40,214 nucleotides of DNA. Origin: Acidimicrobiaceae bacterium (GTDB lineage: Bacteria; Actinomycetota; Acidimicrobiia; Acidimicrobiales; RAAP-2). Both the position numbers and the translations under genes were made by a program. This document shows, piece by piece, positions 1 through 40,214 of the stretch. The notes under the pieces are model-generated. The model did no database searches. It worked only from the letters and a program-made list of their open reading frames with translations, and was not told the origin of the DNA. The DNA lies in NCBI GenBank assembly GCA_003164095.1, contig PLRX01000043.1:1-40214 (forward strand). The letters run 5' to 3'. The stretch's first letter is position 1; every line of letters begins with the position of its first letter.

Positions 1-25
1 GTTGGTCGAAGCTGTCCACAGGGTC

Positions 26-109
26 AAGTGACCGGCGGGTAACGGATGTGGTGCCACATACTGTGCAGCATCAGCTATCGGCACTAAGTGGCCGGTGGCA
101 CGGATGCGG
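26..109. repeat. Imperfect direct repeat upstream of the first gene
   Basis: Two copies of a roughly 24-nt element, AAGTGrCCGGyGG followed by ACGGATGyGG, lie at 26-51 and 86-109, 60 nt apart in the same orientation. They differ by a few substitutions and a 2-nt indel. The pair sits just upstream of the start codon at 140, so a regulator-binding role is conceivable, but no regulator is visible and the window begins 25 nt upstream. A chance resemblance is not excluded. Confidence 0.4.
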
Positions 110-139
110 CCAGCACCGCTCCAGAGTTTGAGGAGGAGA

Positions 140-1255
140 ATGGATCTGCCGATCGGGCACCGACAGTTCGGACCGGATGAAGTGTTCGAGAGCCTGACGC
201 ACCAGGCATTTGAAGGCGACTGGACCCGCGGCTTCACGATGCGCAATCAAGGGGATGATCCATGGGGCCTCAGTATCTTCGGACCCGACCGCGTCGCGTT
301 CGCCGCACCTGAGGAACATCGATCCGATGTCGTTGCCCTCCGCCACACGATCCTCGAGCTGGTCCGCCCGTTCTTCATCAGCGAGGAGTCCTGGGACCGT
401 CTGGGTGCGGCGCTCACCACCCTCTATACGAATCCCGAGCTGTGCGCGTTCATGGAGGAGCGAAGGGGAAACCTGTTCCTCATCACCCCTCACGTGCAAT
501 TCCACGACCTGGGCATTCTTGCCGCAAGCAGCATGGCAGTCCGTGCCGAGTTGCCCAAGGACAATCCGTTTGCCGCCCCGGATGATCCGGCGCGAAATCA
601 ATCGATCGTCGCAAACCGAGTGCTCTCCGTGCTCGACCACGAAGCCTTCCACTCGTTGACGGGCCTCCCGATCCTCGAAGGCCTCATGTTGCCTCTGGCC
701 GATGTCGTGACGACGATCTCTGCCAACGGTTCGGGGAGATTGGCCCGCATGAAACTCGGACCGAGCCTCGTGTCAGCGCTGAATGACGCCACCCGGGCGT
801 ACTTGGTCCAAATGACCACGAGGGGCTCTCAGATCATCATGCTCGCCCCATCGGGCAGCCAGGCGAAGCTCGAGCGAGTCGACCGGTACTCCGAGGCACT
901 GGTCATCGGAGAGGCGAGCAGGGGAACTGCCGAGCTCATCGTCGAACTGAACCTGGGTGAGCCCATCACGAGGCGCAACGTCGTTGCCGGGGTTTTTTTG
1001 GATTGCCCGTCGATCGGTCCTGATGGTCAGATCAGTGCACAGGAAGCCGGGGTTGCTCTGTGTCCGGACATTTGGGTGCCGACCAAGGCCAGCGAGCTTG
1101 CGAGCATCATGAAGGCCACCATCCGAACAGGGGTGGGGCGCGGTCGACAACACGGTGCAGAGTTCCGATATGGAAGGGCGAGCCAGGACGCCATCTTGCG
1201 CAGGTCGGAGATCATGGCCCTCGACCGGGCCCGGCTCACGGAGATTGTCGCCTGA
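140..1255 (+). CDS. Hypothetical protein, candidate divergent PlsC-like acyltransferase
   Basis: A 371-residue protein of uncertain function. The ATG at 140 is chosen because AGGAGG ends 4 nt before it; an earlier ATG at 95 lacks such a site. The segment around residues 111-130 carries HVQFHD (118-123), which fits the H-x4-D catalytic motif of glycerolipid acyltransferases, preceded by a hydrophobic strand as in that family. Around 232-241 the IIMLAPSGSQ stretch is placed like the later PEG-type substrate-binding block, although the glutamate is absent. There is no signal peptide or clear membrane helix. The acyltransferase reading is inference from two motifs and could be wrong; no homologue is recognised with certainty. 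It stands alone, followed by two hairpins. Confidence 0.7.
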   Translation: MDLPIGHRQFGPDEVFESLTHQAFEGDWTRGFTMRNQGDDPWGLSIFGPDRVAFAAPEEHRSDVVALRHTILELVRPFFISEESWDRLGAALTTLYTNPELCAFMEERRGNLFLITPHVQFHDLGILAASSMAVRAELPKDNPFAAPDDPARNQSIVANRVLSVLDHEAFHSLTGLPILEGLMLPLADVVTTISANGSGRLARMKLGPSLVSALNDATRAYLVQMTTRGSQIIMLAPSGSQAKLERVDRYSEALVIGEASRGTAELIVELNLGEPITRRNVVAGVFLDCPSIGPDGQISAQEAGVALCPDIWVPTKASELASIMKATIRTGVGRGRQHGAEFRYGRASQDAILRRSEIMALDRARLTEIVA

Positions 1256-1273
1256 TCTGTGGGCTCCGACATG

Positions 1274-1311
1274 CAGTCCGGACTGTTCACACAGTGAGCC
1301 GGTGCTCACTG
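1274..1311 (+). terminator. Tandem hairpins after the acyltransferase-like gene
   Basis: A 12-nt self-complementary sequence CAGTCCGGACTG lies at 1274-1285. A perfect stem CAGTGAGC / GCTCACTG with a 4-nt loop follows at 1292-1311. They begin 18 nt after the stop codon at 1255. There is no T-run, which is usual for high-GC actinobacterial terminators. The termination role is inferred from position. Confidence 0.55.
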
Positions 1312-1864
1312 GTGGGACCCGAGAGTTGTTCCGAGTTGGCCCTCCAACGCGAGCTCCAAACTTCATGCGCGAGTACATGGGGCTTGCCCAAGAGTCGCTC
1401 GGCGGAGATGCACAGATGTTCGGCCTGGGTTCGATCTCCTCGCGGATCCGGGCGGCTCTCCGCCTGTTGTGCGGCGGACGTCATCGAGAGCATGAACCGT
1501 GGCGAGGACTCAGGTCGACGAGACTGAGGTCGTGAGAGGACCGATCAACTGGCTTCTTCGACGACGATTCGTATGTGCGATAGGCCGCCACCCGACAGAA
1601 GTCAGGGTGACCCGTTACGGGGACAGTTCGACCAGACCGATAGGTACGGTCTCGCGTTGTTTGTGCGGTCGCAGCTCGACGCTGACACCGCCGTAGGACG
1701 GCATGGGTTGACCAGATCACCGTCTCGGTCGGAGGCGGTGTCCAACTGAGAGACCCCAGATCCGCCGTTTCTGAGGGGCACCCACCAATAGTCGGTCCCG
1801 CTACTCGCGCCGTGAGCCGCCGGCAGGCAACTTTCGGATCCCCCGTCGCCCGATGGTCAGCACG
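1312..1864. other. Gene-poor stretch between the acyltransferase-like gene and the IS remnant
   Basis: About 550 nt with no convincing gene. Open frames on both strands give low-complexity or Arg/Ser-rich products without recognisable motifs and lack good ribosome binding sites. Local GC is a little lower than in the neighbouring genes. It may be debris from the insertion sequence to its right, but I found no matching terminal inverted repeats. Confidence 0.5.
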
Positions 1865-2780
1865 TCACGAACTGTCTTGCGCCTTCCCGATCGCATCTGT
1901 GCCACGAGCTGACGCTTCGGCGATCCTCACTCTCCTGAGTTGACAGCGTCCGGGGACGCGGATTCGCCCGGTGGCGGCCGGCTCCTGCTTGGCAAGGAAC
2001 TTCTTCAGCGTCTGGTGGAACCGCTCGACCTTCCCGCGGGTCTGGGGGTGATAGGGCCGGGAGTGCTTCGAGGCGATGCCGAGGGCGAGCAGCTCGGCCT
2101 CCATGGCCCCCACCCCGTTGACCCGTGAGGCGGTGAAGATCGCCCCGTTGTCGGTGAGGAAGGATTCGGGAAACCCCCACTGGGCTGCGGCGTTGTGGAG
2201 CGATCGGACCACGTCGGCCGACCGGGTCGTCACGAACGCCCGCGAGGCGACGCAGACCCGGGAATGGTCATCGATCATGTTGAGGACCTCGAACACCACA
2301 CCGTCGGCCACGGTGACGTGGGTGACATCGGCCTGCCAGCGCTCGTTGGGTAACTCGGCCACGAAGCGCGCGTAGGAGCTCTTCGGCCGCTTGTGGGGTT
2401 GGGGGGTGACGAAGCCGCGGGCCTTCAGCATCCGCCAGATCGTGGGCACCGAGGGAACGTCGGCGAACTCCTTGGCCAGATCGACCTGGATGGTGGCCGC
2501 CCCCGGGGTCCACCCCGAGGCCGACCATGTCCTTGCGGAGGCGGACGACCGCCTCTTCCACCTCGGGCCCGAACTGCACCGGAGACGAGTGCGGCCGCTT
2601 GGACCGGGGCTCGAGCCCTGCCTCGCCTTCTCGTCGGTAGCGGGCGAGGCGTTTGTAGAGCTTGCCCGTGCTCGCGAGGGTCGGCTCTCCCGATCGGTAC
2701 TCGTACGATGCCCCGGGCCACTCCGCGCACAGCCACCACCCGTTCCGGGTCCTGATGTGACCAATGGCCCTGCGGACCGC
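1865..2780 (-). pseudogene. Decayed IS481-like transposase
   Basis: This is the remnant of a DDE integrase-core transposase read leftwards. The central frame holds WQADVTHV (first Asp), FLTDNGAIF (second Asp) and a HPQTRGKVERFHQTLKKFL stretch (catalytic Glu), all typical of IS481/IS3-like enzymes. The helix-turn-helix side continues in another frame, where GKLYKRLARYRREGEAGLEP and LRKDMVGLGVDPG can be read. The switch to the core frame falls near 2500 in a run of C/G (ACCCCGGGGGC), indicating an indel. A further frame change probably lies near 2670. The C-terminus loses the usual YN..RPH block after KQEPAAT and ends in an unrelated-looking tail. No flanking inverted repeats or target duplication were found. 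It is non-functional as it stands. Confidence 0.85.
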
Positions 2781-2806
2781 ACGGAGTGTTGCGCGACCCT
2801 TGGACC

Positions 2807-3412
2807 ATGGGCGATGAGGAGCATGGTTCCCGGATTAGGCAGTCGCTACCCCGTGGCCCGAGGAAGCACCACCTGCACCTGTCGCTCTCGCGCCGTACGC
2901 AGCTCTTGTCGACGATCCTCCTGGTAGCTGCGACCACGCTGATCGTCTGGACGATCTTCCTCGGCCTGACCCTCCCACGAAAATACGATGCTGGACATTG
3001 GGACCTTCTGTGGACAGGGTTCGACGTCGGACTGTTCTGCGTCCTCGGCTACGCGGCGTGGGCGGCCTGGTTCCGACGCCAGGTCCTGGCGACGACGGCG
3101 ATCGTCGCGGGAACGCTCCTGCTGTGTGATGCCTGGTTCGACATCATCACGTCCATCGGCCATCGCGATGAGTGGCTCACGCTGCTCACCGGATTCGGGG
3201 GCGAACTGCCACTGGCGGTGTTCTTCTTCTGGCTCTATCGCCGTATCGTCCTAGGCACCCTCGCCGCCTTCCATCAGCTCCTCGGAGACGAGTCGCCCCC
3301 GCGTCGCCTCAGAGACGCCGAGATCCTCCGGCTGGCCACGCGACCGGAAGTGACTGGGGCAGATGTGACGCTTGCCGAGAGCGAAGTGCACGTGACGGAG
3401 AACTGGAGGTGA
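2807..3412 (+). CDS. Small integral membrane protein, four predicted helices
   Basis: A 201-residue protein with a basic N-terminus and four hydrophobic segments at about residues 34-55, 69-85, 95-113 and 126-143, followed by a charged cytoplasmic-looking tail. It resembles uncharacterised actinobacterial membrane proteins with a WT-x-LP...HWD..W.GFD pattern after helix 1 and LLLCDAWFDI in helix 3, both visible here. The function is unknown. The start at ATG 2807 has no clear ribosome binding site; a TTG 21 nt upstream is an alternative. It sits between the IS remnant and the ABC operon, with about 230 nt of apparently non-coding DNA behind it, and seems to be a single-gene unit. Confidence 0.7.
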   Translation: MGDEEHGSRIRQSLPRGPRKHHLHLSLSRRTQLLSTILLVAATTLIVWTIFLGLTLPRKYDAGHWDLLWTGFDVGLFCVLGYAAWAAWFRRQVLATTAIVAGTLLLCDAWFDIITSIGHRDEWLTLLTGFGGELPLAVFFFWLYRRIVLGTLAAFHQLLGDESPPRRLRDAEILRLATRPEVTGADVTLAESEVHVTENWR

Positions 3413-3640
3413 TCCGCGCTGACGTGCGCCGGCCCTTCGGTCTGCACTGTCCACTCGGCCTCGAGATGGTGGGAGCGCGCGATGTGTCCCTGTGGCGATG
3501 CAACGACCGTTCGGAGCACCGACGGGACCATCGGCCCTACTGGCATCCGACAAACAGCGTGAGAATCCGTGTATGTCCGGGGCCCAACGAGTTCCACTCC
3601 GGTCCGAATTTGCCTGGATCTACCGGGGTGGTGAAGCGAG

Positions 3641-4660
3641 GTGACCGACGTTGAGGCCGGAAAATTGCAGGTCGGCGCGTCGGCCAACTCGTCCCCGGCG
3701 GTTGACGTCAAGGGTCTGACCAAGCGCTACGGCGACCTGACGGCGGTCGACGGGATCGACTTCTCCGTCGGCCAGGGCGAGGTGTTCGCCTTCCTGGGGC
3801 CGAACGGGGCGGGCAAGTCCACCACCATCAAGATGCTGTGCACACTGGCCCACCCGACCTCGGGCCGTGCCATGGTCGCCGGCTTCGACGTGGGATCGGA
3901 CGCGAAGTCGGTCCGCCGTCACATCGGACTCGTCTTCCAGGAGCAGACCCTCGACGACCAACTCACCGCCGAGGAGAACCTCCGGTTCCACGCGGTGCTC
4001 TACGGCGTGCCCCACGGGCAGGTCGAGTCGCGGATCGCGAGGGTCATGGAGTTGGTGGCGCTCTCGGACCGGCGCAAGGACTTGGTGTCGACGTACTCGG
4101 GCGGAATGGCGCGGCGCCTCGAGATCGCCCGGGGCATGCTCCACACGCCCAAGATCCTCTTCCTCGACGAGCCCACGGTCGGTCTCGACCCCCAGACCCG
4201 GGCGCTCATCTGGGAGGACATCCAGCGGCTGCGTATCGAGGAGGGGGTGACGATCTTCCTCACCACCCACTACATGGACGAAGCCGAGTACGCCGAGCGG
4301 ATCGCCATCATTGACTACGGGAGGATCATCGCCCTCGACACACCCGACGTACTCAAGGCCTCGGTGGGCACCGACACCGTGGCCATCGAGACCTCCGATG
4401 ACGAGGCCGCACTGGTCGCGCTCCAACGGGCCGGCTATACGGTCGAGCGCACCGAGGGCGGCCTCACCGCTTTCGTGGCCGACGAGGAAGCCGCTGTCGG
4501 GCCCATCGTGGCCGCCGCCGGAGTCCCGGTGCGCACGGTCCGGGCCCACCGCCCCACTCTCGACGACGTATTCCTCCACTACACGGGGCGGGAGATCCGG
4601 GAGCAGCACGGCGAGGCCATCCCGATGATGGCGCGGGCCCGCGGCGCTCGCAGGAGCTGA
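3641..4660 (+). CDS. ABC transporter ATP-binding protein (DrrA-like)
   Basis: The nucleotide-binding subunit of an ABC-2 type exporter, 339 residues, cytoplasmic, pairing with the permease encoded 9 nt downstream. All NBD motifs are present: Walker A GPNGAGKST (53-61), Q-loop Gln100, signature YSGGM (152-156), Walker B ILFLDEP (172-178) and switch His210. The C-terminal 80 residues form the extra domain of the DrrA/daunorubicin-resistance subfamily, ending in the typical PTLDDVFLHYTG segment. The start is GTG at 3641 with only a weak GA-rich site before it. It is the first gene of a four-gene operon running to 7258. The substrate cannot be read from the sequence; DrrAB relatives export hydrophobic compounds, antibiotics or lipids. 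Confidence 0.93.
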   Translation: MTDVEAGKLQVGASANSSPAVDVKGLTKRYGDLTAVDGIDFSVGQGEVFAFLGPNGAGKSTTIKMLCTLAHPTSGRAMVAGFDVGSDAKSVRRHIGLVFQEQTLDDQLTAEENLRFHAVLYGVPHGQVESRIARVMELVALSDRRKDLVSTYSGGMARRLEIARGMLHTPKILFLDEPTVGLDPQTRALIWEDIQRLRIEEGVTIFLTTHYMDEAEYAERIAIIDYGRIIALDTPDVLKASVGTDTVAIETSDDEAALVALQRAGYTVERTEGGLTAFVADEEAAVGPIVAAAGVPVRTVRAHRPTLDDVFLHYTGREIREQHGEAIPMMARARGARRS

Positions 4661-4669
4661 GGAAACACG

Positions 4670-5563
4670 ATGACCACCCTGTCCACGACCGGTTCGACCG
4701 CTCCGACCCCCGCAGGCCCCGCAGCCACCCCGGCCGTAGACCCCGGCACCGTCATCTCCGACGAGATCCGGGTCGTCGGGATGGTGTGGGAGCGGGAGCT
4801 CATCCGCTACGTCCGGACCCGGACCCGGATCGTGAGCGGGCTGATCCAACCGGTGCTCTTCCTCTTCGTCCTCGGCTACGGCATGAGCGGCCTGGTGGGC
4901 ACCACCGGGGGCTTCAACTTCCGCCAGTTCGTCTATCCCGGGGTGGTGGCCATGAGCGTGGTCATGACCGCCATGTTCTCCGCCCTGTCGATCGTCTGGG
5001 ACCGGGAGTTCGGCTTCCTCCGCGAAATGCTGGTCGCCCCGGTCAGTCGGGTCTCCCTGGTGCTCGGCAAGACGGCGGGGGGAGCGACCGTCGCCGCCGT
5101 CCAGGGGACGATCATGCTCGTGCTCGCCCCACTGGTCGGCATCCACCTCACCCCGGTACTCGTCGTGCAGATGATCTGCCTCGAACTGTTGATGGCGGTG
5201 GCCATGACCACGTTTGGCGTCTTCGTGGCCAGCCGCATCCAGAAGATGGAGTCCTTCCAAGTCGTGATGCAGATGCTGCTCATGCCCATGCTGTTCCTGT
5301 CGGGGGCGCTCTTCCCGCTCAACGGCCTGCCGGGATGGCTGACCGTGATCACCCGGCTCAACCCGCTCACCTACGCCATCGCCCCGTTCCGCCAGGTGGT
5401 CTTCGCCGCCCAGGACATGTCGCCGGCGGCCCGGGCACGTTTCCCGACCAATGTCACGCTCTTCGGGTACACGCTGCCCATCGGCATGGAGCTGGCGATC
5501 GTCGTGGTGTTCGCCCTGGTGTTCTTCGTCCTCGCCTTCCGGGGGCTGTCCAAGACCGAGTAA
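4670..5563 (+). CDS. ABC-2 type transporter permease (DrrB-like)
   Basis: The membrane subunit of the exporter, 297 residues. After a Pro/Ala/Thr-rich N-terminus of about 35 residues come six predicted helices near 56-74, 87-107, 134-158, 165-187, 199-217 and 270-291. The family hallmark FGFLREMLVAPVSR lies at about 114-127, between helices 2 and 3, and the NPLTYAIAPFRQ stretch precedes the last helix, as in DrrB proteins. The start ATG follows the ATPase stop by 9 nt, with GAGGAAA as ribosome binding site, so the two are cotranscribed and likely made in balanced amounts. The extended N-terminal linker is of no known function. Confidence 0.92.
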   Translation: MTTLSTTGSTAPTPAGPAATPAVDPGTVISDEIRVVGMVWERELIRYVRTRTRIVSGLIQPVLFLFVLGYGMSGLVGTTGGFNFRQFVYPGVVAMSVVMTAMFSALSIVWDREFGFLREMLVAPVSRVSLVLGKTAGGATVAAVQGTIMLVLAPLVGIHLTPVLVVQMICLELLMAVAMTTFGVFVASRIQKMESFQVVMQMLLMPMLFLSGALFPLNGLPGWLTVITRLNPLTYAIAPFRQVVFAAQDMSPAARARFPTNVTLFGYTLPIGMELAIVVVFALVFFVLAFRGLSKTE

Positions 5564-5576
5564 AGGGGAGTCTGCG

Positions 5577-6413
5577 ATGAAGATCGACCGGTCGGTGTGC
5601 ATCGTCACCGGGGCCTCCTCAGGCATCGGGGCGGCAACGGCGCGCCAGTTGGCCGGGCTCGGCGCACGTGTGGTCCTGGCCGCCCGTCGGACCGACCGGC
5701 TCGAGGCTCTGGCCCGGGAACTACCGGGTGCGGTGGCCGTCACCACCGATGTCACCGTCGACGGCGAGTTCGAGCACTTGGTGGCGGAGACGGTCGACCG
5801 GTTCGGCGGTGTGGACGTCCTGGTGAACAACGCCGGACAGGGCCTCCACGTACCGCTCGAGCAGTTGGACCCGGTCGACCTGCGGGCTGTGTTCGAGCTC
5901 AACGTCGTCGCACCCCTGCGGGGTATGCAGGCGGTGCTTCCATCCATGCGGAGCACTGGCGGCGGGGCCGTCGTGAACGTGAGTTCGGCCACGTCGCTGC
6001 GGGTGTTTCCGGGGCTGGGCGGCTACTCCGCCACCAAAGCCGCCCTCAACATGCTCTCCCAGGTCGCCAGGATCGAGCTGGCCGATGCCGGGGTCACGGT
6101 CTCGGTCGTCTATCCGTCGGTGACCGCTACCGAGTTCCACCAGCACCTGCGGGCCGGGCGCATCCTGGCCGGAGCCCGGACGATCCCCCTGGACCCGCCG
6201 GAGCTCGTCGGTCAGGCGATCATGCTGGCCATCCGGACGGGCGAGGCTCACGTCCTAGTCTCCGACCCGCCCCGGCCCATCGTCCCCGGGGACGCCGAAG
6301 GTTGGGGTGCACTGCTCGCCCGTCAGTCCAGTGAGGCGGGTCGGTCGCCTGGGGACACGCCCAGCGGCGAGCGGACCGCGGCCACCAGGCTGACCGAGGA
6401 ACCCCGGGGATGA
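5577..6413 (+). CDS. SDR family NAD(P)-dependent oxidoreductase
   Basis: A classical short-chain dehydrogenase of 278 residues. It has cofactor motif TGASSGIG (11-18), NNAG (84-87) and the catalytic set Ser137, Tyr150 and Lys154 (YSATK). ATG 5577 is chosen because AGGGGAG ends 6 nt upstream; an open frame extends further 5' inside the permease gene but is its shadow. The C-terminal 30 residues are charged and beyond the usual SDR core. It is the third gene of the exporter operon and its stop overlaps the next start (ATGA). The substrate is unknown; cotranscription with an exporter suggests modification of, or resistance to, the exported compound, which is inference. Confidence 0.92.
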   Translation: MKIDRSVCIVTGASSGIGAATARQLAGLGARVVLAARRTDRLEALARELPGAVAVTTDVTVDGEFEHLVAETVDRFGGVDVLVNNAGQGLHVPLEQLDPVDLRAVFELNVVAPLRGMQAVLPSMRSTGGGAVVNVSSATSLRVFPGLGGYSATKAALNMLSQVARIELADAGVTVSVVYPSVTATEFHQHLRAGRILAGARTIPLDPPELVGQAIMLAIRTGEAHVLVSDPPRPIVPGDAEGWGALLARQSSEAGRSPGDTPSGERTAATRLTEEPRG

Positions 6414-7258
6414 TTTTGGTCACTGCCGCCAACGGGCGCACGGGGCGGAGCGTGGTTGGAGCCCTGGCTCGGTCCGGCCGCCAGGTCAGGGCCTTCGACA
6501 TCTCAGCCGAGGTGGAGCAACTGGTCGGTCGCGGTGCCGAGGAAGCAGTGGTCGGCGACTTGCTGGATCCGGGCGACCTACGCCGAGCCGTCGACGGTAT
6601 CAGCGCCGTCGTCCACATCGGGCCTCCCATGCACCCCCGGGAGGCGGAGATGGGCCACGGCGTCGTGTCGGCCGCCCGCGAAGCCCGAGTCCACCACTTC
6701 GTCCAGTTCTCGGTGACCCATCCGCAGCTCGAGCCGCTCCTCAATCACCAGGCCAAATTGGCGGTGGAGCGGGTCGTGCTGCTGTCGAGGATGCCGTTCA
6801 CCATCCTCCAGCCCATGCACTACATGCAGAACACCGATGTGCGCCGCGTGGTCGGCGAAGGGACCTTGCGCCAGCCCTATGCGCTCGACACACGACTCGC
6901 CCACGTCGACCTGGAAGACGTCGCCGAGGTCGCGGCCAGGGTGGTCGACAGCCCTGAACACTTCTACGCCACCTACGAGCTCTGCGGGCGGGACTACTGC
7001 GACGCCCAAGAACTCGCCCGGATCATCAGCGACGCATCGGGCCGTGCGGTGTCGGCGGTGCTCGCCGAACTGCCCGCTGCGGGCCCGGGAGCCGGTGGCT
7101 CCGAGGGTGACGATCACCGTCACGATGCGATGGTCCGACTCTTCGACCACTACGGGCGGTACGGCATCACGGGCAATCCGAACGTGCTCACCTGGCTTCT
7201 CGGTCGACCTCCGACGAGCTTCGACGAGTACGTGCAGCGGAGTCTGGCGGCTCCCTGA
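6410..7258 (+). CDS. NmrA-like NAD(P)-binding protein
   Basis: An atypical short-chain dehydrogenase-like Rossmann protein of 282 residues. The N-terminal MILVTAANGRTGRSV contains the glycine-rich dinucleotide site (A-N-G-R-T-G instead of GATGxxG). It lacks the YxxxK catalytic pair, as NmrA/HSCARG-like sensors and isoflavone-reductase-like enzymes often do. Residues 150-180 (LAHVDLEDVAEVAARVV) match the conserved block that closes the Rossmann part of this family. The start ATG overlaps the stop of the preceding SDR gene, giving translational coupling. It is the last gene of the operon. It could be a redox sensor or a reductase; the sequence does not decide. Confidence 0.88.
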   Translation: MILVTAANGRTGRSVVGALARSGRQVRAFDISAEVEQLVGRGAEEAVVGDLLDPGDLRRAVDGISAVVHIGPPMHPREAEMGHGVVSAAREARVHHFVQFSVTHPQLEPLLNHQAKLAVERVVLLSRMPFTILQPMHYMQNTDVRRVVGEGTLRQPYALDTRLAHVDLEDVAEVAARVVDSPEHFYATYELCGRDYCDAQELARIISDASGRAVSAVLAELPAAGPGAGGSEGDDHRHDAMVRLFDHYGRYGITGNPNVLTWLLGRPPTSFDEYVQRSLAAP

Positions 7259-7419
7259 CGGTGTCCCGCGGCCCAGTCGTCGCTTTGGGGCGGGGTGCTG
7301 GCATGGCGAACTGATCGGTTGGTAGGCGAATCCTCCGGGGTGCATCGCGACCGGGCGCATCCCGATGGGGCCAATCGGCGGACGGGAGCCTTGGAGCCAG
7401 CGCAGCCTGACCGTCGGAC

Positions 7420-7560
7420 AACCTGTCCGGATGAGTGGGTCAGGCTCCCCAGGTCGAGTTCGCCGGCCAGATGGATGACCGGGTCGGCCGGATCGTCGAC
7501 GGAAGCGCTCTCCCGGCGCGTCGGGACCGTCGTCGATCGCGACGCAGCTTCCTCGCTCAA
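7420..7560 (-). pseudogene. Possible STAS-domain (anti-anti-sigma) fragment
   Basis: A TTG at 7560-7558 overlaps the stop of the SpoIIE phosphatase (TTGA). The frame then reads a polar leader followed by DPVIHLAGELDLGSL, which looks like the first strand-helix of a STAS anti-sigma-factor antagonist. Such proteins are the usual substrates of SpoIIE phosphatases. The expected phosphorylatable DSSG block does not follow in proper spacing, although THSSGQVV comes immediately after, as if an internal segment had been deleted. The frame stays open into the neighbouring gene without further similarity. A chance resemblance is possible. The rest of the 298-nt gap between the convergent genes shows nothing else. 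Confidence 0.3.
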
Positions 7561-9275
7561 CCGACCCGATCGGGACCGGTCTGGGCTGTGTCCGACTGTT
7601 CCACCGGGCCCGTCCACCGGAAGGCCAGCACCGCGACATCGTCAGATCCGGACGGGCTGCGCGTGGCGGTGAGCCTGGCGAGGAGGTCCTCGATCGTCAC
7701 CGGCCCGTCGGGCGCCGCACTGACCAGGCGTTCGAGTCCCAGGTCGATGCTCTCCCCACGTCGCTCCACCAGCCCGTCCGTGAAGGCGACCAGGGCTGAT
7801 CCGCTCGCCAGGTGGACGGTTGTCGCCGTATAGCTGCTCGGGGCGACCCCCAGGGGAAGTCCGACCTCGGTCCGGACGTACCCGGCCGAGGTGTCGGACA
7901 CCAGTATCGGATTCAGATGGCCGGCATTGGCCAGGGTGACCACCCCGGTTCCCGTGTCCCCCACGCCGACCAGCACCGTGGCCAGGTGCCCGTCCCGGCT
8001 CACGCTGAGTTGACGGGAGACCATCTCGAGGACGACCTCCGGTGGGTGCCCCTCGATGAGATAGGCCCGGACGGTGAATCGGAGGCGGGCCATGATGGCG
8101 GCGGCCTCCACGCCCTTGCCCGACACGTCACCCACGGCAAAGCCGAAGTGACCGTCGTCGATCTCGATCAGGCTGAACCAGTCGCCACCGATCTCCATGC
8201 CGTCGGTCCCTGCCAGGTACTGGGTGGCGACTTCCAGGTTGGGGATGGGTGGATTGCGCTGAGGGAGGAGGGCCTGCTGCAGAGCGTCCGCGATCGAACG
8301 CTGCTCGGCGTAGAGCCCGTCGAGTTGACCGTACAGACCGGCGATGGTCCCGGCGTCCTGTTCGGCGTTCCGTCGCCGCATGACCAACTGGTAGGTCACC
8401 ACGGCTGTGCCGACGGTGAGGAGGAGGCCACCGATCAGGAACACCCAGGGGAGCGCGCCGCCCAGCGTGCCCCCCAGAGGACCCCGCGGCGCGGCGACCA
8501 GGGTGACGCTGGAGTCACCGAAGGGGATGGCGACGCGGGTGGTGTCGCCGGTGATGGGGAGCTGCGAGAGCGGCAGGTCGGTGGTGGCCAGTGCTGAGAC
8601 GTCGGTGGTCGGACCGAGGTAGGTGGCGAAATCCAGGTCGGAGAACGCGGCGCCGTTCTCCACCGGGACGACCCGGTTGGCCGGAATGGCGCGCTCGGCG
8701 TAGATGGCGGTGGTCGGGTCTGCTGGATCGGAGATGGCATAGCCGATCCTCCGTGGACCGTGTTCCGGCACCGCAGCCACCACGAAGTTCGAGCTCGTGA
8801 GCGACCTGGTGATCAGCGCCGCGGCCTGGGTGGAATCCTGAGCCAACAGCGGCACAGCGCCGGCCGAGGCGACGGGCCGCCACGCCGTTCCGTCGGATGT
8901 CCACAGGACGGCCGACACGAAGGGCTGGTGCCTTCCGACATACGTGGAGGCGAACCGGTCGAACTGCTCGGTGCTGTCGCCCGTCGCCTGCTCGATCTGC
9001 AGTGCCGTGTCGAGCGGGTTGCGGAGGCTCAGGATCGTCGAACTCAGCACGGCGGCCGCCTGGCGGGTCTGGACCTCGAGCAGTCGGTGCTCGTTGTCGC
9101 GGTTGAGCGTCCACGCCGTCCACGACACGGTCAACGTGATCACCAGTCCGATCACGGCCACGATCGTCGTGGCTCGTACAGGAGAGGCTCCTCCTGCCGG
9201 GACCACCTCGGCAACGGGGGGCCGATCAGTTGCCCTGGCGAGGGGCGGCCCGCTCGTTGCTGCGACTGCCGTCAC
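7557..9275 (-). CDS. Membrane sensor SpoIIE-family protein phosphatase
   Basis: A PP2C-type serine phosphatase with an extracytoplasmic sensor, 572 residues from GTG 9275. That start is preceded by GGAGGTGA, fully complementary to the 16S tail. ATGs further upstream (for example 9338) would add a Pro/Ser/Arg-rich leader without a ribosome binding site. Helix 1 spans about residues 34-56, an extracellular segment of about 230 residues resembles CHASE-like sensors, and helix 2 spans about 290-312. A short coiled region (LYGQLDGLYAEQRSIADALQQALLP) leads to the SpoIIE domain, with GGDWF, GDVSGKG, NAGHLNP, FTDGLVERR and a terminal SDDVAVL. These supply the metal-binding aspartates. It probably dephosphorylates an anti-anti-sigma protein in response to an external cue. 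Confidence 0.9.
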   Translation of the reverse strand: MTAVAATSGPPLARATDRPPVAEVVPAGGASPVRATTIVAVIGLVITLTVSWTAWTLNRDNEHRLLEVQTRQAAAVLSSTILSLRNPLDTALQIEQATGDSTEQFDRFASTYVGRHQPFVSAVLWTSDGTAWRPVASAGAVPLLAQDSTQAAALITRSLTSSNFVVAAVPEHGPRRIGYAISDPADPTTAIYAERAIPANRVVPVENGAAFSDLDFATYLGPTTDVSALATTDLPLSQLPITGDTTRVAIPFGDSSVTLVAAPRGPLGGTLGGALPWVFLIGGLLLTVGTAVVTYQLVMRRRNAEQDAGTIAGLYGQLDGLYAEQRSIADALQQALLPQRNPPIPNLEVATQYLAGTDGMEIGGDWFSLIEIDDGHFGFAVGDVSGKGVEAAAIMARLRFTVRAYLIEGHPPEVVLEMVSRQLSVSRDGHLATVLVGVGDTGTGVVTLANAGHLNPILVSDTSAGYVRTEVGLPLGVAPSSYTATTVHLASGSALVAFTDGLVERRGESIDLGLERLVSAAPDGPVTIEDLLARLTATRSPSGSDDVAVLAFRWTGPVEQSDTAQTGPDRVG

Positions 9276-9497
9276 GTCACCTCCCCTGGTTCGACCTGGT
9301 GCTGATGGACTCGGGACTGACTGCAGCTGGTCGACCATGGTCGCACCCGTCGGGCACGCGAGCAACCCGGCCATCCGTGCACACACTGGTCCGGCCCCGG
9401 ACGACGGCCCGGCCCTTGTACGCCGGTCGGCAGTCGGCAGTCGGCGACCGTCACGGTGGCGGGATGCCCCGGAATGCTCCCTGTTCAACGCCTCCGA

Positions 9498-9503
9498 TAG
9501 TGT
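9498..9503 (+). promoter_or_regulatory. Candidate -10 element TAGTGT upstream of the aminotransferase
   Basis: TAGTGT lies 9 nt before an ATG at 9513 that opens a 38-codon upstream ORF. It matches the TAGnnT hexamer found before several leaderless starts in this window. No -35 consensus is evident. Confidence 0.4.
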
Positions 9504-9512
9504 GCCCACCGC

Positions 9513-9629
9513 ATGCAGGAGCGCTCCGGACCACGCAGGTTGAGCGGCGGGACACCGGGGAGCGACGCGGCCCCGGGAGTTGCCGGTCGACGGTTGCCCC
9601 GGGCGCAGATCGGAAGGGGAGCGCCATGA
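9513..9629 (+). CDS. Possible 38-aa upstream ORF coupled to the aminotransferase
   Basis: A short frame starting MQERSGPRR and rich in Gly, Arg and Pro ends at TGA 9627-9629. The stop overlaps the aminotransferase start codon in an ATGA arrangement. A TAGTGT hexamer sits just before its ATG, so the transcript would be nearly leaderless and ribosomes finishing this ORF could reinitiate on the main gene. The peptide matches nothing I know, and it may simply be open by chance in GC-rich DNA. Confidence 0.3.
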   Translation: MQERSGPRRLSGGTPGSDAAPGVAGRRLPRAQIGRGAP

Positions 9630-10966
9630 CCGACGGTGTGCGCAAGCAGGCGGTGCTGGAGCAGTTCGCCACGTTCCTGAACCCCCAGAAGGTCCGGGTC
9701 ATGCGGGCGGCCGGTCTCGACATCATCGAGGGCGAACGCTCCGGGCCGTGGGTGTGGGACATCGACGGCACCCGCTACCTCGACTGCTTCACCTCTGCCG
9801 GTTCCTTCAACGTGGGCCGGCGCCATCCCCGGGTCGTGGCTGCCGCGCACGCCGCGGTCGACCACCTCGACAACGGCAACTTCCTGCTGTGCTCGGAGCA
9901 GAAGGCGATGCTCGCCGCCAAGCTGGCCGAGGTCACCCCGGGCGACCTGTCGTGCACGATGTTCGGGTCAGGAGGTGGTGAGGCCATCGACTTCGCCGTC
10001 AAGCTGGCCCGTGGGTCCACGGGCCGACCGACCGTCGTATCGACCGTAAACGGCTACCACGGCCACACCGGGTTCGCACTGTCGGCGGCCGGCCGGGCGT
10101 CGTTCCGGCAGCCGTTCGAGCCGCTGATGCCCGACTTCGTCCAGGTCCCCTTCGGCGACCTCGACGCCCTGGTCGCCGTGCTCGACGAGCGCACGGCCGC
10201 CGTTCTCCTCGAGCCGATCCAGGGCGAGGGGGGCATCGTGGTGCCGCCCGACGGATACCTGGCCGGCGTGCGTGCCGCCTGCGACCGCGTCGGTGCCCTG
10301 CTGATCCTGGACGAGATCCAGACCGGGTTGGGCCGGACCGGTCGCTGGTGGGCCTGCGAGCACGATGCCGTGGTCCCCGACATCATGACGACGGCGAAAT
10401 CGCTCGGTGGCTCGCTGGTGCCCATTTCCGCGACGGTGTTCACGGAGGAGCTGCGGGAGTTCCTGATCCCAAATCCCTTCATCCACCTCTCCACCTTCGG
10501 AGGCTCGGACCTCGCCTGCGCGGTCGCCCTCGAGGTACTGGCCGTGATCCAGGAGACCGGCCTGGTCGAGCACGCCGCGGCGATGGGCGAGCGGCTGTTC
10601 GCGGGTCTGCGAGCCATTGCCGCCGCTCACCCCGAGGTCATCACCGAGGTCCGTGGTCGAGGGCTCATGGCCGGCATCCAGTACGTCGAGGACTCACTCG
10701 GGCCCCGGATGTCGTACCACCTGGCGCAGCACGGGGTCCTGGCCATCTACAGCGGCAACCAGCCGGCGGTCATGCGCCTGATGCCGACGCTGGTCATCGA
10801 GGAGGACGAGGTGGCCCTGCTCCTGTCCGCGCTCGACGCGGCGATCGACGACCTGCTGGCCGGCGCCGGGCCGGAGGAGGCGGCACCGTCACGTCCGAAG
10901 CGCCGACCGGTGCGGTCCACCGGGTCCGGTGCGGGGGCGACGATGCCCGCCGGTTCACCGAGCTGA
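9626..10966 (+). CDS. Class III PLP-dependent aminotransferase
   Basis: A 446-residue cytoplasmic aminotransferase of the acetylornithine/GABA/ornithine superfamily, transferring an amino group from an omega-amine or amino acid to a keto acid. GSGGGEA (114-120) is the phosphate-binding loop. LILDEIQTGLGRTG (226-239) carries Asp229 and Gln232, which contact the PLP ring, and Lys258 in TTAKSLGG is the Schiff-base lysine. ATG 9626 is preceded by AAGGGGAG. After the fold ends at about residue 415, a Pro/Arg/Ser-rich tail follows with SRPKRRPVR at 422-430; nearly the same motif ends the permease two genes on. The next gene starts 10 nt downstream, so these form an operon. The exact substrate is not readable. 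Confidence 0.93.
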   Translation: MTDGVRKQAVLEQFATFLNPQKVRVMRAAGLDIIEGERSGPWVWDIDGTRYLDCFTSAGSFNVGRRHPRVVAAAHAAVDHLDNGNFLLCSEQKAMLAAKLAEVTPGDLSCTMFGSGGGEAIDFAVKLARGSTGRPTVVSTVNGYHGHTGFALSAAGRASFRQPFEPLMPDFVQVPFGDLDALVAVLDERTAAVLLEPIQGEGGIVVPPDGYLAGVRAACDRVGALLILDEIQTGLGRTGRWWACEHDAVVPDIMTTAKSLGGSLVPISATVFTEELREFLIPNPFIHLSTFGGSDLACAVALEVLAVIQETGLVEHAAAMGERLFAGLRAIAAAHPEVITEVRGRGLMAGIQYVEDSLGPRMSYHLAQHGVLAIYSGNQPAVMRLMPTLVIEEDEVALLLSALDAAIDDLLAGAGPEEAAPSRPKRRPVRSTGSGAGATMPAGSPS

Positions 10967-10976
10967 GGAGGGGACG

Positions 10977-11336
10977 ATGGCCGACTGGGACGAGCTCGCC
11001 GAGGCGCTGGCCGACTACACGGTCAGCTGCAACGAGAACGAGCGGCTCCGCAAGATGCAGCGGGACTGGACGCGCGTGCTGCACTTCGAGTGCTCCGACA
11101 GCGGTGTCCGCTTCACCATGGACGTCGAACGGGGTGAGATCCTGGCGACACCCGTTGGGCACGTCGGGACCCCCGACATCGTGGTGACGACCCATTCGGA
11201 AACGTTCTGCGACATGTTCTGGGGCGACCTGAACCCGGTACAGAAGTACCTGCGGGGGGAGATCACGGTGCAGGGGTCGCAGGAGGACGTGATGCGCCTC
11301 GACGCCATCAGCGCCGTCATCTGGCCCGACGCCTGA
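10977..11336 (+). CDS. SCP2-like sterol-binding domain protein
   Basis: A 119-residue single-domain protein. The pattern VLHFECSDSGVRFTMDVERGEI, then a strand GTPDIVVTTHSETFCDMFWGDLNPVQKYLRGEITVQGS, fits the SCP2/sterol-carrier fold, whose central signature combines a D-(I/V) strand, an x-F-x-x-(M/L)-x-x-G-x-L/DP helix and a (K/R)-G-x-(I/V)-x-V-x-G strand. It binds hydrophobic ligands in other proteins; here the ligand is unknown. The start ATG 10977 has GAGGAGGGG upstream, and the gene lies 10 nt after the aminotransferase and 13 nt before the permease, so it is part of the same operon. An isolated SCP2 domain between an aminotransferase and an amino acid permease is unusual. Confidence 0.82.
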   Translation: MADWDELAEALADYTVSCNENERLRKMQRDWTRVLHFECSDSGVRFTMDVERGEILATPVGHVGTPDIVVTTHSETFCDMFWGDLNPVQKYLRGEITVQGSQEDVMRLDAISAVIWPDA

Positions 11337-11349
11337 GGGTGGGCGGTTG

Positions 11350-12840
11350 ATGGCAAACGGTGGAGGAGCTCCTGCGCCGACGGCGTCGACCTTGCGTCGC
11401 TCGGTCACGACCGCCACCGCCACCGCGACGTCGGCCGGGCTGGCGTTCGCAGCGATCGACTACCTCGGTGTGGTCTCGGTCCTGGCCTATGCCCCCGGGG
11501 CCACCGCCGCCCTGGCGATCCTGATCGGCGGACTGATGGTCGTGCTGGTGGCGGGCATCTTCGCCGAGCTGAACGGGCTCTACCCGACGGCAGCCGGCAT
11601 CCGGCTCTACCTGGGCAGGGCCGTCGGCAACCGGACCGCGATGTCCGTCACGTTCACGTACATGGCGACGGTGGTGCTGGTCATCGCCGCCGACGCCTTC
11701 CTGATCGGCGCGGCCATCCGCCACGTGCTCCATGAGCCGGCCGTCCTGGCCTACCTCTGGATCGCCGTGCTGCTCGGCATCGCCCTGGCGGCCAACCTGC
11801 GGGGGATCCGGATGGCGGGCTGGGTCCAGACCTTCGTCACCTACACCGTGCTGACGGGTACGGCGGTCCTGTCCGTCGTGGCGATCTTCCACCACGGACG
11901 TGCGTTCCACCAGCCGTTCGACATCTTCGGCAAGGGGGCGTTCTCCGGGATCCAGGCGATCGCCTTCGCACTCTTCCTCTACGCCGCGTTCGAGTGGGTG
12001 ACCACCACAGCCGAGGAGGCCCGTACGCCACGGGTGATCACCCGGGCCCTGTTCATCGCCCCGTTCCTGATCTGGCTGGTCTCGACCCTCTTCGCGCTCG
12101 CTCTGGCCCATCTGGTCCCGTTCCCGGTCCTCCACCACAGTGCCTACCCCCAGCTGCTCATGGGCAAGGCTGCCCTCGGCACAATCGGCGAGCTGTGGAT
12201 GCTGGCGCTCACCGTCCTGACCGCACTGAACACGTTCAACGGCGGGTTCCTGGTGGCATCGAGGTTCATCTACGCCGCCGCACGTGAGAACACGCTGCCG
12301 CGCCAGTTCGCCAAGCTCAATCTCAACGCGGTGCCCTGGCTGGCAGTCTGCGTGCTGGCCGGCGTGTCGGCCGTCGTAGCCGCGCTGGTCTTCGCCACCG
12401 GACAGTGGTTGCTGCTGGTGGCGGTCGGAGCGGCCATCGAGTCCGCGATCTATGCCATCGGGTCAGTCTGCCTACTGGTGCTCCGTCGGCGCGACACACG
12501 GGAGCGGCCGTTCCGGCTCATCGCGGCGCGGCCGCTGGCGACATTCGGCGCGGTGCTCTTCACGATCATGTTCCTCGCCACCGGGCTGTCCGATCCGAAG
12601 AACCCGAGCCACCTCTCGGTGGTGCCCCTGGGTGTCATCGTCGTGCTGGGTGCCGTGTCGATCGGTTACGTGCTGCTGTGCGTACCGAGGCTGCAGGCTG
12701 CGGCGGCCGCCCGGGCGGCGACCAGCCGGCCCAAGCGGCGTCCGCAGCGGACGGCGGAGTCGGGTGGAGGGGGGCCGACGTCGACAGGACCCGTGCGGAC
12801 GCCGCCCTCACCCCCGTCCGGGCCCATGGCGGGTACCTGA
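11350..12840 (+). CDS. APC-superfamily amino acid permease
   Basis: A 496-residue integral membrane transporter with about twelve predicted helices between residues 30 and 445. Helix 1 begins AAIDYLGVVSVLAYAPGATAAL, helix 2-3 contains AGIFAELNGLYPTAAGIRLYLGRAVG (the APC E-L-x-x-x-x-P-x-(A/S)-G-G-like signature), and a mid-protein FEWVTTTAEEARTPR resembles the E..NP-type substrate region of amino acid/polyamine transporters. ATG 11350 is used; a TTG directly before it is possible. The last 45 residues are cytoplasmic, Pro/Arg/Gly-rich and contain SRPKRRPQR (459-467), echoing the aminotransferase tail. It likely imports the amine or amino acid that the aminotransferase uses; this is inferred from the operon. 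Confidence 0.9.
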   Translation: MANGGGAPAPTASTLRRSVTTATATATSAGLAFAAIDYLGVVSVLAYAPGATAALAILIGGLMVVLVAGIFAELNGLYPTAAGIRLYLGRAVGNRTAMSVTFTYMATVVLVIAADAFLIGAAIRHVLHEPAVLAYLWIAVLLGIALAANLRGIRMAGWVQTFVTYTVLTGTAVLSVVAIFHHGRAFHQPFDIFGKGAFSGIQAIAFALFLYAAFEWVTTTAEEARTPRVITRALFIAPFLIWLVSTLFALALAHLVPFPVLHHSAYPQLLMGKAALGTIGELWMLALTVLTALNTFNGGFLVASRFIYAAARENTLPRQFAKLNLNAVPWLAVCVLAGVSAVVAALVFATGQWLLLVAVGAAIESAIYAIGSVCLLVLRRRDTRERPFRLIAARPLATFGAVLFTIMFLATGLSDPKNPSHLSVVPLGVIVVLGAVSIGYVLLCVPRLQAAAAARAATSRPKRRPQRTAESGGGGPTSTGPVRTPPSPPSGPMAGT

Positions 12841-12888
12841 ACGGCCTCAGGCGCCCGCCCGCCACGGGTCCGCCCCGGGCACGTCCGG

Positions 12889-12894
12889 TAGCCT
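12889..12894 (+). promoter_or_regulatory. -10 element TAGCCT for leaderless cupin transcript
   Basis: TAGCCT lies 6 nt before ATG 12901, and no ribosome binding site is present. The spacing would place the transcription start on or next to the A of ATG. Confidence 0.6.
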
Positions 12895-12900
12895 GCGGAC

Positions 12901-13293
12901 ATGGACGGCGATCCGTCGGGCGTGAAGGTTCCCGGGCTCGAGCCGGTGTTCCGCCACCTGGACGACCCGGACGTGCCCTGGCAGCAGGTGCGGTCCGTCC
13001 GTCGTGCGGACGGGTCGGTGGCGTCGGTGTGGGAGAAGTGGCTCGCATTCTCGGCCGATCCCCTCTACCTCTCGCTGTACGCCAAATGGGATCCGGGCGT
13101 GATCCAACGCCGGCACGGTCACCTCAGCCCGCACGTGCTCATGGTCCTCGAGGGCGAGATCCTCTGCGGCGACCGCCTGTGTGGTGCGGGTACCCACATC
13201 GAGCTCCCGTTCGGCGCGGCGTTCGGCCCGTTCGTCGCCGGAGGCGACGGTGCGGTCCTCTTCGAGGTGATGATGGGTGACCCGAGGGGCTAG
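12901..13293 (+). CDS. Cupin-domain protein, truncated by an in-frame amber codon
   Basis: A 130-residue single-domain cupin. RRHGHLSPHVLMVLEGE (about 70-86) is cupin motif 1 with metal-ligand candidates His72, His74 and His78; GTHIELPFGAAFGPF follows as motif 2 but lacks the usual terminal His. The start ATG 12901 has no Shine-Dalgarno and is preceded by TAGCCT at leaderless spacing. The frame stops at TAG 13291-13293 after GDPRG, yet the same frame stays open and protein-like for 40 more codons to TGA 13416. A TGG-to-TAG change of a Trp codon would explain this. The cupin core itself is complete, so the short product may still fold. It probably has its own promoter although it follows the permease by 60 nt. 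Confidence 0.75.
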   Translation: MDGDPSGVKVPGLEPVFRHLDDPDVPWQQVRSVRRADGSVASVWEKWLAFSADPLYLSLYAKWDPGVIQRRHGHLSPHVLMVLEGEILCGDRLCGAGTHIELPFGAAFGPFVAGGDGAVLFEVMMGDPRG

Positions 13294-13416
13294 GGCGACG
13301 ACCCCGCCTCCTTCGAAGCAGCGCTCGCGCAGCACGGGGCGACGGCCCTGCCCGACCCGCCCATCGACCTGCCCGAGTGGCTGCAGGACCAGCGCGACCG
13401 CTGGATCGCCGACTGA
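13291..13416 (+). other. Residual coding tail behind the cupin stop codon
   Basis: In frame with the cupin and directly after its TAG, 40 codons read GDDPASFEAALAQHG, then ALPDPPIDLPEWLQ and end RWIAD before TGA. Composition and codon usage look coding, with G/C third positions. There is no start codon with a ribosome binding site, so it is best read as the former C-terminus of the cupin protein, lost through a nonsense change, or reached by readthrough. Confidence 0.65.
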
Positions 13417-13434
13417 CGGGCAGTGACCGGCGGC

Positions 13435-16074
13435 TCAGGTGCCGGTACCGACGAGCGTCACGGTGATCGATCCGCCACCGTTCGACTTGAAGACATAGGT
13501 GTCCGAGGTCGGGCCCCGTGTGGTCGGCCGGAAGGTCACGGTCTGGTGGAGGAAGGTGCCCGGGTCGATCGTGGTCCCCTGGGGCATCGGGACCTCTGCG
13601 GAGAACTGTCCACTCGGGGCGAGGGCCCGGGTGATCACCAGGGCCACCGTTCCGCTGTTCCCCACCTCGAACGTGACGTCCGCCGACGATCCGACCGGCA
13701 CGGACCCGGCGTCGACCGTGGTGGCACTGACCGCGAGGCGGGGGTAGCCCGTGACTGCGGTCCCGGCCACCGGCAGGGTGACCGCGCCGTGGTCCGTAGC
13801 GACGGTGAGCGCAGAGGAGTAGGAGCCGGCCACCAGTGGGTCGAAACTGACCGAGAGGGTGACCGCCTGGTGGGGTGCCAGCACGGTGCCGGTCGGGGGC
13901 ACACCGGTCACGGCGAAGGGGTCACCGGGAAGGGTGACCCCGGTGACCGTCTCGGGCCGACTCCACGAGTTGGACACCGTCGCGGTCAGCGTCAGGCCCC
14001 CGGCCCCCGTCAGGACCGTGCCGAAGGCCAGGGGCTGGGCCGACCTCAGCAGTCCGGGCGCACTGCCGTACCCGGCGAGCGGGACCGAGTCGGTCCCCGC
14101 GCTCGTCGTGAGTGTCAGGTCGGCGATGACTGGTCCGGGCCCGGTCGGGGTGAAGGTGATCCGGAGCGGGACGTGCCCGCCGGCGGCCACGCGGGTTCCC
14201 AGAGGCGGTTGGGTCACGGTGAACACGCCCCCGGGCACGGTCTCGGTCCCTGACGCGGGTATCGAGGTCGGTCCGGCGGTGGCCCCGGCCGGGACGGTCG
14301 TGGAGGTCGCGGGCCCGCCGGTCGGGTCCGGACTCGTCGAGGCCTGGTAGCCGCTCACGTCGGCCTGACCGGTCAGCGTCGTGGCCTGGGTCGCAGTGGC
14401 GTCCACGGTGACGGTGCGGCTCGAGCCCACGGCCACCGAGCCGAAGTCGACGGGCGCCGCCGACACCGCGGGGGCCGATGACGAGCCGAAGGCGAGGAAC
14501 CGGCCGTTCCGGGTGCCGACGAAGATGCGGCCGTTCCAGGCGGTGGGCACCGAGAACTTGGAGGCGGTGCCGATCGGTCCCGACCACAGCAGGGGGAGCA
14601 CGCCGCCCGACGGGATCGCCCCGTAGGCGCGCAGTTGCGCCCTGGTCCCACTAGGGCCGCTGCTGTAGACGACCCAGACCACGGCGCTGCCGGCCGTGGT
14701 CCCGTTGCTGGTGACCAGCGGGGAGCCCGACGTGTACCCGAACGAGCCGGAGCTGGTGCCCGCCGACGTCAGCTGGGGGAGGCCCTGCCCGTTCACTCCG
14801 TAGGAGAGGGCGCGCAGGTAACCGCCGCCACCGCTCTCGAGGACGTAGACCCAGCCGCCCTGGCCGCCGTAGACGGCGGGGTGGCCCCACACCCCTCCGA
14901 ACGGACCCAGTTCCTGCAGCACGGCATCGCCCCCGCCGGCACCCTGCTGGAACCCACCCATGTCCGCCGCGTCGACCAGATAGATCGCCCCGTACTTGCC
15001 GACCTGGACGAGGAGCTGCGGGTGGGCGCTGGTGCCGAAGTACTGCGGGGGCAGCGCGGCCGGTCCTCCGGACCCGAAGTCGTCGTCGTTGGCATCGAGG
15101 TTCGCCGCGTTGCTCGGTGCGAAGAACTGGGAGGGGGTGAGCACACCCGACGCACCGACGGTGAGGCCGATGATGGACTCCGAGAGTGTGGCGGGTGGAT
15201 CGCCCGAGGCGGCGGGGTGGGGGGAGACCCCGTTGCCGGTGGCGAGGATGATGTTGTTGGCGCCGACGGAGACGAGCCCACTGCCGCTCTGCCAGATGCC
15301 GGCCTGCGAGTCCTGGTCGGTACCGATGCCCGACTCGTCGCTCCACATGGTGGTCACGGCGTGCGAACTGGTGCTCACCCCCACCACGATGCCCCGGTAG
15401 GGGGTGATGTCGCAGTCGGAGGCGAATCCGGCGTACACGGTGCCCCCGAGGAGGAGGAGGCCGGGCCGCTGCTGCGAGTACGCGTCGTCGAACGGCACGG
15501 ACGGGGTGTTCGACGGGGTACCGGTGATCTGCACGGGAAAGCCGGGCGCCTCGGCACCTGTGGCAGCCGACACCGCCTGGAGGTACCAGTGCGCACTGGC
15601 CAGTCCGCCGGAGCCCGTCTCGAGGCGCGTGGTCAGGTAGACGAGGCCGGTGGCGGGATCCTCCACCGGGGTCGAGGTCGAGCCGAGGTCCGGGGTGAGG
15701 TCGGAGCAGTGGACCGTCCTCGCCAGGAAGGGTGTGCCGAACGATCGACTCCACACGATGGCCCCGGTGGTGGCATTGATGCCGTACGCCATTGCCTTCT
15801 CGGTGGTCACGATCGCCGTGCCCCCCACCACGAGCGGCTGTGCGTAGATGGCCCCGGACAACTTTTTGGAGAACAGCTCGCCGAACGAGCCTGACTGGAT
15901 CGCGGTGGGCATGAGTGACGACTCTGCCGGGTCCCAGTCGGTGCGGAGGTTCGAGTATCCGGCAGTGGTCACGTCGGGGGGGCCACTGGCCAGTGCGTCC
16001 ACGATCGGGACGGTGACCCCTGCGAGGACGACGACGCCCACGACGATTCCCGCGATGAGTCGCCGTCCTGTCAT
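13435..16074 (-). CDS. Secreted PQQ-type beta-propeller protein with ASH/HYDIN-like domains
   Basis: An 879-residue exported protein. ATG 16074 is chosen because AGGGG lies 5 nt upstream and the following MTGRRLIAGIVVGVVVLAGV is a typical signal segment or anchor. Residues about 40-530 form repeated blades with A-x-x-G-x-x-x-W and G-x-V-Y motifs, for example INATTGAIVWSRSFGTPF, resembling PQQ/quinoprotein propellers. I see no complete quinoprotein-dehydrogenase catalytic set, so it is more likely a binding or scaffold propeller. Three C-terminal beta-sandwich modules start near 536, 676 and 776 with VDFGSVAVGSSRTV, LAFGTVLTGAG and VDAGSVPVGSSADVTF, the ASH/HYDIN signature. A 45-residue Thr/Pro/Gly-rich insert lies in the first. 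Its place behind the alcohol dehydrogenase gene on the same strand suggests, but does not prove, a link. Confidence 0.85.
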   Translation of the reverse strand: MTGRRLIAGIVVGVVVLAGVTVPIVDALASGPPDVTTAGYSNLRTDWDPAESSLMPTAIQSGSFGELFSKKLSGAIYAQPLVVGGTAIVTTEKAMAYGINATTGAIVWSRSFGTPFLARTVHCSDLTPDLGSTSTPVEDPATGLVYLTTRLETGSGGLASAHWYLQAVSAATGAEAPGFPVQITGTPSNTPSVPFDDAYSQQRPGLLLLGGTVYAGFASDCDITPYRGIVVGVSTSSHAVTTMWSDESGIGTDQDSQAGIWQSGSGLVSVGANNIILATGNGVSPHPAASGDPPATLSESIIGLTVGASGVLTPSQFFAPSNAANLDANDDDFGSGGPAALPPQYFGTSAHPQLLVQVGKYGAIYLVDAADMGGFQQGAGGGDAVLQELGPFGGVWGHPAVYGGQGGWVYVLESGGGGYLRALSYGVNGQGLPQLTSAGTSSGSFGYTSGSPLVTSNGTTAGSAVVWVVYSSGPSGTRAQLRAYGAIPSGGVLPLLWSGPIGTASKFSVPTAWNGRIFVGTRNGRFLAFGSSSAPAVSAAPVDFGSVAVGSSRTVTVDATATQATTLTGQADVSGYQASTSPDPTGGPATSTTVPAGATAGPTSIPASGTETVPGGVFTVTQPPLGTRVAAGGHVPLRITFTPTGPGPVIADLTLTTSAGTDSVPLAGYGSAPGLLRSAQPLAFGTVLTGAGGLTLTATVSNSWSRPETVTGVTLPGDPFAVTGVPPTGTVLAPHQAVTLSVSFDPLVAGSYSSALTVATDHGAVTLPVAGTAVTGYPRLAVSATTVDAGSVPVGSSADVTFEVGNSGTVALVITRALAPSGQFSAEVPMPQGTTIDPGTFLHQTVTFRPTTRGPTSDTYVFKSNGGGSITVTLVGTGT

Positions 16075-16162
16075 GCCCACCCCTCGTCGCACCCCTCGAG
16101 AGGCTAACAACGGGTCGGTGACCGAGCAACGGCCGGTGCACTCCGACGGTCTGGCCACGTCC

Positions 16163-17215
16163 TCAGTCGGGGACGACCACCGCCCGACCCCGGAGGGTCC
16201 CCGCTTCCATGGCCTCGTAGGCGTCAGCGACCCTGTCGAGTGGGAAGAGATCGACGTCGGCCCGGATCCGCCCGGCGTCGGCGAGCGCGATCACATCGAG
16301 CGCGTCGGAGATCGTCGAGGCCTGGAACGTGAACACCTCGCCGTCCTTGGGCAGGAAGTCGTACAGGCTGACGTCGGGCAGGCCCCCCTGTCCGGCACCG
16401 ATCAGCGCGAAGGCACCCCCCCGGCGGGTCGACCGAAGCCCGGCGCGGATCGTCGGCCCGATGCCGACGAAGTCGAAGACGGCGTCGGCACCGTCACCCG
16501 TCAGGGCGAGGACCTCGCCAGCAGTGTCCCGATCGACGCCCGCCATGGTGACGTGGGCGCCCAGCTCCGACGCGTACGCGAGGCGCTCCGGCACCGGGTC
16601 GATGGCGACCACCCGGGCCGCGGTCAGGGCCAGCAGGTGCTGCACCGCATAGCTGCCCAGGCCGCCGGCACCGATGACGACCGCCGTGCCGCCCGGGTGG
16701 ATACGGGGCAGCGCCCGCTTCACCGCGTGGTAGCTGGTGGCACCGGCGTCGGTCAATGGTCCGGCGCACACCGGGTCGAGCGTGGTCAGCTTCACCAGCT
16801 CGCGTGTGCTCGACACCAGGACGTAGCTGGCGAGCCCACCATCCCGGCCGTAGCCGCGCCCCACCAGGGAGTCGGCGCAGTTGTTGTCCTCCCCGCGGAC
16901 GCAGAACGGGCAGTGACCGCACGAACTGGGTGAGATCACGGCGACGGGGTCACCTTCGGCGAATCCGCTCACGCCCGGTCCGAGCGATGCCACGCGTCCT
17001 CCGATCTCGTGGCCGAGGGTGAACGGCACCTGCCAGCCGATCGCCTCACCGATCGCAGCGGGCATCTGGCTCATCATGGCGTCCGAGTGGCACAGGCCAT
17101 TGCCGGCCACGGCGACCAGGACCTGCCCCGGGCCCGGCTCCGGAACCGGTGCCTCGACCAGCTCCGGTGGGTGCCCCCACTCGACGATCCGGTACGCCTG
17201 CATGGTGTCTCCCAT
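16163..17215 (-). CDS. Zinc-dependent secondary-type alcohol dehydrogenase
   Basis: A 350-residue medium-chain dehydrogenase oxidising alcohols with NAD(P)+. Catalytic-zinc ligands are Cys42 (GLCHSD), His69 (GHE) and Asp156 in PLTDAGATSYHA; Asp as third ligand is known from Rhodococcus ADH-A-type enzymes, which this resembles along its length. Structural-zinc cysteines are 99, 102, 105 and 113. GAGGLG (182-187) is the Rossmann loop, followed by Asp at the strand-2 end (AIDPVPERL), favouring NAD+. Two starts compete: ATG 17215, with CAGACT 7 nt upstream (leaderless type), and ATG 17203, with GGGAGA before it. The next gene on this strand begins 88 nt downstream. Confidence 0.92.
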   Translation of the reverse strand: MGDTMQAYRIVEWGHPPELVEAPVPEPGPGQVLVAVAGNGLCHSDAMMSQMPAAIGEAIGWQVPFTLGHEIGGRVASLGPGVSGFAEGDPVAVISPSSCGHCPFCVRGEDNNCADSLVGRGYGRDGGLASYVLVSSTRELVKLTTLDPVCAGPLTDAGATSYHAVKRALPRIHPGGTAVVIGAGGLGSYAVQHLLALTAARVVAIDPVPERLAYASELGAHVTMAGVDRDTAGEVLALTGDGADAVFDFVGIGPTIRAGLRSTRRGGAFALIGAGQGGLPDVSLYDFLPKDGEVFTFQASTISDALDVIALADAGRIRADVDLFPLDRVADAYEAMEAGTLRGRAVVVPD

Positions 17216-17304
17216 GGCGCCGAGTCTGGCACCTCGGCGAGCTGCCGGGAGTGGTGGGACCGAGTGCCACCCGATGCTCCGGAGCGCCCGGACGCCTCGA
17301 CGGG

Positions 17305-17310
17305 TACGTT
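17305..17310 (+). promoter_or_regulatory. Candidate -10 element TACGTT before a short upstream ORF
   Basis: TACGTT fits TAnnnT and lies 7 nt before a GTG at 17318, the spacing seen at other leaderless starts in this window. The GTG is not in frame with the channel-like gene. Confidence 0.35.
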
Positions 17311-17317
17311 CGCGGGC

Positions 17318-17389
17318 GTGTCCACCATGCCGAGCCCCACGTGGTCCGACCAGTGCCCGCTACCGGCCCACGTCCCCCGGCACCGCTGA
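17318..17389 (+). CDS. Possible 23-aa leaderless upstream peptide
   Basis: GTG 17318 opens a 23-codon frame (MSTMPSPTWSDQCPLPAHV and four more residues) that ends at TGA 17387-17389, only 8 nt before the ATG of the channel-like gene. The main gene lacks a ribosome binding site, so reinitiation after this peptide would explain its translation. Evidence is positional only. Confidence 0.3.
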   Translation: MSTMPSPTWSDQCPLPAHVPRHR

Positions 17390-17397
17390 CGGTCGTC

Positions 17398-18585
17398 ATG
17401 GACGCATCGCTCTTCGCCGTCGGACTCCTGATCGTCCTGGGCACGGTCACCAGCGTCCTGTTCACGCTGGTGCTACCGCGACGGCCGGCCGGGATCCAAC
17501 GGGTGACCCTGCTCGTGAACCGGTCGGTGCGGCTCGCGTTCATCTCACTCTCCCGGTTGGCGCGAACGTACGAGGCGAAGGATGCCATCCTGGCTCCGAC
17601 TGCACCGGTGGCGCTGTTGGCACAGCTGCTGTTCTGGGCCGCAGCACTCGTGGTGGGGTTCGGCCTGATGCTCCACGCCAGTACCCACTCGTTCCCTGAC
17701 GGGCTCCTGCAGGCGCTGACCGCCCTCTTCACGGTCGGGGCCGTCCACATCGGGGGACGTCCGGACGAAGGCATCGACATCGCCGTCGGGGCGATCTGGG
17801 TGGTCATCGTGGCGCTCCAGATCGCCTATCTCCCTTCCATCTACAGCTCGTTCAGCCGGAGGGAGAGCCTCGTCGCCCTGCTGGAGAGCCGGGCCGGTCA
17901 GCCCGCCTGGGGACCGGAGCTGCTCGCCCGTCACCAGCTCGTCGGGATTGCGGACACGCTGCCGGAGCTCTACCAGGAGTGGGAGGTGTGGGCGGCCGAC
18001 GTCGCCGAGAGCCACACGACCTACCCGATCCTCCTCCTGTTCCGGTCCCCCGAGCCCTGGCTCTCCTGGTTGACGGGCCTCCTGGCTGTGCTCGACGCCG
18101 CGGCCATGCACCTGGCACTCGACCCGGACAGCGCACCGTCACAGGCCAGGCTCTGTCTGCGCATGGGCTTCACACTGCTCCAACGCATCGGCGCGTCACT
18201 GGGCTGGGAGGTGGATCTCGACCCGGATCCCGAGGGGCCGATCGAGCTCACCTTCGCTGAGTTCGAGGGAGCGGTGGCGATGCTCGACGCCTCCGGGTTC
18301 GCGGTGGAGCGGACGGCCGAGGAGGCGTGGCCGCACTTCCGCGGCTGGCGTGTCAATTACGAGGTGCTCGCCTACCGCCTGGCCGACCGCCTCGTCGCCC
18401 CACCTGCGCAGTGGTCCGGGCCGAGACGCCACCTTCGCACAGGGGCGGTCGCCCCCCGTCGGCCTCCCCAGCGCCGTCCGGGAGGCAGGTCCGAGCTCCC
18501 CTACGAGCGCCCACCGGTGGTGATCGGCGGCACGCGGCGCCGGCGGCGGCGTCCTCCGGCCGGGTCCGGGGGAACCGAGGGCTGA
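17398..18585 (+). CDS. Ion-channel-like membrane protein with degenerate filter
   Basis: A 395-residue protein with helices at about 5-27, 72-94 and 125-147 and a hydrophobic re-entrant-like segment 101-118 between the last two. That order (helix, P-loop, helix) and the following YLPSIYSSFSRRESLVALLESRAG resemble actinobacterial two-helix channel proteins in which the P-loop reads T-(L/V)-G-(Y/F)-G-D. Here it reads FTVGAVHIGG, so the potassium-filter GYG is not conserved. A soluble domain of about 200 residues with no recognised family follows, then an Arg/Pro-rich tail. ATG 17398 lacks a ribosome binding site. It may be a non-selective or non-conducting relative; the channel assignment is inference. 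Confidence 0.65.
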   Translation: MDASLFAVGLLIVLGTVTSVLFTLVLPRRPAGIQRVTLLVNRSVRLAFISLSRLARTYEAKDAILAPTAPVALLAQLLFWAAALVVGFGLMLHASTHSFPDGLLQALTALFTVGAVHIGGRPDEGIDIAVGAIWVVIVALQIAYLPSIYSSFSRRESLVALLESRAGQPAWGPELLARHQLVGIADTLPELYQEWEVWAADVAESHTTYPILLLFRSPEPWLSWLTGLLAVLDAAAMHLALDPDSAPSQARLCLRMGFTLLQRIGASLGWEVDLDPDPEGPIELTFAEFEGAVAMLDASGFAVERTAEEAWPHFRGWRVNYEVLAYRLADRLVAPPAQWSGPRRHLRTGAVAPRRPPQRRPGGRSELPYERPPVVIGGTRRRRRRPPAGSGGTEG

Positions 18586-18694
18586 CGACCGCCCGGGACC
18601 CGGGGATGAAGGCCGGCGGCCCACCTGTCAGAATCGTCGCATACGGACAGCCAGCTCTTCGACCCGAGGAGCGGCCAGGAAGAAAGGTGACCCC

Positions 18695-19537
18695 ATGCCT
18701 GGTGTCTTTGTGGTGACGGACAGCTCATCCGACCTCACTCCTGACGAGGTGGTCGACTTCGACATCGAGGTCGTTCCGCTGACGGTCCGCTTCGGCTCCG
18801 ACGAGTTCACCGACGGTGTCGACCTGAGCGTCGAGGACTTCTACAAGCGGATGGCCGAGTCCGAGGAGCTCCCACAGACGGCGTGCCCGTCACCCGGTGC
18901 CTTCGCCGCGGCCTTCCGGCGGGCGGAGGAGGCCGGTGCGAACGCGGTCGTGTGCATCACGATCTCCGGCGAGCTGTCGAACACGCTGCAGTCGGCCGAG
19001 ACGGCGGCCGCGGGATTCGAGGGCGACCTCCCGATCAGGGTCCTCGACTCCAAGTCGGTGTCGAGCGGCCTGGGGACGATGGTGCTCGAGGCGGCGACAT
19101 CGGCCCGGGACGGGGCGGACTTGAAAGGGGTCCTGGCGAGGGTGGACGAACTCATCCCGCGGACCCGCGTGTTCGCCGTGCTCAACACCCTCGAGAACCT
19201 GCGAAAGGGCGGCCGGATCGGTGGGGCCAAGGCGATGGTCGGTTCGATGCTGTCGATCAAACCCCTGATCGACATCACAGGTGGTGCGGTCCGTGAGGCC
19301 GGAAAGGCACGCACCCGGAAGCGGGCCATGCACCTCCTCTACGACCAGATGACGGATGCCGGAGCGATCGAGGACGTCGCGGTGATGCACGGCAGGGCCC
19401 CCGACATCCAGGACTTCCTCGATCTCATCGCGCCACGCTTCTCCCGTGCGTCGATCCGGCTCGGCGTGTTGGGAGCCGTGATCGGGTCCCACGGCGGCGC
19501 GGAGATCCTGGGCGTCAGCTGGGTGGGCCGGGCCTGA
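18695..19537 (+). CDS. DegV family fatty-acid-binding protein
   Basis: A 280-residue DegV protein. The N-terminus VVTDSSSDLTPDEV is the family's opening block with the fatty-acid head-group-contacting serines, TACPSPGAF (about 63-71) is the second conserved T-S/C-Q/P-P-x-P-like block, ITISGELSNTLQSA (about 89-102) the third, and LENLRKGGRIGGAKAMVGSMLSIKPLI (about 167-193) the fourth. DegV/FakB proteins present fatty acids for phosphorylation by a FakA kinase; no FakA-like gene is in this window. ATG 18695 follows GAAAGGTGA. It is followed after 101 nt by an LLM oxidoreductase with its own leaderless-type promoter. Confidence 0.93.
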   Translation: MPGVFVVTDSSSDLTPDEVVDFDIEVVPLTVRFGSDEFTDGVDLSVEDFYKRMAESEELPQTACPSPGAFAAAFRRAEEAGANAVVCITISGELSNTLQSAETAAAGFEGDLPIRVLDSKSVSSGLGTMVLEAATSARDGADLKGVLARVDELIPRTRVFAVLNTLENLRKGGRIGGAKAMVGSMLSIKPLIDITGGAVREAGKARTRKRAMHLLYDQMTDAGAIEDVAVMHGRAPDIQDFLDLIAPRFSRASIRLGVLGAVIGSHGGAEILGVSWVGRA

Positions 19538-19625
19538 CGGTCCACGTCGGCCGTGGAGCGATGGGAAGGGCGGGGGAGGGCCATGCCCGCAGACCAGGAG
19601 CACGGCGTCGGGCCGACCCGGCCCG

Positions 19626-19631
19626 TAGGTT
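19626..19631 (+). promoter_or_regulatory. -10 element TAGGTT for leaderless LLM transcript
   Basis: TAGGTT lies 7 nt before ATG 19639, and no ribosome binding site precedes that start. Confidence 0.6.
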
Positions 19632-19638
19632 GGCGGAC

Positions 19639-20613
19639 ATGAACGCTCCCGAACAGCCGGCACCGTTCGCCCGCGGCTCGGTCTCGCTCCGCCTCTACCC
19701 GCACAACGAGCTCGACGCCACGGACATCGTGGGTGAACTCTGCGACCAGGCGGGTATCGCCCTCCAGGGCGGCTTCGACGGTGTGATGACGAGCGAGCAC
19801 CACGGCGGGTTCGCGGGGTACATGGCGCAGCCCCTGCAGATGGTGACCTTCGTGCTCGACGAACACCCGTCGGGGTGGGCGGCGCCGTGTCCGCTGCTGC
19901 TCCCGCTCCGACCGACGGTGCTCGTTGCCGAGGAAGTCGCATGGCTCCAAGCCCGTCACCCCGGCCGCGTCGGCGTCGGGGTCGCCGCAGGAGCGCTCCC
20001 ACTCGACTTCGAAGTGGCCGGCATGGACCCGGCGGACGCCGTCCCCGTCTTCAAGGCGGAGCTCCATCGGCTGGTCGCCATGCTGCGGGGTGAGGAACTC
20101 GGTCAGGTGGCGGCCGACCCTGCGCTGCGGGCCTGCCGGGACCGTCCCGTGGCCGTCCTCAGTGCCGCCGTGTCCGCGGCCGCGGCGACGAGGGCGGCAC
20201 GCTGCGGCGCCGGGCTCCTGCTGGAGGGCATGTCGTCGGTCGAACGCCTGGCCCGGGTCACGGAGGCCTACGACGCCGCCGGGGGCACGGGTGCGAAGGT
20301 CCTCATCCGGCGCGTCTGGTTGGGGGAGCTCCCGACCGACCTCGTGAGCCGACAGCGTGCCGTCTACGACGGCTACTCGGGTGCGACGGCGTCCTTCGGC
20401 GACGACCAGACGGTCGCCGCCGCCGATCCGGGCGCGATCGTGGACCGGCTGGTGGACCTCGTGGCCGCCACGGGAGTCGACGCGCTCAACCTCCGCGTGC
20501 ATCTGCCCGGCATGGCACCCGCTGCCGTCCGCGAGCAGATCGACGCGCTCGGGCGGGACGTCGTCGGTCGGCTGAAGGAGCGGTGGCCCCTTCATCGCCC
20601 CAGGTCAGGGTAA
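19639..20613 (+). CDS. LLM-class flavin-dependent oxidoreductase
   Basis: A 324-residue luciferase-like TIM-barrel monooxygenase, expected to use reduced FMN or F420. The VSLRLYPHNELD strand at the start, the GFDGVMTSEHHGGFAGY segment (about 45-61) and the AEEVAWLQARHPGRVGVGVAAGALP block (about 97-121) match conserved LLM strands, the last being the usual A-(E/Q)-x-x-x-L-D-x-L-S-x-GR-x-x-x-G-x-G region. ATG 19639 is preferred over an upstream frame opening at 19561 because a TAGGTT hexamer sits at leaderless distance. The substrate is unknown. Lon follows 70 nt downstream with its own ribosome binding site. Confidence 0.88.
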   Translation: MNAPEQPAPFARGSVSLRLYPHNELDATDIVGELCDQAGIALQGGFDGVMTSEHHGGFAGYMAQPLQMVTFVLDEHPSGWAAPCPLLLPLRPTVLVAEEVAWLQARHPGRVGVGVAAGALPLDFEVAGMDPADAVPVFKAELHRLVAMLRGEELGQVAADPALRACRDRPVAVLSAAVSAAAATRAARCGAGLLLEGMSSVERLARVTEAYDAAGGTGAKVLIRRVWLGELPTDLVSRQRAVYDGYSGATASFGDDQTVAAADPGAIVDRLVDLVAATGVDALNLRVHLPGMAPAAVREQIDALGRDVVGRLKERWPLHRPRSG

Positions 20614-20683
20614 CAAAGGGAATAGATGTTCGATTCCGTTGTTGGACCGATCCAGACAAGAGCTGGAGACATCCGGAGGAACG

Positions 20684-23095
20684 ATGGGCCGAACGACAGA
20701 CGAGAACACCACGGCCGGCGGGGGAGATCCTGCCGGGTATCGGAACCTACCCCTGCTCCCCCTGCGCTCGGGCGTCGTGCTGCCCGGCATGGTGTTCACC
20801 GTCGCCCTCGAGACCGACGAGGCGCGGGCGGCCGCCGAGGCGGCGGAGGCCGCCGACGGCCATGTCGTGATCGTGCCCTTCATCGACGGTCGATACGCGT
20901 CCGTCGGGGTGGTGGCCGCCATCATGGAATCCGGCGCGCTCCCCGGCGGGATGTCGGCCATCGCAGTGCGCGGCGACGAGCGGGCTCGGCTCGGTACGGC
21001 GGTGCCAGGCACCGGCAGCGCCCTGTGGGTTGAGGTCGAGGTCGTCGCCGAGTCGGCCGCCATCGAGGAGACCACCGAGCTCGCCCGCGAGTACCGGGCC
21101 TTGGTGGAGAACATCCTGCTGAGCCGCGGTGCCGGTCGTCTCGCCGAGCGCCTGGCCGAGGTGACCGATCCCGGTCGGGTGGCGGACATGGCCGGCTACT
21201 CGCCCGACCTGTCCCTCGCCCAGAAGGTCGAAGTGCTCGAGACCCTCGACGTGGCCGCTCGGCTACGCCTCGTCATCGCCTGGTCCCGCGAGGTCCTCGC
21301 CGACCTCGCCCTGCGTGAGCGGATCAAGACCGACGTCGAGGAGGGCATGGAGAAGACCCAGCGCGAGTTCCTCCTGCGCCGCCAGTTGGAGTCGATCAAG
21401 AAGGAGCTCGGCCAACTCTCCTCGGACGACGAGGACCAGCCCGACGACTATCGGACCATGGCCGAGGAGCGGGCGTTGCCGGAATCGGTCCGAAAGGCCG
21501 TCGAGCGGGAGATCGACAAGCTCGAGCGGATGAGCGAGCAGAACCCCGAGCACGGGTGGATCCGCACGTGGCTGGACACCGTCTTCGAGTTGCCCTGGGG
21601 CGAGGAGTCCGAGGACCGGTTGGACGTCACCGAGGCGGCACGGATTCTCGACGAGGACCACGACGGACTGGACGACGTGAAGGACCGGATCCTCGAGCAC
21701 CTGGCCGTCCGCAAGCTCCAGGCCGAACGGGGCCTGGCACCGCTCGGCGGACGTGGCGGGGGCGCCATCCTGGCGCTCGTGGGCCCTCCCGGGGTCGGTA
21801 AGACCTCGCTCGGCGAGTCGGTGGCTCGGGCACTCGGGCGCTCGTTCGTCCGGGTGGCTCTGGGCGGCGTGCGCGACGAGGCGGAGATCCGCGGCCACCG
21901 CCGCACTTATGTCGGCGCACAGCCGGGCCGCCTGGTCCGGGCCCTGCGGGAGGCCGGCACGATGAATCCCGTGGTCCTGCTCGACGAGGTGGACAAGCTC
22001 GGTGCCGACCACCGGGGCGACCCGTCGTCGGCACTGCTCGAGGTCCTCGACCCGGCCCAGAACCACACCTTCCGCGACCACTACCTCGAGGTCGAGCTCG
22101 ACCTGTCCAAGGTCCTGTTCCTGGCCACGGCCAACATGATCGACACCATCCCCGGACCGCTGCTCGACCGGATGGAGGTCATCCGCCTCGACGGCTACAC
22201 CGAGGAGGAGAAGGTCGCCATCGCACGCCACCACCTGGTCGGGCGCCAGCGGGCGCGGGCAGCACTGGAGGACGAGGACGTGACCGTCACCGACGACGCA
22301 CTGCGCGCCATCGTGGGTGACCACACCCGCGAGGCGGGCGTCCGGTCGCTCGAGCGCGAGCTCGGTCGCCTGATGCGCAAGGTGGCGTCCAGGGTCGTCT
22401 CGGACCCGTCGGCTGTCCCGGTGGTCGTGGACGTCGACGACGTGCGCGGGTGGCTGGGCCGTCCCGTCTACTTCTTTGAGTCAGCGGACCGCACCGCGGT
22501 CCCGGGCGTGGCCACCGGTCTCGCCGTGACCGGCGTGGGCGGCGACGTCCTCTACGTCGAGGCCTCCGTGATGGACGGTCCCGAGGGGCTGACGCTGACC
22601 GGCCAGCTCGGCGACGTCATGAAGGAGTCCGCCGAGATCGCCCTGTCCTACGTGCGCTCGCACGCACACGACCTGGGGATCGACCCGGGTGCGTTCGTCG
22701 GCAAGCGCTTCCACCTGCACGTGCCCGCCGGTGCGATCCCGAAGGATGGTCCGTCGGCCGGGGTCACCATGACCTCGGCACTGGTGAGTCTCCTGCGTGA
22801 CGTCCCGGTCCGCGCCGTGGTGGGCATGACCGGCGAGGTCACCCTCCAGGGACGGGTCCTGCCCATCGGTGGCGTGCGCCAGAAGGTCCTGGCCGCACAC
22901 CGGGCCGGCCTGACCACGGTGGTGCTCCCCGCACGCAACGGGCAGGACCTCGAGGACGTGCCCGAGGTGGTACGGGACGAGATGACCTTCCATCTGGCCG
23001 CGGACATCGGTGAGGTCCTGGCCGTCGCCCTGGCCGATGGCGACGCAGTCGACACTGCCGGCACTGCTCCGGACGGGAGCCTGGCTGCCGCCTGA
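20684..23095 (+). CDS. lon: ATP-dependent Lon protease
   Basis: A full-length LonA-type protease of 803 residues, degrading misfolded and regulatory proteins in the cytoplasm as a hexamer. The N-terminal substrate domain begins NLPLLPLRSGVVLPGMVFTV. Walker A GPPGVGKT is at 367-374, Walker B (PVVLLDEVDKL) about 60 residues later, and the AAA+ lid follows. The protease domain carries the Ser691-Lys734 dyad, with Ser in PKDGPSAGVTM and Lys in GGVRQKVLAAHRAG; their 43-residue spacing equals that of E. coli Lon. ATG 20684 follows GGAGGA; an in-frame TTG at 20639 is less likely. No HspR-box (HAIR) inverted repeat was seen in the 70 nt upstream. Confidence 0.97.
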   Translation: MGRTTDENTTAGGGDPAGYRNLPLLPLRSGVVLPGMVFTVALETDEARAAAEAAEAADGHVVIVPFIDGRYASVGVVAAIMESGALPGGMSAIAVRGDERARLGTAVPGTGSALWVEVEVVAESAAIEETTELAREYRALVENILLSRGAGRLAERLAEVTDPGRVADMAGYSPDLSLAQKVEVLETLDVAARLRLVIAWSREVLADLALRERIKTDVEEGMEKTQREFLLRRQLESIKKELGQLSSDDEDQPDDYRTMAEERALPESVRKAVEREIDKLERMSEQNPEHGWIRTWLDTVFELPWGEESEDRLDVTEAARILDEDHDGLDDVKDRILEHLAVRKLQAERGLAPLGGRGGGAILALVGPPGVGKTSLGESVARALGRSFVRVALGGVRDEAEIRGHRRTYVGAQPGRLVRALREAGTMNPVVLLDEVDKLGADHRGDPSSALLEVLDPAQNHTFRDHYLEVELDLSKVLFLATANMIDTIPGPLLDRMEVIRLDGYTEEEKVAIARHHLVGRQRARAALEDEDVTVTDDALRAIVGDHTREAGVRSLERELGRLMRKVASRVVSDPSAVPVVVDVDDVRGWLGRPVYFFESADRTAVPGVATGLAVTGVGGDVLYVEASVMDGPEGLTLTGQLGDVMKESAEIALSYVRSHAHDLGIDPGAFVGKRFHLHVPAGAIPKDGPSAGVTMTSALVSLLRDVPVRAVVGMTGEVTLQGRVLPIGGVRQKVLAAHRAGLTTVVLPARNGQDLEDVPEVVRDEMTFHLAADIGEVLAVALADGDAVDTAGTAPDGSLAAA

Positions 23096-23131
23096 CGCCG
23101 ACCGGTTGACCGGTGCGCCGAGCGGCCGGGC

Positions 23132-23512
23132 TCACTGGCTGAGCAGCGCGGTCACCTGGGCGAGGTCGAAGTAGTCCCGCCAGGCGCAGATCTTGCCGTC
23201 GCGGAGCTCGAAGGTGCCCATCACCGGCAGGGGGGCCGCGCTGTCGCCCAGTGTCAGCGTGTCGACGCGCTCGGTCAGCACGACGTCGTCCCGTACGGCG
23301 AGGTGCAGGATGTCGACCGACGTGGCGTTGAACATGCCGAAGAACCCGTCGAGGAAGGCGATCGTCGCCTCCAGCCCGACCGCCGGATCGACGGGGATGT
23401 TGTGGTAGACGACGTCGTCCGTCAGGAACGGCCGGAGCAGCGCGCTGTCATGGGACTCGAGTGCGGCGAGGCAGTCCCGCACCGTCCGTTCGGCATCCTC
23501 TTCGCTCGCCAC
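23132..23512 (-). CDS. Limonene-1,2-epoxide hydrolase-like protein
   Basis: A 126-residue SnoaL/NTF2-like fold protein. It keeps the residues of the limonene epoxide hydrolase active site: Tyr36 and Asn38 in VVYHNIP, Arg82 and Asp84 in TERVDTL, and Asp113 in WRDYFD. Hence hydrolysis of an epoxide by the Asp-Arg-Asp mechanism is plausible, beyond the general SnoaL label. GTG 23512 is the start, with AGAGGAGG 6 nt upstream; a TAGCCT hexamer at 23548-23543 would give a leader of about 25 nt. It converges with Lon and is separated from it by 36 nt. Confidence 0.85.
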   Translation of the reverse strand: MASEEDAERTVRDCLAALESHDSALLRPFLTDDVVYHNIPVDPAVGLEATIAFLDGFFGMFNATSVDILHLAVRDDVVLTERVDTLTLGDSAAPLPVMGTFELRDGKICAWRDYFDLAQVTALLSQ

Positions 23513-23542
23513 GACTGGCCTCCTCTGGTCGACGGTCTCCCG

Positions 23543-23548
23543 AGGCTA
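23543..23548 (-). promoter_or_regulatory. Candidate -10 element TAGCCT for the epoxide-hydrolase-like gene
   Basis: TAGCCT read on the minus strand lies about 30 nt before GTG 23512. Unlike the leaderless cases, this gene has a strong AGAGGAGG site between promoter and start. Confidence 0.45.
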
Positions 23549-23572
23549 GCCACCCGACGATGATGGTGCCCG

Positions 23573-23592
23573 GGCCCGGAGCGACCCGGGCC
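23573..23592 (-). terminator. GC hairpin after the HxlR gene
   Basis: A perfect 7-bp stem GGCCCGG / CCGGGCC with a 6-nt loop lies just past the HxlR stop codon at 23602. No T-run follows. Confidence 0.5.
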
Positions 23593-23601
23593 ACGCCGCC
23601 G

Positions 23602-23952
23602 TCACGGTTGGCGCAGGTTCCTCTCCGCCCATTCCGTCAGCTGGCGGAGGATCGGCAGGAGCGCCTCTCCCGCAGGGGCGAGGGAGTAGCTGACACCTGG
23701 TGGCCGGCTGTCGGTGACCGTGCGCTGCACGAGCCCTCCCTCTGTGAGTTCGGTCAGTCTGTCGGACAGGACGGAGTCGGTGATGGTCCCGACGCCGCGG
23801 CGGAGCTCTGCGAATCCCGCCGGACCCGAGCTGAGCGTCCCGAGGATCACGCCGTTCCACCGCTTGCCCAGGAAGTCGAACGCCCGGGCGAGGCCCGCCT
23901 CGCAGGCATGGGCGGAGTGCTCCGCACCCTCGATGCTGTCCACGCCGGTCAC
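23602..23952 (-). CDS. HxlR/MarR-type winged-helix regulator
   Basis: A 116-residue DNA-binding regulator of the HxlR family. CEAGLARAFDFLGKRWNGVILGTLSSGPAGFAELRR is the family's opening, with Cys17 in the position used for redox or aldehyde sensing in HypR/YodB-like members. SDRLTELTEGGLVQRTV is the recognition-helix/wing region and YSLAPAGEALLPIL the start of the dimerisation helix. The start is GTG 23952 with TAGGAT 6 nt upstream, a leaderless arrangement. It is divergent from an azoreductase-like gene across a 98-nt gap with an inverted repeat, the classic setup in which such a repressor controls itself and a neighbouring reductase. Confidence 0.92.
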   Translation of the reverse strand: MTGVDSIEGAEHSAHACEAGLARAFDFLGKRWNGVILGTLSSGPAGFAELRRGVGTITDSVLSDRLTELTEGGLVQRTVTDSRPPGVSYSLAPAGEALLPILRQLTEWAERNLRQP

Positions 23953-23958
23953 GTCGTC

Positions 23959-23964
23959 ATCCTA
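23959..23964 (-). promoter_or_regulatory. -10 element TAGGAT for leaderless hxlR-type transcript
   Basis: TAGGAT on the minus strand lies 6 nt before GTG 23952. Confidence 0.6.
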
Positions 23965-23993
23965 TCCGGTCGGACACTCGTCGTTCCCGTTGT

Positions 23994-24017
23994 ACTAGTA
24001 TTAGGAGAGTAGCTAGT
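23994..24017. promoter_or_regulatory. Probable operator of the HxlR regulator
   Basis: An interrupted inverted repeat with arms ACTAGTA (23994-24000) and TAGCTAGT (24010-24017) flanks a 9-nt spacer in an AT-rich patch, which is rare in this window. It lies between the divergent regulator and reductase genes. HxlR-family operators such as those of YodB-like proteins are built on TACT/AGTA half-sites, which these arms contain. Binding is inferred. Confidence 0.6.
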
Positions 24018-24050
24018 CAGTTTCGTATCGAGTACCGGAAGGTAGTGGTT

Positions 24051-24701
24051 ATGTCACTGTTCCGCCTGGACGCCAGCATCCGCGTCGAAGGGTCCCGCAG
24101 CCGAGCCATCGCCGACATCGTCGAGCAGGAATGGCGCACCGCCCATCCGAATGCCCCGGTGACCCGCCGGCACGTCGGCGTCGAGCCGGTCCCGGCGACG
24201 GCGTGGGCGACAGCCGTCCTGGCCGGACCCACGCCGGAGGCGGAGCGCTCCGAGGAGCAGCGTGCCGCGACGGCGTCGGCCACGCGGGAAGCGGACCTCC
24301 TGATCGACGCCGACGCAGCATTGTTCGCCGTGCCGCTCTACAACTTCGGCGTCTCCCAGCACTTCAAGGCGTGGGTCGACCTGGTCGTCACGGACCAGAG
24401 GATGGGTGCCGGTGGCGAACCGGCGACGGCCGGCACGCCCGCCGTACTCGTCGCCGTCCGGGGAGGCAGCTATGCCGCCGGCACGCCGCGTGAGGGCTGG
24501 GACCATGCCACGGGGTGGATGCGCAGGATCCTGGAGGACGTCTGGAAGTTCGACCTGCGTGTCGTCGAGGAGGAGTTCACGCTCGTCGGGGTCAACCCCG
24601 CGCTCGACGCCTTCAAGGACATCGCCGTCGAGTTGCGTAAGCAGGCCGAGCAGGTGGCCCGCGAGCACGGGCGGGACCTCGGCCTGGCCACGGCCGTCTG
24701 A
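24051..24701 (+). CDS. FMN-dependent NADH-azoreductase-like flavoprotein
   Basis: A 216-residue flavodoxin-fold reductase of the AzoR/NQO group, transferring two electrons from NAD(P)H to quinones or azo compounds. LDASIRVEGSRSRAIAD (8-24) is the FMN phosphate loop (S-x-R-x-x-x-S-x-S type). AVPLYNFGVSQHFKAWVDLV (about 97-116) is the conserved P-x-Y-N-F-x-x-P-x-x-(L/F)-K-x-W-x-D block, with Ser in place of the usual Pro, and VRGGSY (about 141-146) contacts the flavin ring. ATG 24051 has GGAAGG upstream. It is divergent from, and presumably repressed by, the HxlR regulator. Confidence 0.9.
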   Translation: MSLFRLDASIRVEGSRSRAIADIVEQEWRTAHPNAPVTRRHVGVEPVPATAWATAVLAGPTPEAERSEEQRAATASATREADLLIDADAALFAVPLYNFGVSQHFKAWVDLVVTDQRMGAGGEPATAGTPAVLVAVRGGSYAAGTPREGWDHATGWMRRILEDVWKFDLRVVEEEFTLVGVNPALDAFKDIAVELRKQAEQVAREHGRDLGLATAV

Positions 24702-24727
24702 CCGGCCTCGTACACCCCGGTCGAGCG

Positions 24728-24970
24728 CTACTGCTTGTAGCCCTCGACCACCGCGGCCGGCCGGCCCTCCACATCGTCGGGGTCGAGTCCGGCGTTGCGG
24801 CGGGCCCGGCGCTGGCGGAGCAGGTCCCAGCACTGGTCCAGCGCGGCCTCGATCACCCGCAGGCGACCCTGCTCGTCATCGGTCAGCCCGTCGGCCCCCT
24901 CGGAGCGCTCGAGGCGATGCTCCTCCTCCGCCAGCTCATTGATCTGCTGGACAAGGTCCTGGTCGTCCAT
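24728..24970 (-). CDS. DUF2630 family small protein
   Basis: An 80-residue acidic helical protein of the actinobacterial DUF2630 family: MDDQDLVQQINELAEEEHRLE at the start, then LDQCWDLLRQRRARRNAGLDP and a terminal VEGYKQ, all hallmarks. The function is unknown. ATG 24970 is preferred over an in-frame GTG at 24979 because GGAGGTGG lies 5 nt before it. It follows the TetR gene by 28 nt on the same strand and may be cotranscribed with it. Confidence 0.9.
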   Translation of the reverse strand: MDDQDLVQQINELAEEEHRLERSEGADGLTDDEQGRLRVIEAALDQCWDLLRQRRARRNAGLDPDDVEGRPAAVVEGYKQ

Positions 24971-24998
24971 GGTCGCCACCTCCGGGCGTTGCCGGTCT

Positions 24999-25607
24999 CT
25001 AGTGGCCGGTTTCCCCGACCACCTGTGCCTGTCGACGCAGACCCTCCAGGGCGATGTCGAGGATGCGGGGGATCTGCCCCTCGACTGTGGCCGGCATCTT
25101 GGAGATACCCGCCACGAGCATCACCACATCATCGATCGACACATCATTCCGCACGTCACCGGATGCCTGGGCCCGGACGAACAACTGCTCGCCGGCCGCG
25201 TAGATGGCCGTGCGGCAGCCGCGGAACACGTCGGCGTCGCGGCCCAGGTGGTTGAAGAGCTCCTGGGAGAGTGCCTGCTTGGTCGCGATGTAGTCGAGGA
25301 ACCGGTGGAGCCAGGCGACCAGCGCCTCCCACGGAGGATCGCCCATCAGGTCCTCCGTGGTGCGGCACACCGCCTCGACCTCTTCGACGTAGACGGCCTC
25401 GAGCAGGTCCTGACGAGTCGGGAAGTTCCGGTACAGCGTGCCGATGCCCACCCCGGCCCGCCGGGCGATCTCCTCCAGCGACGCCGAGCCGCCCTCCTCG
25501 GTGAATGCCTCGCGCGCCGCCGCGATCAGCTTGTCGTAGTTGCGGCGCGCATCAGCCCGCTTCGGTCGCTGGGACCGTACGTCGGGGATCATCGCTGCGC
25601 TGGTCAT
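24999..25607 (-). CDS. TetR family transcriptional regulator
   Basis: A 202-residue repressor. The N-terminal HTH spans about residues 20-66, with NYDKLIAAAREAFTEEGGSASLEEIARRAGVGIGTLYRNFPTRQDLLEAVY matching the TetR_N consensus position by position (shown here as segments LEEIARRAGVGIGTLYRNF and FPTRQDLLEAVY). The C-terminal ligand domain ends in a SKMPATVEGQIPRILDIALEGL segment similar to SbtR-like regulators. It is divergent from a broken MFS efflux gene across 132 nt filled with operator-like repeats. It presumably regulated that pump and itself; with the pump destroyed it may now be a self-regulator only. Confidence 0.93.
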   Translation of the reverse strand: MTSAAMIPDVRSQRPKRADARRNYDKLIAAAREAFTEEGGSASLEEIARRAGVGIGTLYRNFPTRQDLLEAVYVEEVEAVCRTTEDLMGDPPWEALVAWLHRFLDYIATKQALSQELFNHLGRDADVFRGCRTAIYAAGEQLFVRAQASGDVRNDVSIDDVVMLVAGISKMPATVEGQIPRILDIALEGLRRQAQVVGETGH

Positions 25608-25640
25608 CGGTCAATTCCACATCTCGGATTACAAAGCGAA

Positions 25641-25697
25641 GGTACCCTCCGTATGCTATATGGAGATACCCTCCGGTAACTAATGGAGGCAACCTCC
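25641..25697. promoter_or_regulatory. Overlapping TetR operators
   Basis: Three CCTCC half-sites (25646-25650, 25670-25674, 25693-25697) alternate with GGAG(G) half-sites (25662-25665, 25685-25689). They make two 30-nt imperfect palindromes, 25641-25670 and 25665-25694, both fitting GGTA-n-CCTCC...GGAG-n-TACC, and a compact palindrome GGAGGCAACCTCC at 25685-25697. Left half-sites recur every 23-24 nt, about two helical turns. The AT-rich centre of the first (TATGCTATAT) can serve as -10 region on both strands, so bound repressor would block both promoters. Confidence 0.75.
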
Positions 25698-25739
25698 ACT
25701 TTACCGCTCTCTCCCGTCAACGTCTAACGGAGCACCTGC

Positions 25740-26450
25740 ATGTCCACCACCCTGACCCTACGCGCCCCTGAAGGAGGTCGACCCGCCGGGACCCGGCGAT
25801 CGCCGCCGCACCCGGCGCCCGTCCTGTCCGTCTTCCTGACCAAGTCGTTCCAGGGCATCCTCGGCTAGAGCGCGCTCCAGGCCGGTTTGGTGTTCCTGCC
25901 CGTCACGGCCGTGATGTTCGCGGCGGCCCGCCTGGCACCGAGGATCGGACCCCGGGTGGGGAACATGCATCTCCTCGTAGACGGCATGGCGGTGGCGCTC
26001 GTCGGCCTGGTGCTGTTGAGCCGCATCGCACCCGATGCCCACCACTTCCCGATGATCGCCCCACCGATGCTGCTGCTCAGGACCGGCATCGGGACCGCAC
26101 TCACGCCGCTGACCACCGCCGGTGTCGCGGGTGTCACCCCGGAGGACCCCGGGGCGGCGTCGGGCCTGGTGAACGTGGCACAGCAGCTCGGGGCGTCGCT
26201 CGGCCTCGGCATCCTCGTCACCGTGTTCGCAGCAGCGAGCCGTGTGTCGGCGAGTGACGCGCTGCACATTTCGGCCGCCCGGGCAGCGGACGTGGCCCTC
26301 GCCCACGGGGTGGCGATCGCGCCCCGGGGGTCGGCGCTCTTTCTGGCGCTCGCATCGGCGGTGGTCGCCACGGTGATGTGGCGTCCCGTCGCGGTGGACG
26401 ACGAGGCTGCCGCGACGGGACTCGAGGTCGCCACGGCTCTCGAGGACTGA
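25740..26450 (+). pseudogene. Broken MFS drug-efflux transporter (EmrB/QacA-like)
   Basis: The frame opens at ATG 25740 with a normal N-terminal leader (MSTTLTLRAPEGGRPAGTRR) and then jumps, near residue 30, to SVFLTKSFQGILG, which belongs to about the ninth helix of 14-helix DHA2 drug:proton antiporters. The roughly 230 residues in between are missing without loss of frame. A TAG at 25866-25868 then interrupts a conserved block: ILG-stop-SALQAGLVFLP, where relatives have LGYSALQAGL, so a Tyr codon became a stop. After it the frame remains open for 193 codons with normal helices up to the stop at 26450. Two independent lesions mark it as dead, although the promoter and operators remain. Confidence 0.88.
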
Positions 26451-26469
26451 CGGGCTCGGGCCGAGGGAC

Positions 26470-26489
26470 GGTGCCCCGGGCCCGGCACC
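26470..26489. terminator. GC hairpin between convergent genes
   Basis: GGTGCC at 26470-26475 pairs with GGCACC at 26484-26489 across a GC-rich 8-nt loop. It lies between the ends of the MFS pseudogene and the potassium-channel gene and could serve both directions. Confidence 0.5.
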
Positions 26490-26500
26490 ATGCGACGTCG

Positions 26501-27577
26501 CTACCGGGGCGTGGCGTACTCGGTCAGCGCGGCCAACTGCTCTGCTGTGCCCACGCCGATCAACACGTCGCCGGCTGCCACCCGGGTCTCCGGCGACGGG
26601 TTCGGCGTGAAGGTGCCGTCCGGGCGCCGGATGGCGAGGACGAGGCAGCCCGTCCGTTCGTGCACCTTCGTCGACCGGAGGCTTTCGTCGGCGAGGGGCG
26701 AGTCGGGACCCACCGCGAGCTCCTCCAGACGGAACTCGAGGGTTCCGTCATGCATGACGACATCGACGAAGTCGACGACGTGGGGCTGGGTGACGAACGC
26801 CGCCATCCGGTCCCCACCGAGTCGTTGGGGATTGACCACCCGGTCGGCGCCGACCCGGAGCAACTTGGCCTCGGACGACTCGCCCCTGGCCCGTGCGATC
26901 ACGTGGATTGACGGGTTGAACGACCGGCTCGCCACCGTCACGAACAGGTTGTTGGCGTCGGTGTCGAGCGCGGCGATCAGGGTGCCCGCCCGTTCGACGC
27001 CGGCGCGCACGAGGGTTGCGTCATCGGTGACGTCGCCGACCACGATCGGCAGGCCGAGCCCCTCGATGCGGCCCGGGTCCCGGTCCACCACGACGATCTG
27101 CTGGTTGGCGTTGCCGAGGTAGCGCGCGACCTCGCGGCCCACCCTTCCCCAGCCGCAGATCACCACGTGTCCGTGCATGGCTGCGATGTCCCGGTCCATT
27201 CGTCGCCTCCTGATCAGTTCCCGCATGTGTCCGTCGATGAGCAGTTCGAGTGTCACGGTGAAGGTGTAGAGGGCGGTACCGACGCCGAACAGGATGAGGA
27301 AGACGGTGAAGGCCTTCACACCCGTCCCGATCGGATGGGGGAAGCCGTAGCCGACCGTCGAGACGGTGACCACCGACTGGTACACCGCTTCCACGAGTCC
27401 GAAGCCGAGTGCCCAGTAGCCGAGGGTACCGATCAGCACCACGAGGACGAGCGCGGCCAGGCCGATCTGGACCCGTCGGAACGGGCTCCTGGTGCCGTAG
27501 GACGCCGGCGGCGCGACCGCGGGCACCTTGCCGTTCGATGTCCCGGGTCGGACAGGTCGGCGACGGCCGGGAGACAT
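26501..27577 (-). CDS. Potassium channel with RCK (TrkA-N/TrkA-C) domains
   Basis: A 358-residue two-helix K+ channel like MthK or Kch. Helix 1 covers about 37-58, the pore loop carries the intact filter TVGYG (74-78), and helix 2 covers about 88-112. The RCK domain starts at about 135 with HVVICGWGRVGREVARYL (nucleotide site GWGRVG, 142-147) and VVVDRDP as the strand-2 acidic end. A TrkA-C domain occupies about 265-350. ATG 27577 has no ribosome binding site but has TAGCAT 6 nt upstream. It is divergent from the acyl-CoA synthetase gene with 84 nt between them. Unlike the channel-like gene at 17398, its filter is canonical. Confidence 0.94.
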   Translation of the reverse strand: MSPGRRRPVRPGTSNGKVPAVAPPASYGTRSPFRRVQIGLAALVLVVLIGTLGYWALGFGLVEAVYQSVVTVSTVGYGFPHPIGTGVKAFTVFLILFGVGTALYTFTVTLELLIDGHMRELIRRRRMDRDIAAMHGHVVICGWGRVGREVARYLGNANQQIVVVDRDPGRIEGLGLPIVVGDVTDDATLVRAGVERAGTLIAALDTDANNLFVTVASRSFNPSIHVIARARGESSEAKLLRVGADRVVNPQRLGGDRMAAFVTQPHVVDFVDVVMHDGTLEFRLEELAVGPDSPLADESLRSTKVHERTGCLVLAIRRPDGTFTPNPSPETRVAAGDVLIGVGTAEQLAALTEYATPR

Positions 27578-27583
27578 GGGGCG

Positions 27584-27589
27584 ATGCTA
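27584..27589 (-). promoter_or_regulatory. -10 element TAGCAT for leaderless K+ channel transcript
   Basis: TAGCAT on the minus strand lies 6 nt before ATG 27577, without a ribosome binding site. Confidence 0.6.
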
Positions 27590-27649
27590 GGCGGGTGGTC
27601 CACCGGCCGGCGCCAGCCGGCTCGTGGACCGGTGGACCCGTGGTTCGGA

Positions 27650-27655
27650 CATACT
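27650..27655 (+). promoter_or_regulatory. Candidate -10 element CATACT for the acyl-CoA synthetase
   Basis: CATACT lies 6 nt before ATG 27662, and there is no ribosome binding site. It departs from TAGnnT but keeps A at position 2 and T at position 6. Confidence 0.4.
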
Positions 27656-27661
27656 GACGCA

Positions 27662-29248
27662 ATGGACGACGCCGCACTCCAGGAATTCCAGATGCACGGC
27701 CAGGACATCCCCTGGCTCCTCGACCACTGGGCGGAGCACCGCCCGGACCACCCGGTGCTGGTCTGGGACCCGCCGAACGCCGAGGGTCGCCAGTGGACCT
27801 ATGCCCAGTTGCTCGAGGACACCCGGCGCCTGGCGGCCGGGCTCGTGGCGCGGGGTATCAGCAAGGGGGACAAGGTCCTCATCCACGCCGACAACTGCCC
27901 CGAACTGGTCCTGGCGTGGTTGGCGTGCGCCACTGTCGGTGCCGTCGGCGTGACGACCAATACGAAGTCGGTGGGTGCCGAGTTGACGTACTTCATCGAC
28001 AAGGCCCGGTGTGTGGCCGCCATCACCCAACCGAAGTTCGCGTCGATGGTCGTCGAGGCCGGCCCGGCGCTGCAGTGGGTCGCCGTGACCGCCGACGATT
28101 CTGGCGACCCGGCGGGTGGCGACCTGTCAGGACTCGCACTCGACGCGTTCGACGACCTCTTCGGCGACGCCTCGGCCTGGCCCGGACGGCCGGCCGAGCC
28201 GCTCCTGCCGTTCGGCATCATGTTCACCTCGGGCACGACGAACAAGCCCAAGGCGGTGGTCCACACACACGCCAACGCCGTGTGGGCCAGCCGACTCGGG
28301 CCCCGAAACATCGACCTGGGACCGGACGACCGCTACCTCGTCTACCTGCCGTTCTTCCATGTGAACGCGCAGAGCTGGACGTTCTTTCCGGTGCTCGGCA
28401 TCGGCGCCACCGTCGTCCTGACCCCGAAGTGGTCGACCAGCCGCTTCTGGGACGTGGTGGCCCGTCATCGGATCACGCACATCTCACTCATGCCCTTCGT
28501 GATGGGCACGCTGGCCCAGGCGGACCGCCCCGAGACCGAACTCCGGGTCGGCGTGTTCGGCCTGATCATGCCCGAGCTCGACCGGATGTTCGGGATCGAC
28601 GTCTACGCCGCGTACGGCATGACCGAACTGGTGTCCCATGCCATCACCGGGAAGCCGAGTGAGCAGCTGCCGACCCGGTCGATGGGTCACGTCGCGCCGG
28701 GCTACGAGATCGCCGTAGTGGACAAGGAGACCGGCGAGCTCTGCGCCGAGGGGCAGACCGGCGAGCTGTGGATGCGGGGAACCCGCGGCATCGAGATCTT
28801 CCTCGAGTACTTCGACAACCCCGAGGCCAACGCCACCTCCTTCGAGGACGGCTGGTTCAAGACGGGCGACATGGTCCAGATTGGCGCCGGCGGCAACGTC
28901 TTCTACCAGGAGCGGGACAAGGACCTCATCAAGGTCGGTGGCGAGAACGTGTCCGCCCGCGAAGTCGAGGAGGTCGTCGGCGCTGTGCCCGGTGTGGCCC
29001 AGGTGGCGGTCGTCGGCAAGAAGCACGAATGGCTCGACCAGGTGGTCGTGGCCTTCGTCATCACCGCACCCGGGGCGCCGGAGCACGCCGAGCTCGAGTC
29101 GCAGGTGATCGAGGCGTGCAAGGGCAGGCTGGCCGAGTTCAAGGTGCCGCGCGCCGTCTACGTGGTCGAGGAGTTCCCGCTCGGGACGCTCGACAAGCTG
29201 CTCAAGAACAAGCTCCGCGACCTCGCTGACGAGCAGCCCGAGGTGTAG
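27662..29248 (+). CDS. Acyl-CoA synthetase / AMP-dependent ligase
   Basis: A 528-residue ANL-superfamily enzyme activating a carboxylic acid to acyl-AMP and then acyl-CoA. The P-loop motif reads TSGTTNKPK (189-197), with Asn where Gly is nearly universal. YAAYGMTEL (about 316-324) is the A5 adenine motif and GWFKTGD (397-403) the A7/A8 hinge region, with the RDKDLIKVGGENVSAREVE segment after it. The C-terminal GTLDKLLKNKLRD supplies the adenylation lysine in a non-standard context (TGK is replaced by LDK). ATG 27662 starts the conserved part and lacks a ribosome binding site. The chain length of the substrate is not readable. A strong hairpin ends the transcript. Confidence 0.92.
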   Translation: MDDAALQEFQMHGQDIPWLLDHWAEHRPDHPVLVWDPPNAEGRQWTYAQLLEDTRRLAAGLVARGISKGDKVLIHADNCPELVLAWLACATVGAVGVTTNTKSVGAELTYFIDKARCVAAITQPKFASMVVEAGPALQWVAVTADDSGDPAGGDLSGLALDAFDDLFGDASAWPGRPAEPLLPFGIMFTSGTTNKPKAVVHTHANAVWASRLGPRNIDLGPDDRYLVYLPFFHVNAQSWTFFPVLGIGATVVLTPKWSTSRFWDVVARHRITHISLMPFVMGTLAQADRPETELRVGVFGLIMPELDRMFGIDVYAAYGMTELVSHAITGKPSEQLPTRSMGHVAPGYEIAVVDKETGELCAEGQTGELWMRGTRGIEIFLEYFDNPEANATSFEDGWFKTGDMVQIGAGGNVFYQERDKDLIKVGGENVSAREVEEVVGAVPGVAQVAVVGKKHEWLDQVVVAFVITAPGAPEHAELESQVIEACKGRLAEFKVPRAVYVVEEFPLGTLDKLLKNKLRDLADEQPEV

Positions 29249-29263
29249 GTCAGAGCGGCCGGA

Positions 29264-29297
29264 GCGATCGACGGGCCCCCGTGGTCCCGTCGATCGC
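29264..29297 (+). terminator. Long perfect hairpin after the acyl-CoA synthetase
   Basis: Twelve-base arms GCGATCGACGGG (29264-29275) and CCCGTCGATCGC (29286-29297) are perfectly complementary across a 10-nt loop, 15 nt after the stop codon. There is no T-tract. This is the strongest hairpin I found in the window. Confidence 0.75.
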
Positions 29298-29310
29298 GCG
29301 GGAGTGGCAC

Positions 29311-29316
29311 TAGCTT
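29311..29316 (+). promoter_or_regulatory. -10 element TAGCTT for the small membrane protein gene
   Basis: TAGCTT lies 24 nt before ATG 29341, with GAGAGGAG between them, so here the same hexamer serves a transcript with a short leader. Confidence 0.5.
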
Positions 29317-29340
29317 CACGCAACGACGAGAGGAGTGGAC

Positions 29341-29562
29341 ATGTCGGCACTCATGCTGTTGGCCAGTAGCGGTGGCTCCTTCATCTGGAGCCTGGTCAGC
29401 TTCGCCCTGTGGATCGTGATCATGGTCTGGATCTACGACATCGCCAAGCGCAAGGGCCGCCACGCCGTGGGCTGGCTCATCCTGGGGTTCTTCTTTTCGA
29501 TCATCACCCTGATCGTCCTGTTGCTGCTCCCCTCGAAGACGGCGACGGACCACATCGGATGA
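29341..29562 (+). CDS. Small two-helix membrane protein
   Basis: A 73-residue protein with hydrophobic helices at about 12-33 and 45-65 separated by a short basic loop (AKRKGRHAVG). The N-terminus is uncharged and the end is polar. It resembles small actinobacterial membrane proteins annotated as hypothetical; no function can be assigned. GAGAGGAG lies 5 nt before ATG 29341, and a TAGCTT promoter hexamer precedes it. It stands alone between a terminator and a convergent site-2 protease gene. Confidence 0.75.
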   Translation: MSALMLLASSGGSFIWSLVSFALWIVIMVWIYDIAKRKGRHAVGWLILGFFFSIITLIVLLLLPSKTATDHIG

Positions 29563-29636
29563 TCCCGTCGGCCGCCACCGAGCGCTGACACGACAGCACC
29601 ACGCCGCCGCCGCCACCACCGACGGTGGGACACAGC

Positions 29637-30788
29637 TCAGTGCCCGGTGGCGGACCGGCCCTGCGATCCGAGCGTGGCCACCTGTACGAAGCGGGCGACG
29701 TCGCTGGGCGACACGATCCCGACCAGTCGGCCGGTGCGGTCCACCACGAGTGCCCGGCCGTCGGGTGCGGCCTGCATCCGGTTGAGCAGCCCGACAACCG
29801 GCTCGTCCGGTGCCGCGACCGGCACGTGGTCCAGTGGAACGGCGGTGTCCACCAGTCGTGTCATGGCGCGGTGCTCGGGCGGCACGCGGCGGATCCGGCC
29901 CAGGGTGGTCACTCCGACCAACCGTCCGTCGGGGTCAACCAGGGGGTAGGTGCCGAAGTGGTAGTGGTGGAGGCGCTGGTCGACGAGCTCGGCCACCGTG
30001 CCGGTGGCCGGGAAGGTGATCGGGTCTGCTGTCATGAGATCGTGCACCTGCACGTCTCCCAGCGATGACCTGAGCAGTACGTCCGTCTGCTCGGCTCGGG
30101 CCGCCGACAGCAGGAACCAGCCGAGGAAGACGAACCACAGACCGATGAGGCCCACCGTCAGGCACTCGAGCACACCGAGCGCGACCAACGCGTAGCCGAA
30201 CACCTCGCCGCAGCGCGACGCGGTGGTGGTGGCCCCGACCCGGTCGCCACTGCGGTGCCACAGCGCGGCACGCAGGATGCGCCCTCCGTCGAGCGGTGCC
30301 GCGGGGACCAGGTTGAACCCTGCGAGGAGGACGTTGATCCAGGCCAACCAGCCGAGGGACGCCACAACCACCTGAATGGTGCCCGACCCGTCGTTCAGCA
30401 GCAGCGCGCAGCTGCCCGCCACCAGTGCGACGGCGAAGCTGGTCAGTGGCCCGACGATGGCCACCCGGAATTCGACGCCAGGGGTGAGGGCCTCGCCCTC
30501 GAGCTCCGACACCCCGCCGAACAGCCACAGCGTGATGCTGCGGACGGCGATGCCATGTCGCTTGGCGACCAGGGCATGGGCAGCCTCGTGGGCCAGGAGC
30601 GATGCGAACAACAGGACGGTCGTCACCGACCCGGCGAGCCAGTAGAGGGCCACGGGGTGCCCGGGCTGGTCCTGGGGCAGCACGAGTCCGGCCAGCTCCC
30701 AGGCGAACAGGACGAAGACGAACAGGACGCTCCAGTTGAGACCGACCGGGATCCCGGCGATCTTGCCGAGGCGGAGGTTCTGGTTCAT
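29637..30788 (-). CDS. Site-2 protease family membrane metalloprotease with CBS domains (Rip3-like)
   Basis: A 383-residue intramembrane zinc protease. HEAAH (67-71) is the HExxH zinc site inside a helix, and NLVPAAPLDGGR (159-170) holds the third ligand Asp167. About five to six helices occupy residues 15-240. Two CBS motifs follow (about 250-310 and 315-375), beginning VHDLMTADPITFPATGTVAELV and ending LVGIVSPSDVARFV. This domain order matches Rip3-type proteins (M. tuberculosis Rv2625c). Such proteases cleave membrane-bound regulators, with CBS domains sensing adenine nucleotides. ATG 30788 is chosen for GAGGGA about 6 nt upstream and for family alignment; an in-frame codon at 30815 adds 9 residues. 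Confidence 0.92.
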   Translation of the reverse strand: MNQNLRLGKIAGIPVGLNWSVLFVFVLFAWELAGLVLPQDQPGHPVALYWLAGSVTTVLLFASLLAHEAAHALVAKRHGIAVRSITLWLFGGVSELEGEALTPGVEFRVAIVGPLTSFAVALVAGSCALLLNDGSGTIQVVVASLGWLAWINVLLAGFNLVPAAPLDGGRILRAALWHRSGDRVGATTTASRCGEVFGYALVALGVLECLTVGLIGLWFVFLGWFLLSAARAEQTDVLLRSSLGDVQVHDLMTADPITFPATGTVAELVDQRLHHYHFGTYPLVDPDGRLVGVTTLGRIRRVPPEHRAMTRLVDTAVPLDHVPVAAPDEPVVGLLNRMQAAPDGRALVVDRTGRLVGIVSPSDVARFVQVATLGSQGRSATGH

Positions 30789-30862
30789 CGGAGTCCCTCT
30801 GACCGGCCCGGACACCCGCCCGACCGGTCGGTGCCAGCATGCCCCGGGATCCCGGGTACGCC

Positions 30863-30882
30863 GTAGGGGAGAAATGCCCTAC
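30863..30882. promoter_or_regulatory. 20-bp palindrome between the site-2 protease and DJ-1 genes
   Basis: GTAGGGGAGAAATGCCCTAC has 6-bp arms GTAGGG / CCCTAC around an 8-nt AT-richer centre. Its GGG at positions 4-6 and CCC at 15-17 share the geometry of mycobacterial DosR boxes, though the flanking core bases differ. It lies 75 nt before the protease start and about 50 nt before the -10 of the DJ-1 gene, so one regulator could control both. Confidence 0.5.
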
Positions 30883-30931
30883 CTGCCCCCTCAGTGGCAC
30901 CCCGACCGGGCATCGCTCCCGGCGCAGGGCC

Positions 30932-30937
30932 TAGCTT
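30932..30937 (+). promoter_or_regulatory. -10 element TAGCTT for leaderless DJ-1/PfpI transcript
   Basis: TAGCTT lies 7 nt before GTG 30945, with no ribosome binding site. Confidence 0.6.
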
Positions 30938-30944
30938 CGTGGGC

Positions 30945-31688
30945 GTGCCCCGCCGAGTGCTGCTACCGCTGCCCGACCACGACTTCGACGTGACCGAGGT
31001 GGCCGTGCCGTGGCACTACCTGACACAGGCCGGCCACCAGGTGGTGTTCGCCACCGAGTCCGGTGGCGCGACGCCCGCCGCCGACCAACGCCTGCTCGAC
31101 GGGGTCATCTTCGGCCAGCTCGGAGCGGCCGACGGCCCGAAGGCCCTCTACCGTCGGCTCCTGGACGATCCGGGCTTCCGGGCCCCGCTGGCGTGGGGCG
31201 ATGCGGAGCCGGCCGAGTTCGACGGACTGCTGCTGCCGGGCGGGCACGCCCCACGGATGCGCCAGTACCTGGGATCGAGCGAGCTGCAGGACTGGGCAGC
31301 GGCCTTCTGGCAGCTCGGCCGACCGGTCGGGGCGATCTGCCACGGCGTTCTGGTGCTCGCCCGGGCCTGCGATCCGGTCACTGGACGGAGCATCCTCGCC
31401 GACCGGCGGACGACCTGTCTGACGAAGCCGATGGAGCGTTCCGCCTACCTGGCCACCGCGTGGAGACTGGGGAGGTACTACCGGACCTACCCGACCTACG
31501 TGGAGGACGAGGTGGTGGCCGCCCTCGCAGAACGGACCCAGTTCACCCGCGGACCGTTCGGCTTCACTCGCGACACTCCGACGTCGGACGACTCGGGGTT
31601 CACGGTGCTCGACGGCAACTACCTGTCGGCCCGTTGGCCGGGGGACGCCCATACGTTCGCCAGCCGGTACACCGAGCTGCTCGGCTGA
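30945..31688 (+). CDS. DJ-1/PfpI family protein (class I glutamine amidotransferase-like)
   Basis: A 247-residue cytoplasmic protein with the DJ-1/PfpI flavodoxin-like fold. The nucleophile elbow AICHGVLVLA places Cys132-His133, Glu18 lies in the strand-1 loop (FDVTEVAVPW) as partner acid, and LLPGGHAPRMRQYL (96-109) is the conserved glycine-rich turn. Similar proteins act as glyoxalase III, deglycase-type chaperones or amidases; an additional C-terminal 70 residues (from YYRTYPTYVEDEV) resemble the larger subgroup. GTG 30945 is chosen because a TAGCTT hexamer sits 7 nt upstream and similarity begins there. Confidence 0.88.
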   Translation: MPRRVLLPLPDHDFDVTEVAVPWHYLTQAGHQVVFATESGGATPAADQRLLDGVIFGQLGAADGPKALYRRLLDDPGFRAPLAWGDAEPAEFDGLLLPGGHAPRMRQYLGSSELQDWAAAFWQLGRPVGAICHGVLVLARACDPVTGRSILADRRTTCLTKPMERSAYLATAWRLGRYYRTYPTYVEDEVVAALAERTQFTRGPFGFTRDTPTSDDSGFTVLDGNYLSARWPGDAHTFASRYTELLG

Positions 31689-31718
31689 CTTCCAGCGGCC
31701 CGATCCCCTGCCCGGCGG

Positions 31719-31724
31719 TAGCGT
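31719..31724 (+). promoter_or_regulatory. -10 element TAGCGT for leaderless transcript
   Basis: TAGCGT lies 6 nt before GTG 31731, with no ribosome binding site. Confidence 0.6.
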
Positions 31725-31730
31725 GGCGGC

Positions 31731-32468
31731 GTGATCAGTGACGCTGATCTGGAGGCCGAAGGGCTGTACTTCCCGGACGGCCCGCACACTGCAGAGCGGC
31801 TGGACCTCCTGCACTACCTCGTCCGGCGTGAGGCCACCCTCGACGACCTGAGCGACTCCCGTGAGGAGCTTCCGGGACTCGCAGGGGTGCTGGACCTCCG
31901 CCACGGTGACCCGCTGACGGTCGACGAGATGGCGCGGAGCTCCGGTGTCGACCACGACCAGGTCGTGCGGATCCTGCGAGCCTGTGGGTTCATCGAGCCC
32001 GAACGCGACGAACGCGCGTTTTCGGACGTGATGGCACGCCTGTGCACCCTGGTGTCGGCCGCTGTCGACCTCTTCGGCGACGAGGCGGTGTTCCAGCTGC
32101 TCCGGGTCATGGGCGCCTCGTCGATCCGTCTCGCTGACGACCTGGTGTCGTCGTTCCTGGCCAACGTGGAGCCGACCGTGCGGGACGGGGACCCGGTCGG
32201 ACTCGAAGTGGCCAAGGCCAATGCGGCGACGATCGAGCTGTTCCCCGAGGTGGTGGCCGGACTGGACACCCTCCTCCGTCAGCACCTCGTGCAACTGCGC
32301 CGGACATCGACGGGCCACGACGGCGGGTACGAGACGCGCGACCTGTACGTCGGCTACATCGACCAGTCGTCAGGCGCTGGCTTGCCGTCCCGTGGCGGTT
32401 CCGTCACGGGAAAGTGGAAGGCCGGTGAATTCATTGTGAAAATGCCCGATGAGGTCGACGCGTCGTGA
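31731..32468 (+). CDS. Adenylate cyclase regulatory-domain protein lacking the catalytic domain
   Basis: A 245-residue protein. Residues 1-190 match the N-terminal autoinhibitory/pH-sensing domain of Rv2212/Rv1264-type adenylate cyclases: DADLEAEGLYFPDGPHTAERLDLLHYLV at the start, LTVDEMARSSGVDHDQVVRILRACGF (HTH-like) and ERAFSDVMARLCTLVSAAVDLFGDEAVFQLLRVMG. In cyclases the catalytic domain begins with a VGFVDLVGFT-like strand; here the corresponding LYVGYIDQSSGAG is reached and then the sequence turns into an unrelated 35-residue tail rich in Gly and Lys, slightly AT-richer, and stops. No metal-binding or substrate residues remain. It is either a truncated cyclase or a free-standing regulator. 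Confidence 0.78.
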   Translation: MISDADLEAEGLYFPDGPHTAERLDLLHYLVRREATLDDLSDSREELPGLAGVLDLRHGDPLTVDEMARSSGVDHDQVVRILRACGFIEPERDERAFSDVMARLCTLVSAAVDLFGDEAVFQLLRVMGASSIRLADDLVSSFLANVEPTVRDGDPVGLEVAKANAATIELFPEVVAGLDTLLRQHLVQLRRTSTGHDGGYETRDLYVGYIDQSSGAGLPSRGGSVTGKWKAGEFIVKMPDEVDAS

Positions 32469-32515
32469 GGGCACGCTGGTAGGAACCCCCCATCGAACCC
32501 AGGTGGAGGCTCCTG

Positions 32516-35500
32516 ATGACCCGTGTCCCGACGTTCCCCCGAAGCGCCCGGAAGCTCCCCGGCGCGCTCGCCGCGCTGGTCGTCCTGGCCGGCACGGCGG
32601 GTGTGCCCCTGGCTGTGGCCACCAGCACCCCGGCCGGTGCCGCGGCGCCCACCACCGACACCACCGGCTACAGCGTGGGCACGCCCCAGCTCGCCACCAT
32701 CACCGGCAACGGCTCGAGCCTCGCACCGTGGAACACCTCGCAGGGCGACTCGTCGACAACCGCGTACCCCGAGAGCGACCTCCTCCCGACCTTCGTGCCC
32801 GGCGGCTCGTCCACCACCATCGGCGGCGTGACCGAGCCGAACGTGGCGGTCAACCCCGGGTCCGGCAGCGTGCCGTACCCGAGCGGCGTCGTCGGCTCGC
32901 CCGGACCGCTCGAGAACTACTGCGGCTCGGGCTCCAACGCCACGGAGGACTCGGGAACGCCCAGCCATCAGCCGGCGGGGACCACCCTGCCGATGTCGCC
33001 GTACTACTTCCCCCACATCGTCCGGAACTCCGACGGCTCGCTGACCGGGTACTTCGACTGGCGACCCAAGGACGCGGACGAGGCGATCGTGACGGCCCGC
33101 TCCACCGACAACGGCAAGGACTGGACCTACGAGGGGCAGGCGCTCGAGCAGAATCCCAGCTACTGCCCGAACGCCGACATCAACGACGACGGCCAGGGGC
33201 ATCCCCAGGTGCTGACGATCGGTGGCACGACGTACCTCTACACGTTGCAGCGGGCCGCGGGTGACAACGCCGACGTGCCGCTCCTCGTCCACGCGGTCGA
33301 CGCCTCGGCCGCAAACCCCCTGGCGACCGTGCCCGCCACGGAGCAGGTCGGACTCGACCCCGACTCGTTCGCCACGGCCCCCGACGCCGTGACCCACTCG
33401 AACTCGAGCACCATCGCCGTGCAGGCGACGCACTCCGCAGACCTGACCAACGGTGGTGCCGGATCGCCTGACGAACTCGTTCCCGGGCCCTTCGTCGACC
33501 TCACCCAGACCGCGACGCCCACGGCGGCGTCGATCATCACGTGCACCGGCGTCACGGCCACCTCGATGAGTGGGTGCACGACTCCGTCGGGCACCACCGT
33601 GTCGGTAGCCAGTGGCGACCTCATCGAGCAGGTCATCGCCAAGGTCTCGACGTCCCATCCCATCCCGCCCGGGCCGAACACTCCCGCCGGCACCGGCGGC
33701 GTGGCCTCAGTCACGATGGCGCCGGTCGACGCCCTGTCCATGGCTATCTTCAACAACAACGCCCCGAACCGTGCCTATGTCGACGGCGTGGCGGTCTACT
33801 GCAACCAGGCGAACGCCAACCCGACCACCAAGATCGAGGACTGCACGACCGGCAACGGCGGAACGACGGTCAACGACGCGGTCGGTGACCCCCTGACGAT
33901 GGACCCGGTCGTGCCGGCGACTGCGCAGACGACCAACGGACTCGTGTCCCCCGACGGCATCGTGGGGGTGCTGCCGAGCTACCCGGGCGTGCCGTCCGGG
34001 GCGACGGCGGTCATGTACACCGAGAAGGTCCTCAGCTACTTCGTGGCAGGCGTGACCACCAACGGCTCCGCCACCACCTACGGGTCGGTGGTCAGTGGCT
34101 CGGGCGCGTCGTCTACGTTCACCATGGCATTCAACCCCTCGGCCACCGAGGCCGCGGACCTGCCGTCGACCATCAGCACCGGCTCGCCGGTGACGCTCGA
34201 GATGGGTGACGGGACCAAGGGATCCATCATCCCGGTCACCTGCACCGGTCTGGCCACCACGACCGCCGGATCGCCGGGAACGGCGGCGGTCCTCACCTTC
34301 TCGGGCTGCACCGTCCCGTCGGCCGACGCGGGTGACACCCTGCCGGCCACGGCCATGATCGGCACCGCCGGTGCGGCGACCACGGCCGAGTCGGTCCTCG
34401 CCAAGACCGGTGAGGGCAGCACCAAGTCGACGGCCGCCGCGAAGCTGTTCGGCAACAACGAGGACCTAGAGGTCCTGCGTGTGGCGTACACGACGGACGG
34501 CATCAACTTCAGCTCGGCCGGTCTGGACAACAACGGTGTCATCAGCGGTCAGTCCAACGACGATTCGGCGAACTTCAACCCGTCGACCCCGGCCGGCGAC
34601 AACTACACGGCATCGGGCTACAAGGACCTCACCAACCCTGAGCAGACGACGTCCCCCTCCAACCTCAACGCCTATGCCGCCTCGGGGACGGAGGACGCCT
34701 CGGAGATGCGTTGGGTCGGCTCCACGGGCACGATCATCACCAACCCGGACGGGAGCATCGGCCTGTTCCTCAACGGGTCGTTCGCCGCTGACGGTGACTC
34801 GGACGCCTTCAACCAGGTGTTCTACTCCACGTCGACCGACGGTGAGCACTGGACGACTCCGGTGTCGGTGGTCAGCACCGACTACACGTTCGCGGACTCG
34901 GTGGCCCAGGACAACGCCCTGGCGGCCGGCCGGGACACCCCGCTCGGGATCCACGCCTACTACTCCGGGCGCGCCTATAACCCGACGATCGTCCCCAATG
35001 GCGACGGCACCCTGACCATGCTGTTCAGCGGCTACCGCACCCCGGGCTCGGCCAAGGTCGGCTCGACCCCGATCGGGACCAACTCTTCGGCCCAGTACGC
35101 GCCGAATGCCGCGGACCCCCTCCTCTACCGCAACATCCTCGTCACCACCCTCACCCCGGAGTCGAGTGACCCGCCGGCGACCACGACCTCGCTCGCCGCG
35201 AGCCCCACCGCGCCCACGGTCGGCCAGTCCGTCACCTACACGGCCACGGTGTCCACCTCCGGCCAGGGGAACCCGACCGGGACGGTGGCCTTCAGCGACG
35301 GCTCGGGCACGCTGTGCGCGTCCTCCGCCCTGTCGGTCTCGGCACCGGACACCGCCTCGTGCACCGCCACCTATGACGGCAGCGCGGTGACCGCCGCCTA
35401 CTCCGGCGACGTCGACAGCGCCGCCTCGACGTCGACACTCGACTTGGCTCCGTCGGCACCCACCGGGGTCACCGCCACGGCCGGCTCCAACTCGGCACTG

Positions 35501-38185
35501 GTGTCGTGGTCCGCTCCCGTGGCCACCGGTGGCAGCCCGGTGACGGGATACACCGTGACGGCTTCGGGCGACGGCGGAACCGAGACCTGCACGTCGGCCA
35601 CGACGAGCTGTACCGTCCCGGGACTGGCCAACGGCACCAGCTACACGTTCGCGGTCACGGCCACCACCAGCGCCGGGACGAGTCCGTCCTCTGCGGCGTC
35701 CGGCGCAGTCACGCCCAGCGGGCCACCTGACGCACCCACGGACGTGACGGCCACGGCCGGTGCCGGCCAGGCGACCGTCTCCTGGAGCCCCGGAGGCTCC
35801 GAGGGCTCGGGTGTCCTCAGCTACACGGTCACGGGCACCTCACCCGGCCAGCCGACCGAGCAGTGCGCCTACACCGTGTCGGTGCCCGAGGTCGACCAGT
35901 GCACCGTGACGGGCCTGGCCAACGGCGGCAGCTACACCTTCACCGTGGCGGCCACCAACGCCAACGGCGCCAGCGTCGACTCGGCGCCGTCGGGTGCGGT
36001 CGTCCCGTCGACCGTGCCGGACGCCCCGACGGGCGTGACGGCCACCGCCGGCGACGGCAGCGCCGCCGTGTCGTGGACGGCGGCGGACCCCGAGGGCTCG
36101 CCCGTGACCGGCTACACCGTGACCGCCACCGGTGACGGCACGAACGAGACCTGCAGCACTCCCGACGGATCGGCCACGACGTGCGAGGTCACCGGGCTCA
36201 CGAACGGCACGGACTACACGTTCACCGTCGTGGCCGCCAACGCCAACGGCACCGGCGCCGCATCGGCGCCGTCGTCACCGGTCACCCCGTCCTCCGCCCC
36301 CGACGCCCCGACCGGCGTGGTCGCTACGCCCGACGCCGGCTCCGCCTCCGTCTCGTGGACGCCCGGTGGTGACGAGGGCTCGCCCATCACCGGCTACACC
36401 GTGACCGCCACCGGTGACGGGACGGACGAGACCTGCTCGACCGCGGGCACCACGTGCGACCTCACCGGCCTCACCAACGGCACGGCGTACACGTTCACCG
36501 TCGTCGCCTCGAACACCGACGGCGCCTCGGTTCCCTCCGCTCCGTCGTCACCGGTCACCCCGACCTCGGTGCCTGATGCCCCGGTCGATGTCGCCGCCAC
36601 GGCCGGTCGCGGCTCGGCCACCGTCACCTGGACGGCGCCCTCCGACGAGGGCTCGCCCATCACCGGCTACACGGTGACGTCGAGCGGCGGTCAGACCTGT
36701 GCCACGCCTGACGGCTCGACCACGACGTGCGGCGTCACCGGCCTCACCAACGGCACCGCCTACACGTTCACCGTGACGGCCACCAACGCCGACGGCGCCG
36801 GTGGTGCCAGCGCCCCCTCGGCACCGGTCACCCCGTCGACGGTGCCCGACGCCCCGACGGGCGTCGTGGCCACGGCCGCCGACCAGGGCGCCACCGTCTC
36901 CTGGACGGCACCCTCCGACGAGGGTTCGCCCATCACCGGGTACGCCGTGACCTCGAGCGCCGGCCAGTCCTGCTCGACGCCCGACGGGACGACCACCACG
37001 TGCACCATCACCGGCCTCACCAATGGCACCGCCTCTACGTTCACCGTGACGGCCACCAATGCGGACGGAACCTCGGTCGCCTCGGCGGCCTCCGCCCCCG
37101 TCGTCCCGACCACGACGCCGGACGCCCCGGTCGATGTCGCCGCCACGGCCGGTCGCGGCTCGGCCACCGTCACCTGGACGGCGCCCTCCGACGAGGGCTC
37201 GCCCATCACCGGCTACACGGTGACGTCGAGCGGCGGTCAGACCTGTGTCACCGCCTCGACCACCTGCACGGTCACCGGCCTCACCAACGGCACTGCCTAC
37301 ACGTTCACCGTCACGGCGACGAACGCCCAGGGCACCGGGCTCCCATCAGCACCCAGTGCTCCCATCACCCCGTCGACGGTGCCTGACGCCCCGACCGGGG
37401 TCGTGGCCACGGCCGGCAACGGCTCGGCCACCGTGACGTGGAACGCACCGTTCAACGAGGGCTCGCCCGTCACCGGCTACACGGTCACGGCGTCCAACTC
37501 GAACCCGCCCAAGACATGCACGACCACCGGGGCGACCACCTGCTCGATCTCGGGGCTGGCCAACGGTGCGACGTACACGTTCACGGTCAAGGCCACCAAT
37601 GCGAACGGCACCGGCAGCGCCTCGACGCCGTCGTCCCCTGTCGTCCCGACATCGAACACCGCGGTCATCATCTCGGCGGCGTCGGCCTCGGTGGCCCACG
37701 GCAAGTCGCTGCACATCACGGTGACCTCCCGTGGCACGCCGGCGGCCACGATCTCGGCCTCCGGTCTGCCGAACGGCCTGATCCTCAAGCCGGCCGCAGG
37801 CGGCAAGGCCACCCTCCAGGGAGCCCCCGTGGCGGGCGACGGGATCTACACCTTCACGCTGACGGCGGACAACGGCACGGGCCCGGGCAACAACCAGACG
37901 TTCACGCTCACGGTGTTCGGAATCACGACCGGCACGACGGCGACCTTCACGGTCGGGTCCCACGGGTCCTTCGCCATCGCAACGGCCCCGGCACTCCCCG
38001 GCACGACCCTGTCGGCCAAGGTCCCGGCAAAGCTGCGGGGGCTGACGTTCACCACAGGTCCCGACGGCACGGCGCAGCTGTCGGGTACGCCGGCCACGGG
38101 CGACACCTCGTCGGTCGTCACGGTACAGGCGTCGGATGGGTCGCTGACTGTGACGCAGAAGCTCCAGGTGACCATCGGGGGTTGA
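32516..38185 (+). CDS. Giant secreted protein: sialidase-like region, Ig-like domain, eight FN3 repeats
   Basis: An 1889-residue exported protein, ATG 32516 with GGTGGAGG 6 nt upstream. The signal peptide spans about 1-44 (hydrophobic LAALVVLAGTAGVPLAV, cleavage near AGAAA). Residues 45-885 form a Ser/Thr/Gly-rich region with Asp-box-like motifs (STDNGKDW at 196-203; YTTDGINF near 661; STDGEHW near 774), as in sialidase-like propellers. An Ig-like domain of the Big_3 type covers about 889-975. Eight FN3 domains follow, about 980-1712, each opening PDAP(T/V)(G/D)V and ending Y-T-F-T-V. Two Ig/cadherin-like domains close the protein. There is no LPxTG or C-terminal anchor, so it is probably released or surface-bound by other means. 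Its stop overlaps the start of a glycosyltransferase half. Confidence 0.88.
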   Translation: MTRVPTFPRSARKLPGALAALVVLAGTAGVPLAVATSTPAGAAAPTTDTTGYSVGTPQLATITGNGSSLAPWNTSQGDSSTTAYPESDLLPTFVPGGSSTTIGGVTEPNVAVNPGSGSVPYPSGVVGSPGPLENYCGSGSNATEDSGTPSHQPAGTTLPMSPYYFPHIVRNSDGSLTGYFDWRPKDADEAIVTARSTDNGKDWTYEGQALEQNPSYCPNADINDDGQGHPQVLTIGGTTYLYTLQRAAGDNADVPLLVHAVDASAANPLATVPATEQVGLDPDSFATAPDAVTHSNSSTIAVQATHSADLTNGGAGSPDELVPGPFVDLTQTATPTAASIITCTGVTATSMSGCTTPSGTTVSVASGDLIEQVIAKVSTSHPIPPGPNTPAGTGGVASVTMAPVDALSMAIFNNNAPNRAYVDGVAVYCNQANANPTTKIEDCTTGNGGTTVNDAVGDPLTMDPVVPATAQTTNGLVSPDGIVGVLPSYPGVPSGATAVMYTEKVLSYFVAGVTTNGSATTYGSVVSGSGASSTFTMAFNPSATEAADLPSTISTGSPVTLEMGDGTKGSIIPVTCTGLATTTAGSPGTAAVLTFSGCTVPSADAGDTLPATAMIGTAGAATTAESVLAKTGEGSTKSTAAAKLFGNNEDLEVLRVAYTTDGINFSSAGLDNNGVISGQSNDDSANFNPSTPAGDNYTASGYKDLTNPEQTTSPSNLNAYAASGTEDASEMRWVGSTGTIITNPDGSIGLFLNGSFAADGDSDAFNQVFYSTSTDGEHWTTPVSVVSTDYTFADSVAQDNALAAGRDTPLGIHAYYSGRAYNPTIVPNGDGTLTMLFSGYRTPGSAKVGSTPIGTNSSAQYAPNAADPLLYRNILVTTLTPESSDPPATTTSLAASPTAPTVGQSVTYTATVSTSGQGNPTGTVAFSDGSGTLCASSALSVSAPDTASCTATYDGSAVTAAYSGDVDSAASTSTLDLAPSAPTGVTATAGSNSALVSWSAPVATGGSPVTGYTVTASGDGGTETCTSATTSCTVPGLANGTSYTFAVTATTSAGTSPSSAASGAVTPSGPPDAPTDVTATAGAGQATVSWSPGGSEGSGVLSYTVTGTSPGQPTEQCAYTVSVPEVDQCTVTGLANGGSYTFTVAATNANGASVDSAPSGAVVPSTVPDAPTGVTATAGDGSAAVSWTAADPEGSPVTGYTVTATGDGTNETCSTPDGSATTCEVTGLTNGTDYTFTVVAANANGTGAASAPSSPVTPSSAPDAPTGVVATPDAGSASVSWTPGGDEGSPITGYTVTATGDGTDETCSTAGTTCDLTGLTNGTAYTFTVVASNTDGASVPSAPSSPVTPTSVPDAPVDVAATAGRGSATVTWTAPSDEGSPITGYTVTSSGGQTCATPDGSTTTCGVTGLTNGTAYTFTVTATNADGAGGASAPSAPVTPSTVPDAPTGVVATAADQGATVSWTAPSDEGSPITGYAVTSSAGQSCSTPDGTTTTCTITGLTNGTASTFTVTATNADGTSVASAASAPVVPTTTPDAPVDVAATAGRGSATVTWTAPSDEGSPITGYTVTSSGGQTCVTASTTCTVTGLTNGTAYTFTVTATNAQGTGLPSAPSAPITPSTVPDAPTGVVATAGNGSATVTWNAPFNEGSPVTGYTVTASNSNPPKTCTTTGATTCSISGLANGATYTFTVKATNANGTGSASTPSSPVVPTSNTAVIISAASASVAHGKSLHITVTSRGTPAATISASGLPNGLILKPAAGGKATLQGAPVAGDGIYTFTLTADNGTGPGNNQTFTLTVFGITTGTTATFTVGSHGSFAIATAPALPGTTLSAKVPAKLRGLTFTTGPDGTAQLSGTPATGDTSSVVTVQASDGSLTVTQKLQVTIGG
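36578..36701 (+). repeat. 124-bp perfect direct repeat, copy 1 (FN3 unit 5)
   Basis: This 124-nt stretch is identical, base for base, to 37124-37247. The copies are 546 nt apart, which is 182 codons or two FN3 units, so a two-unit duplication or a gene conversion event is indicated. Confidence 0.95.
37124..37247 (+). repeat. 124-bp perfect direct repeat, copy 2 (FN3 unit 7)
   Basis: This copy is identical to 36578-36701. Both flanks diverge at once, at the base before GCC on the left and after TGTG on the right. Confidence 0.95.
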
Positions 38186-38742
38186 CGCCCACCATCGGCT
38201 ACGTCTCCACGCATTCCGAGGCGAAGGGTGGCCACGTGGTCCTCGAGGCCTTCGCCAAGCTCCTGACCGACCACCCCAATGCACACCTGGTCATGGTCGG
38301 CAGCGACCCGGTGGCCCACGCGGTCGAGCTGCCGCCGGGCGCGGTCACCTGGACGGGGAGGGTGGACCGCCGGAGACTGCTCGACGAGCTGTGGCCGACC
38401 ATCGATGTGCTGGCACTGCCCACGTGGTGCGACTCCGGGCCGCCCTACGTCGTCCTCGAGGCCCTGCAGCGAGGCGTACCGGTCGTGACCAGCGACATCC
38501 TCTGGCTGGACGAGGGTCTGACCGGGGCGGGCGTCCGCCGGGTGTCGGTCGGTGCACCCCGGGTGCGTGATGCCCTGCTCGAGCTGCTCGACCGGGACAC
38601 CTACGCCGAGGCGTCCCGGGCTGCGGTCGACCTGTGGCGCACCAGGTACTCGATGGACGTGCTCGCTGATCTGGTGGGGGAGACCTACCGGGAGGCGCTG
38701 ACCGCCGGCCCTGCCCGGCCCCGTACTGGACGGCGTGGTTAG
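38182..38742 (+). CDS. C-terminal half of a GT4-type glycosyltransferase
   Basis: A 186-residue protein starting at TTG 38182, which overlaps the TGA of the giant FN3 gene (TTGA). It corresponds only to the nucleotide-sugar-binding Rossmann half of GT-B family 4 enzymes: TIGYVSTHSEAKGGHVVLEA at the start (G-R-L-x-x-x-KG-type), then LVMVGSDP, WTGRVDRRRLLDELWPTIDVLALPTW and the donor-site block DSGPPYVVLEALQRGVPVV, in which the E of the EALQRG segment is the usual nucleotide-sugar contact. The N-terminal acceptor-binding half, normally about 170-200 residues, is absent. It may be a remnant whose 5' half was replaced by the FN3 gene, or a partner acting with another subunit. Confidence 0.8.
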   Translation: MTPTIGYVSTHSEAKGGHVVLEAFAKLLTDHPNAHLVMVGSDPVAHAVELPPGAVTWTGRVDRRRLLDELWPTIDVLALPTWCDSGPPYVVLEALQRGVPVVTSDILWLDEGLTGAGVRRVSVGAPRVRDALLELLDRDTYAEASRAAVDLWRTRYSMDVLADLVGETYREALTAGPARPRTGRRG

Positions 38743-38752
38743 CCCGACCTGT

Positions 38753-38803
38753 GGTCCTGCGGTCTCGGCCGGAGGACCGTCCCTGCCTGACCGGGGAGGT
38801 CAG
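38753..38803. terminator. Two hairpins between convergent genes
   Basis: GGTCCT (38753-38758) pairs with AGGACC (38773-38778), with an inner CGG/CCG extension. A second perfect stem CTGACC / GGTCAG with 5-nt loop lies at 38787-38803 and overlaps the end of the VOC gene. Together they could stop transcription from both sides. Confidence 0.55.
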
Positions 38804-39210
38804 CCCCGCCGGGGTGGTGGCGCCACCAACTCGACCGCCGTGCCGTCGGGGTCGCGCAGCTGGAGCGACGGGTTACCGGCCTCCGGCACCACACCGGGGT
38901 GATCGATGCCGATCGCGGCGAGGTGCCCGGCCCATGCCTCGAGTGCCGACGCATCGGGTACGGCAAAGGCGAGGTGGTCGAGTGGCCCGACATGCACCGC
39001 CACGTCGCCCGGGGTGGCGGTCAGGACGATCACGACGCCCGTAGGGCGGTGTCGCAGGGCGACGTATCCGACCGCCGGGTCGGACCGGAAGGGTTCCAGG
39101 CCGAGCACCGCCGTGTACCACCGGGCACTGGCCGCCACGTCGGACACCCGGAGCTGCACGTGGGACAGCCCGGTCAGTGGACCGGCGGGTGTGTCGGCCC
39201 CGGGCGTCAT
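38800..39210 (-). CDS. VOC/glyoxalase-fold protein
   Basis: A 136-residue vicinal-oxygen-chelate protein with two beta-alpha-beta-beta-beta modules. LSHVQLRVSDVAASARWYTAVLGL (about 15-38) opens module 1 with a potential metal ligand His, and LDHLAFAVPDASALEAWAGHLAAIG opens module 2, also with His. LQLRDPDGTAVELV closes with the usual Glu ligand. This His/His/Glu set is compatible with metal-dependent lyase, dioxygenase or isomerase activity; the reaction is unknown. The ATG at 39210 overlaps the stop of the preceding SDR gene (ATGA), so the two are translationally coupled and may act in one pathway. Confidence 0.9.
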   Translation of the reverse strand: MTPGADTPAGPLTGLSHVQLRVSDVAASARWYTAVLGLEPFRSDPAVGYVALRHRPTGVVIVLTATPGDVAVHVGPLDHLAFAVPDASALEAWAGHLAAIGIDHPGVVPEAGNPSLQLRDPDGTAVELVAPPPRRG

Positions 39211-40022
39211 GCGTCGCCGGCCGGCGTCGGCTCGAGGGGCGCGACCGGTACGACCATTGCCGGGGCCTCGGTACCCCCGTCGATCTCGAACACCTTGCCC
39301 GTCACCCAGGACGATGCGTCGGAGGCCAGGTACAGGACCGCACACGCGATGTCCTCGGGCTCCCCGGGACGTCCCATCGGCGTGCCGGCCAGGAACTGGC
39401 GACGAAGGTCCTCGTCGGTCAGCACGATGTCGAGTGACCGGGTGGCCACACCACCAACGTCGAGCGCGTTCACCCGGACCCGCGGGGCGAGCTCGGCGGC
39501 CACGTTCTTCGTCATGCGGTCGAGCGCCGCCTTGGCGGCACCGTAGGCGACGAACATCGGCTGGGTCATGGAGGCCGAGCGCGACGAGATGTTGACGACC
39601 GCACCCGTGCCGACGGTGTCGACCATGCGGCGGGCCGCCAGCTTGGTCAGCGTCAGCGGTGCCGTCACGTTGAACGCGAACGTGCGGGCCATGAACCCCT
39701 CACTCGTGTCCATCGCCGCGCGCGGCATCGCCCCACCGGCGTTGTTGACGAGGACGTCGAGACGGCCGAATTCGGCGACCGCCGCATCGGCGAGGGCGAC
39801 GCACTCTGCCTCCTCGGTCACGTCGGTCGGGACGACCAGCGCCCGGCGACCCAGGGCGCGCACCTGCACCGCCACCTCGTCGAGGTCGGACTCGGTCCGC
39901 GCGGCCAGCACCACGTCGGCTCCGGCCTCGGCCAGGCCGAGGGCGATTCCGCGACCGATGCCGAGGCCAGCGCCGGTCACGACGGCCACCCGGCCGTCGA
40001 CGCCGAACCTGTCGAGGATCAA
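39207..40022 (-). CDS. SDR family oxidoreductase
   Basis: A 271-residue classical short-chain dehydrogenase. Counting from TTG 40022, TGAGLGIG (16-23) binds the cofactor, NNAG is at 93-96, and the catalytic residues are Ser147, Tyr160 and Lys164 (YGAAK). TTG is chosen because GGGGGAGGGG lies 2 nt upstream and relatives commonly begin MILDRF-x-(L/V)-DG-(R/K)-VA; the open frame continues to 40136 with a Pro/Arg-rich stretch that looks non-coding. Arg41-Arg42-like residues after the second strand (LAARTESD) suggest NADP(H) preference. Its stop overlaps the VOC gene start. A tandem octamer repeat lies about 120 nt upstream. Confidence 0.9.
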   Translation of the reverse strand: MILDRFGVDGRVAVVTGAGLGIGRGIALGLAEAGADVVLAARTESDLDEVAVQVRALGRRALVVPTDVTEEAECVALADAAVAEFGRLDVLVNNAGGAMPRAAMDTSEGFMARTFAFNVTAPLTLTKLAARRMVDTVGTGAVVNISSRSASMTQPMFVAYGAAKAALDRMTKNVAAELAPRVRVNALDVGGVATRSLDIVLTDEDLRRQFLAGTPMGRPGEPEDIACAVLYLASDASSWVTGKVFEIDGGTEAPAMVVPVAPLEPTPAGDA

Positions 40023-40143
40023 CGCCCCTCCCCCCGGACCTGTCGGAACGTGTGCATGGTACGGGCAGGGGCGGGCCCGGCGTTGGTTCGTTGGTGCACG
40101 GAGGCCTCTTTCGCTCGACGATCTGTCGGACCGCATGATGCCA

Positions 40144-40214
40144 CCCGCTCACCCGCTCGCCCGCTCACCCGCTCGCCCGCTCGCCCGCTCACCCGCTCGC
40201 CCGCTCGCCCGCTC
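40144..40214. repeat. Tandem octamer repeat CCCGCTCR
   Basis: Eight full copies and a 7-nt partial copy of CCCGCTC(A/G) fill the last 71 nt and run off the window. The final bases of the successive units read A, G, A, G, G, A, G, G, so a 24-nt higher-order unit (A-G-G) is emerging at the right. No start codon or coding frame is tied to it. It lies upstream of the SDR gene start, or within or behind whatever follows the window. Confidence 0.95.

Follow-up and report, generated by a model that had tools for sequence, protein, structure and literature searches.

Short terminal tags that bring several enzymes to a common partner are known from the encapsulation peptides of microcompartments and the cargo tags of encapsulins. 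Coupling of bacterial enzymes to transporters is frequently proposed and rarely has a visible signature in the sequence. In Escherichia coli, the allantoinase AllB binds the allantoin transporter AllW (PMC10163214). In the UbiJ-UbiK system, a small SCP2-domain protein is a membrane-side accessory of the multi-enzyme Ubi metabolon, and binding of the lipid tail of intermediates has been proposed for the SCP2 domain of UbiJ (PMC9499169).

Here, we analyzed an operon of an Acidimicrobiaceae bacterium within a contig of 40,214 nucleotides (PLRX01000043.1), which is referred to as the window. An eight-residue motif is common to the transporter and the soluble enzyme of this single operon, and the basic tail of the transporter spans two phyla. 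Unlike encapsulation and cargo tags, which are hydrophobic or helical and serve shells, the motif is rich in arginine and proline and also occurs on a membrane permease. As proposed here, the arrangement would resemble AllB-AllW in that a catabolic enzyme is bound to the transporter of its own pathway, but the enzyme and transporter families differ and the AllB-AllW abstract mentions no tail motif common to both proteins (PMC10163214). Fold matches of the SCP2-like protein in the window include structures of UbiJ. In contrast to ubiquinone synthesis, however, amine uptake would be served here, and the abstract on UbiJ mentions no arginine-proline client motif (PMC9499169). Among the open-access PMC matches listed, we found no description of the operon or the motif.

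The closest solved relative of the aminotransferase is the putrescine aminotransferase YgjG (4uox, 390 bits); this match stops at profile position 412, ahead of the tail. Putrescine aminotransferases (YgjG/PatA) are also among its best NCBIfam models, but the scores stay well below the equivalog cut-offs (366 vs 612 bits for NF008570 and 328 vs 659 bits for TIGR03372). Judged from this kinship, the substrate is probably a primary amine or a diamine such as putrescine.

The operon and its C-terminal tails

Table 1. Genes and tail motifs of the operon (positions in the window).
Feature	Position	Strand	Remarks
Class-III aminotransferase gene	9626..10966	+	PF00202, E 3e-96
Aminotransferase tail motif SRPKRRPVR	10889..10915	+	16 residues before C-terminus; predicted disordered
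SCP2-like gene, 119 aa	10977..11336	+	PF02036; between aminotransferase and permease genes
APC-family amino acid/amine permease gene	11350..12840	+	PF13520, E 1.3e-27
Permease tail motif SRPKRRPQR	12724..12750	+	29 residues before C-terminus; beyond Pfam domain match

The Pfam matches cover residues 37-407 of the 446-residue aminotransferase (323 bits) and residues 28-425 of the 497-residue permease (97.2 bits vs a cut-off of 27). The nine NCBIfam models listed for the permease all stayed below their own cut-offs. The permease start was set at the ATG at 11350; a TTG at 11347 is an alternative in the same open frame.

A preliminary description of this DNA had reported the two basic tails, and we recovered both in the sequence at the same positions. 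The motif is spelt TCA CGT CCG AAG CGC CGA CCG GTG CGG in the aminotransferase and AGC CGG CCC AAG CGG CGT CCG CAG CGG in the permease. Codons of the eight identical residues differ in five cases and agree in three, in line with the earlier statement that most synonymous positions differ. A recent DNA copy, already discounted in that description, and gene conversion between the tails were both rejected on the basis of these differing codons. The proposed location of the aminotransferase tail outside the fold also held, as the last helix of the AlphaFold2 model ends at residue 411 and the pLDDT is below 50 over residues 419-446. With its conserved core, its variable flanks and this stretch of predicted disorder, the aminotransferase tail has the hallmarks of a short linear motif (SLiM), and the permease alignment likewise shows an invariant RRP next to flanks and a linker that vary, as in SLiMs. 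While the motif itself is conserved, the Ser/Gly/Thr-rich ends described behind it are not, and several aminotransferases terminate directly at the motif. A Tat (twin-arginine) signal was considered and rejected, because both proteins carry the motif at the C-terminus and not at the N-terminus before a hydrophobic stretch.

Distribution of the tail

We compared 31 loci with this type of operon (aminotransferase, SCP2-like protein and APC permease) from Actinomycetota, among them G819 from a different class of the phylum. The RRP core was present within the last 45 residues of all aminotransferases (30/30) and all complete permeases (28/28), counting only frames complete at the 3' end and leaving out three permeases cut by contig ends. 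Near the C-terminus, both proteins follow the consensus R-x-[RK]-R-R-P-x-R, whereas the length of the linker and the residues flanking the motif vary among copies. The 12 bases coding for [RK]RRP were spelt in 28 distinct ways among 29 aminotransferase rows and in 24 ways among 26 rows of permeases; the stricter pattern used for this count missed the RRP-bearing permeases L042 and L051 and the aminotransferase L046, and the two L060 proteins (a tail-less aminotransferase and a permease with RRRR) were set aside as well. It is therefore well supported by these alignments that selection on the motif acts on the protein and not on the DNA, since the core is spelt in so many ways between variable flanks. 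At the variable motif positions, tail pairs from the same genome matched 41 times compared to 31.8 expected from shuffles; the observed count was reached in 0.2% of shuffles for 27 pairs, uncorrected for shared ancestry. These pairs come from the 27 genomes in which both tails were readable, with L042, L046 and the L057 aminotransferase, which had been taken in a shifted register, corrected by hand. A search for a larger conserved cluster around the operon in 24 loci, several of them truncated at contig ends, showed no general genes beyond these three. A dipeptidase-like gene lies nearby in 5 of these 24 actinobacterial loci.

Within its own genome, the motif is rare. The RPKRRP pattern with CGN arginines had two forward matches genome-wide, both being the tails of the window, and the reversed pattern likewise gave two reverse-strand matches. 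When all six frames of the genome were searched with a tail profile of 14 positions, ten matches were returned at E ≤10, with the two tails of the window as the best ones (E 0.002 and 0.004). Of the other eight, five were scored for coding character, and all of them fall in frames of non-coding look; one of these five, L103, is found in a 395-residue frame, 18 residues short of its end, and this frame is antisense to two others that score well. The remaining three matches belong to frames with lengths of 17, 49 and 141 residues. Among 311 genes called in 372,621 bases (the window plus 20 stretches, about one tenth of the genome), [RK]RRP.R was confined to the two proteins of the window, and the called stretches include another aminotransferase (G000:C2:42775-44043, 38% identical) that carries no additional motif. 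In random 45-mers with the C-terminal composition of this genome, R..RRP.R occurred 55 times in 400,000. The proteome check suggested earlier thus found the motif uncommon in unrelated C-termini, as judged from 2/311 called genes and the best two genome-wide profile matches. With the tail profile, we found no convincing third tail-bearing protein in this and 16 related genomes, the extra matches lying in frames that were short or unconvincing. The sensitivity of this profile is low, as at E 0.05 it recovered an operon tail in only 8 of the 16 related genomes and neither of the two tailed proteins in G903, and a further bearer may thus have been missed.

Homologues outside the operon lack the tail. 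The aminotransferase search gave 40 matches, of which 30 were fetched: the own copy, G144, G819 and 27 of the 37 matches outside the operon. None of these 27 homologues from the phylum (40-50% identical, with neither an SCP2-like nor a permease match at a distance of up to about 1.5 kb) is tailed, and neither is any of 16 further homologues in the phylum of G903, which amounts to 0/43. The tail is also absent from the G934 aminotransferase, which is 60% identical and has no SCP2-like or permease match in 11 kb. Aminotransferase tails were seen only in operons or clusters that also contain this permease. The tail is real, conserved at the protein level and specific to such operons.

The permease tail is more widespread. 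In Desulfobacterota, all 14 permeases carry a basic tail (RRP or RRRR), not counting two contig-cut pieces and the N-terminal fragment of the L211 permease, whose frame is interrupted by a stop codon. These permeases are only about 30% identical to that of the window, and in the four-gene Desulfobacterota operons the tail is often a plain PRRRR, nearer to a generic polybasic stretch. In contrast, 13 of the 14 operon aminotransferases in Desulfobacterota have no tail (one is a 108-residue remnant). Where a flavin amine oxidase takes the place of the aminotransferase, the permease tail is kept in 5/5 cases and the oxidase is tailed in 0/5, which indicates, together with the tail-less aminotransferases, that the operon can run without an enzyme tail. 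In L051, an SCP2-like protein and a tailed permease occur without an adjacent aminotransferase match, and the tailed permease L245 (G1134) has neither an aminotransferase nor an SCP2-like match in the surrounding 16 kb. The expectation of conservation in both proteins across divergent genomes was therefore borne out within Actinomycetota, but its aminotransferase half failed outside the phylum, and the symmetry of the initial proposal is lost, as the amine oxidase operons and L051 keep the permease tail alone. The tail is primarily a feature of the permease and wider on it than on the enzyme.

The SCP2-like protein and explanations of the tail

The SCP2-like protein had been named as a candidate partner of the tails. 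It belongs to PF02036 (36.7 bits vs a cut-off of 21.3, E 5.6e-9), its AlphaFold2 model has a pLDDT of 91.3, and all 44 Foldseek matches at E ≤0.001 are SCP2 proteins, UbiJ or the SCP2-like domains of alkylsulfatase-type hydrolases. In the actinobacterial alignments, it is conserved above both of its operon neighbours. The protein of the window has a net charge of -12 and a pI of 4.4, and the short form is acidic in 43/43 copies (net -7 to -15). Using permease searches without SCP2 and leaving out loci found only via SCP2, we observed an SCP2-like neighbour for 9/9 distinct permeases of the tailed clade in Actinomycetota and, for 12/13 permeases in Desulfobacterota, an SCP2-like gene within the cluster of the permease, the 14th permease being at a contig end; this adjacency is confounded with descent, because the tail-bearing permeases form one clade. 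In 4 of the 12 Desulfobacterota clusters, the SCP2-like protein is longer, with a match below the Pfam cut-off in the two tested. Next to the second Desulfobacterota permease, the longer protein is basic, with net charges of +11 and +12 in the two copies for which they were calculated, which weakens the idea of an acidic SCP2-like receptor. Overall, these data are consistent with the SCP2-like protein as a candidate partner of the tail.

Our leading explanation, to which we give slightly less than an even chance, is that one short linear motif acts as a docking tag that puts the amine permease and the enzyme on a common partner, most likely the SCP2-like protein. R-x-[RK]-R-R-P-x-R would be carried on flexible C-terminal extensions, so that the end of the permease, which we take from knowledge of the APC family to be on the cytosolic side, and in Actinomycetota also that of the aminotransferase could reach the same site on this partner. 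The small, acidic SCP2-like protein with its lipid-carrier fold may serve as an adaptor at the membrane, where the imported amine would be handed to the deaminating enzyme. From the sequences, we infer binding of the tail to a protein, the SCP2-like partner and the proximity of enzyme and permease. More tentatively, the acidic SCP2-like adaptor may bind the common tag on both proteins to form an uptake-plus-deamination assembly at the membrane, in which a lipid-carrier fold would have taken on the role of receptor for a client motif and enzymes would associate with the transporter after evolving their own copy of its tag. Through the motif, the way in which uptake may be coupled to the first catabolic step becomes accessible to tests. 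The motif also hints at a role that SCP2-like proteins may have in such operons, and it can be used as an annotation marker for amine-uptake operons in uncultured Acidimicrobiia.

A polybasic tail could also bind the lipids of the inner leaflet, fix the topology of the permease and recruit the aminotransferase to the anionic membrane without any receptor. Most copies have a net charge of +4 to +5 within eight residues, the tail of the permease comes after the transporter domain, presumably on the cytosolic side, and the plain PRRRR of some Desulfobacterota permeases would suit such an anchor. Charge alone, however, requires neither the proline nor the R-x-x-R-R-P-x-R spacing, which are nearly invariant despite divergent spellings, and a tail of this kind is present in 0/11 distant APC permeases, which makes a pure lipid anchor unlikely in our view.

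Even less probable is docking to a receptor other than the SCP2-like protein, such as the acidic body of the aminotransferase, a transketolase-like acidic end in Desulfobacterota or a protein encoded elsewhere. Residues 1-415 of the aminotransferase carry a net charge of -19, and the two transketolase C parts that were read next to the second Desulfobacterota permease terminate in EFEEDEDW[QE]DE[FI], which would be a natural counterpart of an arginine tail. But permease tails persist in operons of the amine oxidase type and in L051, where the aminotransferase is missing, and no gene beyond the three is general around the operon.

We are still more doubtful that the two tails have separate functions, with a topology, stability or assembly signal on the permease and a convergent tail on the aminotransferase that has no partner in common with it. 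The many operons with a tailed permease and a tail-less enzyme would fit this explanation, as would the abundance of arginine and proline in GC-rich genomes. It is difficult to reconcile with the rarity of the eight-residue pattern in called genes and random tails and with the restriction of the aminotransferase tail to the company of this permease. Finally, low-complexity C-terminal ends are frequent in GC-rich genomes such as this one, but functionless neutral extensions are highly improbable, being already contradicted by a core that is kept in every actinobacterial copy while synonymous sites and flanks vary, and by its presence on the distant Desulfobacterota permeases.

Gain or loss of the aminotransferase tail

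Under the docking-tag explanation, enzymes would acquire the tag of the transporter. We calculated an aminotransferase tree from 50 rows using the first 400 residues, with the tails excluded. Mapping the tail on this tree required three changes, two of which are forced by well-supported branches. Most simply, aminotransferases would have gained the tail two or three times; alternatively, one early gain may have been followed by two losses, which gives the same three changes. The tailed aminotransferase of G903 groups only with four tail-less copies (100/100). Its branch on the tree is long.

The operon and the distribution of its C-terminal tails

The spacing (gaps of 10 and 13 bases) and the conserved order of the aminotransferase, SCP2-like and permease genes suggest that they form an operon. 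Both C-terminal motifs claimed in the preliminary description were found in the window at the coordinates it gave.

Features of the window and of the compared loci
Feature	Position or locus	Strand	Assignment
Class-III aminotransferase	9626-10966	+	Nearest solved structure: putrescine aminotransferase
Aminotransferase tail	10889-10915	+	SRPKRRPVR
SCP2-like protein	10977-11336	+	SCP2 fold, high confidence
APC-family permease	11350-12840	+	Matches to amino acid permease families
Permease tail	12724-12750	+	SRPKRRPQR
Cupin-like small gene	12901-13293		Weak Cupin_7 match, below cut-off
Incomplete locus	L051, 1-1372		SCP2-like protein and tailed permease
Flavin amine oxidase - SCP2-like - permease (tailed)	L090-L094 (genomes G297, G316, G238, G381, G011)
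Lone tailed permease	L248 (G1134:C26), 7665-9117		Tail RKKRRPGR
Interrupted permease	L211 (G916), 4236-5697		In-frame TAG, 272 + 214 residues

Putrescine aminotransferase was also nearest to the enzyme among the NCBIfam models, with a score below the equivalog cut-offs; the permease reached no NCBIfam cut-off. The SCP2-like protein is acidic (22 Asp/Glu vs 10 Lys/Arg, pI 4.4), a property common to the other 42 copies examined. The cupin-like gene directly downstream of the permease is absent from the list of conserved operon neighbours (24 loci). Five of these loci (L044, L049, L052, L053, L056) hold a nearby gene which we take to resemble a C69-type dipeptidase or acyltransferase.

Within its own genome the motif is unusual. 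A six-frame search with a tail profile gave ten matches, with the two tails of the window at ranks 1 and 2. Five of the other eight lie in frames without coding character and three in unscored frames of 17, 49 and 141 residues; none is a convincing C-terminus. [RK]RRP.R at any protein position occurred in 2 of 311 genes, both from the window, the 311 being our own codon-usage calls over roughly a tenth of the genome (372,621 bases). By composition alone, R..RRP.R occurs in 55 of 400,000 random 45-residue tails.

An SCP2-like alignment search led to 24 contigs. By name, 22 are actinobacterial (Acidimicrobiaceae, Acidimicrobiales, 'Actinomycetes' and similar), one, L055, is an 'uncultured bacterium' and the last is a Desulfarculaceae MAG. 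Matches also came from 20 of the 397 genomes in the window's order. Aminotransferase and permease searches covered near relatives and samples of the class, of the phylum and of the phylum to which the Desulfarculaceae genome G903 belongs (NCBI's Thermodesulfobacteriota, here Desulfobacterota). In the 31 loci of the window's type (the window and 30 others, L055 included), an RRP core lay at most 45 residues from the end in 30/30 aminotransferases and in 28/28 permeases with a complete end, which bears out the proposed conservation in orthologous operons. In the 31st locus, L051, the 1.3 kb preceding the other two genes contained no aminotransferase match. The full-operon match at phylum level, from another class (G819), carries the tail on both proteins. 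Outside the operon, taken in the same phylum to mean that neither an SCP2-like nor a permease match lies within about 1.5 kb, the tail was found in 0 of 27 fetched aminotransferase homologues (of 37 such), nor was it found in 16 from the phylum of G903 or in 11 distant APC permeases.

The consensus is R-x-[RK]-R-R-P-x-R. Its last Arg, the final residue in several aminotransferases, is missing in that of L058 and replaced by Lys in L053; the first is missing in a few copies. [RK]RRP is written in 28 codon spellings in 29 aminotransferase rows and in 24 in 26 permease rows, and neither the length nor the content of linkers and ends is fixed. A core kept through such variety is under purifying selection as a short peptide. 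In the lineage of L050, L054 and L055 the two tails are closely alike with differing codons (in L054 and L055 both proteins carry RVRRRPQR). Tails from the same genome match better than shuffled pairs (27 genomes), by a statistic that ignores shared ancestry.

Operon enzymes and the origin of the tail

Five genomes of the order have a second operon type, in which a flavin amine oxidase takes the place of the aminotransferase. The L090 oxidase, with which the other four share 54-66% identity, matches Pfam Amino_oxidase (E 1e-73); among solved structures a bacterial monoamine oxidase comes nearest, followed by MAO-B and putrescine oxidase. All five oxidases lack the tail and all five permeases, 46-49% identical to the window's, carry it. 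L090 and L093 are flanked by presumably lepA-like and hrcA/dnaJ-like genes. A mixed arrangement occurs in L095 (G100), with a tailed aminotransferase and SCP2-like gene on one strand and a tailed permease on the other, at 47% identity, the level of the amine-oxidase type. Since a transaminase of the putrescine-aminotransferase kind is exchanged for a flavin amine oxidase beside permease and SCP2-like neighbours of the same kind, kinship suggests that a primary amine is imported and then loses its amino group.

Desulfobacterota clusters are ordered aminotransferase - SCP2 - permease, aminotransferase 1 - SCP2 - aminotransferase 2 - permease or, in G903, as two divergent pairs. Here 13 of 14 operon aminotransferases (one a 108-residue remnant) lack the tail, so its presence on both orthologues does not extend to every lineage. 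Permeases are tailed in 9/9 cases and second permeases in 5/5; the three-gene type has a motif-like tail, e.g. RVKRRPGR in a permease that shares about 30% identity with that of the window, and the remaining types a plainer PRRRR. Tailed permeases beside these tail-less aminotransferases and the tail-less oxidases indicate that the tail is above all a permease trait. The interpretation in the preliminary description is partly supported and can be sharpened: selection keeps a tag that belongs to the permease and that, in Actinomycetota, the aminotransferase of its operon shares; enzyme and permease are not symmetric in this respect.

A tree of 50 aminotransferases, computed from sequences stripped of their tails, requires three changes of the tail label. 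Well-supported branches force two of these; the G903 and G819 branches are long. Aminotransferase 2 of G903 (tail RRRPRRRPRRRS) clusters with four tail-less copies (support 100/100). The simplest reading is that enzymes of the same cluster gained the transporter's kind of tag separately; a single gain with two subsequent losses would need just as many changes.

A proposed docking motif and its candidate partner

The motif is conserved and specific to these operons, and on the enzyme it sits in a segment predicted to be disordered. We infer that it docks to a common partner. Class-III aminotransferases are dimers or larger, so each oligomer would display several tails. The best receptor candidate is the SCP2-like protein: apart from the tail-bearers, no member is as constant. 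In searches without SCP2, it adjoined 9/9 distinct actinobacterial permeases and shared the cluster with 12 of 13 testable Desulfobacterota permeases. Four of these 12 clusters have a longer SCP2-like relative; the two tested fall below Pfam's cut-off and are basic, and this speaks against a simple pairing of charges. The L248 permease has no aminotransferase or SCP2-like match nearby, and its genome holds an SCP2-like operon on another contig. Precedents are UbiJ, an SCP2-domain protein in a membrane-side enzyme complex (PMC9499169), and AllB-AllW, an enzyme bound to a transporter (PMC10163214). The main rival to docking is direct binding of the basic tail to anionic lipid; the proline and the spacing are nearly invariant, which argues against charge alone.

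In two Desulfobacterota loci, L212 (G990) and L213 (G954), the cluster extends to a transketolase encoded as separate N and C parts, a longer SCP2-like protein that scores under the Pfam cut-off, and a second permease, whose tail is PRRRRP. This longer basic protein contains an internal YTRRRPFIDM or YTRKKPFIDM, which we liken to the tail core, and the transketolase C part has a very acidic end, EFEEDEDW[QE]DE[FI]. The beginning of such an extension is seen in L211, where the TAG in the permease may be an error, a pseudogene or a readthrough site.
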